Assembly: GCA_003209055.1 (NCBI GenBank)
Contig: QCTB01000009.1
Coordinates: 1 to 37,606 of the forward strand
From: Prochlorococcus sp. AG-670-O13
Lineage (GTDB): Bacteria; Cyanobacteriota; Cyanobacteriia; PCC-6307; Cyanobiaceae
DNA length: 37,606 bases
Direction of reading: 5' to 3'
Shown: one piece after another, positions 1 through 37,606 of the stretch
Position numbering within the stretch: the stretch's first letter is position 1
Layout: every line of letters begins with the position of its first letter
Program-made: the position numbers and the translations under genes
The notes under the pieces: model-generated
What the model saw: the letters and a program-made list of their open reading frames with translations, nothing else
What the model was told of the DNA's origin: nothing
Databases searched by the model: none

Positions 1-813
1 GTTTCAATTTTAACAGGATCTAAAAATGCACTTAAGGGTGTTGGTTTCTTCCTAGGGGGTCTCTTATACAAGCTATTGGGCTTTAATAATGCAGTTGGAA
101 TAATGGGTTTAGGTCTATGCTTCGCATTCTTTTTAACTTTATGTCTTCCTAAAGATTCAGGGAAAATGAAAAGAAAGCCAATTTTTAAAGACCTTTATTC
201 AAAGTCTAAAGGTATTAATATTCTTTCAAGTGCAAGGTTTTTCTTATTTGGAGCAAGAGATATCTGGTTTGTAGTAGCTCTTCCAGTATTTTTAGACATT
301 TCTTTTGGATGGGATTATTTAAAAATAGGGCTGTTCTTGGGTGGATGGATAATAATCTATGGTTTCTTTCAAGTATTAGCTCCATTACTTAGAAAAGTAT
401 GGGGGAAAAATAATAGCCCAACAAAAACTACCGTTCAATTTTGGGGACTTATCTTGACGGTTATTCCTTTATTTATTGCAGGAGCATTAAACGGTGACAA
501 ATCATTAGGTCCTGTAATTGTTATTGGATTAATAATATTCGGCTTTGTTTTTGCAATGAATTCATCTACTCATTCCTACTTGATTTTGGCTTATTCAGAT
601 AATGAGAAAGTAAGTTTAAATGTTGGTTATTACTATATGGCTAATGCAGCGGGAAGATTATTTGGAACCCTGCTATCGGGCTTATTATTTATGCTCGGTA
701 AAAATGCCACTATTGGTATGCAGTATTGTTTATATACTTCATCTATTTTGATTTTTATTGCTTGGCTTACTAGTTCTAAATTACCTTCCTATTCTTCCAA
801 CAGCTTCAATTGA
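1..813 (+). CDS. arsJ: ArsJ-type organoarsenical efflux permease, 5' end outside the window
   Basis: The reading frame is open from the first base and gives 270 residues of a major facilitator protein; the N-terminal half is missing because the window starts inside the gene. The order of motifs matches what I know of ArsJ: ILTGSKNALKGVGFFLGG at the very start, then LYSKSKGINILSSARFFLFG, ARDIWFVVALPVFL and FGWDYLKIG. ArsJ exports 1-arseno-3-phosphoglycerate, made when a GAPDH uses arsenate in place of phosphate, so it belongs with phosphate-scavenging genes such as the neighbouring pstS. Several hydrophobic segments remain. Its 3' end overlaps the 3' end of the convergent pstS by 33 bases. Family call is by recognition, not by a search. 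Confidence 0.85.
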   Translation, partial: VSILTGSKNALKGVGFFLGGLLYKLLGFNNAVGIMGLGLCFAFFLTLCLPKDSGKMKRKPIFKDLYSKSKGINILSSARFFLFGARDIWFVVALPVFLDISFGWDYLKIGLFLGGWIIIYGFFQVLAPLLRKVWGKNNSPTKTTVQFWGLILTVIPLFIAGALNGDKSLGPVIVIGLIIFGFVFAMNSSTHSYLILAYSDNEKVSLNVGYYYMANAAGRLFGTLLSGLLFMLGKNATIGMQYCLYTSSILIFIAWLTSSKLPSYSSNSFN

Positions 814-1752
814 TTTTTTTAAAATTTCACCTTTCAAGGGAACGAAACCCAAGGCAGGAGCTTTATCTTGGTATTCATCGCTGAGCAATTTATAGAATGT
901 ATCTTGAATTGCCTTAGTATTCCTTCCATTACCTGTTTCATAAGCAAGTATCCAAGTTAAGGTTGCTATTGGATAAGCTCCTTTAGCAGTAGGGTTTGGA
1001 TTTTTACCAGCCAAGTTCTTATCAAGAGTTATTCCATTTAAAGCTATCGCGCCTGATTCAGTATTAGGGGTAACGAATTCACCAGATAGGTTTTGAAGTG
1101 CAGCAGCCTTAACATTACCTTTAATGTATGACTGGTTTACATAACCAATTGCGCCAGGAGTGTTTTGAATAACACCTGCAACACCAGAATTGCCTTTTGC
1201 TCCAACTCCCGAAGGCCATTTAACAGATTTACCAGTACCTAGATTCCAGGTTTTAGAGAAAGCCTCCATAGAATTTGTAAAAGCTTTAGTCGTGCCTGAA
1301 CCGTCGGAACGATGGGCCCAAGTTAATTTACCTGACTTACATCCCAATTCCTTCCAGTTTTTTATTATTCCCATTGCAACTTGAACAGCTTGTTCTTGTG
1401 TTAGTTTCAGGTCGCAATCATAGTTATATCCAAACGCAATTGTTCCACCTACCATCGGTATTTGAACAAGTCCTCTAGTAACTTTTTTTATATCAGCTTC
1501 TTTCATTGGATCGTCAGAGGCTCCAAAATTAACAGTTTCATCTATGAAAGCTTTTCTTCCAGATCCAGAACCTACTGCTTGGTAATTAACTCTAGGGCCT
1601 CCAGATTTAGCTAAGTCAAAAAACCACCTAGTATAAATCTTCGAAGGAAATGATGCACCAGCTCCACTCAATCTCTTTGATGCCATCGCAGATGGAGAAA
1701 GTATCAATGAAATTGCAGAAGATAAAATGAGAGTTTTTTTGAAAATACTCAT
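781..1752 (-). CDS. pstS: Phosphate ABC transporter substrate-binding protein PstS, copy 1
   Basis: Periplasmic phosphate-binding protein of the PstSCAB importer. The 323-residue product has a signal peptide ending near SAMASK (residues 20-26), followed by the PstS signature GAGASFP at 30-36, the phosphate-loop segments GSGSGRKAF (61-69) and FGASDDPM (76-83), and HRSDGSGTTKAF near 147-158. Length is normal. A second, very similar 323-residue copy lies at 18944-19915 on the same strand, so the pair are direct repeats about 18 kb apart. Downstream it overlaps arsJ tail to tail. Upstream (1753-1980) I see no clear PHO box, unlike copy 2. An arm-type repeat pair and tRNA fragment lie just upstream, so it may itself be cassette cargo. 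Confidence 0.95.
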   Translation of the reverse strand: MSIFKKTLILSSAISLILSPSAMASKRLSGAGASFPSKIYTRWFFDLAKSGGPRVNYQAVGSGSGRKAFIDETVNFGASDDPMKEADIKKVTRGLVQIPMVGGTIAFGYNYDCDLKLTQEQAVQVAMGIIKNWKELGCKSGKLTWAHRSDGSGTTKAFTNSMEAFSKTWNLGTGKSVKWPSGVGAKGNSGVAGVIQNTPGAIGYVNQSYIKGNVKAAALQNLSGEFVTPNTESGAIALNGITLDKNLAGKNPNPTAKGAYPIATLTWILAYETGNGRNTKAIQDTFYKLLSDEYQDKAPALGFVPLKGEILKKSIEAVGRIGR

Positions 1753-1901
1753 TAGCCACTTAGATTGAAGACAATTTATTTATAACATCAAACAAAAAGC
1801 GAAATACAAAGATTAAGAAATACATCAAAATATTTTGATATAATCAATAATTATTGATATATACGACCTGTTCGCTCTTTTTAAACGCTTATTACTTGCA
1901 T

Positions 1902-1945
1902 AAAAAAGAGGGGTTTCTCCCTCTATGTTGGATCGACTGTCAATC
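1902..1945 (-). promoter_or_regulatory. Promoter-hairpin module, copy a (orphan)
   Basis: Read on the minus strand: near-palindrome GATTGACAGTCGATC (1931-1945), -10-like CAACAT (1925-1930), an inverted repeat AGAGGG/CCCTCT (1907-1924) directly abutting it, a T-run, then an ATG at 1899-1901. The downstream frame stops after six codons. Other copies lie at 8430-8478, 17313-17356, 20642-20686 and 23095-23138. Confidence 0.55.
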
Positions 1946-1983
1946 AATGATATTTTACAGCCCCTAAAGCACTAGGTCTTTGG

Positions 1984-2005
1984 TTAGCGATTATTTAGCG
2001 ATTAA
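1984..2005 (+). repeat. Tandem arm-type pair TTAGCGATTAT (right end of a cassette entering from the left)
   Basis: Two 11-mers, TTAGCGATTAT and TTAGCGATTAA, lie 129 bp left of the tRNA-Pro fragment at 2134, the usual place for a right-end pair. The same word forms both ends of the cassette at 17604-18726. The matching left end would be before the pstS/arsJ block, outside the window. Confidence 0.7.
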
Positions 2006-2133
2006 TTGTATATCTAAGGATAATTTTGTATAACTTTGGCCTATTTTTAAGACTCGTAATTTTGTAGATATGGCAACTAAGAAGCTATAGCCTGACTTGT
2101 TTATTTAACCCACTGTCTCAAATTGGAGGGCGG

Positions 2134-2182
2134 GTGCTTTGGGAGCACTAGGTCGCAGGTTCGAATCCTGTCGCCCCGACCA
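2134..2182 (+). repeat. tRNA-Pro(UGG) 3'-half, attachment site copy 1
   Basis: Anticodon arm with loop TTTGGGA (anticodon TGG), variable region, T arm with GGTTCGAATCC and acceptor end CGCCCCGA followed by CCA. No D arm or 5' acceptor strand precedes it, so it is not a gene. It is one of the best-preserved copies and carries the tRNA terminator next to it. Confidence 0.9.
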
Positions 2183-2202
2183 TTTAAAACCAAGTTATAC
2201 TA

Positions 2203-2226
2203 GCGAGTTTCCCAACTCGCTTTTTT
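2203..2226 (+). terminator. tRNA-Pro terminator copy
   Basis: Stem GCGAGTT/AACTCGC with a TCCC loop and a T6 run, 20 bases after the tRNA fragment. Versions of the same terminator follow other fragments at 12340, 17624 and 28028, with compensatory stem changes. Confidence 0.8.
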
Positions 2227-2288
2227 ATTGCTTACTGTCTCATATTGCGAAAGGGTAGCTAGGGGGGTAGCTAGGAAGTAAATACTTC

Positions 2289-2870
2289 TTAATTAAATAT
2301 TGCGTACTTACTACAAACCTCACTGAAATTTAATCCAGAACTAAGGAGTTCCTTCTCTGATTCAGTACTCAGATCAAACCAAAGATCTAAATATTGTTTT
2401 TCTAAAATAGGATTAAAACAATATATTTTTTTATTCTTCCTAACTTCTTTGTTATTGTTGAGATCAATAAAAATAGGTGTGAAGCTTAATGAAATTTTAT
2501 GAGTAATATCTGAATTGTTTTCAAGCAAAGCAAACTTGTAATTTAAAATATTTATTCTCTCTTCTTTAAGCTTATCAATATTGATGAAAGTTTTATTTCT
2601 ATAGTCATTATAAAATTTACTTTCATACTTGTTAAATTCTTCAATCATATTGCTAGCCCACTCAGCCCTCTCCTGTTCAAAAATAACTGTACTATCTATT
2701 CCCTTTATTCTTCTGTCAATTAATTTGATTAAATCATCTTTTTTAAAATTTTGAGATTCAATAGTTGAGTTTTTAATTAATATCTTTTCGCCTACATTAT
2801 TTTTAATAATTAAATTACTTGAGCAACCAGTAAATGTTAATAGCAAAGGAATAAGTAATAGGCGTTTCAT
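2289..2870 (-). CDS. Predicted lipoprotein of unknown function
   Basis: Begins MKRLLLIPLLLTFTGCSS: a short lipoprotein signal peptide with cysteine 16 as the likely lipidation site, so the mature protein should sit on a membrane outside the cytoplasm. The remaining 175 or so residues are charged, largely helical and without a domain I recognise. It is the second gene of a two-gene unit: its ATG directly abuts the stop codon of 2871-3212. The first 20 or so bases are a version of the start shared by several unrelated cargo genes in this island. Whole-gene reality is well supported by length and signal; function is unknown. Confidence 0.8.
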   Translation of the reverse strand: MKRLLLIPLLLTFTGCSSNLIIKNNVGEKILIKNSTIESQNFKKDDLIKLIDRRIKGIDSTVIFEQERAEWASNMIEEFNKYESKFYNDYRNKTFINIDKLKEERINILNYKFALLENNSDITHKISLSFTPIFIDLNNNKEVRKNKKIYCFNPILEKQYLDLWFDLSTESEKELLSSGLNFSEVCSKYAIFN

Positions 2871-3212
2871 TTAATCAAGAAAATCGTTTACATACCAATC
2901 AAAACCAATCCTCTCACAAAATTGATAAGGCTCTTCTTGTCCGTGTATATCAGGGGTAATTCCTAACTCTTTATAAATTTTTTGACGATAAAAATTAGAT
3001 TTTTTATGAGCCTTACTATATTTTTCTTCTTTCTCTTTGTTTCCACTTTTATAAGCATCTGCGAGAAGATAAGACTCATTCCACCAAGCATTCCAATCTC
3101 TACACAAATTAAATAAGTAAGCCTTTCTTGAAATAGGAACCAATTGAAAAGCCATTATTGAGGTGCTTAGAGCAATAACAAAGAATAGAACTTTAGTAAT
3201 TGAATTATTCAT
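2871..3212 (-). CDS. Small membrane-anchored protein with a conserved CE motif
   Basis: 113 residues: an N-terminal hydrophobic segment (about 7-27), then a charged soluble part with cysteines in NLCRDW and YQFCERIGF. A decayed paralogue lies at 28981-29338. The proteins at 17808 and 32397 share the same plan (one membrane segment, an early Cys, a later CE or YCER motif), which suggests a small island-borne family. Translationally coupled to the lipoprotein gene downstream with no intergenic space. Function not recognised; the two cysteines might form a disulphide if the domain is exported. Confidence 0.75.
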   Translation of the reverse strand: MNNSITKVLFFVIALSTSIMAFQLVPISRKAYLFNLCRDWNAWWNESYLLADAYKSGNKEKEEKYSKAHKKSNFYRQKIYKELGITPDIHGQEEPYQFCERIGFDWYVNDFLD

Positions 3213-3420
3213 CTAAAAATAATCTACAAATTATCTTTTCTCTTTCTATTGAATTTATCACTAGGTCGTTGAGGGGGTAGCTAGAGGGGTAGCTAAGATG
3301 TAATTACAAGTTAATACAAGTACTAATAAGAATCAATATCTAGTCTCGAACTCATTCCAATATCCATAATTTATCTAAGCTATAACTAAAGTCTCAAGCT
3401 TTTCTTAAAAATAACGCCTA

Positions 3421-3466
3421 GTGCTTTGGGAGCATTAGGTCGCAGGTTCAATTCCTGTCGCCCCGA
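3421..3466 (+). repeat. tRNA-Pro 3'-half, attachment site copy 2 (left end of the integrase element)
   Basis: Same fragment with small changes (GCATTAGG, GGTTCAATTCC). It forms the left boundary of the element that carries the integrase. Confidence 0.9.
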
Positions 3467-3842
3467 CTCGAGTCTCAGCGATTGGTACTTTTCCTTGTGT
3501 CGAAATTGTGCGGAATTGGTGAGTCTCATATAAATTTTTTCTACACGACCTTTTGTATCAGTATTGAAATATAAGTGAACCTAAATTACTATTGCACTAG
3601 CGAATGATCTTCGTAGCGGAATCGGTTACCTGAGTTTTAACTCATTTCTCATTACTTTAGGTTTGCATAAAAACGAACGCCCTAGCGAGTCGAAGGTTGC
3701 AAAACATCTTCAAGGAATTATCCGTTGACTCAGCGGAACTACCTCTCAACTTGTGATCGGTATTGAATTACAGAAAGAGACAAGGGTAAGGATTGGTAGT
3801 TGAGGTCTAGGAAAAATTTTTACAATTTTTCTATGGATACTC
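3467..3842. other. Left end of the integrase element, non-coding
   Basis: About 375 bases with no gene. Holds the arm-type pair at 3495-3516, a short hairpin TGAGTTTTAACTCA (3631-3644) and a loose inverted match between CTACCTCTCAAC near 3741 and GTAGTTGAGGT near 3795. A plausible place for the promoter of the plus-strand operon starting at 3843; no clear -10/-35 pair stands out. Confidence 0.5.
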
Positions 3843-4142
3843 ATGACTTCTCACAATCAAACTTGGCTAGAAATACGGGAACTTGCTGACGCACTTTTTT
3901 GTTCTGTTAAATCTGTCTATATATATAGGGATAAAAATCTATTTAAAGCGGGTACTCATTATTACTCTGTAGGTGAAGGTAAACAGAGGGGTAAACATAT
4001 CTATAACTTAGACCTTTGTAGAAAGGCTCTATTAGAACGTACAGCTAAATGTAGTCGTCTTAATGAAACCTATGACGATAAAGAAATTAAGAAATTAATT
4101 ACCAGAAAAGCAGATAAAAACCTTAGTTATAGGGGTAAATAA
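3843..4142 (+). CDS. Small helix-turn-helix DNA-binding protein, first gene of the satellite operon
   Basis: 99 residues. Residues 8-32 (WLEIRELADALFCSVKSVYI) fit the helix-turn-helix of the excisionase/MerR-like small-protein families; the rest is basic. It could be a transcriptional regulator of the replication-capsid operon or a directionality factor; sequence alone does not decide. Its stop overlaps the next start in a TAATG, so genes 3843 to 6196 appear to form one translationally coupled unit. Confidence 0.7.
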   Translation: MTSHNQTWLEIRELADALFCSVKSVYIYRDKNLFKAGTHYYSVGEGKQRGKHIYNLDLCRKALLERTAKCSRLNETYDDKEIKKLITRKADKNLSYRGK

Positions 4143-4459
4143 TGATGCCCGAATTTCAAAAAGAAAAGCATATAGCCATTACTAAAAACACATTTGAAAT
4201 GTTGGTTAATAACGTAATGGAAGATTGGCGACCCTATCTAAAAACAGATGGTGAAATGGTACTTGCTAATAATCTTTCTCATCTTGTTATTAAGATGAAC
4301 GCAATGATTATTGAGTATGAAGAACTTAGAAAAGGCTATATGGATTTATGCAAAGCAAATGATGAACAGAAAGCATTACTTCTTGAATTAGCTACCCAAC
4401 AAAAAAAACAAAATACCTTTTACACCAAAAAAATTAGAAACATTGAAAGAAGATTATGA
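4142..4459 (+). CDS. Coiled-coil protein of unknown function
   Basis: 105 residues; two adjacent ATGs at the start, either usable. The C-terminal half (from about residue 55) is rich in Glu, Lys, Gln and Leu and looks like a coiled coil. No family recognised. It overlaps the HTH gene by 1 base and the next gene by 4 bases (ATGA), as expected in a compact phage-like operon. Its position before the helicase suggests a role in replication or its control. Confidence 0.65.
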   Translation: MMPEFQKEKHIAITKNTFEMLVNNVMEDWRPYLKTDGEMVLANNLSHLVIKMNAMIIEYEELRKGYMDLCKANDEQKALLLELATQQKKQNTFYTKKIRNIERRL

Positions 4460-4947
4460 AAAAAGGACTACCCACCACAAGTAGCCCAGATGATAAAAAC
4501 TTCAATCCAATTTTAGCTATTCACTCTGAGCTTGCTAACAACAGGCTAAAAGAACTTGCCATTATTGTTGCCTTAAAAAAGGTAGCAAAACAAAATGATC
4601 TATCTCTAAAACAACAGGTAGAAATCTTTAGCCCTACCCATTGGAATGAACCACCTGGACAAAATCTGGATAAGCAATTTGAAGCATTTAAAAGGTGCGG
4701 TTCACAGGGATTTATTTCTATAACTGAAAAGTTTGATTATGAACTGGCTAACAAAAGTTGGTATACAAATCATCTTAGTTTTAGAAATAAACAAATTTTT
4801 ATAGATGCCGACCATATTGGTTTTACATCTAATCAAGGTCATAAAAAGCCATTTATAAAACCACCTGTCTACATAGACGAAACAGTTAAGAAATCAATAA
4901 CTAAAAAAGATATTCGTAAAAAACAAATGGAAAAAAACTATGACTAA
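4456..4947 (+). CDS. Unknown protein, satellite replication region
   Basis: 163 residues, soluble, basic C-terminus (KKSITKKDIRKKQMEKN). No recognised domain. It overlaps the upstream gene by 4 bases and the helicase gene by 8, so it is very likely co-translated with the helicase. A primase or loader function would fit this position, but I see no primase or zinc motif, so I do not assign one. Confidence 0.65.
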   Translation: MKKGLPTTSSPDDKNFNPILAIHSELANNRLKELAIIVALKKVAKQNDLSLKQQVEIFSPTHWNEPPGQNLDKQFEAFKRCGSQGFISITEKFDYELANKSWYTNHLSFRNKQIFIDADHIGFTSNQGHKKPFIKPPVYIDETVKKSITKKDIRKKQMEKNYD

Positions 4948-6196
4948 TGATCTTGTCAAAATTGCAAAAGATTTCCCAGAAGGGTTTTATGAAATCACAA
5001 ACAAAAAAGGAGAAAAATTCATCTTAAAAAAAAGATTAGATGGTGGTGATTTAGCAGGTTACATAGATGAATATTTTGCCAATAGGTTTAGATATAACCT
5101 TCTGGAACTAAAACTAGAATTTGATCGAAAACCATTAGAAGTTGGTATTGATAGGCTTTTATATGTTCAACTTTCTATAAGAGGTTGGTCAATAGGAAAA
5201 GAAACAGCTATGAACTCTTTGTTGTATGTAGCAAAGAAAAATAGTTTTCACCCTATTGTTGAATTTTTAGAAAATATAGAAAAAGACAAAAGTATAGAGC
5301 CTGTTGATATAAAGAAAATTTCTACTGATTACTTAGGTACTGATAATCCTTTGTATGACCAAATGATGAAAGTTACCTTAGTAGGAATGATTGCAAGGGT
5401 ATTAGATCGGGGCTGTAAGTTTGATAGTTGTTTAGTTTTAAAAGGTGAACAGGGAATAGGTAAAAGTAGTTTTTGGCGAATATTGACAGGGCATGAATGG
5501 TTTTGCGATACGTGGCAAACATCAGAAAAGGATTTGTTGTTAATTATTCAAACCTGTTGGGTATTTGAAATTGCTGAATTAGATGGAATGACAAATAAAA
5601 AAGATGCGGCACAGATAAAAAGTTTATTGAGTTCATCAAAAGATAATTTTAGGCGACCTTATGAAGCCGCACCTGATGCTCACCCTAGACCTAGTATCTT
5701 TGTTGGTACTTGTAACAGGGCAGATTTTCTAATAGATAGTACTGGCTCTAGGCGGTTTCAAATAATAGATTTAGATAATAATTTTATTGATTTAGAAAAA
5801 CTAGAAAAGGACAGATTAGGGATATTAAAAGCGGCTTTGATCGCTTATAGAAATGGTGAAAAGACTTATTTAGATAATGAATATCAAATGGAATCAGACT
5901 TAAATAATCTAAATTATCAACAAGAAAATCCATTTATGAGTGATATAGAAGAATGGCTAGAGAATCCTAAAAAGTTAGGTGAAATGATAAATGGTCAATA
6001 TTATTCTGGTGAAGCTATAGGTGCTGATGAAGGTTTTAGTACTAAAGATGTTCTTGTATGGAGCAGATGCAGGGATATAGGAAAGGTAACTACTGCTGAT
6101 TGTCGAATGGCGGCTAACTGCCTAAGACTTTTAGGTTATAAACAAACAAAAAAAAGAGATGAAAATAAAACTGTTAGGAAATGGTACAGGAACTAA
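4940..6196 (+). CDS. VirE/VapE-family (D5-like) replicative helicase
   Basis: 418-residue P-loop ATPase. Walker A is GEQGIGKS (169-176); an acidic FEIAEL (209-214) serves as Walker B; then RRPYE (238-242), GTCNRADFL (256-264) and GSRRF (269-273), the last holding a probable arginine finger. This order is typical of the virulence-associated E family found in satellites and prophages, where it drives element replication. The first 150 residues show no primase motif, so priming would come from the host, a helper or another gene here. Last gene of the overlapping set from 3843; the iteron-like region follows immediately. Confidence 0.85.
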   Translation: MTNDLVKIAKDFPEGFYEITNKKGEKFILKKRLDGGDLAGYIDEYFANRFRYNLLELKLEFDRKPLEVGIDRLLYVQLSIRGWSIGKETAMNSLLYVAKKNSFHPIVEFLENIEKDKSIEPVDIKKISTDYLGTDNPLYDQMMKVTLVGMIARVLDRGCKFDSCLVLKGEQGIGKSSFWRILTGHEWFCDTWQTSEKDLLLIIQTCWVFEIAELDGMTNKKDAAQIKSLLSSSKDNFRRPYEAAPDAHPRPSIFVGTCNRADFLIDSTGSRRFQIIDLDNNFIDLEKLEKDRLGILKAALIAYRNGEKTYLDNEYQMESDLNNLNYQQENPFMSDIEEWLENPKKLGEMINGQYYSGEAIGADEGFSTKDVLVWSRCRDIGKVTTADCRMAANCLRLLGYKQTKKRDENKTVRKWYRN

Positions 6197-6393
6197 TCTG
6201 TGGCAAATGTTTCAGATAAAAAAATACATCTGCCACGCTTAAAACTATTGACCTTATTAGGTTTATAAGAATCTGTGGCAGATAACAGACAATATATACA
6301 GAAAGATTATTTATTTATAGGTATTAAGGTGTAAATCGTTTTTATAACATTTGTAAGTTTGCCAAAAACATCTGCTTCATCTGCCACAAATCT
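6195..6393. repeat. Iteron-like inverted repeats, candidate replication origin
   Basis: Four copies of a TCTGTGGCA-type word, two per strand: AATCTGTGGCA (6195-6205, plus), CATCTGCCAC (6227-6236, minus), ATCTGTGGCAGAT (6271-6283, plus) and ATCTGCCACAAATCT (6379-6393, minus). They sit in AT-rich sequence immediately downstream of the helicase gene. Such clusters next to a Rep or helicase gene are typical of origins; they could instead be operators for one of the HTH proteins. Confidence 0.5.
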
Positions 6394-6438
6394 ATTTTTA
6401 ACAAAAACTGTCAACCCCCTTGTAAAACTTTTTTTAGG

Positions 6439-6466
6439 CTAAATAAGCGTATTTAGAGGGTTTTTT
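6439..6466 (+). terminator. Hairpin with T-run between helicase and capsid genes
   Basis: Stem CTAAATA/TATTTAG (6439-6445, 6450-6456) with an AGCG loop, then AGGG and six T. Likely ends the early operon before a separate capsid promoter. The stem is AT-rich, hence moderate confidence. Confidence 0.5.
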
Positions 6467-6475
6467 AGTTGTTTT

Positions 6476-6498
6476 AGACCTACGTAAGACCTATATAA
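6476..6498 (+). promoter_or_regulatory. Tandem AGACCTA words and TATATAA upstream of the capsid genes
   Basis: AGACCTA occurs at 6476-6482 and 6487-6493 (11-bp period), the second copy running into TATATAA, a good -10. This looks like an activator site on one DNA face just upstream of a promoter for the capsid operon. Inference from spacing only. Confidence 0.4.
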
Positions 6499-6579
6499 AG
6501 ATGAATAGAAAGATATAAGAAAAACAGGAAATTTTCGCAAAAAAACAGGGTGTATAAGAGATTAGGTCAAATTGTTTTT

Positions 6580-6711
6580 ATGAACAGAAAGACTACCTAT
6601 GACATTGATGACGACTTAATTGACTCGGACATTAATGCACTTAAATCGCCACAACATAGGCGATACAAAAAACTAGAAAATTCAGAAGGTTCTAATGACG
6701 AAAACTCCTGA
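6580..6711 (+). CDS. Small acidic-basic protein before the capsid gene
   Basis: 43 codons beginning MNRKTTYDIDDDLIDSDIN and ending NDENS. It overlaps the capsid gene start by 17 bases in another frame, which argues for a real translated ORF feeding the capsid gene. No family recognised; a scaffold or head-completion role is only a guess from position. Confidence 0.5.
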   Translation: MNRKTTYDIDDDLIDSDINALKSPQHRRYKKLENSEGSNDENS

Positions 6712-8305
6712 AAAATTACTAGCAACAAGGTTCATTGACCTTATAGATGAGACAGCAGACTCCCAGACAGATGAATTAACTTTTTCATTTAGCTCTGAAA
6801 GTCCAGTTAATAGAAATGGATTTAATGAAGTATTAGACCATGACGTTAGCTCTGTTGATTTATCCCGTTTAAAGAACTCTGCACCTTTTTTGTTTAACCA
6901 TGATATGGACAAGCCAATAGGCAGGGTCAAAAATGCGTGGATTGAGAACAGAAAAGGTAGAGCAACTATTCAATGGGGTTCTAGTGATTTAGCACAACAG
7001 CTAAGACGTGATGTAGAAACTGGTGTTCTAAGGAATATCAGCGTGGGCTACACCATAGAAAAAACAGAAGAAGATGAAGATGGAAACATGAGAGCCATGA
7101 TCTGGCAACCACATGAACTGTCTTTAGTTTCAATACCTGCTGATACCAATGTTGGTGTCGACAGAAGCCTACCCACAGATAAACCTTTAAATGAAAGAGC
7201 TATGCCCTTAGAAAGTTATGCACCAGATCATCTTTATTCTCAAAAAGAAGATGAATTTACAAAAGAATCACGCAATTTTTCAATAGTTAAGGCTGTACAA
7301 GGTCTAACAAGTGGAAGAATGTCAGGTAGAGAATTAGAAATCCAACAGGAGCTATCTCGCAAAAATGGTAGAAGTTCTCAAGGTGTTTTTGTACCTTCTG
7401 AAAGTTGGAAACAAAGAGACTATGTAAAGGGAACAGCTACAGCTGGAGGTAACTTAGTCGGTACTACTCATTTACCCGATAACTTTGTAGATGTTCTTAG
7501 AGCTAAATCAGTAGTCACAGAATTAGGTGCAACAATTTTGCCTGGACTAATTGGTGATACTTCTATTCCTACAAGAACAGCAGGGGCAACTGCATATTTT
7601 GTAGCTGAATCTGGCTCTGTTACTGAATCAACAGGAACATTTGGAACTATTACTATGTCACCAAAAGTAATGGGTGCATTTAGTAAGTTCTCTCATTTAA
7701 TGAAGCTACAAGCAACACCTGAAATAGAAGGTCTAATACGTGATGACTTTATTTCTACTCTTGCTACAAAACTAGATTTAGTTGCATTAAATGGTGGCGG
7801 TTCTAATGAACCAGATGGAATCCTACAAACTACAGGCATAGGCTCAGTAGCCATTGGAACTAATGGTGGAGCTATAACTTTGGACAAGGTTCTCGACCTA
7901 AAACAAACTGTAGCTGTAGATAATGCTGACGTAGCTTCTTGTGCTTTTGTCACTAATACAGCGGTAGAAAATGCACTATCAAAACTAAAAGATGGTAACT
8001 CTGCTTATCACCTAAGTCCTTATGCAGGTGCTATTGGTAGCCAACAGATCGCTAACAGATCATTCATGGTTTCTAATAACGTACCTTCAAACTTAACTAA
8101 GGGTTCTAGTTCTGGTGTTTGTAGTGCATTGATTTATGGAAACTTCAGCGACCTACTTGTGGGCTTGTTCGGAGAAAGTGAGATATTAGTTGATCCTTTC
8201 ACACTCTCACAAACAGGTGTTACATCAGTAAGAATCTTGCAAGCCATAGACGTTAAGGTTCGTCATGCAGAATCATTTGGTTCTATTCAAGACATAACAA
8301 CATAA
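6695..8305 (+). CDS. Prohead protease-HK97-type major capsid protein fusion
   Basis: 536 residues with two phage-head domains in one chain. Residues 25-155 look like an S78/U35 prohead protease: His69 in FLFNHD followed by PIGRV, Ser116 in RNISVGY, and ELSLVSIPAD at 141-150. Residues 200-530 resemble HK97-fold major capsid proteins (ATAGGNLVG, VVTELGATILPG, DLVALNGGGSNEPDGIL, FGESEILVDPF). The protease would cut itself free and trim the scaffold-like delta segment (about 160-220). Such fusions are known in some phages. It is the only structural gene in the element, so the capsid must work with portal and terminase from elsewhere. Confidence 0.88.
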   Translation: MTKTPEKLLATRFIDLIDETADSQTDELTFSFSSESPVNRNGFNEVLDHDVSSVDLSRLKNSAPFLFNHDMDKPIGRVKNAWIENRKGRATIQWGSSDLAQQLRRDVETGVLRNISVGYTIEKTEEDEDGNMRAMIWQPHELSLVSIPADTNVGVDRSLPTDKPLNERAMPLESYAPDHLYSQKEDEFTKESRNFSIVKAVQGLTSGRMSGRELEIQQELSRKNGRSSQGVFVPSESWKQRDYVKGTATAGGNLVGTTHLPDNFVDVLRAKSVVTELGATILPGLIGDTSIPTRTAGATAYFVAESGSVTESTGTFGTITMSPKVMGAFSKFSHLMKLQATPEIEGLIRDDFISTLATKLDLVALNGGGSNEPDGILQTTGIGSVAIGTNGGAITLDKVLDLKQTVAVDNADVASCAFVTNTAVENALSKLKDGNSAYHLSPYAGAIGSQQIANRSFMVSNNVPSNLTKGSSSGVCSALIYGNFSDLLVGLFGESEILVDPFTLSQTGVTSVRILQAIDVKVRHAESFGSIQDITT

Positions 8306-8478
8306 GTATTAGAGGGTAATAGATTTGGGTGTATAGAAGGGGTCGACTCTATACTCCTGCACTTGGAACATAGTTGTTTCTTTACATGGACTGTTGTAGG
8401 TCTATTGCCCTCGACCCTATACTTGTACTGATTGACAGTTGATCGCATATTAGAGGGAATTAATATCCCTCTTTTTTT
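8306..8478. other. Non-coding region after the capsid gene
   Basis: Contains two near-identical 12-mers, TCGACTCTATAC (8343-8354) and TCGACCCTATAC (8411-8422), a partly inverted match GTATAGAAGGGGTCGA just before the first, and then the promoter-hairpin module of the next gene. A packaging or regulatory site is possible. Confidence 0.35.
8430..8478 (+). promoter_or_regulatory. Promoter-hairpin module, copy b
   Basis: Near-palindrome GATTGACAGTTGATC (8430-8444), -10-like CATATT (8446-8451), inverted repeat AGAGGGA/TCCCTCT (8452-8458, 8466-8472) and T7 ending at the ATG of 8479. No Shine-Dalgarno fits between the T-run and the ATG. Confidence 0.6.
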
Positions 8479-8685
8479 ATGAAAACTAATCAATGGGTTA
8501 GCACTAAAGTAATTGCTGAATATTTAGAAGTATCTGAAAAGACTTTGCAAAGATGGAGAACATCAGGACTATTAAAGTTAGGTATTCATTGGCGTAGAAA
8601 GTTTCCATCAACAAAAAGATATTTACTTTATAACTTGGAATTAGTAGAAAGAGTGCTTATCAATGCAGGGTCATTAGAGCTATAG
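8479..8685 (+). CDS. Small excisionase-like helix-turn-helix protein
   Basis: 68 residues. VSTKVIAEYLEVSEKTLQRW (residues 7-26) is a clear helix-turn-helix of the MerR/excisionase type, followed by a basic wing (HWRRKFPSTKRYLLY). It has its own promoter-hairpin module, unlike the other element genes, and faces the excisionase-like gene at 8794-9042. It may be a regulator or a recombination directionality factor. It resembles the HTH protein at 3843 in plan but not closely in sequence. Confidence 0.75.
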   Translation: MKTNQWVSTKVIAEYLEVSEKTLQRWRTSGLLKLGIHWRRKFPSTKRYLLYNLELVERVLINAGSLEL

Positions 8686-8793
8686 GTTCTTTCTAGGGTA
8701 TTTATTGTGGGTCATCTGAAAGCACGATTATTTTCTAGCGTCAGCGATTATTAGATTTAGACAACGTCTAAGCAGAAATAAAGCAAAATAAAG

Positions 8794-9042
8794 CTATTTA
8801 AGGAGGTTTACGTAGAGATTAAGGTCATAGTTGTTAAGTGGTATGTAATTGGTTGCAGTTAAATTATTTTCAATATGTTTGGCTAAAGTAACACCCTTAA
8901 TAGCACCCATATAAAGGTATTTTTTATCATTTATACGTCTTATATAAGGGTCTAATATTCCCCTATCTTTTAGCTGATAAATACTAGCTCTGGATTTAAA
9001 ACCTAAACATTTATAGGCTTCTGTGAATGTACATAACATCAT
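8794..9042 (-). CDS. Excisionase-like DNA-binding protein paired with the integrase
   Basis: 82 residues. FTEAYKCLGFKSRASIYQLK (residues 6-25) fits a winged HTH of the excisionase class, followed by a GILDPYIRRINDKKYLY wing. The start ATG overlaps the integrase stop (TAATG), so it is translated with the integrase. An excisionase next to its integrase is the usual layout for such elements. A TTAGAC-AAC-GTCTAA palindrome (8757-8771) lies just past its 3' end, between it and the convergent gene at 8479. Confidence 0.65.
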   Translation of the reverse strand: MMLCTFTEAYKCLGFKSRASIYQLKDRGILDPYIRRINDKKYLYMGAIKGVTLAKHIENNLTATNYIPLNNYDLNLYVNLLK

Positions 9043-10265
9043 TAAACTTCTACTGTTTCTCTGTCAAAATCTTCTACCATTTCTTTGATTTTGAAACGTG
9101 TATAAGATTGCAGATGTACGTCATAAGAATGACCCATAGCTTCGGCAAGTTTTCTAGGGCATCTATAACTACCATCTTCTTTTTGTCTGTTATGACCTAT
9201 GTAAGCGTATCTATGTCGGAAACTATAAGGTGTTAGCTGTTGTCTTTCATCTTCTGCTTCTTTTCTAAGTTGTTGCCATACTTTGCTGTCTTTAAGGAAT
9301 CGACCTACAGCCTGACCTACACCACTTTTGTCATTTAAAGGAGGTAATTCTTCTTTTATATGTATTCTTTGCTTTAAATTCCAATTATTTTTGCTTCCAT
9401 CTATATCTTCTACAAATAAAGGAAATAACTGTCTTGGTTGTGTTGTTGAACCTTTTTTACCACCCTGAGATTTACGATAATCTGACCATATTTCATTACC
9501 ATTATTTCTTGTATGTAAATGCTTTAGGTCATTTGGTCTAAGTCCATAAGTAGCCATAAGTTGTATAGCAAACTTCCATCTGGGGTTATTTATTGAATCA
9601 ACTAATCTAAGAATCTGACTATCTGATAATGGATAACCTATACGTTTAGTTGTTGTAACTGCTTCATCATCTGACATTACAGGCGGTAGCCATTTAGATG
9701 GGAAATCTTGTCTCTGGACTACATAATTTAAAAAGCTATTTAGGGCTAATCTCATGTGCCTTCTTTGTGTAGTACCTCTAGTCCATTTAGCTAATGCAAG
9801 AGTCGATAATTCTTCACCATTCTTAGGTTTCTTCTTTTTGTTCAATAACGTCAATGCAATATGCAAAACAGGTAAATGCTTAGACTTCCAAGTTTTATCA
9901 GAAACATTTGTTTTAAATGCTCTATAGCTGTTTAAAGAATCAGCCCAATCAAGCTGAATTATTGAACTGGCACTTGATGAAATTGCATAGGCTGTTTTTA
10001 GGTCTAACTTTCCTTTAGCTTCTTTAAAAATGTTATTTACTAAGACAATCCTGTTTAAAGCGTCTATCCAAGAATCCTCTGACCACTTATAAGAAGTATT
10101 TAAAGAAATGATGTTTGGTTTTTGTCCTACAAAAATTCTTACTGAACCCCTTGAATTTCCAACTGTCCAGTTTTTACCAACTTTTAACTTTAATGCGTTA
10201 CGAAAGTCTTTTACCCAAGAATTAGACATAGACACTAGTGCTGTATGTACCCTTAATTTTTCCAC
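9042..10265 (-). CDS. int: Tyrosine recombinase (integrase) of the satellite element
   Basis: 407 residues. Catalytic residues can be placed: Arg243 in ATYGLRPNDL, Arg350 in TPYSFRH (Tyr347 stands where many family members have His), His379 in AMGHS and the nucleophile Tyr388 in SYTRF. Residues 1-90 would hold the arm-binding domain and 120-190 the core-binding domain. The start is GTG at 10265: an in-frame stop lies six codons upstream with no ATG between. The gene ends with the excisionase-like gene and begins about 118 bases from the right tRNA fragment. An arm-like word overlaps its start, which could give autoregulation. It is the only recombinase gene in the window. Confidence 0.93.
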   Translation of the reverse strand: MEKLRVHTALVSMSNSWVKDFRNALKLKVGKNWTVGNSRGSVRIFVGQKPNIISLNTSYKWSEDSWIDALNRIVLVNNIFKEAKGKLDLKTAYAISSSASSIIQLDWADSLNSYRAFKTNVSDKTWKSKHLPVLHIALTLLNKKKKPKNGEELSTLALAKWTRGTTQRRHMRLALNSFLNYVVQRQDFPSKWLPPVMSDDEAVTTTKRIGYPLSDSQILRLVDSINNPRWKFAIQLMATYGLRPNDLKHLHTRNNGNEIWSDYRKSQGGKKGSTTQPRQLFPLFVEDIDGSKNNWNLKQRIHIKEELPPLNDKSGVGQAVGRFLKDSKVWQQLRKEAEDERQQLTPYSFRHRYAYIGHNRQKEDGSYRCPRKLAEAMGHSYDVHLQSYTRFKIKEMVEDFDRETVEV

Positions 10266-10382
10266 ACAAATGTGTAGAATTCAATTACGAACCATTCACT
10301 TACGTACATCTACAGAGTCTCACATTCAATCTATACCTTTAGTTATAGCTTAAAAGCCCTAGTCTCACTATCTACACACTAT

Positions 10383-10427
10383 TGCTTTGGGAGCACTAGG
10401 TCGCAGGTTCGAATCCTGTCGCCCCGA
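10383..10427 (+). repeat. tRNA-Pro 3'-half, attachment site copy 3 (right end of the integrase element)
   Basis: Near-perfect fragment from the anticodon stem to CGCCCCGA. Pairs with copy 2 as the direct repeats flanking the satellite. Confidence 0.9.
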
Positions 10428-11217
10428 TCAATAATAGCAACGAGTCTCAGCTAATAATATATTCGCCCTAAAAAGTAGAGTGCCCAAAAAGTGCCCAAAA
10501 CCTTAACTTTTGTTTTTCTAAAAATTTTTTAAAAAAGTTATGGAATCTCAAATATTAGTATTCACATCCATCAGTTTTGGCTTGAATAATATCTGTCTTC
10601 ATTTGAATTAAATCAAATTTAACCGCTTTAGGAACGGATTGATAAGGAGACCATTGGAAAACTAACGTATTAGATTCTAATAACTTGTTAATAAATTTTT
10701 TTGGATTTGGGTTGAATAGTGCTGTTCCCGATGTTGACTCTTCCCAAGAGGTTTTTATAGGCTCTCCAGAATCCCAACGCATTCCAACTTTATTATTATC
10801 TGAGTTATATGTGGGTGTTTTAATATATGCATCTAGATTTATGGTCTTATCATTTTTAAAATTGCATCTTATCACGATTGTTGCGGGCTCCTGAACACCT
10901 ATTGAATTTGATACTTTGGTAATTGAATTATGAGTAATCACAATTTTTGTTTCATCAGTCATTAAATCAACGTCAGATGTATATCCAGCATTAACGGACG
11001 CAGGAATAGCGAGGACAGCAAGAAAAGGTAGTAAAAATTTCTTCATAAAAGACAACCTAATTGCACTTAATTGTAGGTCTAATTTCAATAAATAACTTTA
11101 TAAATTTTGTACCCAAAAGGTGCCCAAAATTAATATTTGAGTTTTATTTAGTCAGTATTTAAAACGCAGATATGTCTTATAGCAACACTAGTCTCAATTA
11201 TTGCCTTGTTGGTGCGG
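10428..11217. mobile_element. Integrase-less cassette D (arm word GTGCCCAAAA)
   Basis: Only 790 bp between tRNA fragments. Left pair: GTGCCCAAAAA, GTGCCCAAAAC (10480-10501). Right pair: GTACCCAAAAG, GTGCCCAAAAT (11109-11130), 88 bp from the right fragment. It carries a single gene, making it the smallest complete cassette here. Confidence 0.8.
10555..11046 (-). CDS. Exported VasI/TagO-like protein
   Basis: I place the start at the ATG of MKKFLLPFLAVLAIPASVNAG (11046) rather than 42 bases further out, because this gives a clean signal peptide cleaved after VNA. The mature 140 or so residues follow the pattern of the VasI/TagO-like family (ATIVIRCNF, KVGMRWDSGEP, W near 100, a GTALFNPNP loop, then VFQWSPY and VKFDL), a beta-rich exported domain named for type VI secretion but found widely outside it. 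No other secretion gene is present, so the type VI link should not be taken as function. Sole gene of its cassette. Confidence 0.7.
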   Translation of the reverse strand: MKKFLLPFLAVLAIPASVNAGYTSDVDLMTDETKIVITHNSITKVSNSIGVQEPATIVIRCNFKNDKTINLDAYIKTPTYNSDNNKVGMRWDSGEPIKTSWEESTSGTALFNPNPKKFINKLLESNTLVFQWSPYQSVPKAVKFDLIQMKTDIIQAKTDGCEY

Positions 11218-11263
11218 GTGCTTTGGGAGCACTAGGTCGCAGGTTCGAATCCTGTCGCCCCGA
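11218..11263 (+). repeat. tRNA-Pro 3'-half, attachment site copy 4
   Basis: Near-perfect. Followed by the TCAGTTATAGCAGTAAGTCTCAGC-type left-end sequence rather than by the tRNA terminator. Confidence 0.9.
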
Positions 11264-12271
11264 TTCAGTTATAGCAGTAAGTCTCAGCTAATAATAATTT
11301 TCCCTCAAAAAAGCGTTCCCTAATATTTCCCTCAAAAACAAATAAAATATTTTCAAAACATTGATTTCTGAAAGATCCATATTTATCCTTAAAAGAATTA
11401 CTTTTCACTTACTTTTAGAGAGTTATATATGGTTAACGCCTCATTAAACTGGGCTAGCATAGTTGGGATTGCTCTATTCATAGCTGGTTTTATTCCTTTT
11501 TTTAAGAAATCAATTTCAACTAAATATGATCCATTTCTAGTTCCTGTTTTTTGGCTATGCGGGTCTATACTATTTTTTCAAGGCTGGCGACTAGATCCAA
11601 TTCTTCAAACTGGACAATTTTTACTCGCAGGCATAGTATTTTTTGTTGGCTATGAAAATATAAAATTGAGGGAATTAATTAAAAAACTGAAGAATCAATC
11701 GTATGAAGAAAGTAAATTTAATGAAGAAGATGAAGATATTAGATTTTTATTCTGTCCAAAATGTAGAGCACCTATTAAAGATAAAGATTTATTTTGTGGA
11801 GAATGCGGATATAAATTAGAGGAAATTAATGAACAAAAAGTTGAAAAAGAGAGAACTAAAAGGAAGCAAAAACGAAGTCTAAAAAGCTTCGAGTATATGT
11901 CTGCATTAGGACTTTCAGAGGATTTTGATGAATCTCAACTTAAAAAGGCTTATCGAAGGCAGGCTAGGAAATGGCATCCTGATTTAAATAAAAATGACAA
12001 AAATGCTGAAGATCAATTTATGTTAATTAATGAAGCTTATGAATTCCTAAACAAAGAATTAGATAGAGAAAAAGATAAAAAATATTATTAAATCTAAAAA
12101 AGATGATTTTTTTTTCATTTCTTAAGAAATAGGTCTAATGTAAATTCTTTTTGTAAATTTCCCTCATATTTCCCTCAAACGAATCACAATTAGTCTTTTT
12201 TAGTCCAGACTAAATTACTAAAAATTAGAGTTATGTCTTTAAGTCTCAATTATAGCCTTGTTTTAGCGGGT
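11264..12271. mobile_element. Integrase-less cassette E (arm word TTTCCCTCAAA)
   Basis: Left: GTTCCCTAATA, TTTCCCTCAAA (11315-11336), with an extra TTTCCCTCAAA at 11299-11309. Right: TTTCCCTCATA, TTTCCCTCAAA (12158-12179), 93 bp from the next fragment. Carries one gene. Confidence 0.8.
11429..12091 (+). CDS. Ycf66-like membrane domain fused to zinc ribbon and J-domain
   Basis: 220 residues with three parts. Residues 1-85 match the Ycf66 N-terminal pattern (MVNASLNWASIVGIALFIAG; FFQGWRLDPILQTGQFLLAG), a cyanobacterial/plastid membrane domain with about three helices. Residues 109-126 form a zinc ribbon (Cys109, 112, 123, 126). Residues 153-215 are a J-domain with HPD at 183-185, so it should recruit an Hsp70/DnaK to the membrane. 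The zinc ribbon resembles those in the next cassette, especially the 13951 protein (CPKCGAPI, LFCGECGFKLE), suggesting they work in one pathway although they arrived in separate cassettes. Confidence 0.85.
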   Translation: MVNASLNWASIVGIALFIAGFIPFFKKSISTKYDPFLVPVFWLCGSILFFQGWRLDPILQTGQFLLAGIVFFVGYENIKLRELIKKLKNQSYEESKFNEEDEDIRFLFCPKCRAPIKDKDLFCGECGYKLEEINEQKVEKERTKRKQKRSLKSFEYMSALGLSEDFDESQLKKAYRRQARKWHPDLNKNDKNAEDQFMLINEAYEFLNKELDREKDKKYY

Positions 12272-12315
12272 TCTTTGGGAGCACTAGGTCGCAGGTTCGA
12301 ATCCTGTCGCCCCGA
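12272..12315 (+). repeat. tRNA-Pro 3'-half, attachment site copy 5
   Basis: As the other copies but with TTCTTTGGGAGC in place of GTGCTTTGGGAGC, breaking one stem pair. Confidence 0.88.
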
Positions 12316-12339
12316 CTCAATCAAAACCAAGTCATACTA

Positions 12340-12364
12340 GCGAGTTGCCCAGACTCGCTTTTTT
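12340..12364 (+). terminator. tRNA-Pro terminator copy
   Basis: Stem GCGAGT/ACTCGC and T6 right after the fragment, same as at 2203. Confidence 0.75.
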
Positions 12365-12435
12365 ATTGGGAAAATCTGTCCGCGGCCAAAGCGGACAAAT
12401 AGCGGACAAAAATCAATTCAATAAGCACCATATCA

Positions 12436-12984
12436 TTATTGGTTGGTTAATGCTTGCATGAGTTCTTTTAGAAAAACTCTCAAAAGTGAAAATATAACTA
12501 TCCCTGCTGGCACAGCAAAGACCCTACTTATAAAACTTATTGCAGAATCAAATTTCTTCTGATTAAGGATTCTTTTTTTCTGATTAAGCATTCTATTGAG
12601 ATTATTTTTTGCGTCTAAATAATTTGGATTAATCTCAAGTGCCTTTTTTGTGGCAGATAAAGCTTTTGATTCATTCCCAAGCCTTAGATACATCACCCCA
12701 AGATTTAGATATGTCTCTTCAATAAATGGTGCATTTGGGTAGATTTCAATAACCTTTTCAAAATCTCCTTTTGCCCCTTTGTAATCTTTTTCAAGCATTT
12801 TCTTTATCCCTCTATCATGAAAGAAAGACGCTCTCTCTATAGTTTCCTTACATTCTGTTTCCCTAGTTTCATCCTTAAAAGATGAGGAAACTTTTTTCTC
12901 TTTTAAAGAATTAATTGATGCTCCACATTTTGTACAAAAACGGTCATTAGGTGAAAATTTTTGACCGCATTGAGTACAAAACAT
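12436..12984 (-). CDS. Zinc ribbon-TPR protein with C-terminal membrane anchor
   Basis: 182 residues. Zinc ribbon at the N-terminus (Cys3, Cys6, Cys17, Cys20), then tetratricopeptide-like repeats at about 48-120 (ASFFHDRGIKKMLEKDYKGA; AYLNLG-type ETYLNLGVMYLRLGNESKAL; ALEINPNYLDAKNNL), then a hydrophobic C-terminus (about 150-175). TPRs bind partner proteins, so this looks like a membrane-tethered scaffold. It is the last gene of a three-gene minus-strand unit, 17 bases after the peptidase gene. Confidence 0.8.
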   Translation of the reverse strand: MFCTQCGQKFSPNDRFCTKCGASINSLKEKKVSSSFKDETRETECKETIERASFFHDRGIKKMLEKDYKGAKGDFEKVIEIYPNAPFIEETYLNLGVMYLRLGNESKALSATKKALEINPNYLDAKNNLNRMLNQKKRILNQKKFDSAISFISRVFAVPAGIVIFSLLRVFLKELMQALTNQ

Positions 12985-13001
12985 AAAATTTAAAAATTAA
13001 A

Positions 13002-13949
13002 TTATTTTATTTCGACCTTGTTGCCACAATTACCACAGAATTTTTGGGACATTTGCAACTTATTTCCACATTGTGAGCAAAATTGAAAATTATCGGAAAT
13101 CGATTCAGTACTTACTTTTTTTTCTCTATTTAAAATATTTTCAAATTCTTCAGAAGCTTCCCATTTCAATATTTCAGAGGCTCTTAAAACAGACCAAGGA
13201 TGTGTATTATCTGCAGTACTCCAAAATCTAATAAGTTTGTTCAACTTTCCATAGTCAAAATCTTCAAAATCATTTGCCTGTTTTAAGAATGATTTCTCAA
13301 AATTTTCTACATTTATGTGATTAACCGGCAACCCAGAGACTTTTATGATGGTTCTAATAGCGACCTTACTATCTTGGCAAGCAAGCAAGCCTGCTCTATC
13401 GGAAGTAAATTCTGACATTCGCCACCAATACCTTAATGCGACCTGAAAACTACCTCCAACCAAACCTGCTATTCCTAAGCTCATTTGACTAGCTATTTCA
13501 ACAATTGCTTTAAAATTTTCAGCAACATCTCTATAAAGCACATGTTCGCTTTTTATATGCCCCAATTCATGGGCTAATACAAACAGCAATTCATCTTTTT
13601 CTAATCTTTCGATAGCTCCATATGAAATCCCAATATAAGGTCTTTTTACTCCATGAGCGAATGCATTAATACGAGGATTATTATCTAAATAAAGAGGAGG
13701 GACCTGATTCATATCAAGAATTGAACATGCTTCTAAATAAATATTAAAAAGTTCAGAATAATTTTCTTTATTTATTTCTATTCTTGATCCTGTAGATTCA
13801 AAATAATAAAGCCTATCCAAGAACTTATCCCAAATTTGACTAACAATTGCCCTTATCCCAGGAATAGATTCTAGCTTTTCTAAAGCAGACCTATCTAAAG
13901 GATGTTCATACTCTTCTGGTCTTAGATCATTAAGGATTTTTTTTTCCAT
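13002..13949 (-). CDS. M48-family zinc metallopeptidase with C-terminal zinc ribbon
   Basis: 315 residues. HELGH at 127-131 gives two zinc ligands and the catalytic Glu128; Glu180 in SEFTSDRAG is the third ligand, the standard M48 layout. NTHPW near 248-252 is also family-typical. Residues 291-308 form a zinc ribbon (Cys291, 294, 305, 308). No strong transmembrane helices flank the active site, so it is closer to the soluble or peripheral M48 group than to HtpX. It follows the SHOCT-like gene after a single base and is probably its partner. Confidence 0.88.
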   Translation of the reverse strand: MEKKILNDLRPEEYEHPLDRSALEKLESIPGIRAIVSQIWDKFLDRLYYFESTGSRIEINKENYSELFNIYLEACSILDMNQVPPLYLDNNPRINAFAHGVKRPYIGISYGAIERLEKDELLFVLAHELGHIKSEHVLYRDVAENFKAIVEIASQMSLGIAGLVGGSFQVALRYWWRMSEFTSDRAGLLACQDSKVAIRTIIKVSGLPVNHINVENFEKSFLKQANDFEDFDYGKLNKLIRFWSTADNTHPWSVLRASEILKWEASEEFENILNREKKVSTESISDNFQFCSQCGNKLQMSQKFCGNCGNKVEIK

Positions 13950-13950
13950 A

Positions 13951-14835
13951 TTATTTATCTTTAAATAATAAATTTCTTCTCAAGATGTCATATTCATCTT
14001 TATCAATTAATTCTTGATCGAAAAGAACTTTTAATTCAGCTAATTTTTCTCTAGAGATAGATTTAATAGATGGAATTAATTCATTATTATTTGAAGAATC
14101 GCAATCCGAATTATTAGAGAGATTTAATGCTGACTTTCGGAGGATATTATATTCGCTTTCAACTATAAGTTGATCATCATAAAAACTCTTTAATATTTTT
14201 AGAGTTTCAATTGGTAAATTGTTGTGGCTTTGTTTTTTTTTGGTTATCTCATTAACACTATTTTCTTGAGCCTTTTCTTCTTTTTTAGATTCTGAGGATT
14301 TCTTATTAATTGGATTTTCAATATTATTTTCTTTTTTGAACTCTATTAACTTTTCTTCTAGCTTCTCTGATTTCTCTTGAGTTGGTTTTATTGCTTCTAA
14401 TTTAAACCCACATTCTCCACAAAATAAATCTTGTTCATTAATTGGGGCTCCGCATTTAGGACAGGCTGACACTCTTACTACTTTTTTAATATCATCTTTA
14501 ATAAATTCTTTGTCATTTAAAGATGATCCTTTCTTAAGCTTTAATTTACCTTCTTTCTCTTTGATAGCATTTTCTGATTTTTTAACTTGTTCATTTTGTT
14601 CAGCTTCATTAATATCTTCTAATTGATTTCTATTCAAATTTTTTTTGAATTTAGAAGCCCAGTCAGGGTCATCAGGGCGTCTTTTATTTTTTATAAATTT
14701 ATATGCAGGATCATATGCATTTGAAGATGAACTATTACGATTCCCAGATGAAATTTTATTACCAATATTTTTTATTGTTCCAAAAAGTCTTTTTTGAGCT
14801 AGAAGTGGATCATTTTCATTATTATTTGCTGTCAT
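13951..14835 (-). CDS. Zinc ribbon protein with duplicated SHOCT-like C-terminus
   Basis: 294 residues. The first 120 are charged and probably disordered; a zinc ribbon follows (Cys125, 128, 139, 142). Two short helical repeats end the protein: ETLKILKSFYDDQLIVESEY (from about 206) and KLAELKVLFDQELIDKDEY (from about 265), both like the SHOCT motif, which mediates oligomerisation or anchoring. First gene of the minus-strand unit, divergent from 14895 across 59 bases that must hold both promoters. Confidence 0.78.
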   Translation of the reverse strand: MTANNNENDPLLAQKRLFGTIKNIGNKISSGNRNSSSSNAYDPAYKFIKNKRRPDDPDWASKFKKNLNRNQLEDINEAEQNEQVKKSENAIKEKEGKLKLKKGSSLNDKEFIKDDIKKVVRVSACPKCGAPINEQDLFCGECGFKLEAIKPTQEKSEKLEEKLIEFKKENNIENPINKKSSESKKEEKAQENSVNEITKKKQSHNNLPIETLKILKSFYDDQLIVESEYNILRKSALNLSNNSDCDSSNNNELIPSIKSISREKLAELKVLFDQELIDKDEYDILRRNLLFKDK

Positions 14836-14894
14836 TTGTTTTTAAATAACCATCCTAATATTATATTTACTAAAAAATAGTTTTCAAATTTATA

Positions 14895-15338
14895 ATGTTT
14901 TGTATTGAATGTGGAACAAAATTAGATCCGAGTCAAAAGTTTTGCAAAAACTGTGGGGCTCCTATCAAAACACAACCTCAACCTAGTACGAAAGTTTATA
15001 ATCGAAACGAAACTAGAAATACCAAAACTAGAAGCCTAACAAAAGCTTTTCAGCTAAGACAACAGGATATTGGATGGGGTTATGCCTTGGCACACATAAT
15101 ACCTTTTGTAGGTATTTTTTATGCTTTTTCTAGAAAAACAATTACTCCATTCTTAATTACTATTGGGGTTAATTTATCAGCTGGTTTTCTTGTAGGCATT
15201 TTGATGTTCCAATCAAGTGAGGAAGAAACAAACATTGTTGCCACTCTTCTCTCCTTTGTCACGACTCCGGTAGCAGCAAAAGTTGGCATAACAAAGGCAC
15301 GTACTTATGCCAAAAAACGCTTGGATGAAATTGAATAA
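14895..15338 (+). CDS. Zinc ribbon membrane protein
   Basis: 147 residues. N-terminal zinc ribbon (Cys3, Cys6, Cys17, Cys20) nearly the same as in the 12436 protein, a Thr/Gln/Arg-rich linker, then hydrophobic segments at about 60-80 and 85-105 and a shorter one around 115-130. Probably a small integral membrane protein with a cytoplasmic zinc ribbon. It is the only gene of cassette F on the plus strand and reads away from the other three. Confidence 0.8.
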   Translation: MFCIECGTKLDPSQKFCKNCGAPIKTQPQPSTKVYNRNETRNTKTRSLTKAFQLRQQDIGWGYALAHIIPFVGIFYAFSRKTITPFLITIGVNLSAGFLVGILMFQSSEEETNIVATLLSFVTTPVAAKVGITKARTYAKKRLDEIE

Positions 15339-15478
15339 TTTATATTATTTTTTTCTAAATTAAAAGTTTGCGGACAAATTGCGGACAAATCTTGCTTTAT
15401 TTGTCATGACAAACTTCGCAGAACTGAGCAAAAAATTAGATATAGCTTGAAAACCTAGTACTGCACTATGGCTGTTAA

Positions 15479-15524
15479 GTGCTTTGGGAGCACTAGGTCG
15501 CAGGTTCGAATCCTGTCGCCCCGA
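15479..15524 (+). repeat. tRNA-Pro 3'-half, attachment site copy 6
   Basis: Near-perfect fragment; followed by the TCAGTTATAGCA-type left end without a terminator. Confidence 0.9.
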
Positions 15525-15705
15525 TCAGTTATAGCAATGGATTACAAATATTAGAGTTAGTCTTATATTGAGAAAGGAGCGCTAAAAGGAGCGCTAGATT
15601 GATATAGTTTGATCTACATTGTGCCTAGTTATAAATTCAATAAGTGAAAGTAGTAAGCATTCTCTCAATCGTTTTTAGATTAGCGGTATAGTTTAATTTT
15701 ATTAT

Positions 15706-16134
15706 CTAATTAATATTTGAATTTCTATTACACATTAAATTAAAAGGAATCTTAGCACTTGATCTTCTCTCGAAGTCGTACCAAATACTTGGCAAAACCG
15801 TATTAATCACTTCTACTGGTTTAAATCCTTTTTCCCCCCTTATTCTCTGCTCCACAAAAGTTATTCTTGATAATTTTTCCTCACAAAGTAGTTCATGAGT
15901 TTTTATTTCATCAACATATTCACCATCACGAAGTGTTTGGAAAATGCAACTATTATCATTACAACCAACTGGTCTCCAATAATTCTTCATTCCAGTTTTC
16001 TCTCTAAAACCATCAGGTGATACTAAAACAGTTTCATCTATAAATATCCACTTGTTTTTTGCAACTACATTTTTAATGTTTGAGGAGAGAATAAAAAATA
16101 TCACTAAAAAAGAAGAAGGTAATAAGCTTTTCAT
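15706..16134 (-). CDS. Exported protein of unknown function
   Basis: 142 residues with a signal peptide (MKSLLPSSFLVIFFILSSNI) likely cleaved after VVA. The mature part starts with a WIFIDETVLVSPDG strand and has cysteines in VGCNDNSCIF, LLCEE and LMCNR. The pattern of an aromatic-rich strand, a central R/W segment and conserved Cys recalls the surface-adhesin E-like family, but I would not rely on it. The start directly abuts the stop of 16135-16608. Its first bases are a variant of the recurring gene start. Confidence 0.7.
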   Translation of the reverse strand: MKSLLPSSFLVIFFILSSNIKNVVAKNKWIFIDETVLVSPDGFREKTGMKNYWRPVGCNDNSCIFQTLRDGEYVDEIKTHELLCEEKLSRITFVEQRIRGEKGFKPVEVINTVLPSIWYDFERRSSAKIPFNLMCNRNSNIN

Positions 16135-16608
16135 TTATTTAGGAGGGCAATAACGGATATTGCAAACTGCATCATGATAATACCCATGTCGATTCATGAA
16201 AATTAATTTAGTAAGACTTTTAAATTGAGGGTCTAAAGACTTCTGGGAATAATAGAAATCTAATCCTTTTAAAGAACTCATATATTCTTCATAAGACATA
16301 TCAGTTTCACCTAATTTTATTTTTATTACTTCATTAGCTAATCTGATATTTCTTGAATGCTTTCTTTCAAATAAACCTTCCTTAAGTTTCAGATTATAAT
16401 TTTCTGCAATTTCTTTAACTATCTTTTCTTCTTTTTCTGCTCGTATTATTAGATTTGGATCTTTTTCAGAAAAAATATTTATTCCAAAGATAATAAATAT
16501 AAAAACCAAAGGTGAAATTAAACCTAAAGCTAAAATACCGATTAAAAAATCTTTTAAATCTTTGAAATTAGGATTTCTAAAATCTTTAGTAAGTATTGGT
16601 AAAATCAT
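16135..16608 (-). CDS. Single-pass membrane protein of unknown function
   Basis: 157 residues. One strong membrane segment (about 20-48, FLIGILALGLISPLVFIFII), then a charged, mostly helical domain with two cysteines near the end (AVCNIRYCPPK). It lies between two genes for exported proteins, with no space to the downstream one, so the three likely act together at the cell envelope. No family recognised. Confidence 0.7.
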   Translation of the reverse strand: MILPILTKDFRNPNFKDLKDFLIGILALGLISPLVFIFIIFGINIFSEKDPNLIIRAEKEEKIVKEIAENYNLKLKEGLFERKHSRNIRLANEVIKIKLGETDMSYEEYMSSLKGLDFYYSQKSLDPQFKSLTKLIFMNRHGYYHDAVCNIRYCPPK

Positions 16609-16651
16609 TTTATTTTTTAATCTGATTATTTAGATCGGCAGTCAATGTCTC

Positions 16652-17122
16652 TTATGCTCCTCCACAATAGTTTTTACCAAAGCGACCAAAGTGTGTCTTC
16701 TTTGTCCTTTCATTTGTAATTGAATAAATCTCACCTCTGACATCTGAATCATAAAACTTACTACTCCTACATTCAACTGGGACAAATTTTAGACATAGTT
16801 TAATTCGATCATTAGGCTTATACATTTTTCTTGCGTCTTTTATCAAGATTGGGGGATGTGTGCCGAGATAATCCCAATATTTACCTTCATACTTTTTCAA
16901 CTCGTAACCAAGGTATAAAACCAAATCAGAAACCTTAGGGTCATGAGATAAAGCAATTATCGCCCTTGTATCATGTTTTGCTTCTCTCCATGTTGTATAT
17001 AGCTTTTGAAAAGTTGCATTAGTGCATTCATGGACTTTTAAATCAGGTTTTAAACCATAAGTTCGTGCTTGAACAGGTGTACTCAATCCAAGTATTAATG
17101 GTGCAAGTAGTAAGAGGCGCAT
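16652..17122 (-). CDS. Exported cysteine-containing protein of unknown function
   Basis: 156 residues. Signal peptide MRLLLLAPLILGLSTPVQAR, cleavage likely after VQA. The mature part has cysteines at VHECTN, KLCLKF, VECRSS and NYCGG, consistent with two disulphides in the periplasm. No domain recognised. The first 23 bases are one of the closest matches to the recurring cargo gene start (ATGAAACGCTTACTACTTGC). One base separates its start from the stop of 17124-17312. Confidence 0.75.
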   Translation of the reverse strand: MRLLLLAPLILGLSTPVQARTYGLKPDLKVHECTNATFQKLYTTWREAKHDTRAIIALSHDPKVSDLVLYLGYELKKYEGKYWDYLGTHPPILIKDARKMYKPNDRIKLCLKFVPVECRSSKFYDSDVRGEIYSITNERTKKTHFGRFGKNYCGGA

Positions 17123-17123
17123 T

Positions 17124-17312
17124 TTAATCCCAACAATTTACTTCAACTTCATCCCCTTCGACTTCAGCTTCACATAAAACAAGCATGTTCCCAATCAAGT
17201 CGCCTTTATTGCCATAAGCCCAAACGGTCACATCATCAGTTTCAAAATCACAAGAGATGGCGGCAGTAGAAAGAGGGAGTGTGGCTAATAAAGCTATTAA
17301 AAATTTACGCAT
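17124..17312 (-). CDS. Small exported acidic protein
   Basis: 62 residues. Signal peptide MRKFLIALLATLPLSTAA, then a 44-residue acidic mature peptide with three cysteines (SCDF, VLCEAE, VNCWD). First gene of the cassette G unit and directly preceded by a promoter-hairpin module whose T-run ends at the ATG. Function unknown. Confidence 0.75.
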   Translation of the reverse strand: MRKFLIALLATLPLSTAAISCDFETDDVTVWAYGNKGDLIGNMLVLCEAEVEGDEVEVNCWD

Positions 17313-17356
17313 AAAAAAGAGGGTTTTATCCCTCTATATTAGATCGACTGTTAAAT
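17313..17356 (-). promoter_or_regulatory. Promoter-hairpin module, copy c
   Basis: On the minus strand: near-palindrome with one half changed (TTAACAGTCGATC, 17342-17354), -10-like TAATAT (17336-17341), inverted repeat AGAGGG/CCCTCT (17318-17335) and T-run ending at the ATG of 17312. It should drive the whole four-gene unit. Confidence 0.65.
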
Positions 17357-17554
17357 TTTTCTATCTTTTTAGCGACCTATTTAACTTAAGGCACTATGTC
17401 GTAAAGGGGAGCGCTAGGGGGAGCGCTAGATGTATATACAAACTAAATATAAGTATATACATACTGCAATTTACTGTCTCAAAGAGGTTCCACTAAGTTA
17501 CTTACATCCTAGTTATAGCTTCATTTTATTGGGTATTCTCAAATTAACAAAGGA

Positions 17555-17603
17555 GTGCTTTGGGAGCACTAGGTCGCAGGTTCGAATCCTGTCGCCCCGA
17601 CCA
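17555..17603 (+). repeat. tRNA-Pro 3'-half, attachment site copy 7
   Basis: Near-perfect and includes CCA, as at 2134. Confidence 0.9.
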
Positions 17604-17623
17604 TTTCAAAACCAAGTCATACA

Positions 17624-17649
17624 AGAGAGTTTCCCAGACTCTCTTTTTT
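17624..17649 (+). terminator. tRNA-Pro terminator copy with compensatory stem
   Basis: Stem AGAGAGT/ACTCTCT instead of GCGAGT/ACTCGC, same TTTCCCAG-type loop and T6 run. Both sides changed together. Confidence 0.78.
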
Positions 17650-17807
17650 ATTGCCAAGTATAAGAAATATAAGACTTAGCGATTATATAGCGATTATTTG
17701 CTATGCCTTGCACAACCTGACAGCCATAATCTCCCATTATTATCTCTCTTTTTTCAAATTACTTGAGATTACTAAAGCTATTATCTAACTAATGATTTAA
17801 AACCTAA

Positions 17808-18131
17808 ATGGAAAGTCCTGTGGAAAAAAATGAAATTTTAGAACTTTTTGAAAACCTCAAACCAATTTTCATATGGATTCAAAAAAACAATACTATTCTT
17901 ACTTATGGGACAATTCTTTTCCTTTTCGCATGGTATTTAAATCCCATAATTAAAGAATCAAAATTCAAAAACATGTGTGCACTTAATACGACCAAGATTA
18001 TACAAAAGGGTAAATATGCAAAAGAAAAAGACTACGAAGACTTGGGAGAAAAGTTTGGATTAGTTTATGCAGATTGGAAAGATATCAATCGTTTTTGCGA
18101 ATTTTATAAATCTAGTCATTACAATTATTAA
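17808..18131 (+). CDS. Small single-pass membrane protein with Cys/CE motif
   Basis: 107 residues. A membrane segment at about 30-48 (TYGTILFLFAWYLNPI), then NMCALNTTK and, near the end, INRFCEFYKS. This Cys...(F/Y)CE arrangement also occurs in 2871-3212 and 32397-32657. First of three closely spaced genes; the next starts 21 bases on. Function unknown; with an Imm17-like gene next door, a toxin-immunity link can be proposed but not shown. Confidence 0.65.
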   Translation: MESPVEKNEILELFENLKPIFIWIQKNNTILTYGTILFLFAWYLNPIIKESKFKNMCALNTTKIIQKGKYAKEKDYEDLGEKFGLVYADWKDINRFCEFYKSSHYNY

Positions 18132-18152
18132 ATATCTTAAAAATAATACGCA

Positions 18153-18347
18153 ATGGAAATAGATGAATTATTTTGTATTTTTGGAGGTTTTTTTACTTTA
18201 TTAGCAGCGAGAAGTAATTGGAATTGGTTTTGGAATCATCCCAAAGCTAAAGGAGTTTTATCTATGTGTAGAGGTAAAAAAGGAGCAAGGGTTTTTTATT
18301 CGATTTTGGGTATTCTGTTAATAGCCTTAGGCATTAATGGGTTCTAA
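18153..18347 (+). CDS. Imm17-like small membrane protein
   Basis: 64 residues, two membrane segments with a basic loop. The pattern NWNWFWN ... GKKGARVFYSILGILLIALGI agrees with the immunity-protein-17 family as I remember it (two helices, W-x-F, then G-R/K-x-G-A-R-x-F-Y). The family name comes from its placement beside polymorphic toxins; no toxin is evident here, so take it as a family label only. Confidence 0.6.
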   Translation: MEIDELFCIFGGFFTLLAARSNWNWFWNHPKAKGVLSMCRGKKGARVFYSILGILLIALGINGF

Positions 18348-18367
18348 ACTAAATCCTAATTTATAAA

Positions 18368-18691
18368 ATGAGACAAACACCAACTGAGAGAAGAGAGCAA
18401 AGTAACCCCATCCTAATAGGAATATTTGTTGGAGTTGTTTCTCCCCTATCATCTTTAATTTGGGGGATTAGGCAAAGATCATTGAAACTTGCTTTGTTCC
18501 CTTATTTATTCGTATTTATAGCTGGATTCATAATTCTTTCATTGGCTAATGAAACAAAATTCAAACCAGAGTTTAAAATTCCACTACAGCTTATTGCTGG
18601 ATATTATTCTTTTGACCTAACAAAAAAAATGAAGGAAGAAGCACTTAAGAAGAAAAACAAAGCCTTGGATGCTGAAATTAAAAATAATTAG
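18368..18691 (+). CDS. Small membrane protein of unknown function
   Basis: 107 residues. Hydrophobic segments at about 17-32 and 45-63 and a weaker one around 75-85, then a Lys-rich tail (KKMKEEALKKKNKALDAE). No family recognised. Third gene of cassette H, 20 bases after the Imm17-like gene and 10 bases before the right arm pair. Confidence 0.6.
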   Translation: MRQTPTERREQSNPILIGIFVGVVSPLSSLIWGIRQRSLKLALFPYLFVFIAGFIILSLANETKFKPEFKIPLQLIAGYYSFDLTKKMKEEALKKKNKALDAEIKNN

Positions 18692-18789
18692 AGTAGAAAG
18701 CTTAGCGATTATTTAGCGATTATTTGCATACCTATGCCATACGTTGCTGTAAATAGGGCAATATTGAGACTCATATAAATCCTATTAGT

Positions 18790-18963
18790 ACCAAAACAAT
18801 CTATAGATTGCTCAATAGAGAAGTATTAGAAGACTATGTTTATTTAGAAAAATCAGGAAGAGTTTATCTAATGTTAGTACCACCAAATCTTCCAACTCTT
18901 GCGGAAAAAATTAGAACAAATATTCAATTTAGAAGAAAAAATATTATCTACCAATTCTCTTAA
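18790..18963 (+). pseudogene. Truncated excisionase-like HTH gene
   Basis: In frame from about 18793: KTIYRLLNREVLEDYVYLEK, then SGRVYLMLVPPNLPTLAEK, to a TAA at 18961. The first part is the second helix and wing of an HTH of the same broad type as 8479. The start and first helix are missing. Sequence to its left (18765-18790) is the cassette right-end motif TGAGACTCATATAAAT, so the break point is the junction with cassette H. Overlaps the 3' end of pstS copy 2. Confidence 0.5.
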
Positions 18964-19915
18964 CAGCAGCTCTTGATTTCTCAAGAATATCTCCTTTTAG
19001 TGGAACAAATCCAAGTGATGGAGCTTTATCTTGATATTCATCACTTAGAAGTGTATTCAATGACTTCTTGATAGCTTTAGTATTTCTACCATTGCCTGTT
19101 TCATAAGCAAGTATCCATGTTAATGAAGCTATAGGATAAGCTCCTTTTGCTGTTGGATTAGGATTCTTACCAGCAAGATTTTCATCTAAAGTAATGCCGT
19201 TAAGAGCTTTAGCGCCAGCTTCAACAGATGGTTTCAAAAATTCACCTGACAAATTCTGAAGTGCAGCAGCTTTCACATTTCCTTTTATATAAGACTGGTT
19301 AACATAACCAATTGCACCGGGAGTATTTTGAATAACACCGGCAACACCAGAATTACCTTTAGCACCAACACCTGCTGGCCATTTTACAGACTTACCTGTG
19401 CCTAAAGTCCAAGTTTTTGAAAAGGCTTCCATAGAGTTTGTGAAAGATTTAGTTGTACCTGATCCATCAGAACGATGAGTCCAAGTCAATTTTCCTGGTT
19501 TACAATCTAATTCTTTCCAATCTTTAATCATTCCCATAGCAACTTGTACTGCTTTCTCTTGGGAAAGTTTTAAATCGCAGTCGTAGTTATAACCAAATGC
19601 AATAGTTCCACCAACCATAGGAATTTGAACTAGACCTCTAGTAACCTTTGCAATATCTTTATCTTTCATTGGATCATCTGATGCACCAAAGTTAACAGTT
19701 TGATCAATAAATGCTTTTCTTCCGGAACCAGAACCAACAGCTTGATAATTAACTCTTGGGCCGCCAGATTTTGCTAGATCAAAAAACCATCGAGTGTAGA
19801 TTTTGGCAGGGAATGATGCTCCAGCACCACTTAATCTCATAGAAGCTGTTGCACTTTGACCAGCTAAAATAGCTAGTGCAGAAGTGAATAGCAGAGCTTT
19901 CTTTGCAATGCTCAT
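18944..19915 (-). CDS. pstS: Phosphate ABC transporter substrate-binding protein PstS, copy 2
   Basis: 323 residues, same length and order of motifs as copy 1 (GAGASFP, GSGSGRKAF, FGASDDPM, HRSDGSGTTKSF) and identical over long stretches; differences cluster in the signal peptide and surface loops. Silent differences are frequent, so this is not a very recent duplication. A PHO-box-like repeat lies about 95-120 bases upstream, so this copy is probably induced by phosphate starvation. The transporter membrane and ATPase genes are not in the window. Confidence 0.95.
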   Translation of the reverse strand: MSIAKKALLFTSALAILAGQSATASMRLSGAGASFPAKIYTRWFFDLAKSGGPRVNYQAVGSGSGRKAFIDQTVNFGASDDPMKDKDIAKVTRGLVQIPMVGGTIAFGYNYDCDLKLSQEKAVQVAMGMIKDWKELDCKPGKLTWTHRSDGSGTTKSFTNSMEAFSKTWTLGTGKSVKWPAGVGAKGNSGVAGVIQNTPGAIGYVNQSYIKGNVKAAALQNLSGEFLKPSVEAGAKALNGITLDENLAGKNPNPTAKGAYPIASLTWILAYETGNGRNTKAIKKSLNTLLSDEYQDKAPSLGFVPLKGDILEKSRAAVKRIGR

Positions 19916-20011
19916 AAGTCTTGTTTAAAATTTGAAAGACTTCATATTTATAGCACTGAATTAATATACAAATAATATTTAGTGAAAAGTTTATTCTTTA
20001 ATTAATTAGTT

Positions 20012-20029
20012 CTTAACCGCTTCTTAAAC
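20012..20029 (+). promoter_or_regulatory. PHO-box-like direct repeat upstream of pstS copy 2
   Basis: CTTAACC (20012-20018) and CTTAAAC (20023-20029), 11-bp period with a 4-base spacer, as in cyanobacterial PhoB boxes. It lies on the strand opposite to pstS, which weakens the case. The rest of 19916-20212 is AT-rich with no gene. Confidence 0.5.
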
Positions 20030-20212
20030 TAAGTATTTGCAGGACATTTTTTCGTTTGGTTTTGAAAATATTTGAAATAATTATAGATTGATTGTTTCAT
20101 ATTTACTTTACATTCAATGCTTATTTTTTATTAACTTCTTATCAGTATTATTTAATTTGTCGACTACAGGATCAAATGCATTCTCTACATCTTTTGTATT
20201 AAATTTGGAATT

Positions 20213-20641
20213 TTACTTATTTATAGTTGTAGGAAGTCCGACAGCAGATGCCGCAACTACATAAAGTACTGCTGGTTCATTTCCTATATTTTCAACAAAA
20301 TGTTCCGAACCATTATTACTCTCTATTAATGATTGCTTTGATGAAAAGTAATTAATAACATCTCCTCTCGTATGCTTCAATTCTCCTTGAGCAAGATAAA
20401 CTACCATTGGTGCTGGGTGTGTGTGAATTGGAGTCTTTCCACCAACAGGGATAACTACCTTGAAAAATCTAAGCTCAGCTTGCTTCCACCTAGGGTAAGA
20501 AATCTTTTTACCTCCTAAACCTTTAGTACTTTGAATAAGAGGAATTACTTCAATCTTTTCTTGAGCCTTCGTAATTTCCAAAGGTAGTAGAACTGATGAA
20601 ATTGCTATTGCAGAGATTAAAAGATTTCTAAATTTTTGCAT
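20213..20641 (-). CDS. Exported cupin-domain protein
   Basis: 142 residues. Signal peptide (residues 1-26, ending ITKAQ), then a single cupin barrel: PVGGKTPIHTHPAP (66-79) supplies His73 and His75, and His114 in GSEHFVEN is a likely third ligand. The usual Glu of motif 1 is not evident, so metal use is uncertain. Substrate unknown. Preceded by a promoter-hairpin module and about 300 bases from pstS copy 2 on the same strand. Confidence 0.8.
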   Translation of the reverse strand: MQKFRNLLISAIAISSVLLPLEITKAQEKIEVIPLIQSTKGLGGKKISYPRWKQAELRFFKVVIPVGGKTPIHTHPAPMVVYLAQGELKHTRGDVINYFSSKQSLIESNNGSEHFVENIGNEPAVLYVVAASAVGLPTTINK

Positions 20642-20686
20642 AAAAAAAGGAGCTCATTGCCCCTTATTGTAGATCGACTGTCAATC
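20642..20686 (-). promoter_or_regulatory. Promoter-hairpin module, copy d
   Basis: On the minus strand: GATTGACAGTCGATC (20672-20686), -10-like TACAAT (20666-20671), a weaker inverted repeat GGGGC/GCTCC and T7 ending at the cupin ATG. Confidence 0.6.
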
Positions 20687-20709
20687 AATAAATTTATAAA
20701 TTCTATGAT

Positions 20710-20758
20710 CTAGTGCTCATAAAGCACTAGGTCGCAGGTTCGAATCCTGTCGCCCTGA
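20710..20758 (+). repeat. Hybrid attachment site: palindrome CTAGTGCT/AGCACTAG joined to tRNA-Pro 3' part
   Basis: Perfect 8-bp arms CTAGTGCT (20710-20717) and AGCACTAG (20723-20730) with loop CATAA instead of the proline anticodon loop, continuing directly into the tRNA T arm and acceptor end. The left half matches the internal palindrome at 26521-26541. Confidence 0.7.
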
Positions 20759-20881
20759 TCAGTTATTGCGGTAAGTTTGAGATATTAACTTATCGTCTTA
20801 ATATAAGATTTGACCCTCCAGTAGCCTCTCCTGAACTATAGCTTGCTATTACTTGCACCTATTAGTGCTCCTTTTGCCCCT

Positions 20882-21010
20882 TTAGTCATATACTTTCTCC
20901 TGGTCTAATATCTCCCTCTTATAACCCTCAGCAAGCTCATCATTATATCTGCACTCTTCAATTATTTTTACTATCTCGGAGATAGCTATAGTTTTTCGAT
21001 CTTGCATCAT
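20882..21010 (-). CDS. Small protein of unknown function, intact copy
   Basis: 42 residues starting at the first of two ATGs (MMQDRKTIAISEIVKIIEEC) and ending EKVYD. Helical and charged. A copy with three in-frame stops lies in the next cassette (22518-22643), which shows that this reading frame was once kept by selection. Located 13 bases after the 21024 gene and probably co-transcribed. Confidence 0.6.
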   Translation of the reverse strand: MMQDRKTIAISEIVKIIEECRYNDELAEGYKREILDQEKVYD

Positions 21011-21023
21011 TTAATAGTCATTT

Positions 21024-21302
21024 TTAAGCAGCATCATATTCATCGCTATCTTCAAGCTCTCTCATAAATCTTTTATCTAATAAGTAGTTGTCTATAAGCT
21101 CTGCTGCCATCTGTATCTCAGCAGCAGGTTCTTGTAGATCTTTGTCTAATAAGTAATTGTCTATAAGCTCTAGATTGTTATTTTCTTTAATTTGTTTATC
21201 GCTGTTTAATAGTTCTCTTATGTAGTTATATATAAGCTCTTGATCGTATCCACTTTCTCTAATTTCTTTCAACATTTCGTCTGGTATTTCCATAATCGTC
21301 AA
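21024..21302 (-). CDS. Acidic repeat protein of unknown function
   Basis: 92 residues, strongly acidic. The decapeptide ELIDNYLLDK occurs twice (about 44-53 and 68-77), and a related ELIYNYIREL stands at about 22-31, so the protein is built from three copies of a short helical unit. No family recognised. The repeated unit also shows in the DNA as an AAGTA(G/A)TTGTCTATAAGCTC repeat. Confidence 0.65.
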   Translation of the reverse strand: MTIMEIPDEMLKEIRESGYDQELIYNYIRELLNSDKQIKENNNLELIDNYLLDKDLQEPAAEIQMAAELIDNYLLDKRFMRELEDSDEYDAA

Positions 21303-21380
21303 TCCCTTAAAAACTTCTATATATATAGAAACGTATTTCGAATAAAAATCAAATATCCGTTTGTCTAAAGAAGGAATGAT

Positions 21381-22052
21381 TTAAGCAGATTTGTTGATTA
21401 TCTTCTTCTGATCAAAATCAAAATTTTCTTTATAAATTTTATAGTTTGGCATAAGGATAAGGACATATAAAGTTTGAGTCATCCACTGCAAATAAATAAT
21501 TGAGAGTAAGTTATATATAAATTGATTAAAAATAAAAAAAACTATAACGGGCAAAGCAGCCAACAAACCTGAAATCCAGGTAGCATTAAAAGCCTGCCAA
21601 CCTTTTTCTTCACTAAGTTTTCTACTTAATCTAAGAGCCTCTATAGGACCTAATTCAAGATCTTCTGTAATCAAAATTACATACTGATATCTCTTTAAAA
21701 GAACTATCCCTGGCCAAATAAAACAGATTAATCCCAAACCCGCAAAAAAAGCAGCAACAAGCTCGTTTCTAAACAATAACCAAGATTTTAAAAGTAACTT
21801 CCTCTTATTTTTTTCAATAACAGGTGGGTTTTCATAATTATCTAAACGAATATTACTTATAAAAATAACTTTATAGATGAAAGAAGCTATTGTCCCAACA
21901 ATAATTGCGATGATATATAAAAAGGGAACTGATATCGTTATTTCTGCTAAAAAAGAAAAACCTACAATTAATATCAAGTAATAAAGACCATAGGCCTTTA
22001 TGAGGCGTAAATTAGTTGCCTGAAAAATAATTTTTATACAATAATTAAACAT
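21381..22052 (-). CDS. Integral membrane protein of unknown function
   Basis: 223 residues with about five or six membrane segments. A central stretch, WPGIVLLKRYQYVILITEDL then LGPIEALRLSRKLSEEKGWQ (about 124-163), resembles the conserved loop of bacterial multi-pass proteins of the DUF975 or GDPD-membrane-domain kind, where E..x..P.EAL..S is typical. Not enough to assign a role. Largest gene of cassette I. Confidence 0.75.
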   Translation of the reverse strand: MFNYCIKIIFQATNLRLIKAYGLYYLILIVGFSFLAEITISVPFLYIIAIIVGTIASFIYKVIFISNIRLDNYENPPVIEKNKRKLLLKSWLLFRNELVAAFFAGLGLICFIWPGIVLLKRYQYVILITEDLELGPIEALRLSRKLSEEKGWQAFNATWISGLLAALPVIVFFIFNQFIYNLLSIIYLQWMTQTLYVLILMPNYKIYKENFDFDQKKIINKSA

Positions 22053-22326
22053 TTATTTTTTTTTAGAAATTAATCAAACCTTAACTGTGTATAGAATTCA
22101 TAGAAAGAATTTATTAAATAATTAAAACAAACTCAAAAAATAATTACATCAAAATTATCGAATCAAAACTAGGTCTTTGAAGAGCCCCTCCGAGAACCCT
22201 CCTGACTAATATCATGCTATTTAAAGCAATATCTAGGCCACTTTTTCTGTCTCAAGAATGCCCCACGATCATATAAAGATTCAATAATAGCAATAGTTCT
22301 TACAAATCTCTTAAAAAACATCTCTT

Positions 22327-22372
22327 GTGCTTTGATAGCACTTGGTCGCAGATTCGAATCCTGTCGCCCCGA
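22327..22372 (+). repeat. tRNA-Pro 3'-half, attachment site, diverged
   Basis: Loop changed to TTTGATA and GCAGATTCGAATCC in the T arm; acceptor end intact. Followed by a decayed terminator (about 22393-22421). Confidence 0.85.
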
Positions 22373-22517
22373 CTCTCTAAAACCGTTTCATAGACTGCAT
22401 TCCCAAGCTGTCTTTTTTATTTTGTAAGTAGTCTCATCTTTAGATTTGCCCCTCCAGTAGCCCCTTATGAGCTGTAGCTTGCTATCACTTGCACCTATTG
22501 GTGCTTGTTTTACCCCT

Positions 22518-22643
22518 CTAGTCATATACTTTCTCCTGATCTTATATCTCCCTCTTATAACCCTCAGCAAGCTCATCATTTTATCTACACTCTCCAATTA
22601 TTTTTGCTATCTCGGAGATAGCTTTAGTTTTTTAATCTTGCAT
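22518..22643 (-). pseudogene. Dead copy of the 42-residue gene at 20882
   Basis: Begins MQD then TAA, continues KTKAISEIAKIIGECR, a second TAA, NDELAEGYKREI, a third TAA, and DQEKVYD. About 90% identical at DNA level to 20882-21010, with the neighbouring left-end sequence also conserved. Confidence 0.8.
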
Positions 22644-22737
22644 CTTAAAAACTTCTCTATATATAAAAACGAATTTCGAATAAAAATCAAATATAGTTTA
22701 TAGAATTAATTAGAAGAAAAATAATCTTTGATATTTA

Positions 22738-23055
22738 ATGTTGCGACTTCTTCCGTTACCGATTTTTATTTGCATTTATCTATTCTCTTGGTGGATGTGT
22801 AGAAAAAATATTGCTGCTAGTGATGAGCAACTAAAACCATGCATTGATTGGGCATACTTAAAAAATTTACCGCTTCCAAAAAAACCATCTTTTGTCGAGT
22901 TTTATATTGTTTATGTTTCATCTTTTATTAGATTTCCCTTTGGGATAATTATTCAACAACTACCTTTCGCAAAGAAGGTAAGATACTACGAAAAAGAAAT
23001 GAAATTAATTTTTGATAAATGGAACTTAGAAAAAATTAAAAAAATAATTAACTAA
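22738..23055 (+). CDS. Small membrane protein of unknown function
   Basis: 105 residues. Hydrophobic start (LLPLPIFICIYLFSWWM, 4-20), a second segment around 52-75 (FYIVYVSSFIRFPFGIIIQQ), and a basic helical tail. No family recognised. Followed within 5 bases by a remnant gene start. Confidence 0.65.
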   Translation: MLRLLPLPIFICIYLFSWWMCRKNIAASDEQLKPCIDWAYLKNLPLPKKPSFVEFYIVYVSSFIRFPFGIIIQQLPFAKKVRYYEKEMKLIFDKWNLEKIKKIIN

Positions 23056-23059
23056 TTAA

Positions 23060-23092
23060 ATGAAACGCTTACTACTTGCACCGCAAAAATAA
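23060..23092 (+). pseudogene. Orphan copy of the recurring MKRLLLAP gene start
   Basis: ATGAAACGCTTACTACTTGC then ACCGCAAAAATAA: ten codons (MKRLLLAPQK) and a stop. It is the cleanest form of the shared start found on several cargo genes; the body is missing and the promoter-hairpin module of the next gene follows at once. Confidence 0.6.
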
Positions 23093-23094
23093 GT

Positions 23095-23138
23095 AATTGA
23101 CAGTCGATCTAACATAGAGGAATAAACCCTCTTTTTTT
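23095..23138 (+). promoter_or_regulatory. Promoter-hairpin module, copy e
   Basis: AATTGACAGTCGATC (23095-23109), -10-like TAACAT (23110-23115), inverted repeat AGAGG/CCTCT (23116-23120, 23128-23132) and T7 ending at the ATG at 23139. Confidence 0.65.
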
Positions 23139-23306
23139 ATGGGAAAATTTTCTTCACAAGAAATAGAAAGACAATACAATTTGATCAAAATGCTTTTAGC
23201 TGAACCTGATAAGTATAAAGATGCCATTGAGGCAATTAAGAAAGATATTGCTTATATGCCTACAGAGCTTAAGAAAAAACTTGAAGAAGAAAATATCACC
23301 TTATAA
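23139..23306 (+). CDS. Small helical protein of unknown function
   Basis: 55 residues: MGKFSSQEIERQYNLIKMLL, AEPDKYKDAIEAIKKDIAYM, then PTELKKKLEEENITL. Entirely helical and charged. Starts right at the end of a promoter-hairpin module, which supports it being expressed. The stop abuts another remnant start (ATGAAACCCTTACTACTTC at 23307, 18 codons to 23363). Confidence 0.65.
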   Translation: MGKFSSQEIERQYNLIKMLLAEPDKYKDAIEAIKKDIAYMPTELKKKLEEENITL

Positions 23307-23359
23307 ATGAAACCCTTACTACTTCTACCTCTTTCTTATTGGCAGATGGCAATTAAGTA

Positions 23360-23575
23360 TTAAACACCCGCTAGTTTTTGTTTTGCTTGTCGTTTTTTTA
23401 GAATTGAATAAGATTGTGAAGCCCATCTTCGAGAAGTATCAAATTCAGGATCTAACGTCTTTCTAAGTGATTTGCCTATTTTAAATACTTCTACTAAGCC
23501 TAGATAAATTATTACCAGTACCTTAGTTATGTTTACTGCAACAGCTGCTATCTTTTGAATTCTTTGATCTTGCAT
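23360..23575 (-). CDS. Small protein with one membrane segment
   Basis: 71 residues. Hydrophobic stretch at about 9-30 (AAVAVNITKVLVIIYLGLVE), then a basic tail (RKTLDPEFDTSRRWASQSYS). Starts MQDQRI, like the MQDRK start of the 42-residue family, hinting at a shared 5' region. Function unknown. Confidence 0.6.
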   Translation of the reverse strand: MQDQRIQKIAAVAVNITKVLVIIYLGLVEVFKIGKSLRKTLDPEFDTSRRWASQSYSILKKRQAKQKLAGV

Positions 23576-23835
23576 TTGAACTTATAAAAGCTCACTAAAA
23601 TTACCAGTTGTAAGAAATTATGCAAATCTTTTTTCAAATTAAAGAGTAAAAACAACTTCCAAAGTTCTACTTGGCACTAGGTCGATGAAGAGACCCTCCG
23701 AGAGCCTCTCCCGACTAATATCATGACATTTCAAACAATATCAGTGCTGTTTTTTCTGTCTTAGAAATCATTAACTATTAGATAATTAATCAGTAATATC
23801 AAAAGTTCCAACAAATCTCTTAAAAAACATCTCGA

Positions 23836-23883
23836 GTGCTTTGGGATCACTAGGTCGCAGTTTCGAATCATGTCTCGCCCCGA
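23836..23883 (+). repeat. tRNA-Pro 3'-half, attachment site, diverged
   Basis: GGGATCAC breaks the anticodon stem and two extra bases lie before CGCCCCGA. A decayed terminator follows (about 23903-23932). Confidence 0.85.
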
Positions 23884-24194
23884 CTCTTAGAATCCATCTA
23901 ATAGTCTGGTTCCCAGCCTATTTTTTTATTGATTACATTTGAGAATAATGGGACTGAGCGAGCTTTGAGCGAGGATTTACTATACCTTGCAATACTTCGC
24001 TACCTGAACTCGCTTACTATGACTTAAATAAGCAATAAACAAATAATCGTTCCAATACTAAAAATTAAACTCCTACCCTGAGAATTAATTTTCAATTATA
24101 AAATTTACAATACATATATATAGTATTAATTTAATCTTCAAATTCTGCATAAATATCAAACTTATTTGCGCCCTACAAGCGGTCTAATACACTC

Positions 24195-24413
24195 TTAATA
24201 GATTTCAACTCCTCCCCTATTTTCTCTATCAGCAATATTTGTAGATAATATTTTAAAACTTTCACTAATAGCTTGTATTTCTGCTTTGGGTCTTGTGTTT
24301 CTATCTAATTCTAATTCAACAAGTCTTGCAACTAATGCAGGTACAAGCTCAGCAATAAAACTATTTACATACTTATTTTGATAATTGTGTTTTAAATCTT
24401 GGATTAAGCCCTG
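24195..24413 (-). pseudogene. 5'-truncated gene fragment
   Basis: Open for 72 codons after a TAG, with no start codon: GLIQDLKHNYQNKYVNSF, IAELVPALVARLVELELD, RNTRPKAEIQAISESFKIL, to EIY and TAA. Helical, well-formed protein sequence, so a real gene that lost its 5' end. Not recognised. The stretch 23977-24194 to its left shows no gene. Confidence 0.5.
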
Positions 24414-24454
24414 CTAATGTTGATCAATAAATAACTTAAATAGTAAATAAAATT

Positions 24455-24607
24455 TTATTTCGTTCTTTTATTGACTTTAAAATAATAACCATATTGAGAT
24501 GCAATTGTTGATCCTCTATCCGTATATTGGAGTACCTCAAACCGTACATATTTATTAGTCGTTTGATTAGCTTGTCTAGTTAGAACATAGTAGTAGCAGT
24601 AATGAGT
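24455..24607 (-). pseudogene. Possible gene fragment
   Basis: Fifty codons without a start codon, ending FKVNKRTK and TAA: includes VLTRQANQTTNKYVRFEVLQ and YTDRGSTIASQYGYYF. Composition looks protein-like but there is no family match I can name, and it abuts the 24612 gene head to head. Confidence 0.3.
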
Positions 24608-24611
24608 TCAA

Positions 24612-24797
24612 ATGTCTTCAACACCTATCAAATCTTGTAAAAAATATGTACTAAGTTACAAAGATTCATCAAACAATACACATCAATTAGGGTTCTATGC
24701 TCGCGATGCGTACGATTGCTTGATGCTTGCAAGAGAGTTTAACTCTTACGTCCATGATCATCCACGTTCGGTGGTCAGAATCCAACAAAAATTTTAA
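24612..24797 (+). CDS. Small conserved-type protein of unknown function
   Basis: 61 residues, beginning MSSTPIKSCKKYVLSYKDSS and ending SVVRIQQKF; a compact alpha/beta pattern (KKYVLSYKD, LGFYARDAYDCLMLAREF, VVRIQQKF). Small proteins of this look are common in marine picocyanobacteria, but I cannot name the family. The next gene starts 8 bases on, so the two are likely one operon. Confidence 0.65.
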   Translation: MSSTPIKSCKKYVLSYKDSSNNTHQLGFYARDAYDCLMLAREFNSYVHDHPRSVVRIQQKF

Positions 24798-24804
24798 GGT
24801 AATT

Positions 24805-24993
24805 ATGAATTTAAAAACTTCACCATTCGCAATTCAAGATAAGAAATTAAGGGATCTTGATCTTGCAAAAGAATATCCAACTCTTAAAGATTTAATGAAA
24901 GAGCAAGGAGTATCAACAGACTTATCTGATTACCAGGATAAAGAATGTGAATCGAATCCATCCAGCCGGAGTTGCTTGGTATATGACGATTAG
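24805..24993 (+). CDS. CP12-like protein with only the C-terminal GAPDH-binding tail
   Basis: 62 residues. I start at ATG 24805 (MNLKTSPFAIQ). The end, KECESNPSSRSCLVYDD (46-62), is the CP12 C-terminal signature: Cys48, then Cys57 nine residues on, then VYDD. In CP12 this tail forms a redox disulphide and enters the GAPDH active site. The N-terminal Cys pair and the AWD-VEEL core of full CP12 are absent. It may therefore inhibit GAPDH alone, without building the PRK-CP12-GAPDH complex. Cyanophages also carry cp12 genes, so transfer is plausible. Confidence 0.65.
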   Translation: MNLKTSPFAIQDKKLRDLDLAKEYPTLKDLMKEQGVSTDLSDYQDKECESNPSSRSCLVYDD

Positions 24994-25057
24994 TTTGCCT
25001 ATCTTGATTCGTATACCAATATTTTTGCTATTAATTAAGTAGAGACTTTTTTTATTA

Positions 25058-25147
25058 ATGCCATCAGACGTATTTTTAATGAATATGTGCGTTTTCGTAA
25101 TTGGTTTACTGGTCAGAAGAGAGATCAAACTTAAGATGGCTAGATAG
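25058..25147 (+). CDS. Very small hydrophobic protein (uncertain)
   Basis: 29 codons, MPSDVFLMNMCVFVIGLLVR to KMAR, one membrane-like segment. No clear ribosome site. Listed because it directly precedes another tiny hydrophobic frame. Confidence 0.25.
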   Translation: MPSDVFLMNMCVFVIGLLVRREIKLKMAR

Positions 25148-25150
25148 ATT

Positions 25151-25270
25151 ATGAAGACACAAATTTTTAAAGAACAGTACGTCCCTAATTTCCATGCTAT
25201 TACTCTTTTACTAATGCTGCTTCTATGTCTGTGGTTGCCGCTAGCTCTCCGATTCTTATTAATATTTTAA
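25151..25270 (+). CDS. Very small single-pass membrane protein (uncertain)
   Basis: 39 codons. Hydrophobic from residue 15 to the end (AITLLLMLLLCLWLPLALRF). Such tiny membrane proteins are frequent in cyanobacterial genomes. No family assigned. Confidence 0.35.
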   Translation: MKTQIFKEQYVPNFHAITLLLMLLLCLWLPLALRFLLIF

Positions 25271-25776
25271 AACCCAAGTTAGATCCCTGTAAAATGTAGC
25301 TTTAGAAAATTAGAACTTAATTATTCGTAGCTTATAACCCAAATTCATCAATTGGTTATATGTCGATTTTATTTGTAAAGGGTTAAGAGAAAGACGTCTT
25401 TCTTAATTCTTTTGAAAAAAAACCCCCTTTGTTATCTGCATTATTCTCAATAGTTATATATTCCTTCCCTTTATTTAGAATCCAAGGCTCTTTTGGAAAT
25501 ACTCATCTCCAATTTGATAATTCCATGGAAAAATACTATTAGTTTGATTTTGAAGTGACAAATTGAATATTTAACATTAATTTTTTTTACTCTGGTACTT
25601 TGCAATCTCTTTAAAGAGTATATATAGTGACTGTTTTATATGCTGTCTGAATCATTCACGTTTTGGTTGTTATAGGCAAAAAAAGACCCTTGCGAGCCTA
25701 GGTGAAGGAAGATTTCTATCACTGCAAATAAACAGGAATAAGCAACCCACCTAAAGCAAGGAAAATTACAGTCAAA
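25271..25776. other. Intergenic stretch without a recognised gene
   Basis: About 500 AT-rich bases with no convincing reading frame. Only the last part (from about 25680) has a higher GC content and leads into the candidate small RNA. Confidence 0.5.
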
Positions 25777-25864
25777 CACTATATATAGTGCTAGTATATT
25801 ACAAAGGCTGGGTGATGGGGATGATCTAGCTTTTAACTTGGGCGTAGCTAACGCCCTTTTTTTT
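25777..25864 (+). ncRNA. Candidate small RNA with promoter, operator palindrome and terminator
   Basis: Perfect 14-bp palindrome CACTATATATAGTG (25777-25790), then -10-like TATATT (25795-25800), about 60 transcribed bases with no ORF, and a strong terminator GGGCGT/ACGCCC (25840-25845, 25851-25856) with T8. The compact promoter-to-terminator unit without a start codon suggests an sRNA of roughly 58 nt starting near 25806. The terminator overlaps the 3' end of the convergent 25863 gene and could also serve it. Confidence 0.4.
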
Positions 25865-26012
25865 ATGGATATAACTTCTTAATAGCTTCTTTTTGTTCTT
25901 GTTTTTTTATTTCTTTAGCATCATAAACAGGAGAAGTATTCTGATTAAGTGATATGAAAAAAGAACTTTTTTTAAAACGTTTGAATTTAGGGGTAAGTAA
26001 TAAGCGTTTCAT
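25863..26012 (-). CDS. Small basic protein with the recurring gene start
   Basis: 49 residues from ATG 26012: MKRLLLTPKFKRFKKSSFFI ... EAIKKLYP. The first 23 bases match the shared cargo start (ATGAAACGCTTATTACTTAC), but the hydrophobic core of a signal peptide is missing, so the start may have been joined to another body or damaged. One base after the cupredoxin stop. Confidence 0.5.
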   Translation of the reverse strand: MKRLLLTPKFKRFKKSSFFISLNQNTSPVYDAKEIKKQEQKEAIKKLYP

Positions 26013-26013
26013 A

Positions 26014-26418
26014 TTAATCAACAATAATAGACCCACCCATACCAAAAGATGCATGCGGAGAACAGACATAATAGTAAGTTCCCGCTGGTACGCCCATGGT
26101 ATTCCATGCTAATTTTCCATTTTGAGTCCCTTGAGTACCAGAAATTGTCCCAGTGGTTACCTGATTACCTCCTCCACGAGAAAATTCAGTTTTTATATAT
26201 AACGGATGACGAGATGCATCAACATCAAAAATAATTGTATCTCCTTGATCAACAGTAACTTTAGGATCATTTCCTCTTACAGATCCATTTCTATCAGTTC
26301 CACTAAGAATATAGTTTTTATAGCTCTCTGCTGATACAGAAATATAAAACGTTTCTGAATTTGCAATAGCTGGAGCTGAGAAACCCAAAAGTAAAGGGAA
26401 TAATAAAAATGAACGCAT
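26014..26418 (-). CDS. Exported cupredoxin (type 1 copper protein)
   Basis: 134 residues. Signal peptide MRSFLLFPLLLGFSAPAIAN, cleavage after AIA. Copper ligands can be placed: His71 in SRHPLYI, and Cys119, His122, Met127 in YYYVCSPHASFGM. That is the type 1 site of plastocyanin-like and azurin-like proteins, so it could carry electrons in the periplasm or thylakoid lumen, or bind copper. The spacing C-x2-H-x4-M and the unusual loop set it apart from true plastocyanin (PetE). Confidence 0.8.
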   Translation of the reverse strand: MRSFLLFPLLLGFSAPAIANSETFYISVSAESYKNYILSGTDRNGSVRGNDPKVTVDQGDTIIFDVDASRHPLYIKTEFSRGGGNQVTTGTISGTQGTQNGKLAWNTMGVPAGTYYYVCSPHASFGMGGSIIVD

Positions 26419-26520
26419 AAATTTAAAACATCTTTAGTACTTATAGTAAGAAAAAAAAAAATTACAAACTGTCCCTTATTTAAGATATACCGTAATTAAT
26501 AAATTTAAAATATCTTCGAT

Positions 26521-26541
26521 CTAGTGCTGATAGAGCACTAG
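26521..26541. repeat. Internal palindrome CTAGTGCT/AGCACTAG with loop GATAG
   Basis: Perfect 8-bp arms, the same as the extended anticodon stem of the attachment sites, but with a different loop. It lies 9 bases before the right arm pair of cassette K. Decayed half-copies precede the right pairs at 1984, 3275, 17408, 22186 and 23694. Confidence 0.65.
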
Positions 26542-26701
26542 GTTGCATATGAGCGAGATTTGAGCGAGCTTTTGCATAAATACGCTATACCATGCAACAT
26601 ATGGATGCAATGCTGAGACTCATATTAATCCTAGTCATACCTACTAATAAGCTATAGACTCACTTGTTTATTTAGCCTACTGTCGCAATTTGCTTAGCGG
26701 T

Positions 26702-26746
26702 TGCTTTGGGAGCACTAGGTCGCAGGTTCGAATCCTGTCGCCCCGA
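26702..26746 (+). repeat. tRNA-Pro 3'-half, attachment site, well preserved
   Basis: Near-perfect copy, better kept than its neighbours at 23836 and 27961. Confidence 0.9.
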
Positions 26747-27960
26747 TCATTTATAGCAGTAAGTCTCAGCTAATGTATAGTTAACTCAAAAAATTACTTC
26801 ACGCAAAACTTACTCAAAATAAATATATTTATTAATTTTTTAAAAATTTAATTTGTAGAATTTAGAGATTATCAATCAAAATAGTTTTATTTAAAGGACT
26901 ATCATTTTTTAGAGCAATTATATTTTCATATGTTTTTTTTGAATCAAAATACCCTAGATTTCCATTGTCATTTAGTGAGTATATTGAATATTCATAATTT
27001 TCAAGAAATTCTATAATATTGTTCAAATCTTTTTCTAGATAATTTAAAAACATATCCCTTCTATATTCCAAAATAATTGGGGCTGTATTTAATTTAAGAA
27101 AATTGCGAGAGCCTCTTAAAACTAATTCTTCCATTCCCTCAACATCTATTTTAACAACAAGAACATTATCTATTTCCACTTTTCCCTGATCAATTATCTG
27201 ATCGAAACTTTTACTTTCAACATATTCAAATTGCTGAGAATCTAAAGATTTTACTGAAGGATTCCATCCTTTAATGAGTGAGTTTGCACCTGTATTACCA
27301 TTATTAATAAAAAGTTTCGTATATTTTTTATCTATTTTTTCACCTAAAGCACATATATAGATTTTTGACCTTAAATTATTTAGATATATATTTTTTAGAA
27401 GTATTGATGCATTCTCTTTTGAAGGCTCAACCGCAATTAATTCATAGTTTTTAATTGCACAAATTGGAATCGAAGCTGTTCCTACATTAGCTCCAATGTC
27501 AATTACTATATTACGTTTATTTTCCTGCAATTTGTTTACGATACGATAAACACTCATCTCAAATGGCTTTTGTCTTAGATAACTAGTAAAACCTATGTGA
27601 TCTCTTATATTTAATATTAATTTCCAATCTCTACCTCTTAAATTAAATTCTCTTGGCTTTAAGTTAAATTGATATACTTTGCGTATTAAGTTTGGATCAA
27701 AACACATAATAAATTTTGACCCGTAAGGAATTTTTTTTATTGATGTTAAACAAGGAAGAAAAATATAATTTGGTAAAAAAATGTGAGAAAATTTACCTAA
27801 TAACAAAAATATTTTTAAAGCATATTTTTTAAATTTCTTTTCCATAATATTTTTCCTTGATTTACGTATAAATTGAGAAGTATTTAAATCCCTGTTAAAT
27901 TAGCTGAAAAACTTTAATCTGCCTAAATATTTAACTTGCCGTAGCAAATTAAGTGACGTA
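26747..27960. mobile_element. Cassette L (left arm pair only)
   Basis: Left pair TTCACGCAAAA, CTTACTCAAAA (26798-26819) at the standard 52-bp distance. No matching pair is visible near 27850 where the right one should be. A similar pair occurs at 30804-30825. One gene. Confidence 0.5.
26862..27845 (-). CDS. FkbM-family SAM-dependent methyltransferase
   Basis: 327 residues. SAM-binding motif I VIDIGANVGTAS (114-125), acidic AVEP (138-141) and the FkbM hallmark KIDVEGMEELVLRG (from about 229). The family mostly O-methylates sugars in polysaccharides, glycolipids or natural products, so a surface-glycan role fits an island gene that may alter phage receptors. The first 100 residues are basic and partly hydrophobic. 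It stands alone, with no glycosyltransferase beside it. Confidence 0.87.
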   Translation of the reverse strand: MEKKFKKYALKIFLLLGKFSHIFLPNYIFLPCLTSIKKIPYGSKFIMCFDPNLIRKVYQFNLKPREFNLRGRDWKLILNIRDHIGFTSYLRQKPFEMSVYRIVNKLQENKRNIVIDIGANVGTASIPICAIKNYELIAVEPSKENASILLKNIYLNNLRSKIYICALGEKIDKKYTKLFINNGNTGANSLIKGWNPSVKSLDSQQFEYVESKSFDQIIDQGKVEIDNVLVVKIDVEGMEELVLRGSRNFLKLNTAPIILEYRRDMFLNYLEKDLNNIIEFLENYEYSIYSLNDNGNLGYFDSKKTYENIIALKNDSPLNKTILIDNL

Positions 27961-28005
27961 TGCTTTGGGAGCAATAGGTCGCAGGTTCTAATCCTGTTGC
28001 CCCAA
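27961..28005 (+). repeat. tRNA-Pro 3'-half, attachment site, diverged
   Basis: Changes include GCAATAGG, TTCTAATCC and CCCCAA at the end. Still followed by an intact terminator. Confidence 0.85.
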
Positions 28006-28027
28006 CTCTTCAAAACCAATTCATATT

Positions 28028-28053
28028 AGAGAGTTACCCATACTCTCTTTTTT
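28028..28053 (+). terminator. tRNA-Pro terminator copy
   Basis: AGAGAGT/ACTCTCT stem and T6, the same compensated version as at 17624. A tandem arm-like pair GGCCCTAGAGT, TGGCTCTAAAA (28080-28101) follows at the expected distance, with no right partner found. Confidence 0.75.
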
Positions 28054-28130
28054 ATTGCTTTCATTCTCAGATGAGAAAGGGCCCTAGAGTTGGCTCTAAA
28101 ATCTCCGAAGATCTCCAAAAAAATACTTAA

Positions 28131-28334
28131 TTAATTACTAATACTATTTGCTCCACCACTTACTAAAAAAATTATTCCTCCTAATGCCATAGTTGCAACT
28201 CCCATATAAGGATATTTTTTAATTGTTAATTTAGTAATTTGAAGCCAAGAAAAGTATCTATCCGATTTATCAACTTCAATTTTCTTTTCTCTTGGAGGTA
28301 GGCCTAGCTCCTCTCTTCTTCTAGCTTCTCCCAT
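28131..28334 (-). CDS. DUF2839 small membrane protein
   Basis: 67 residues. The start MGEARRREELGLPPREKK followed by SWLQITK and a single membrane segment (about 44-60) is the pattern of the cyanobacterial DUF2839 family; function unknown. A decayed operator/-10 (28444-28464) without its hairpin lies about 110 bases upstream, possibly the relic of its promoter. Confidence 0.8.
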   Translation of the reverse strand: MGEARRREELGLPPREKKIEVDKSDRYFSWLQITKLTIKKYPYMGVATMALGGIIFLVSGGANSISN

Positions 28335-28488
28335 AATTAAATAAGTATATGCAAATAATTGAATCTATACTAAAAATTAAGCTCGATCACTGCGAGTTAA
28401 TCATCAAATTATTTTTACCAATATTTAGAATTTGTAATCCTCTATGTTAGTTCGACTGTCAATTAAGTAAATATAAAAAATTCAAACT

Positions 28489-28743
28489 TTAAAGGATTGG
28501 ATATGCTATCCATCCAAATAAAGTGTAGTTAATAATGACAGCCATGAAGCCTATCATTGCCAGTCTTCCATTTGTTCTTTCCGCAATAAACCAATAGCTA
28601 TTTGGCCATTGAAATTTAGAAGTATTGGATATTTGATTTTCAGAAAGTAGAGTCTCTTTAGGAGCATTGTCCTGGTCAAGATAATAATTACTATCTGGGT
28701 AATAGCTTTCGCTTCGAATATTGTCTTCTTTTTTATCAATCAT
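28489..28743 (-). CDS. hli: High-light-inducible protein (Hli/Scp)
   Basis: 84 residues. ERTNGRLAMIGF (55-66) is the chlorophyll-binding motif of one-helix Hli proteins, within the single membrane segment (62-80); a polar, acidic N-terminal extension of about 45 residues precedes it. Hlips bind chlorophyll and carotenoid in thylakoids, protect photosystem assembly under excess light and are frequent island and cyanophage genes. Just upstream (28837 downwards) lies another copy of the recurring MKRL gene start, running 33 codons and overlapping the hli start. Confidence 0.9.
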   Translation of the reverse strand: MIDKKEDNIRSESYYPDSNYYLDQDNAPKETLLSENQISNTSKFQWPNSYWFIAERTNGRLAMIGFMAVIINYTLFGWIAYPIL

Positions 28744-28883
28744 TTTTTTTAGAGATTAGTATTTCATATATCTTAAAAAGTAAAAAGACTAAATAGGGTA
28801 AAAAGGTACTTTTGGAGGAAGGTTGTAAGCGTTTCATTTTAAATCTAATATCAATCAATTATGCTTTAGAAATTAACGATCAA

Positions 28884-28928
28884 GTGCTATAGGGCAATAG
28901 GTCGCGGGTTGGGATCCTCTCGCCCCGA
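28884..28928 (+). repeat. tRNA-Pro 3'-half, attachment site, heavily diverged
   Basis: Anticodon loop lost (GTGCTATAGGGCAA) and T loop changed, but GGTCGCGGGTT and CGCCCCGA remain. Confidence 0.75.
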
Positions 28929-28980
28929 TAAGTTAAAGCAATAAGTCTCAGCAAATACAAAACTTATTTAAAAAGTGTCC

Positions 28981-29338
28981 TTAATCAAACAGCTTTATTG
29001 AATCAATCACGTCAACATACCAATCAAAACCTATTCTTTCACAAAAGGCATATGGAGCTTCTTGGCCATGAAGAACTAAAGTAATTCCTAACTTTTTTAT
29101 AAATTTTTTGGAGATAATAATTAGATTTATCAATAGCTTTGCTATATCTTTCCTCATTTCTTTTTATTTCCACTTTTATAGTTTTCGGCAAGAAGATAAG
29201 ACTCATTCCACCAAGCATATCATTCCTGCACAAGTTAAATAAGTAAGCCTTTCTTGAAATAGGTATTAATTTAACTGCCATAATTGAAGTACTTAATGCA
29301 ATAACAGATAAAAGGGCTTTACTAATTGAATTATTCAT
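28981..29338 (-). pseudogene. Frameshifted paralogue of the anchored protein at 2871
   Basis: Opens MNNSISKALLSVIALSTSIM and PISRKAYLFNLC as in 2871-3212, shifts frame after NLCR, returns for ERYSKAIDKSNYYLQKIY, shifts again, and the end (HGQEAPYAFCERIGFDWYV) continues in a third frame to a TAA at 28981. At least two frameshifts. A tandem pair AGCCGACAGAT, TGCCGACAAGT (29381-29402) follows its 5' end. Confidence 0.85.
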
Positions 29339-29476
29339 AACAAAAGAAATCAGATATACATTAATTATGTCGATTACATTAGCCGACAGATTGCCGACAA
29401 GTTACTGATAAATTTTATCGGCAGTCTATATAAGTAGAAAGTTCTATAATAATTGGCAGATTATTATTAATTACTA

Positions 29477-29626
29477 ATGAAAGAATTAGAAGAAAATACT
29501 ATTGAACAAATAAGGATACTTCTTAATTATTTGGAACAAACAGATCTATTAAAAAATAAAGATATACTTAGGTGTTTAGATATAATAGCAAGAGAGTATG
29601 GTGGAGAAGTAGTAGATAAAAATTAA
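29477..29626 (+). CDS. Small helical protein of unknown function
   Basis: 49 residues, MKELEENTIEQIRILLNYLE through CLDIIAREYGGEVVDKN. Charged and helical. Directly followed by the next start. No family recognised. Confidence 0.55.
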   Translation: MKELEENTIEQIRILLNYLEQTDLLKNKDILRCLDIIAREYGGEVVDKN

Positions 29627-29722
29627 ATGATTGGAAGTTTACCAAAATTGATAGCTCTTCTTATGGTCTTGATACTTGTAGGGAGTACTTTTGTAGGAGG
29701 GATTATTTACTTTATAAGATGA
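29627..29722 (+). CDS. 31-residue single-pass membrane protein
   Basis: MIGSLPKLIALLMVLILVGS then TFVGGIIYFIR. Its ATG abuts the stop of 29477-29626 and its stop overlaps the next start (ATGA), which supports translation as an operon. Confidence 0.5.
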   Translation: MIGSLPKLIALLMVLILVGSTFVGGIIYFIR

Positions 29723-29834
29723 CAGAAAAATAGAAAAAGTACTAGAAAAGTTGATTAAAGAAAATGGCTACAACGACGAGCTACAAGATACTTATATTAG
29801 AGAAGTTCTGAACGAGGGTAAGGAGTTTGATTAA
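29720..29834 (+). pseudogene. Small gene with a one-base deletion near its start
   Basis: ATGACAGAAAAATAG stops at once. With one more A in the A5 run the frame reads MTEKIEKVLEKLIKENGYND, ELQDTYIREVLNEGKEFD and stops at 29832. Either a recent frameshift or a sequencing error in a homopolymer. Confidence 0.55.
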
Positions 29835-29973
29835 GAATTTGATATTGATTGGGAAGTTTAAAATGGCTGTAAAGCATTAAATTTGAGATGACAAACTATA
29901 CCATCCCCCGCAAGAATATAGTTACAGTTCAAATATATAGTTGTTCTGCACTAAGACTGTTTAGAGCTTTGGG

Positions 29974-30011
29974 AGAACAACTAGGCCTCAGGTACGAATC
30001 CTCTCTCCCGA
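29974..30011 (+). repeat. tRNA-Pro 3'-half, attachment site, heavily diverged
   Basis: GCTTTGGGAGAAC, AGGCCTCAGGTACGAATCC and TCTCCCGA remain recognisable; several deletions. Confidence 0.7.
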
Positions 30012-30052
30012 TCATTTATAGCAGTAAGTAATGGGAGTAGTAAAAGTGTCAT

Positions 30053-30166
30053 TTATTTTGTATTTATTTTTTTAATAATTCTAAGGTAAACATATAAACC
30101 TACACCAAGCAGAAATACATCTAGATAAATATGCCATATAGGAAATATTTGATGCAGTAATTCCAT
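30053..30166 (-). CDS. 37-residue membrane protein
   Basis: MELLHQIFPIWHIYLDVFLL, GVGLYVYLRIIKKINTK. One membrane segment and a basic tail. Its start abuts the stop of 30167-30322, so it is probably the second gene of a two-gene unit. Confidence 0.45.
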   Translation of the reverse strand: MELLHQIFPIWHIYLDVFLLGVGLYVYLRIIKKINTK

Positions 30167-30322
30167 TTAATTTCCTTTTTCCCAAACCCTAGCAAGTTCT
30201 CGCAATAAAGTTTTTACTTCCTTATCTGTAGCCCCAGAGTCGTCCTGGAATTTCATGCAAATTAATTTGATTTCGTCATAAGTTTGTTCTAGCAATATTG
30301 TTTTTTGATCTGGATTTGCCAT
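30167..30322 (-). CDS. Small helical protein, related to the gene at 37422
   Basis: 51 residues: MANPDQKTILLEQTYDEIKL, ICMKFQDDSGATDKEVKTLL, RELARVWEKGN. The protein at 37422-37598 shares NxDQK..L.EQ....EIK..C.KFQ.DSG......VK.LL.EL...WE over its length, so this is a genuine family. Function unknown. About 20 bases upstream is a decayed promoter-module-like sequence (near 30343-30370). Confidence 0.65.
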   Translation of the reverse strand: MANPDQKTILLEQTYDEIKLICMKFQDDSGATDKEVKTLLRELARVWEKGN

Positions 30323-30454
30323 TAATTTAAGAGAATTGTTATACCCTCTAATTTAGATCGAGTTTCAGTTATTAAGCAAAAACAGGAGGATAATTTGTTT
30401 GTCCATATATAAAGATCTGTCAATTGGTTTACAGATTTTTATTATTGCATTTTG
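30323..30454. other. Upstream region of the 51-residue gene
   Basis: Holds a degraded version of the promoter-hairpin module (CCCTCTAATTTAGATCGAG near 30344) and otherwise nothing recognisable. Confidence 0.35.
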
Positions 30455-30730
30455 TCAAAACCCTGGACAAGAAGGTCCATCTATAAACTCCTGAAATTCC
30501 TCAGCAGAAATTCCATTTTTAACTTCCCAAAAAAAAATAAATAGGACCAACTTTTATAACCGCATTTGGACAATGATTATAAAATCCTTTTTCTCTAGTA
30601 ACTGCCACTGCATTATCCCATCCGCGCCACCAGGGGAAATTACTGCATAAGCTGTTTCCTACCATTTCTAATCTTTTCCTGCCTTAAATTCATGATGAAC
30701 GAAGTAGAAAGTTGATGTCATTAATTTCAT
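30455..30730 (-). pseudogene. Degraded small conserved protein gene
   Basis: Reads MKLMTSTFYFVHHEFKAGKD, stop, KW, stop, ETAYAVISPGGA, a frameshift, WDNAVAVTREKGFYNHCPNA then VIKVGPIYFF, a second frameshift in a run of nine T, WEVKNGISAEEFQEFIDGP and SCPGF to a TGA. Two stops and two frameshifts. The intact version resembles a small protein that I associate with picocyanobacterial genomes; function unknown. Confidence 0.75.
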
Positions 30731-30803
30731 TTTATCTTTATCAAATAACTTACTTCAATTTTTCAGAATTAATGTTAAATCAATTTTAATTATCAAAAAA
30801 TTA

Positions 30804-30825
30804 CTCAAGCAAAACTCTCTCAAAA
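30804..30825 (+). repeat. Arm-like tandem pair near rluF
   Basis: CTCAAGCAAAA, CTCTCTCAAAA, with flanking TCAAAAAATTACT shared with the left end of cassette L (26786-26820). No tRNA fragment remains to its left. Confidence 0.5.
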
Positions 30826-30884
30826 AAAATCTTTGTAATTAATTTTTAAATATCTTATTTAGCTAAAAAAGAGATGATTTTTGA

Positions 30885-31610
30885 TTAGTCAAATGTTTTT
30901 GAAGAGTTTTCGAGCAACCAAGTTAATTCTACTAGTTCTTCTTTAGTAAATTCGCGATATATTCCAGTTGGTAGGTCTAACTTTATATTCATAATTCGTA
31001 CGCGCTTTAATGATACTACTCTGTAGCCTAAGGACTCGCACATTCTCCTAATCTGACGGTTAAGTCCTTGTGTAAGTATGATTCTGAATTTTTTTGACCC
31101 CAATTTTTTTACGAAACATTTCTTAGTTATAGTTTCTAATATTTCAACTCCATTACTCATGCTTTTAATAAATTCTCTACTAATTGGACGATTAACACTC
31201 ACGATATATTCTTTTTCATGATTATTTCTTGCTCTGAGTATTTTATTTACTATATCTCCATCGTTAGTTAAAAAAATTAATCCCTCACTTGGCTTATCCA
31301 GTCTTCCAATAGGAAATATTCTTGTAGGAAAGTTGATGAAATCAATAATATTCTCGGATTCTACTCTCCTATCGGTTGTACAAACAATTCCAACAGGTTT
31401 ATTAAAGGCTAGGTATATTTTTTTTTGTTTATTTGATTTTTCTATTCTTTGACCTTCAACTTCTACTTGATCAATTCCCTCTACCTTGGTACCCAAATCT
31501 GGAATTTTACCATTAACGGTTACTTTTCCTTCTTTAATTAGTCTATCTGCTACTCTTCTAGAACAATAACCTATTTCACTTAAATATTTATTTATTCTTG
31601 TAGCCATCAA
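30885..31610 (-). CDS. rluF: 23S rRNA/tRNA pseudouridine synthase, RluF type
   Basis: 241 residues (two possible ATGs). S4 RNA-binding domain at about 4-50 (RINKYLSEIGYCSRRVADRL), then the RsuA/RluB/E/F catalytic domain with Asp105 in GRLDKPSEGL. The C-terminus matches RluF well: NRQIRRMCESLGYRVVSLKR, VRIMNIKL, TGIYREFTKEELVEL, ENSS. RluF of E. coli modifies U2604 of 23S rRNA and U35 of tRNA-Tyr. The gene lies in the decayed part of the island, just before a right-end arm pair (31640-31661), so it is likely cassette cargo rather than core. Confidence 0.85.
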   Translation of the reverse strand: MMATRINKYLSEIGYCSRRVADRLIKEGKVTVNGKIPDLGTKVEGIDQVEVEGQRIEKSNKQKKIYLAFNKPVGIVCTTDRRVESENIIDFINFPTRIFPIGRLDKPSEGLIFLTNDGDIVNKILRARNNHEKEYIVSVNRPISREFIKSMSNGVEILETITKKCFVKKLGSKKFRIILTQGLNRQIRRMCESLGYRVVSLKRVRIMNIKLDLPTGIYREFTKEELVELTWLLENSSKTFD

Positions 31611-31639
31611 TGAAAGAGACCTTTTATTTATTTTAGATA

Positions 31640-31661
31640 TGAGAACAAATTGCGAACAAAT
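31640..31661 (+). repeat. Tandem arm-type pair TGAGAACAAAT/TGCGAACAAAT
   Basis: 11-bp period, 88 bp before the decayed tRNA fragment at 31749, the same geometry as cassettes D, E and F. No left partner found. Confidence 0.6.
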
Positions 31662-31748
31662 AATTCTTATTTTGATAAGACAAACCTAATAGAATTAAGA
31701 AAAGAAAATCATAGATTGTTAACATAGTGCTAATAAATAGGGGGTCTA

Positions 31749-31794
31749 GTGCTTTGAGAGCAACAGGTCCTAGGTTCGAATACTTTTGCCCAAA
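31749..31794 (+). repeat. tRNA-Pro 3'-half, attachment site, heavily diverged
   Basis: GTGCTTTGAGAGCAACAGGTCCTAGGTTCGAAT remains, with the acceptor end reduced to TTGCCCAAA. Followed by the TCAGTTATAGCA-type left end. Confidence 0.75.
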
Positions 31795-31930
31795 TCAGTT
31801 ATAGCATAGGCTCTCAGATATAACCTTTACTTTTTTAGCTCAAAGTTAACTACAAAAAGCCAACTAATCAAAATTTTAAAAGTTAAATCTTTTACAAAGA
31901 GATTAGTATATGAATTTTAAGGATAATCAA

Positions 31931-32308
31931 ATGTCTATTATTACTGACAATACAGTTCTCGTTCATATTTACAGTGGGTTGGAATTCAAAAATAAAATTA
32001 CTTTAGGTTTATTGGTTGCCCTTACTGCAGCAAAAAATGACCATAAAGTAACTCTATTTCTCGCGGGAGACGGAATAAACATTTTAAATTGCAAAAAGGC
32101 TGGTGAAATAGTAGGACAAGGTACTGGAGATTTATACGAACATCTTGAAAATATAAAGAATTCAAAAATTACCATTTATGTCTCAGGAATGTCTGCTAAA
32201 TCAAGTGGTTACGATGAGACACTTTTGGATGGATATAAAGCAGAATTTGTAATGCTGGATGTATTGGTTGAAGAGTCAATTAAGTCGGATTGCGTCCTTT
32301 GCTATTAA
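31931..32308 (+). CDS. DsrE/DsrF-family small protein
   Basis: 125 residues from the ATG at 31931, chosen over 31910 because AAGGA lies 7 bases before it. Pattern of the DsrE/TusD fold: LVHIYSGLEFKNKITLGLLV, a VTLFLAGDGINIL strand-loop, ITIYVSGMSAKSSGY, and a C-terminal cysteine pair DCVLCY. Family members relay sulfur through a Cys in the loop; the Cys of the usual CxxS loop is not obvious here (GMSAKS), so sulfur transfer is uncertain. Confidence 0.7.
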   Translation: MSIITDNTVLVHIYSGLEFKNKITLGLLVALTAAKNDHKVTLFLAGDGINILNCKKAGEIVGQGTGDLYEHLENIKNSKITIYVSGMSAKSSGYDETLLDGYKAEFVMLDVLVEESIKSDCVLCY

Positions 32309-32369
32309 GAAGTGCTAGTTAAATTCTTATATTAAAACTACATGCTGAAAATACATTTAATAAAATAGG

Positions 32370-32390
32370 TGCAAATAATAAGCGTTTTAT
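32370..32390 (-). pseudogene. Decayed copy of the recurring gene start (ATG to ATA)
   Basis: Minus strand ATAAAACGCTTATTATTTGC: would read MKRLLFAPILLNVFSAC, a lipoprotein-like start, but the ATG is now ATA and the frame ends a few codons later. Confidence 0.5.
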
Positions 32391-32396
32391 TTTTTC

Positions 32397-32657
32397 TTAT
32401 TTAATACCTAAATATCTCTCACAGTAATAGTTAGCTAACTCTCGATTATTGTAATTTTTTATTTCTTTAAGATTAAGCTTCTTCATAGCTTCATTTCCTG
32501 TGATTTGATAGCTTGAATTTAGTTTCGCGCATGTATCTTTTACTTTTGCCTCCTTATCAAAAGGGGTTTTGAGATAAAAAGCAAAAATGGAAAGGAACAA
32601 GCCAAAAGTTATTAATTTTCTATGATTCTTCCACCATTTGTAAAATTTAGTTTCCAT
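32397..32657 (-). CDS. Small single-pass membrane protein with Cys/YCER motif
   Basis: 86 residues. A basic start (METKFYKWWKNHRK), a membrane segment at about 15-31, then DTCAKLNSSY and YYCERYLGIK at the end. Same plan as the proteins at 2871 and 17808. Stands alone. Function unknown. Confidence 0.65.
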   Translation of the reverse strand: METKFYKWWKNHRKLITFGLFLSIFAFYLKTPFDKEAKVKDTCAKLNSSYQITGNEAMKKLNLKEIKNYNNRELANYYCERYLGIK

Positions 32658-33185
32658 AAAAACAATAAGGTTTAGTATTTCAATTTTAGATTTAATATTT
32701 AAAATTTTCCATATATGCTTATTTAAATATGAGTTTAGAAGTTTGATTAGTTATTGAATTTCCTACTCTTTCTTATGAGTCTCTTGTAAGTAAAATTAGA
32801 TGCTAGGTTATATCTATATGATTTATGATAAAAGTAAAAACAAGAAACCCCTCCAGAAATTCCAATCACCAGAGGGGTTATTAAATCGATTCGTACTATA
32901 TTGAACCAATCTATGTCTTGGAGTTGAACATAGAGTTAACTCATTGAGGTTTGGCCTCAATTAATGTATAGCAAATTTATTAGTAAAAAAACCATTTATT
33001 TGAAAATTTTATTTCATACATTCTGATTATTTTCAACCAACAAAAAACACATTTTTTTTAATTAATTGTAATTTACTTAAATTTATTTTTATTACTATTT
33101 TATCTATGGAATATTCATTTAATCAAGGCTGTCTAAATGAAACTACTTGAGACGTCCTGGGTAAAGCTCAATTACCAATAGTAAA
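32658..33185. other. Gene-free stretch with two hairpins
   Basis: No gene seen. Hairpin AACCCCTC/GAGGGGTT at 32846-32879 without a clear T-run, and ATTGAGG/CCTCAAT at 32943-32961. The two lie about 65 bases apart and could be ends of a short structured RNA or of convergent transcripts; the rest is AT-rich. Confidence 0.4.
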
Positions 33186-33501
33186 TTAGATTTTCATATT
33201 CTTTTGTTTTGGATTTAATAATTTGGAACGAGAAGAAACAAATCTTTGGATTTGGTTTAAAATTTCTGCTTCTAAAATGTCAAGACGTAACTCTTTGCGA
33301 TTATATCGGCGTTTCTTGTTTGGTAAATAATTCTCTATAAACCATAAAACTTGGTCTAATGTTGATTTTTTTTGTGACACTTTTAATTGTCTTGATTTTT
33401 TCTGAAACATCTTTTCCTTTTTTACTTATGACTTTTTCTAAATTGCCATGTGAGTATTTAATAGCAATCGCATAACCTTCAATCTTAGGGTCTTTTAACA
33501 A
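33186..33501 (-). pseudogene. Frameshifted small gene
   Basis: Two overlapping frames make sense only when joined: MLKDPKIEGYAIAIKYSHGN and LEKVISKKGKDVSEKIKTIK in one, then STLDQVLWFIENYLPNKKRR and LDILEAEILNQIQRFVSSRS in the other. The shift falls at an A8 run near 33364-33372. Joined length is about 105 residues. Not recognised; could be intact if the run length is a sequencing error. Confidence 0.5.
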
Positions 33502-33732
33502 TTAATCATCAGATAATCAATCCGTTTTTCGAATTCTTTCTCCCCGACTCTGAAGAACCATTATTTATAAAGGTACTTCCAATCATTCTTTTTGTTTTGA
33601 AAATAATTTTCCAAGAATTTTGTTCACAAATAGTTGGCTAACTGATAAAAAATTCGTTTCCTCAAATATCCCTAAAATTTGTTGCTGATAAGACAAGATT
33701 TTAAAAATTGCAACATAATATTATTTATATTT
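33502..33732. other. Intergenic region with a barely recognisable att remnant
   Basis: TTTTTCGAATTCTTTCTCCC then CGA near 33524-33546 resembles the T arm and acceptor end of the tRNA fragment, followed by a relic of the terminator near 33560-33594. No gene. Confidence 0.35.
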
Positions 33733-34350
33733 TTAGTATTCAACATAGCTAAATTTCTGTCCACCTATGCTGGCCTCATACATAAGACCTCCTTTAGAGT
33801 ATGTAAGGACAGCAACTCCATCATTATAATCAGATGAAGCATTTGCTCCTTCAGAAATTAATGCTGCACTAGCTGAAGCTCCAAATTCAAAATTTCCTTC
33901 AGTAAATCTTTCAAGAGATTTCTTATCTTTAAAAAAGATAATCTGGCTAAATGCTTGTCCTCCTAATTGAAATCCAATAGATACCTGCGTTACTTTAGTT
34001 GATCCAATAACATTTCCTTTTTCAAAAACCTCACCCTTACCTCTAGCACCTCCTAAACCAAAACCTCCTTTCGCTATATTAGGGAAGACTGCATATCCTC
34101 TAGCTTTTTTAAAGTAAAGTTTCAAAGAAGGTATTTTTTTAAACTTGTTTAAAGCCTTAATTGTATTTTCACTAACTTTATTTCCGTTACTGGTCTTATC
34201 TGAAGATGGTTTCCAACCAGTGATTAATAAAGCCTCTGGGAATTTATTAGCTTTATATTCATTTAAATTAGATGATTTAACTGAGCCTATGTATTGAGGA
34301 AAAGTTAATAGTATTATCAAAAAAAATTTCCTAATTATTCTTAAGTACAT
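33733..34350 (-). CDS. Exported SYLF/Ysc84-domain protein
   Basis: 205 residues. Hydrophobic leader (residues 7-26). From about residue 62 it follows the SYLF (DUF500) pattern: ARGYAVFPNIAKGGFGLGGA (83-102), GKGEVFEKG, VSIGFQLGGQAFSQIIFF, FEFGASASAAL, and GLMYEASIGGQKFSY at the end. Bacterial SYLF proteins are lipid-binding envelope proteins of uncertain role; the eukaryotic ones bind phosphoinositides. Complete length for the family. Confidence 0.85.
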   Translation of the reverse strand: MYLRIIRKFFLIILLTFPQYIGSVKSSNLNEYKANKFPEALLITGWKPSSDKTSNGNKVSENTIKALNKFKKIPSLKLYFKKARGYAVFPNIAKGGFGLGGARGKGEVFEKGNVIGSTKVTQVSIGFQLGGQAFSQIIFFKDKKSLERFTEGNFEFGASASAALISEGANASSDYNDGVAVLTYSKGGLMYEASIGGQKFSYVEY

Positions 34351-34735
34351 AATTACTTTCTTAATAAGTAACTAATATAGGTTATTAATATCTTCAAAAA
34401 AAATTTATTTTACAATAACAAGTGCTTTGGAATTGATAGGTCGTTGGTAAGAATCTTTCACCCAAACAAAAATTTCAGTCTTATTAAAAAGATTATTTTA
34501 GTAAAATAGCTTTTCCCTTCGTAGTTGATGTTTGGATTAATTTATAAGCTGGTTTTATAGTAGATATTTTTATTTTCGAATCAAGTGAAAAAGAATAAAA
34601 AATTGTTTTAACTCTACTCTCATTCATAATTATGCCGGTATCGAGTAAAATTGGCAAAAGAAAAGAAAAATCTTATACTAAAAAAACTTGACCTAAATTT
34701 CATATTTTATATCCTTTTTAAGGTAATCAAAAAAA
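34351..34735. other. Intergenic region with the last, most decayed att remnant
   Basis: GTGCTTTGGAATTGATAGGTC at 34422-34442 and TCACCCAAA at the end of the same stretch (to 34466) are what is left of a tRNA fragment. The remainder is AT-rich without a gene; AAGGTAAT at 34720 is near the next start. Confidence 0.5.
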
Positions 34736-35527
34736 ATGTATAAACAAAATATTATTTCTAAACACATAGGGATTCTTTGTGCAATGCCTGAAGAAATAGG
34801 TTCTACACTAGATAAGCTCAAAAACATTGAAACAAAAGCATATGGTGATCTAAACATTTATTCTGGTGAATGGAGTTCTTCAAAAACATTTTCCAAATCA
34901 CTAAATATTTATATATCAATAGCATGGAGTGGCTGGGGTAAAGTAAGTGCGGCTAGAGCGGCCACAAGACTAATTGGACATCGAGTTAATGAACTTCAAA
35001 TTGATGCAATTTTCTTTACTGGTGTGGCGGGAGCAATACATTCAAAATTAAAACAATGGGATATTGTAATTGCAAATGAGTTAATACAGCATGATATGGA
35101 TGCGAGACCTCTTTTCAAAAGATATGAAATACCAGCTCTGAGTACTGTAAGAATAAAAAGTGAAAAGTTAATTTCTAATTGGGCATTGTTTACTTTAAAA
35201 AAATCAAAAAGAGATGGGTCTTTGGAAATGTTTGGAAACCTTCATGAAGGTTTAATTGCGACAGGAGACAAATTTGTTCACGAAAAGAAAGAGGTTGAAA
35301 AGTTATCAAAAAATATAGAAGACCTAATTGCGGTAGAAATGGAAGGAGCTTCTGTAGCGCAAGTAGCTAAACAGGAGAAAATTCCATTTCAGATAATCAG
35401 AGTTATTTCTGACGAGGCAAATGAAAGCTCAGCCCAGGACTTTAATGAATTTCTTATAAAATATAATAATCACTCTGCAAAATTAATATCTACTTTAATT
35501 GAAAATATTAAAGATGCTCCTATCTAA
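34736..35527 (+). CDS. mtnN: 5'-methylthioadenosine/S-adenosylhomocysteine nucleosidase family protein
   Basis: 263 residues. Key family motifs are present: AMPEE (16-20), FFTGVAGA (93-100), HDMDARPL (119-126), ATGDKFV (175-181), VEMEGASVAQVA (200-211) with Glu201/Glu203 for ribose binding, and catalytic Asp226 in ISDEAN. The enzyme removes adenine from MTA and SAH, clearing inhibitors of methylation. A 30-residue insertion-like stretch (about 140-170) makes it longer than the E. coli enzyme. First gene right of the att array. Confidence 0.85.
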   Translation: MYKQNIISKHIGILCAMPEEIGSTLDKLKNIETKAYGDLNIYSGEWSSSKTFSKSLNIYISIAWSGWGKVSAARAATRLIGHRVNELQIDAIFFTGVAGAIHSKLKQWDIVIANELIQHDMDARPLFKRYEIPALSTVRIKSEKLISNWALFTLKKSKRDGSLEMFGNLHEGLIATGDKFVHEKKEVEKLSKNIEDLIAVEMEGASVAQVAKQEKIPFQIIRVISDEANESSAQDFNEFLIKYNNHSAKLISTLIENIKDAPI

Positions 35528-35546
35528 CAATTTTATTTCTTTATAT

Positions 35547-35825
35547 TTAAATTTTTTTTCTTAATCCAGGTAAGCAATTAGTAATAATAATTAATTCGCA
35601 AACTTCTTCACTGTCATAATTTTTATTTGGAACTCCACTACCTACATCTATTCCTTTATCTTTCATCTTATTTAAAATTAATTTTTGCCTTTCTTGGCTA
35701 GTCATTGATTTAAATTTTTTTATTCTTTCTTCCTTATTCAAAATTAAAAAAATTAAAACTAAAATACTTATAATAAAAAACAAAATCCCTCTACGAGAGC
35801 AAAAACTGAATAAGGTTTTCAACAT
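35547..35825 (-). CDS. Small single-pass membrane protein
   Basis: 92 residues. Membrane segment at about 13-29 (GILFFIISILVLIFLIL), a basic helix (SQERQKLILNKMKDKGIDVG), and a C-terminal VCELIIITNCLPG with two cysteines. The VCE...C ending faintly recalls the Cys/CE family elsewhere in the window but the match is short. Function unknown. Confidence 0.6.
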   Translation of the reverse strand: MLKTLFSFCSRRGILFFIISILVLIFLILNKEERIKKFKSMTSQERQKLILNKMKDKGIDVGSGVPNKNYDSEEVCELIIITNCLPGLRKKI

Positions 35826-36118
35826 AAGGTATTTATACTAATTAAAAAACACAAATCTATAGGATTTTAAATCCAATTTTTATCACTAAGATCACTAATT
35901 CCAAAAAATAAAGAAAATTAGTTTAATTCCAACGAATGGAAATCTTAAACTTTGCAAAAAAGGTTAAGTATTTAATATTTTTCTTAGATAATCTAAAAAA
36001 TAAAAATAATAACTAATAATATTTTAAAGTTTGCATAAATTTAAAGCTACACTTATAAAAAACTTGAGGTTTTACTAACAAGTATTTTTTATATTTCTTA
36101 CTGTTTCTGATTTTCTAT
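35826..36118. other. AT-rich intergenic region
   Basis: About 290 bases, no gene, no att remnant and no clear hairpin seen. Confidence 0.5.
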
Positions 36119-36802
36119 ATGCAAAAGAATTATTTGAAAAATATAAAAAATAAATTACTTTTCTTTAAACTTTTCTTCAAATACGATTGGGTTTCTATAT
36201 TTATCTCCTTTTATAGCATAAAAATAAAAAAAGCTGTTCAAAAACCAGGCGAGCTTTGCCAACTATGGGCTTTAATAAAAAGTCTAAAAAGGCCACAAAT
36301 TATCCTTGAAATTGGAACTGCATTTGGTGGGAATTTATTTTTTTTCTCAAAACTAGCTACTAAAAATGCTTTATTTATTTCAATTGATCTGCCTCCAAAA
36401 AATTTGTCTAATTTTGAGGAAGTAAAAAATATGACGACATCTGATTTTCATTCTAAAAATCTAAAAAATACACAAACACTCTTTTCGATCAGAGAAGATT
36501 CACAATCACAAGAATCGTTAAAAAAAGTAATTGATTTACTGAATGGCAGAAAAATTGACCTTCTTTATTTAGATGGCGATCATAGTTTTGAAGGCATTTC
36601 TAAGGACTTCCATTTATATTCAAGATTAGTTAGGAAAGGTGGACTTATTATTTTTCATGATATTCGCGAATATATTCAAAAGCCATCTGTTGGAGTTCGA
36701 AAAAAATGGTTATCTATAAAAACAAAATATAAATCTACTTATGAATTATTTGATGATTCGCCGATATCGGAATGGGGCGGCATAGGAGTCTTAGTTATAT
36801 AA
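36119..36802 (+). CDS. Class I SAM-dependent methyltransferase (CmcI/MT24 type)
   Basis: 227 residues. Motif I ILEIGTAFGGNLFFF (62-76), acidic ISID (87-90), then DLLYLDGDHSFEGI (147-160) and GGLIIFHDI (174-182). The YLDGDHSYEG/HDI pair is typical of the cephalosporin-hydroxylase-like and Methyltransf_24 families, which act on sugars or small molecules in surface-glycan and natural-product clusters. Substrate unknown; no partner gene nearby. Confidence 0.82.
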   Translation: MQKNYLKNIKNKLLFFKLFFKYDWVSIFISFYSIKIKKAVQKPGELCQLWALIKSLKRPQIILEIGTAFGGNLFFFSKLATKNALFISIDLPPKNLSNFEEVKNMTTSDFHSKNLKNTQTLFSIREDSQSQESLKKVIDLLNGRKIDLLYLDGDHSFEGISKDFHLYSRLVRKGGLIIFHDIREYIQKPSVGVRKKWLSIKTKYKSTYELFDDSPISEWGGIGVLVI

Positions 36803-36920
36803 TTATATTGAGAAATCTTGATAAATTTGCTATCCATTTTCAAAAGAGGAATTAGAAAAATATCCTAAAAGTCTTAATGAATTATCTTATATTAATATAA
36901 TAAAATTATTTTAAACCTAA

Positions 36921-37115
36921 ATGATTAATTCTATTAATACAGATGATTTACCTGTCAAAGATTTAGTAGTAACTGGATTAATTATATTTATAATATCTAC
37001 TATAATTTCGACTTTGTATAATCCATTGTGGGGATTTATTTATGCTTTTGGAAATGTTTTGACTCTTACTTTTTTAAGTTGGCTTTATCAAGATTCATGG
37101 CATAGAAAAAATTAA
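36921..37115 (+). CDS. Small two-helix membrane protein
   Basis: 64 residues. Membrane segments at about 13-32 and 36-55, with a short acidic start and the ending YQDSWHRKN. Likely a real small membrane gene; no family recognised. Confidence 0.6.
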   Translation: MINSINTDDLPVKDLVVTGLIIFIISTIISTLYNPLWGFIYAFGNVLTLTFLSWLYQDSWHRKN

Positions 37116-37215
37116 AAATCCAATACTATTAACTTTAGTAATATTTATACAGAACTAAAACCATAATCAGCATAATAAAGGAATTTTTTTTATAATAGGA
37201 AAAATTAAAAAAAAA

Positions 37216-37335
37216 TTGAGTAATTCTGATTTCGATAAAAATGGATTAGATAGCACTGGGATCCATTGGCTACAATACGCTGCCTTTGCTTTTTCTGCTA
37301 TTGCTATCTTCACAACATGGGCTTATTTTTTTTGA
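37216..37335 (+). CDS. Small single-pass membrane protein, start uncertain
   Basis: 39 codons from TTG at 37216: SNSDFDKNGLDSTGIHWLQY then AAFAFSAIAIFTTWAYFF. The hydrophobic ending looks genuine. There is no in-frame ATG; a TATAAT at 37191-37196 lies just upstream, so a near-leaderless transcript with a TTG start is possible. Confidence 0.4.
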   Translation: MSNSDFDKNGLDSTGIHWLQYAAFAFSAIAIFTTWAYFF

Positions 37336-37421
37336 TTATAAATTCCATAATTTTATAATAAAAATTCTAAGAGTTATTGATTGTAGTGGCTTCAACTGTA
37401 ATGGTGTTTAATATTTTTAAT

Positions 37422-37598
37422 ATGGATAATTCAGATCAAAAAGTAATATTAAAAGAGCAAGCATTTAATGAAATAAAAGAACTTTGCAAAAAATTCCAAA
37501 ATGATTCAGGCTCATCAAATTCGGAAGTCAAAGCTCTTTTAAAAGAACTAACCTTTTTCTGGGAAACCGAAAAAAAAAATAAATTTGGATTCCAATAA
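37422..37598 (+). CDS. Small helical protein, related to the gene at 30167
   Basis: 58 residues from ATG 37422: MDNSDQKVILKEQAFNEIKE, LCKKFQNDSGSSNSEVKALL, KELTFFWETEKKNKFGFQ. I choose this start over the longer frame because the homologue at 30167-30322 begins at the same point. Function unknown. Confidence 0.65.
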   Translation: MDNSDQKVILKEQAFNEIKELCKKFQNDSGSSNSEVKALLKELTFFWETEKKNKFGFQ

Positions 37599-37606
37599 TA
37601 GCTAAG

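Follow-up and report, generated by a model that had tools for sequence, protein, structure and literature searches.

Each gene of two repeat-bounded cassettes carries a zinc ribbon

The window, by which we mean the whole 37,606-nucleotide stretch of Prochlorococcus DNA analysed, contains an island divided into cassettes by repeats of a tRNA-Pro 3' end. The 43-nt repeat motif corresponds to the 3' part of the tRNA-Pro(tgg) genes at three loci (L025, L081, L085). The features are as follows.

3467..10384, no strand: repeat-bounded satellite-like element with a helicase, an HK97-type protease-capsid fusion and a putative tyrosine integrase at 9042-10265 (PHROG, Pfam)
11221..11263, + strand: att-like repeat, left border of the J cassette (43-nt motif, 0 mismatches; 3' end of tRNA-Pro-UGG)
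11429..12091, + strand: Ycf66_N, zinc ribbon and J-domain protein, 220 aa (Pfam)
12273..12315, + strand: att-like repeat between the two cassettes (0 mismatches)
12436..12984, - strand: N-terminal ribbon, TPR and C-terminal transmembrane tail, 182 aa (Pfam, hydropathy)
13002..13949, - strand: M48 metallopeptidase, 315 aa, whose C-terminal ribbon follows a linker modelled at low confidence (Pfam, AF2)
13951..14835, - strand: soluble mid-ribbon protein with a C-terminal SHOCT-like helical segment, 294 aa (Pfam)
14895..15338, + strand: N-terminal ribbon and small membrane domain (MEM), 147 aa (Zn_Ribbon_1 31.3 bits; two hydrophobic segments)
15482..15524, + strand: att-like repeat, right border of the four-gene cassette (0 mismatches)

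The first-pass annotation had described two adjacent cassettes, which holds to the letter: both are delimited by tRNA-Pro-type repeats, located at 11221, 12273 and 15482. Cassette 12316-15481 is exactly filled by the TPR, M48, SHOCT and MEM genes, and the Ycf66-ribbon-J gene fills the adjoining one. All five open reading frames lie where it had placed them, each with one ribbon of exactly the form CxxC-x10-CxxC. In a protein scan with Pfam Zn_Ribbon_1 (PF13240), four of the five scored above the curated cut-off of 25 bits, the SHOCT protein reaching 24.5. A scan of the draft genome (68% complete) gave five places at E<=1, all above the cut-off, and these are the same five genes; the clustering of ribbons is therefore not due to chance.

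In the J protein, Pfam recognises Ycf66_N (50.5 bits), DnaJ (64.9 bits) and Zn_Ribbon_1 (29.6 bits). The J-domain with its HPD motif, visible in the translation, and the ribbon had been described correctly, but the Ycf66_N domain had been missed. Among the matches listed, the Ycf66 literature concerned plastid genomes. Relatives of the J protein in G391 and G470 have no ribbon, and the alignment in G294 skips it. The TPR protein matches TPR_1 (51.6 bits) and Zn_Ribbon_1 (29.1 bits) and has a hydrophobic segment at 155-173; where several TPRs had been announced, one strong motif is present. Its relatives occur in G391, G378, G408 and G184, the last with a different ribbon type. Membrane anchors had been announced for most of the proteins; by hydropathy, membrane segments are predicted for the J protein (weakly), the TPR C-terminus and MEM, and for neither the M48 nor the SHOCT protein.

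The SHOCT assignment of the 13951 protein is a resemblance below the Pfam cut-off (18.6 versus 27 bits). Relatives at E<1e-20 were found in 5 of 249 genomes, each of which has a ribbon-bearing M48; weak SHOCT matches in G382 C5 and G377 C7 were examined by ORF lists. MEM family members without a ribbon are present elsewhere; several MEM matches, and one match in G313, lie outside the locus inspection. An AF2 model of MEM was set aside (pLDDT 67.4, pTM 0.45).

How the ribbons relate to one another was compared across gene types. The J-gene ribbon matches a SHOCT-gene ribbon at 86% over 21 columns, and within the window the DNA of the two agrees at 79% over 89 nt; at the sequence level, the former is a near-copy of the latter. 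Ribbon sequences are mostly conserved by gene type, and thus most have not spread recently. Among the five proteins, ribbon-less relatives are documented for M48, J and MEM, but not for the TPR and SHOCT proteins.

The M48 peptidase

The 13002 protein belongs to family M48 by its Peptidase_M48 score (75.8 bits, cut-off 20.3). The HELGH motif reported by the first-pass annotation is confirmed at residues 127-131: H127, E128 and H131, together with E180, D184 and the four ribbon cysteines, are invariant in the 13 ribbon-bearing M48 proteins, whose identity to the window protein ranges from 34 to 97%. In the AF2 model (pLDDT 83.8), residues 277-287 fall below 50. Fold comparison (VIA Z) gave 3c37 (10.4), BepA (10.0), ZMPSTE24 and BlaR1 (9.7 each) and HtpX (7.0); Foldseek returned no match at E<=0.001, the best being 3c37 at 2.9e-3. 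No transmembrane segment is predicted by hydropathy at the threshold used. An HtpX (M48B) equivalog was rejected, the best NCBIfam HtpX score being 41.5 against 285 bits and no hydrophobic segment being predicted at that threshold.

Relatives of this peptidase were found in 99 of 244 genomes of the phylum, the window genome included. Among the matches listed, alignments end by model position 287 of 312, before the ribbon, except for G627, whose 990-aa protein has two ribbon motifs. Monophyly of the ribbon-bearing proteins received a support of 40/0 in a tree with six ribbon-less rows (two pairs identical) and of 93/91 with other outgroups (five ribbon-less rows). A firm single origin was not retained. 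The search pattern used did not pick up the M48 proteins of L108-L110. Around the M48 loci L106-L109, no ORF with CxxC-x(7-16)-CxxC was flagged; L107 has a kinase-like ORF with a cysteine-rich prefix 4.3 kb away.

Ribbon genes accompany the ribbon-bearing M48 in other genomes

Of the 249 genus genomes sampled, 12 have a ribbon-bearing M48, which is broken in one of them, and two other genomes of the family have one too. Another ribbon ORF lies near it at 13 of 13 intact loci, and the broken copy (G537) has none. In four genomes, the TPR, M48 and SHOCT genes are joined with a ribbon membrane protein in a single unit between repeats: that of the window and three more, which repeat its layout with three orthologues plus a ribbon membrane protein. 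The window MEM is divergent from the membrane proteins of these other three cassettes (G391, G378, G408), which resemble it mainly in the ribbon and were not recovered with a ribbon-less MEM query. A scan of genome contigs gave a single locus, in AG-418-I20, 97% identical. One cassette of G451 unites a J-ribbon protein, 90% identical to that of the window, with an M48-ribbon and a DUF4234-ribbon protein.

Ribbon ORFs make up 23 of 24 in seven intact repeat-bounded M48 cassettes versus 1 of 113 in other cassettes, counted at 12 loci from mechanical, overlap-filtered ORFs of at least 60 aa, some of which, mostly in the latter class, are surely not genes. The broken G537 cassette (1/4) is left out of the first figure, and the J-type cassettes (1/9) out of both. 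Ribbon genes are not exclusive to M48 cassettes, since 14 of the 53 ribbon matches in the 249 genomes fall in 12 genomes without a ribbon M48. Co-occurrence of the genes of 12436-15338 and the 11429 gene had been proposed as a check. The four gene types form a unit in four genomes, and the J type lies in the G451 cassette; J and MEM genes also occur alone. Independent occurrence, with ribbons of clearly different families, had been named as a refutation; it applies only in part, as the lone copies examined have no ribbon.

The 12 genomes without a ribbon M48 were inspected for ribbon-peptidase pairs. Pairs with PrsW, a peptidase non-homologous to M48, were seen in two (G294, G512) and none in the other ten. 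In G294 and G512, a MEM-ribbon protein adjoins a PrsW that carries a ribbon motif; in G562 and G580, a ribbon-less MEM lies near a ribbon-less PrsW, with another ORF intervening in G580. In these four genomes, MEM and the nearby PrsW thus both have the ribbon or both lack it. In G512 the PrsW ribbon is recognised by its motif alone, Pfam giving no ribbon match at E<=0.05, and the MEM ribbon of that genome reaches 20.6 against 25 bits. Counted with close MEM homologues, the MEM-peptidase neighbours come to six; a strong statistic would need more of them and less kinship among them. The PrsW search (PF13367) covered 40 chosen genomes, 5 of them positive, rather than all 249.

A mobile setting

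The array has both tRNA 3'-end repeats and a tyrosine recombinase, as expected of tycheposon cargo. The recombinase is weakly recognised in the window and better in L026 and L085. In the 3467..10384 element, PHROG identifies a major head protein (1.3e-109) and a DNA helicase (2.7e-64). Its putative integrase has a weak Pfam match (18 versus 27.1 bits) and no PHROG match, and shares 36% identity with an L026 protein that itself matches a PHROG integrase. This neighbouring element is a possible mobiliser of the cassette array. Among plasmids, no DUF4234-ribbon protein was found.

A proposed membrane-associated proteolytic complex and its alternatives

Our preferred reading, which we hold tentatively and which may well be right, is that the cassette encodes a ribbon-assembled, membrane-associated M48 proteolytic complex with a membrane quality-control or envelope-stress task, carried as tycheposon-type accessory cargo. 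The shared cytosolic ribbon would hold the subunits together. MEM, the C-terminal helix of the TPR protein and, in other genomes, the DUF4234 proteins would recruit the soluble M48 to the membrane's inner face, either by direct contacts between ribbons or by way of a shared partner that binds ribbons. Adaptor and scaffold roles would fall to the TPR and SHOCT proteins, and the Ycf66-ribbon-J protein, where present, could recruit Hsp70. Substrates would be misfolded or foreign membrane-associated proteins, in an HtpX-like quality-control or envelope-stress task, and the complex would travel with tRNA-Pro-integrating elements of the tycheposon type. Ribbon docking, peptidase activity and the purpose of the complex are what we infer. 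That purpose would probably be membrane quality control or stress, as the first-pass annotation had suggested, a role that is plausible from the M48, the J-domain and analogy.

For the complex we count the five PF13240 places, the 13/13 loci, the 23/24 versus 1/113 contrast, the G451 cassette, the both-or-neither state of MEM and PrsW, the ribbon-less M48 and J relatives, the likeness of the J and SHOCT ribbons and the M48 fold matches. Against it we count that zinc ribbons can bind nucleic acid too (in a passage of PMC3581485), the ribbon-limited likeness of MEM in G391, G378 and G408, G537, the 14 ribbon matches without a ribbon M48, the weak G512 ribbons, the few related MEM pairs, ribbon conservation by gene type, the unsettled origin, the weak Foldseek result and the negative search for PspA in four genomes. 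The ribbon had been proposed as a common docking tag. As a shared mark of one system it is now better supported (one unit in four genomes, 13/13 loci); an exclusive mark it is not.

In B. subtilis, PrsW carries out the site-1 cleavage of RsiW. The recurrence of a peptidase with a membrane protein, the presence of non-homologous peptidases beside MEM and the place of BlaR1 among the structural matches would also suit regulated proteolysis for signalling, in which the ribbon membrane protein is sensor or substrate and a membrane signal prompts its cleavage, or that of a partner, by a ribbon-bearing M48 or PrsW, as in BlaR1 or PrsW-RsiW. We find this unlikely: ORF reading and Pfam scans of the M48 cassettes brought up no recognisable transcription-factor gene, and the TPR, SHOCT and J partners are better suited to assembly. 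Somewhat less likely still is defence or inter-element conflict, with a peptidase effector, held to membrane partners by its ribbon, that infection by a phage or satellite would set free to damage the infected cell. The sparse distribution (12/249), the diversity of the M48 proteins and an integrase that adjoins the M48 cassette in G378 and G535 and lies about 2 kb off in the window are in line with it. However, PADLOC at E<=0.01 matched none of seven of the eight proteins and gave the J protein a weak match to PycTM (E 0.0027, 16.1 bits), tblastn found no match in 50,697 phage records, and none of 65 pattern matches of the M48 alignment in viral contigs (IMG/VR) was confirmed. A defence role, earlier called unsupported, remains so.

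It appears improbable that the ribbon is simply a domain common in islands and that the genes co-travel by chance, with no shared system. Such accretion fits the J and MEM families that occur alone and the ribbon matches in genomes without a ribbon M48; it is at odds with the ribbon ORF counts, with the intact loci, and with the ribbon M48 and its ribbon partners lying between other direct repeats too (G228, G474). We consider it equally improbable that the ribbons serve for binding nucleic acid or the ribosome, or as zinc sensors, and that the complex thereby targets substrates linked to translation or to DNA, with no subunit docking. Several ribbons per system would fit a common external ligand, but protein docking accounts at least as well for the membrane partners and for the joint presence or absence of the ribbon in MEM and PrsW.

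Beyond the proteolytic complex itself, the ribbon could be a portable assembly code, an idea we regard as possible but rather doubtful. A protein gaining the ribbon would join a membrane-bound proteolytic complex in which peptidases (M48, PrsW) and anchors (MEM, DUF4234, TPR tail) are interchangeable, and versions would be traded between Prochlorococcus as tRNA-Pro-bounded cassettes. If true, this would be a simple rule for building and swapping accessory membrane complexes in streamlined ocean bacteria, with a short ribbon as connector, and would suggest a common role for MEM, the DUF4234-ribbon proteins, the Ycf66-J fusion and a widespread uncharacterised M48 type. A tRNA-bounded cassette array can carry more than nutrient genes.

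Comparison with known systems

The cassette M48 resembles HtpX and BepA, also of family M48, in profile, HExxH active site and fold. It differs from HtpX in scoring far below the NCBIfam HtpX cut-off, in having no predicted transmembrane segment and in its C-terminal ribbon; in BepA, unlike the cassette, the TPR is not on a separate protein. Its sequence relatives are cyanobacterial soluble M48 proteins of the YEHPxD type, which, among the matches listed, have no ribbon, except for the G627 protein.

In the collection searched, no title dealt with such a cassette. Searches there for DUF4234 with zinc ribbon found nothing, those for zinc ribbon, M48, J-domain and TPR an unrelated match only, and those for ribbon, J-domain, metallopeptidase, SHOCT and TM2 only work on the PSP network. 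By analogy, the cassette resembles the PSP/Ydj ribbon systems. The B. subtilis PSP-network operon appears as pspA-ydjGHI in a passage of PMC9239133 and as ydjFGHL in one of PMC11237479; it combines a ribbon-bearing transmembrane YdjG and a band-7 protein with a C-terminal ribbon. Here, in contrast, the core is an M48 peptidase, and no PspA, band-7 or TPM gene was recognised. Membership of the PSP system was rejected, PspA/IM30 being found in 0 of 4 genomes (the 68% complete window genome, G391, G378, G451) by a search positive in 9 of 14 controls. The PspAA/membrane metallopeptidase/PspAB/SHOCT-like systems (PMC11237479) likewise have a membrane-associated metallopeptidase, of a family not named in the passage, and occasionally a SHOCT-like gene; in our cassette no PspA-family gene was seen, every part has a ribbon, and the peptidase has no predicted transmembrane segment. 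The 13951 protein joins a ribbon and a SHOCT-like segment as do double-zinc-ribbon proteins with C-terminal SHOCT (eight cases in a passage of PMC3581485); those are single proteins, whereas the 13951 gene lies within a peptidase cassette and has a SHOCT score below threshold. Given the membrane assemblies of ribbon, SHOCT, band-7 and metallopeptidase parts and the ribbon-SHOCT proteins already described in these passages, the earlier wording of a system of a new kind was too strong.

Tycheposons are tRNA-integrating elements of Prochlorococcus with a tyrosine recombinase, a tRNA border and cargo, according to a second-hand description in PMC10872708. The cassette array shares all three; in the window it is also seen to be cut into small cassettes by tRNA-Pro repeats.

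Ribbon genes and repeat-bounded cassettes

The five open reading frames described in the first-pass annotation are all present, and each encodes one exact CxxC-x10-CxxC zinc ribbon (5/5). In the whole draft genome (1,060,280 bases, 68% completeness, the window being contig 9), the Pfam ribbon model PF13240 was matched at five places at E≤1, all five of which are these genes. The proposed arrangement in two adjacent cassettes was found, the J gene being alone in one and the other four genes in the next, with repeats as borders, as follows.

Repeat-bounded units of the window
3467-10384, satellite-like element: helicase, HK97-type protease-capsid fusion, putative divergent integrase
11264-12272, J cassette: J gene alone
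12316-15481, four-gene cassette: TPR, M48, SHOCT and MEM (a small membrane-domain family), and nothing else

The window contains 13 copies of the tRNA-Pro(UGG) 3' end, each with no more than 10 mismatches over 43 nt and all on the + strand, seven of which are perfect; predicted tRNA-Pro(tgg) genes at three loci from compared genomes (L025, L081, L085) end in the same 3' sequence. From 2137 to 31794, the cassettes into which these tandem repeats divide the island have between one and nine ORFs each, and many of them, by reading, hold small proteins with signal-like N-termini or of no evident family. An element akin to the satellite-like one lies in L026 (10769-19030), with a 251-aa ORF that we take to resemble part of a DNA ligase. 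Two genes that are presumably pstS-like (781-1752 and 18944-19915; proteins 85% identical) flank the satellite and cassettes, and a partial ORF similar to them is at the border of the M48 cassette of genome G408 (L079).

The 11429-12091 protein has, besides a J domain and the ribbon, a Ycf66_N domain that had been overlooked, fused N-terminally to the J domain, giving Ycf66_N-ribbon-J. Since its N-terminus matches ~317-aa frames in many of the 249 genus genomes (among the matches listed), the Ycf66 family is the probable origin of this fusion. The SHOCT-like repeats reported correspond to a Pfam SHOCT match, in the 13951 protein, that is sub-threshold, and the attribution of membrane anchors to most of the five needs narrowing, the M48 and SHOCT proteins being without a membrane segment by hydropathy. 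The closest named relative found for the M48 protein is from Prochlorococcus sp. AG-418-I20 (97% identity).

Association of the ribbon with M48 genes

Ribbon-bearing M48 genes occur in 12 of the 249 genus genomes, window genome included, and in two further family genomes (G228 and G184, among 400). Thirteen of these 14 loci are intact, and all 13 have at least one additional ribbon ORF close by; at the fourteenth, in G537, stops break the M48 gene and there is no other ribbon ORF. Relatives of the SHOCT protein (E<1e-20) were found in five of the 249 genomes, all with a ribbon M48. PF13240 at E≤2e-4 gave 53 matches in 24 of the 249 genus genomes (22 over the cut-off). Because 39 of the 53 lie in the 12 ribbon-M48 genomes, every one on the contig of the M48 gene, and 14 in 12 genomes without it, the ribbon is tied to the M48 system strongly, not exclusively.

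In G391, G378 and G408, a 3.1-3.2 kb cassette is filled by TPR, M48 and SHOCT orthologues and a ribbon membrane protein, which occupies the MEM position and whose homology to MEM is not clear outside the ribbon. The G487 and G535 cassettes hold M48 and a ribbon-DUF4234 protein, with an additional ribbon-less ORF in G535, and that of G451 is filled by M48, ribbon-DUF4234 and ribbon-J. Over seven intact repeat-bounded M48 cassettes the ribbon is present in 23 of 24 ORFs; at the 12 loci examined, cassettes that are not of the M48 or the J type have it in 1 of 113 ORFs. Other direct repeats surround the ribbon genes of G228 (128 nt at 90%) and G474 (57 nt at 77%); the G382 and G184 loci are at contig ends, and a tRNA-Pro-type or other direct-repeat border was sought around those of G499 and G445 and not found. 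In G443, two adjacent proteins with hydrophobic stretches and another ribbon type (ISDKA form; L129, 5217-6362) share one tRNA-Pro-bounded cassette, where no peptidase was recognised.

The ribbon as a probable addition to existing proteins

Judged by sequence comparison, the ribbon is probably an add-on to protein backbones. Cyanobacterial M48 relatives occur in at least 99 of 244 phylum genomes, window genome included, and, among the matches listed, align no further than position 287 of the 312-position model, before the ribbon. The exception, in G627, is a protein of 990 aa that combines M48 with two ribbon motifs (DZR match weak, 13.6 bits). In this distant genome of the phylum (locus L113), the gene (4164-7136) lies ~2 kb from one for a dynamin-type GTPase (9079-10001; Dynamin_N, 66.6 bits). 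J relatives of G391 and G470 are without the ribbon, and the alignment of the G294 J relative passes over it. On a Tsukamurella plasmid (L142) an M48 relative without the ribbon has an Hsp70-family gene nearby, and on a Thermus plasmid (L143) another has HEPN and HNH genes in its vicinity. The J and SHOCT ribbons of the window have an 89-nt stretch in common at 79% identity, and over 21 columns the J ribbon shares 86% identity with the G378 SHOCT ribbon, which points to copying of the ribbon from one of these genes into the other.

The AF2 model of the M48 protein has a pLDDT of 83.8, with residues 277-287, directly before the ribbon, below 50. VIA-align matched it to the M48 structures 3c37 (Z 10.4, rmsd 4.7, 170 aligned), BepA (10.0, 4.9, 170), ZMPSTE24 (9.7, 4.7, 184) and BlaR1, which is related to M48 structures (9.7, 4.3, 174); Foldseek alone gave no match at E≤0.001. 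The linker before the ribbon differs in length among homologues. A ribbon on such a predicted flexible tether would suit the docking tag suggested earlier.

The MEM domain is ribbon-less at six examined loci (L136-L139, L144, L145). At two of these, from two genomes (L144, 2054-4848; L145, 4265-7166), PrsW and an unknown 446-450-aa protein are encoded close by. A ribbon motif is found in both members of the neighbouring MEM and PrsW pairs of G294 and G512, and in neither member of those of G562 and G580 (one ORF intervening in G580); in G386 MEM and PrsW, each without it, are ~70 kb apart. No pair with the ribbon in one member alone was seen. A role for the ribbon in the relation between peptidase and membrane partner is hinted at most clearly by this both-or-neither pattern, which comes from few, related loci and includes G512 ribbons that are weak by Pfam.

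Discussion

The cassette is a real, probably mobile, ribbon-marked peptidase cassette, and in the favoured reading it would encode a ribbon-assembled M48 complex at the membrane for removal of damaged or foreign proteins. Ribbon-bearing membrane proteins would collect the M48 peptidase, with TPR as presumed adaptor and SHOCT as presumed scaffold, on the membrane's inner face, the J protein, where encoded, would recruit Hsp70, and the assembly would remove membrane-associated proteins, damaged or foreign. Co-variation suggests the assembly, intact catalytic residues the peptidase activity, and analogy the purpose.

The closest described logic is that of the phage shock protein (PSP) network: the ribbon-bearing transmembrane protein YdjG and partners may bring PspA to the membrane (PMC9239133; PMC11237479), and SHOCT-like domains are predicted as inner-leaflet anchors of proteins (PMC11237479). 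PspA was not found in any of the four genomes searched, so that the likeness is taken as a resemblance and not as membership of the network. A further echo of the network is found in G440, where a ribbon-DUF4234 gene is two ORFs away from that of a band-7 protein, which matches SHOCT weakly at its C-terminus. Among known ribbon/SHOCT membrane assemblies, the cassette represents a new variant.
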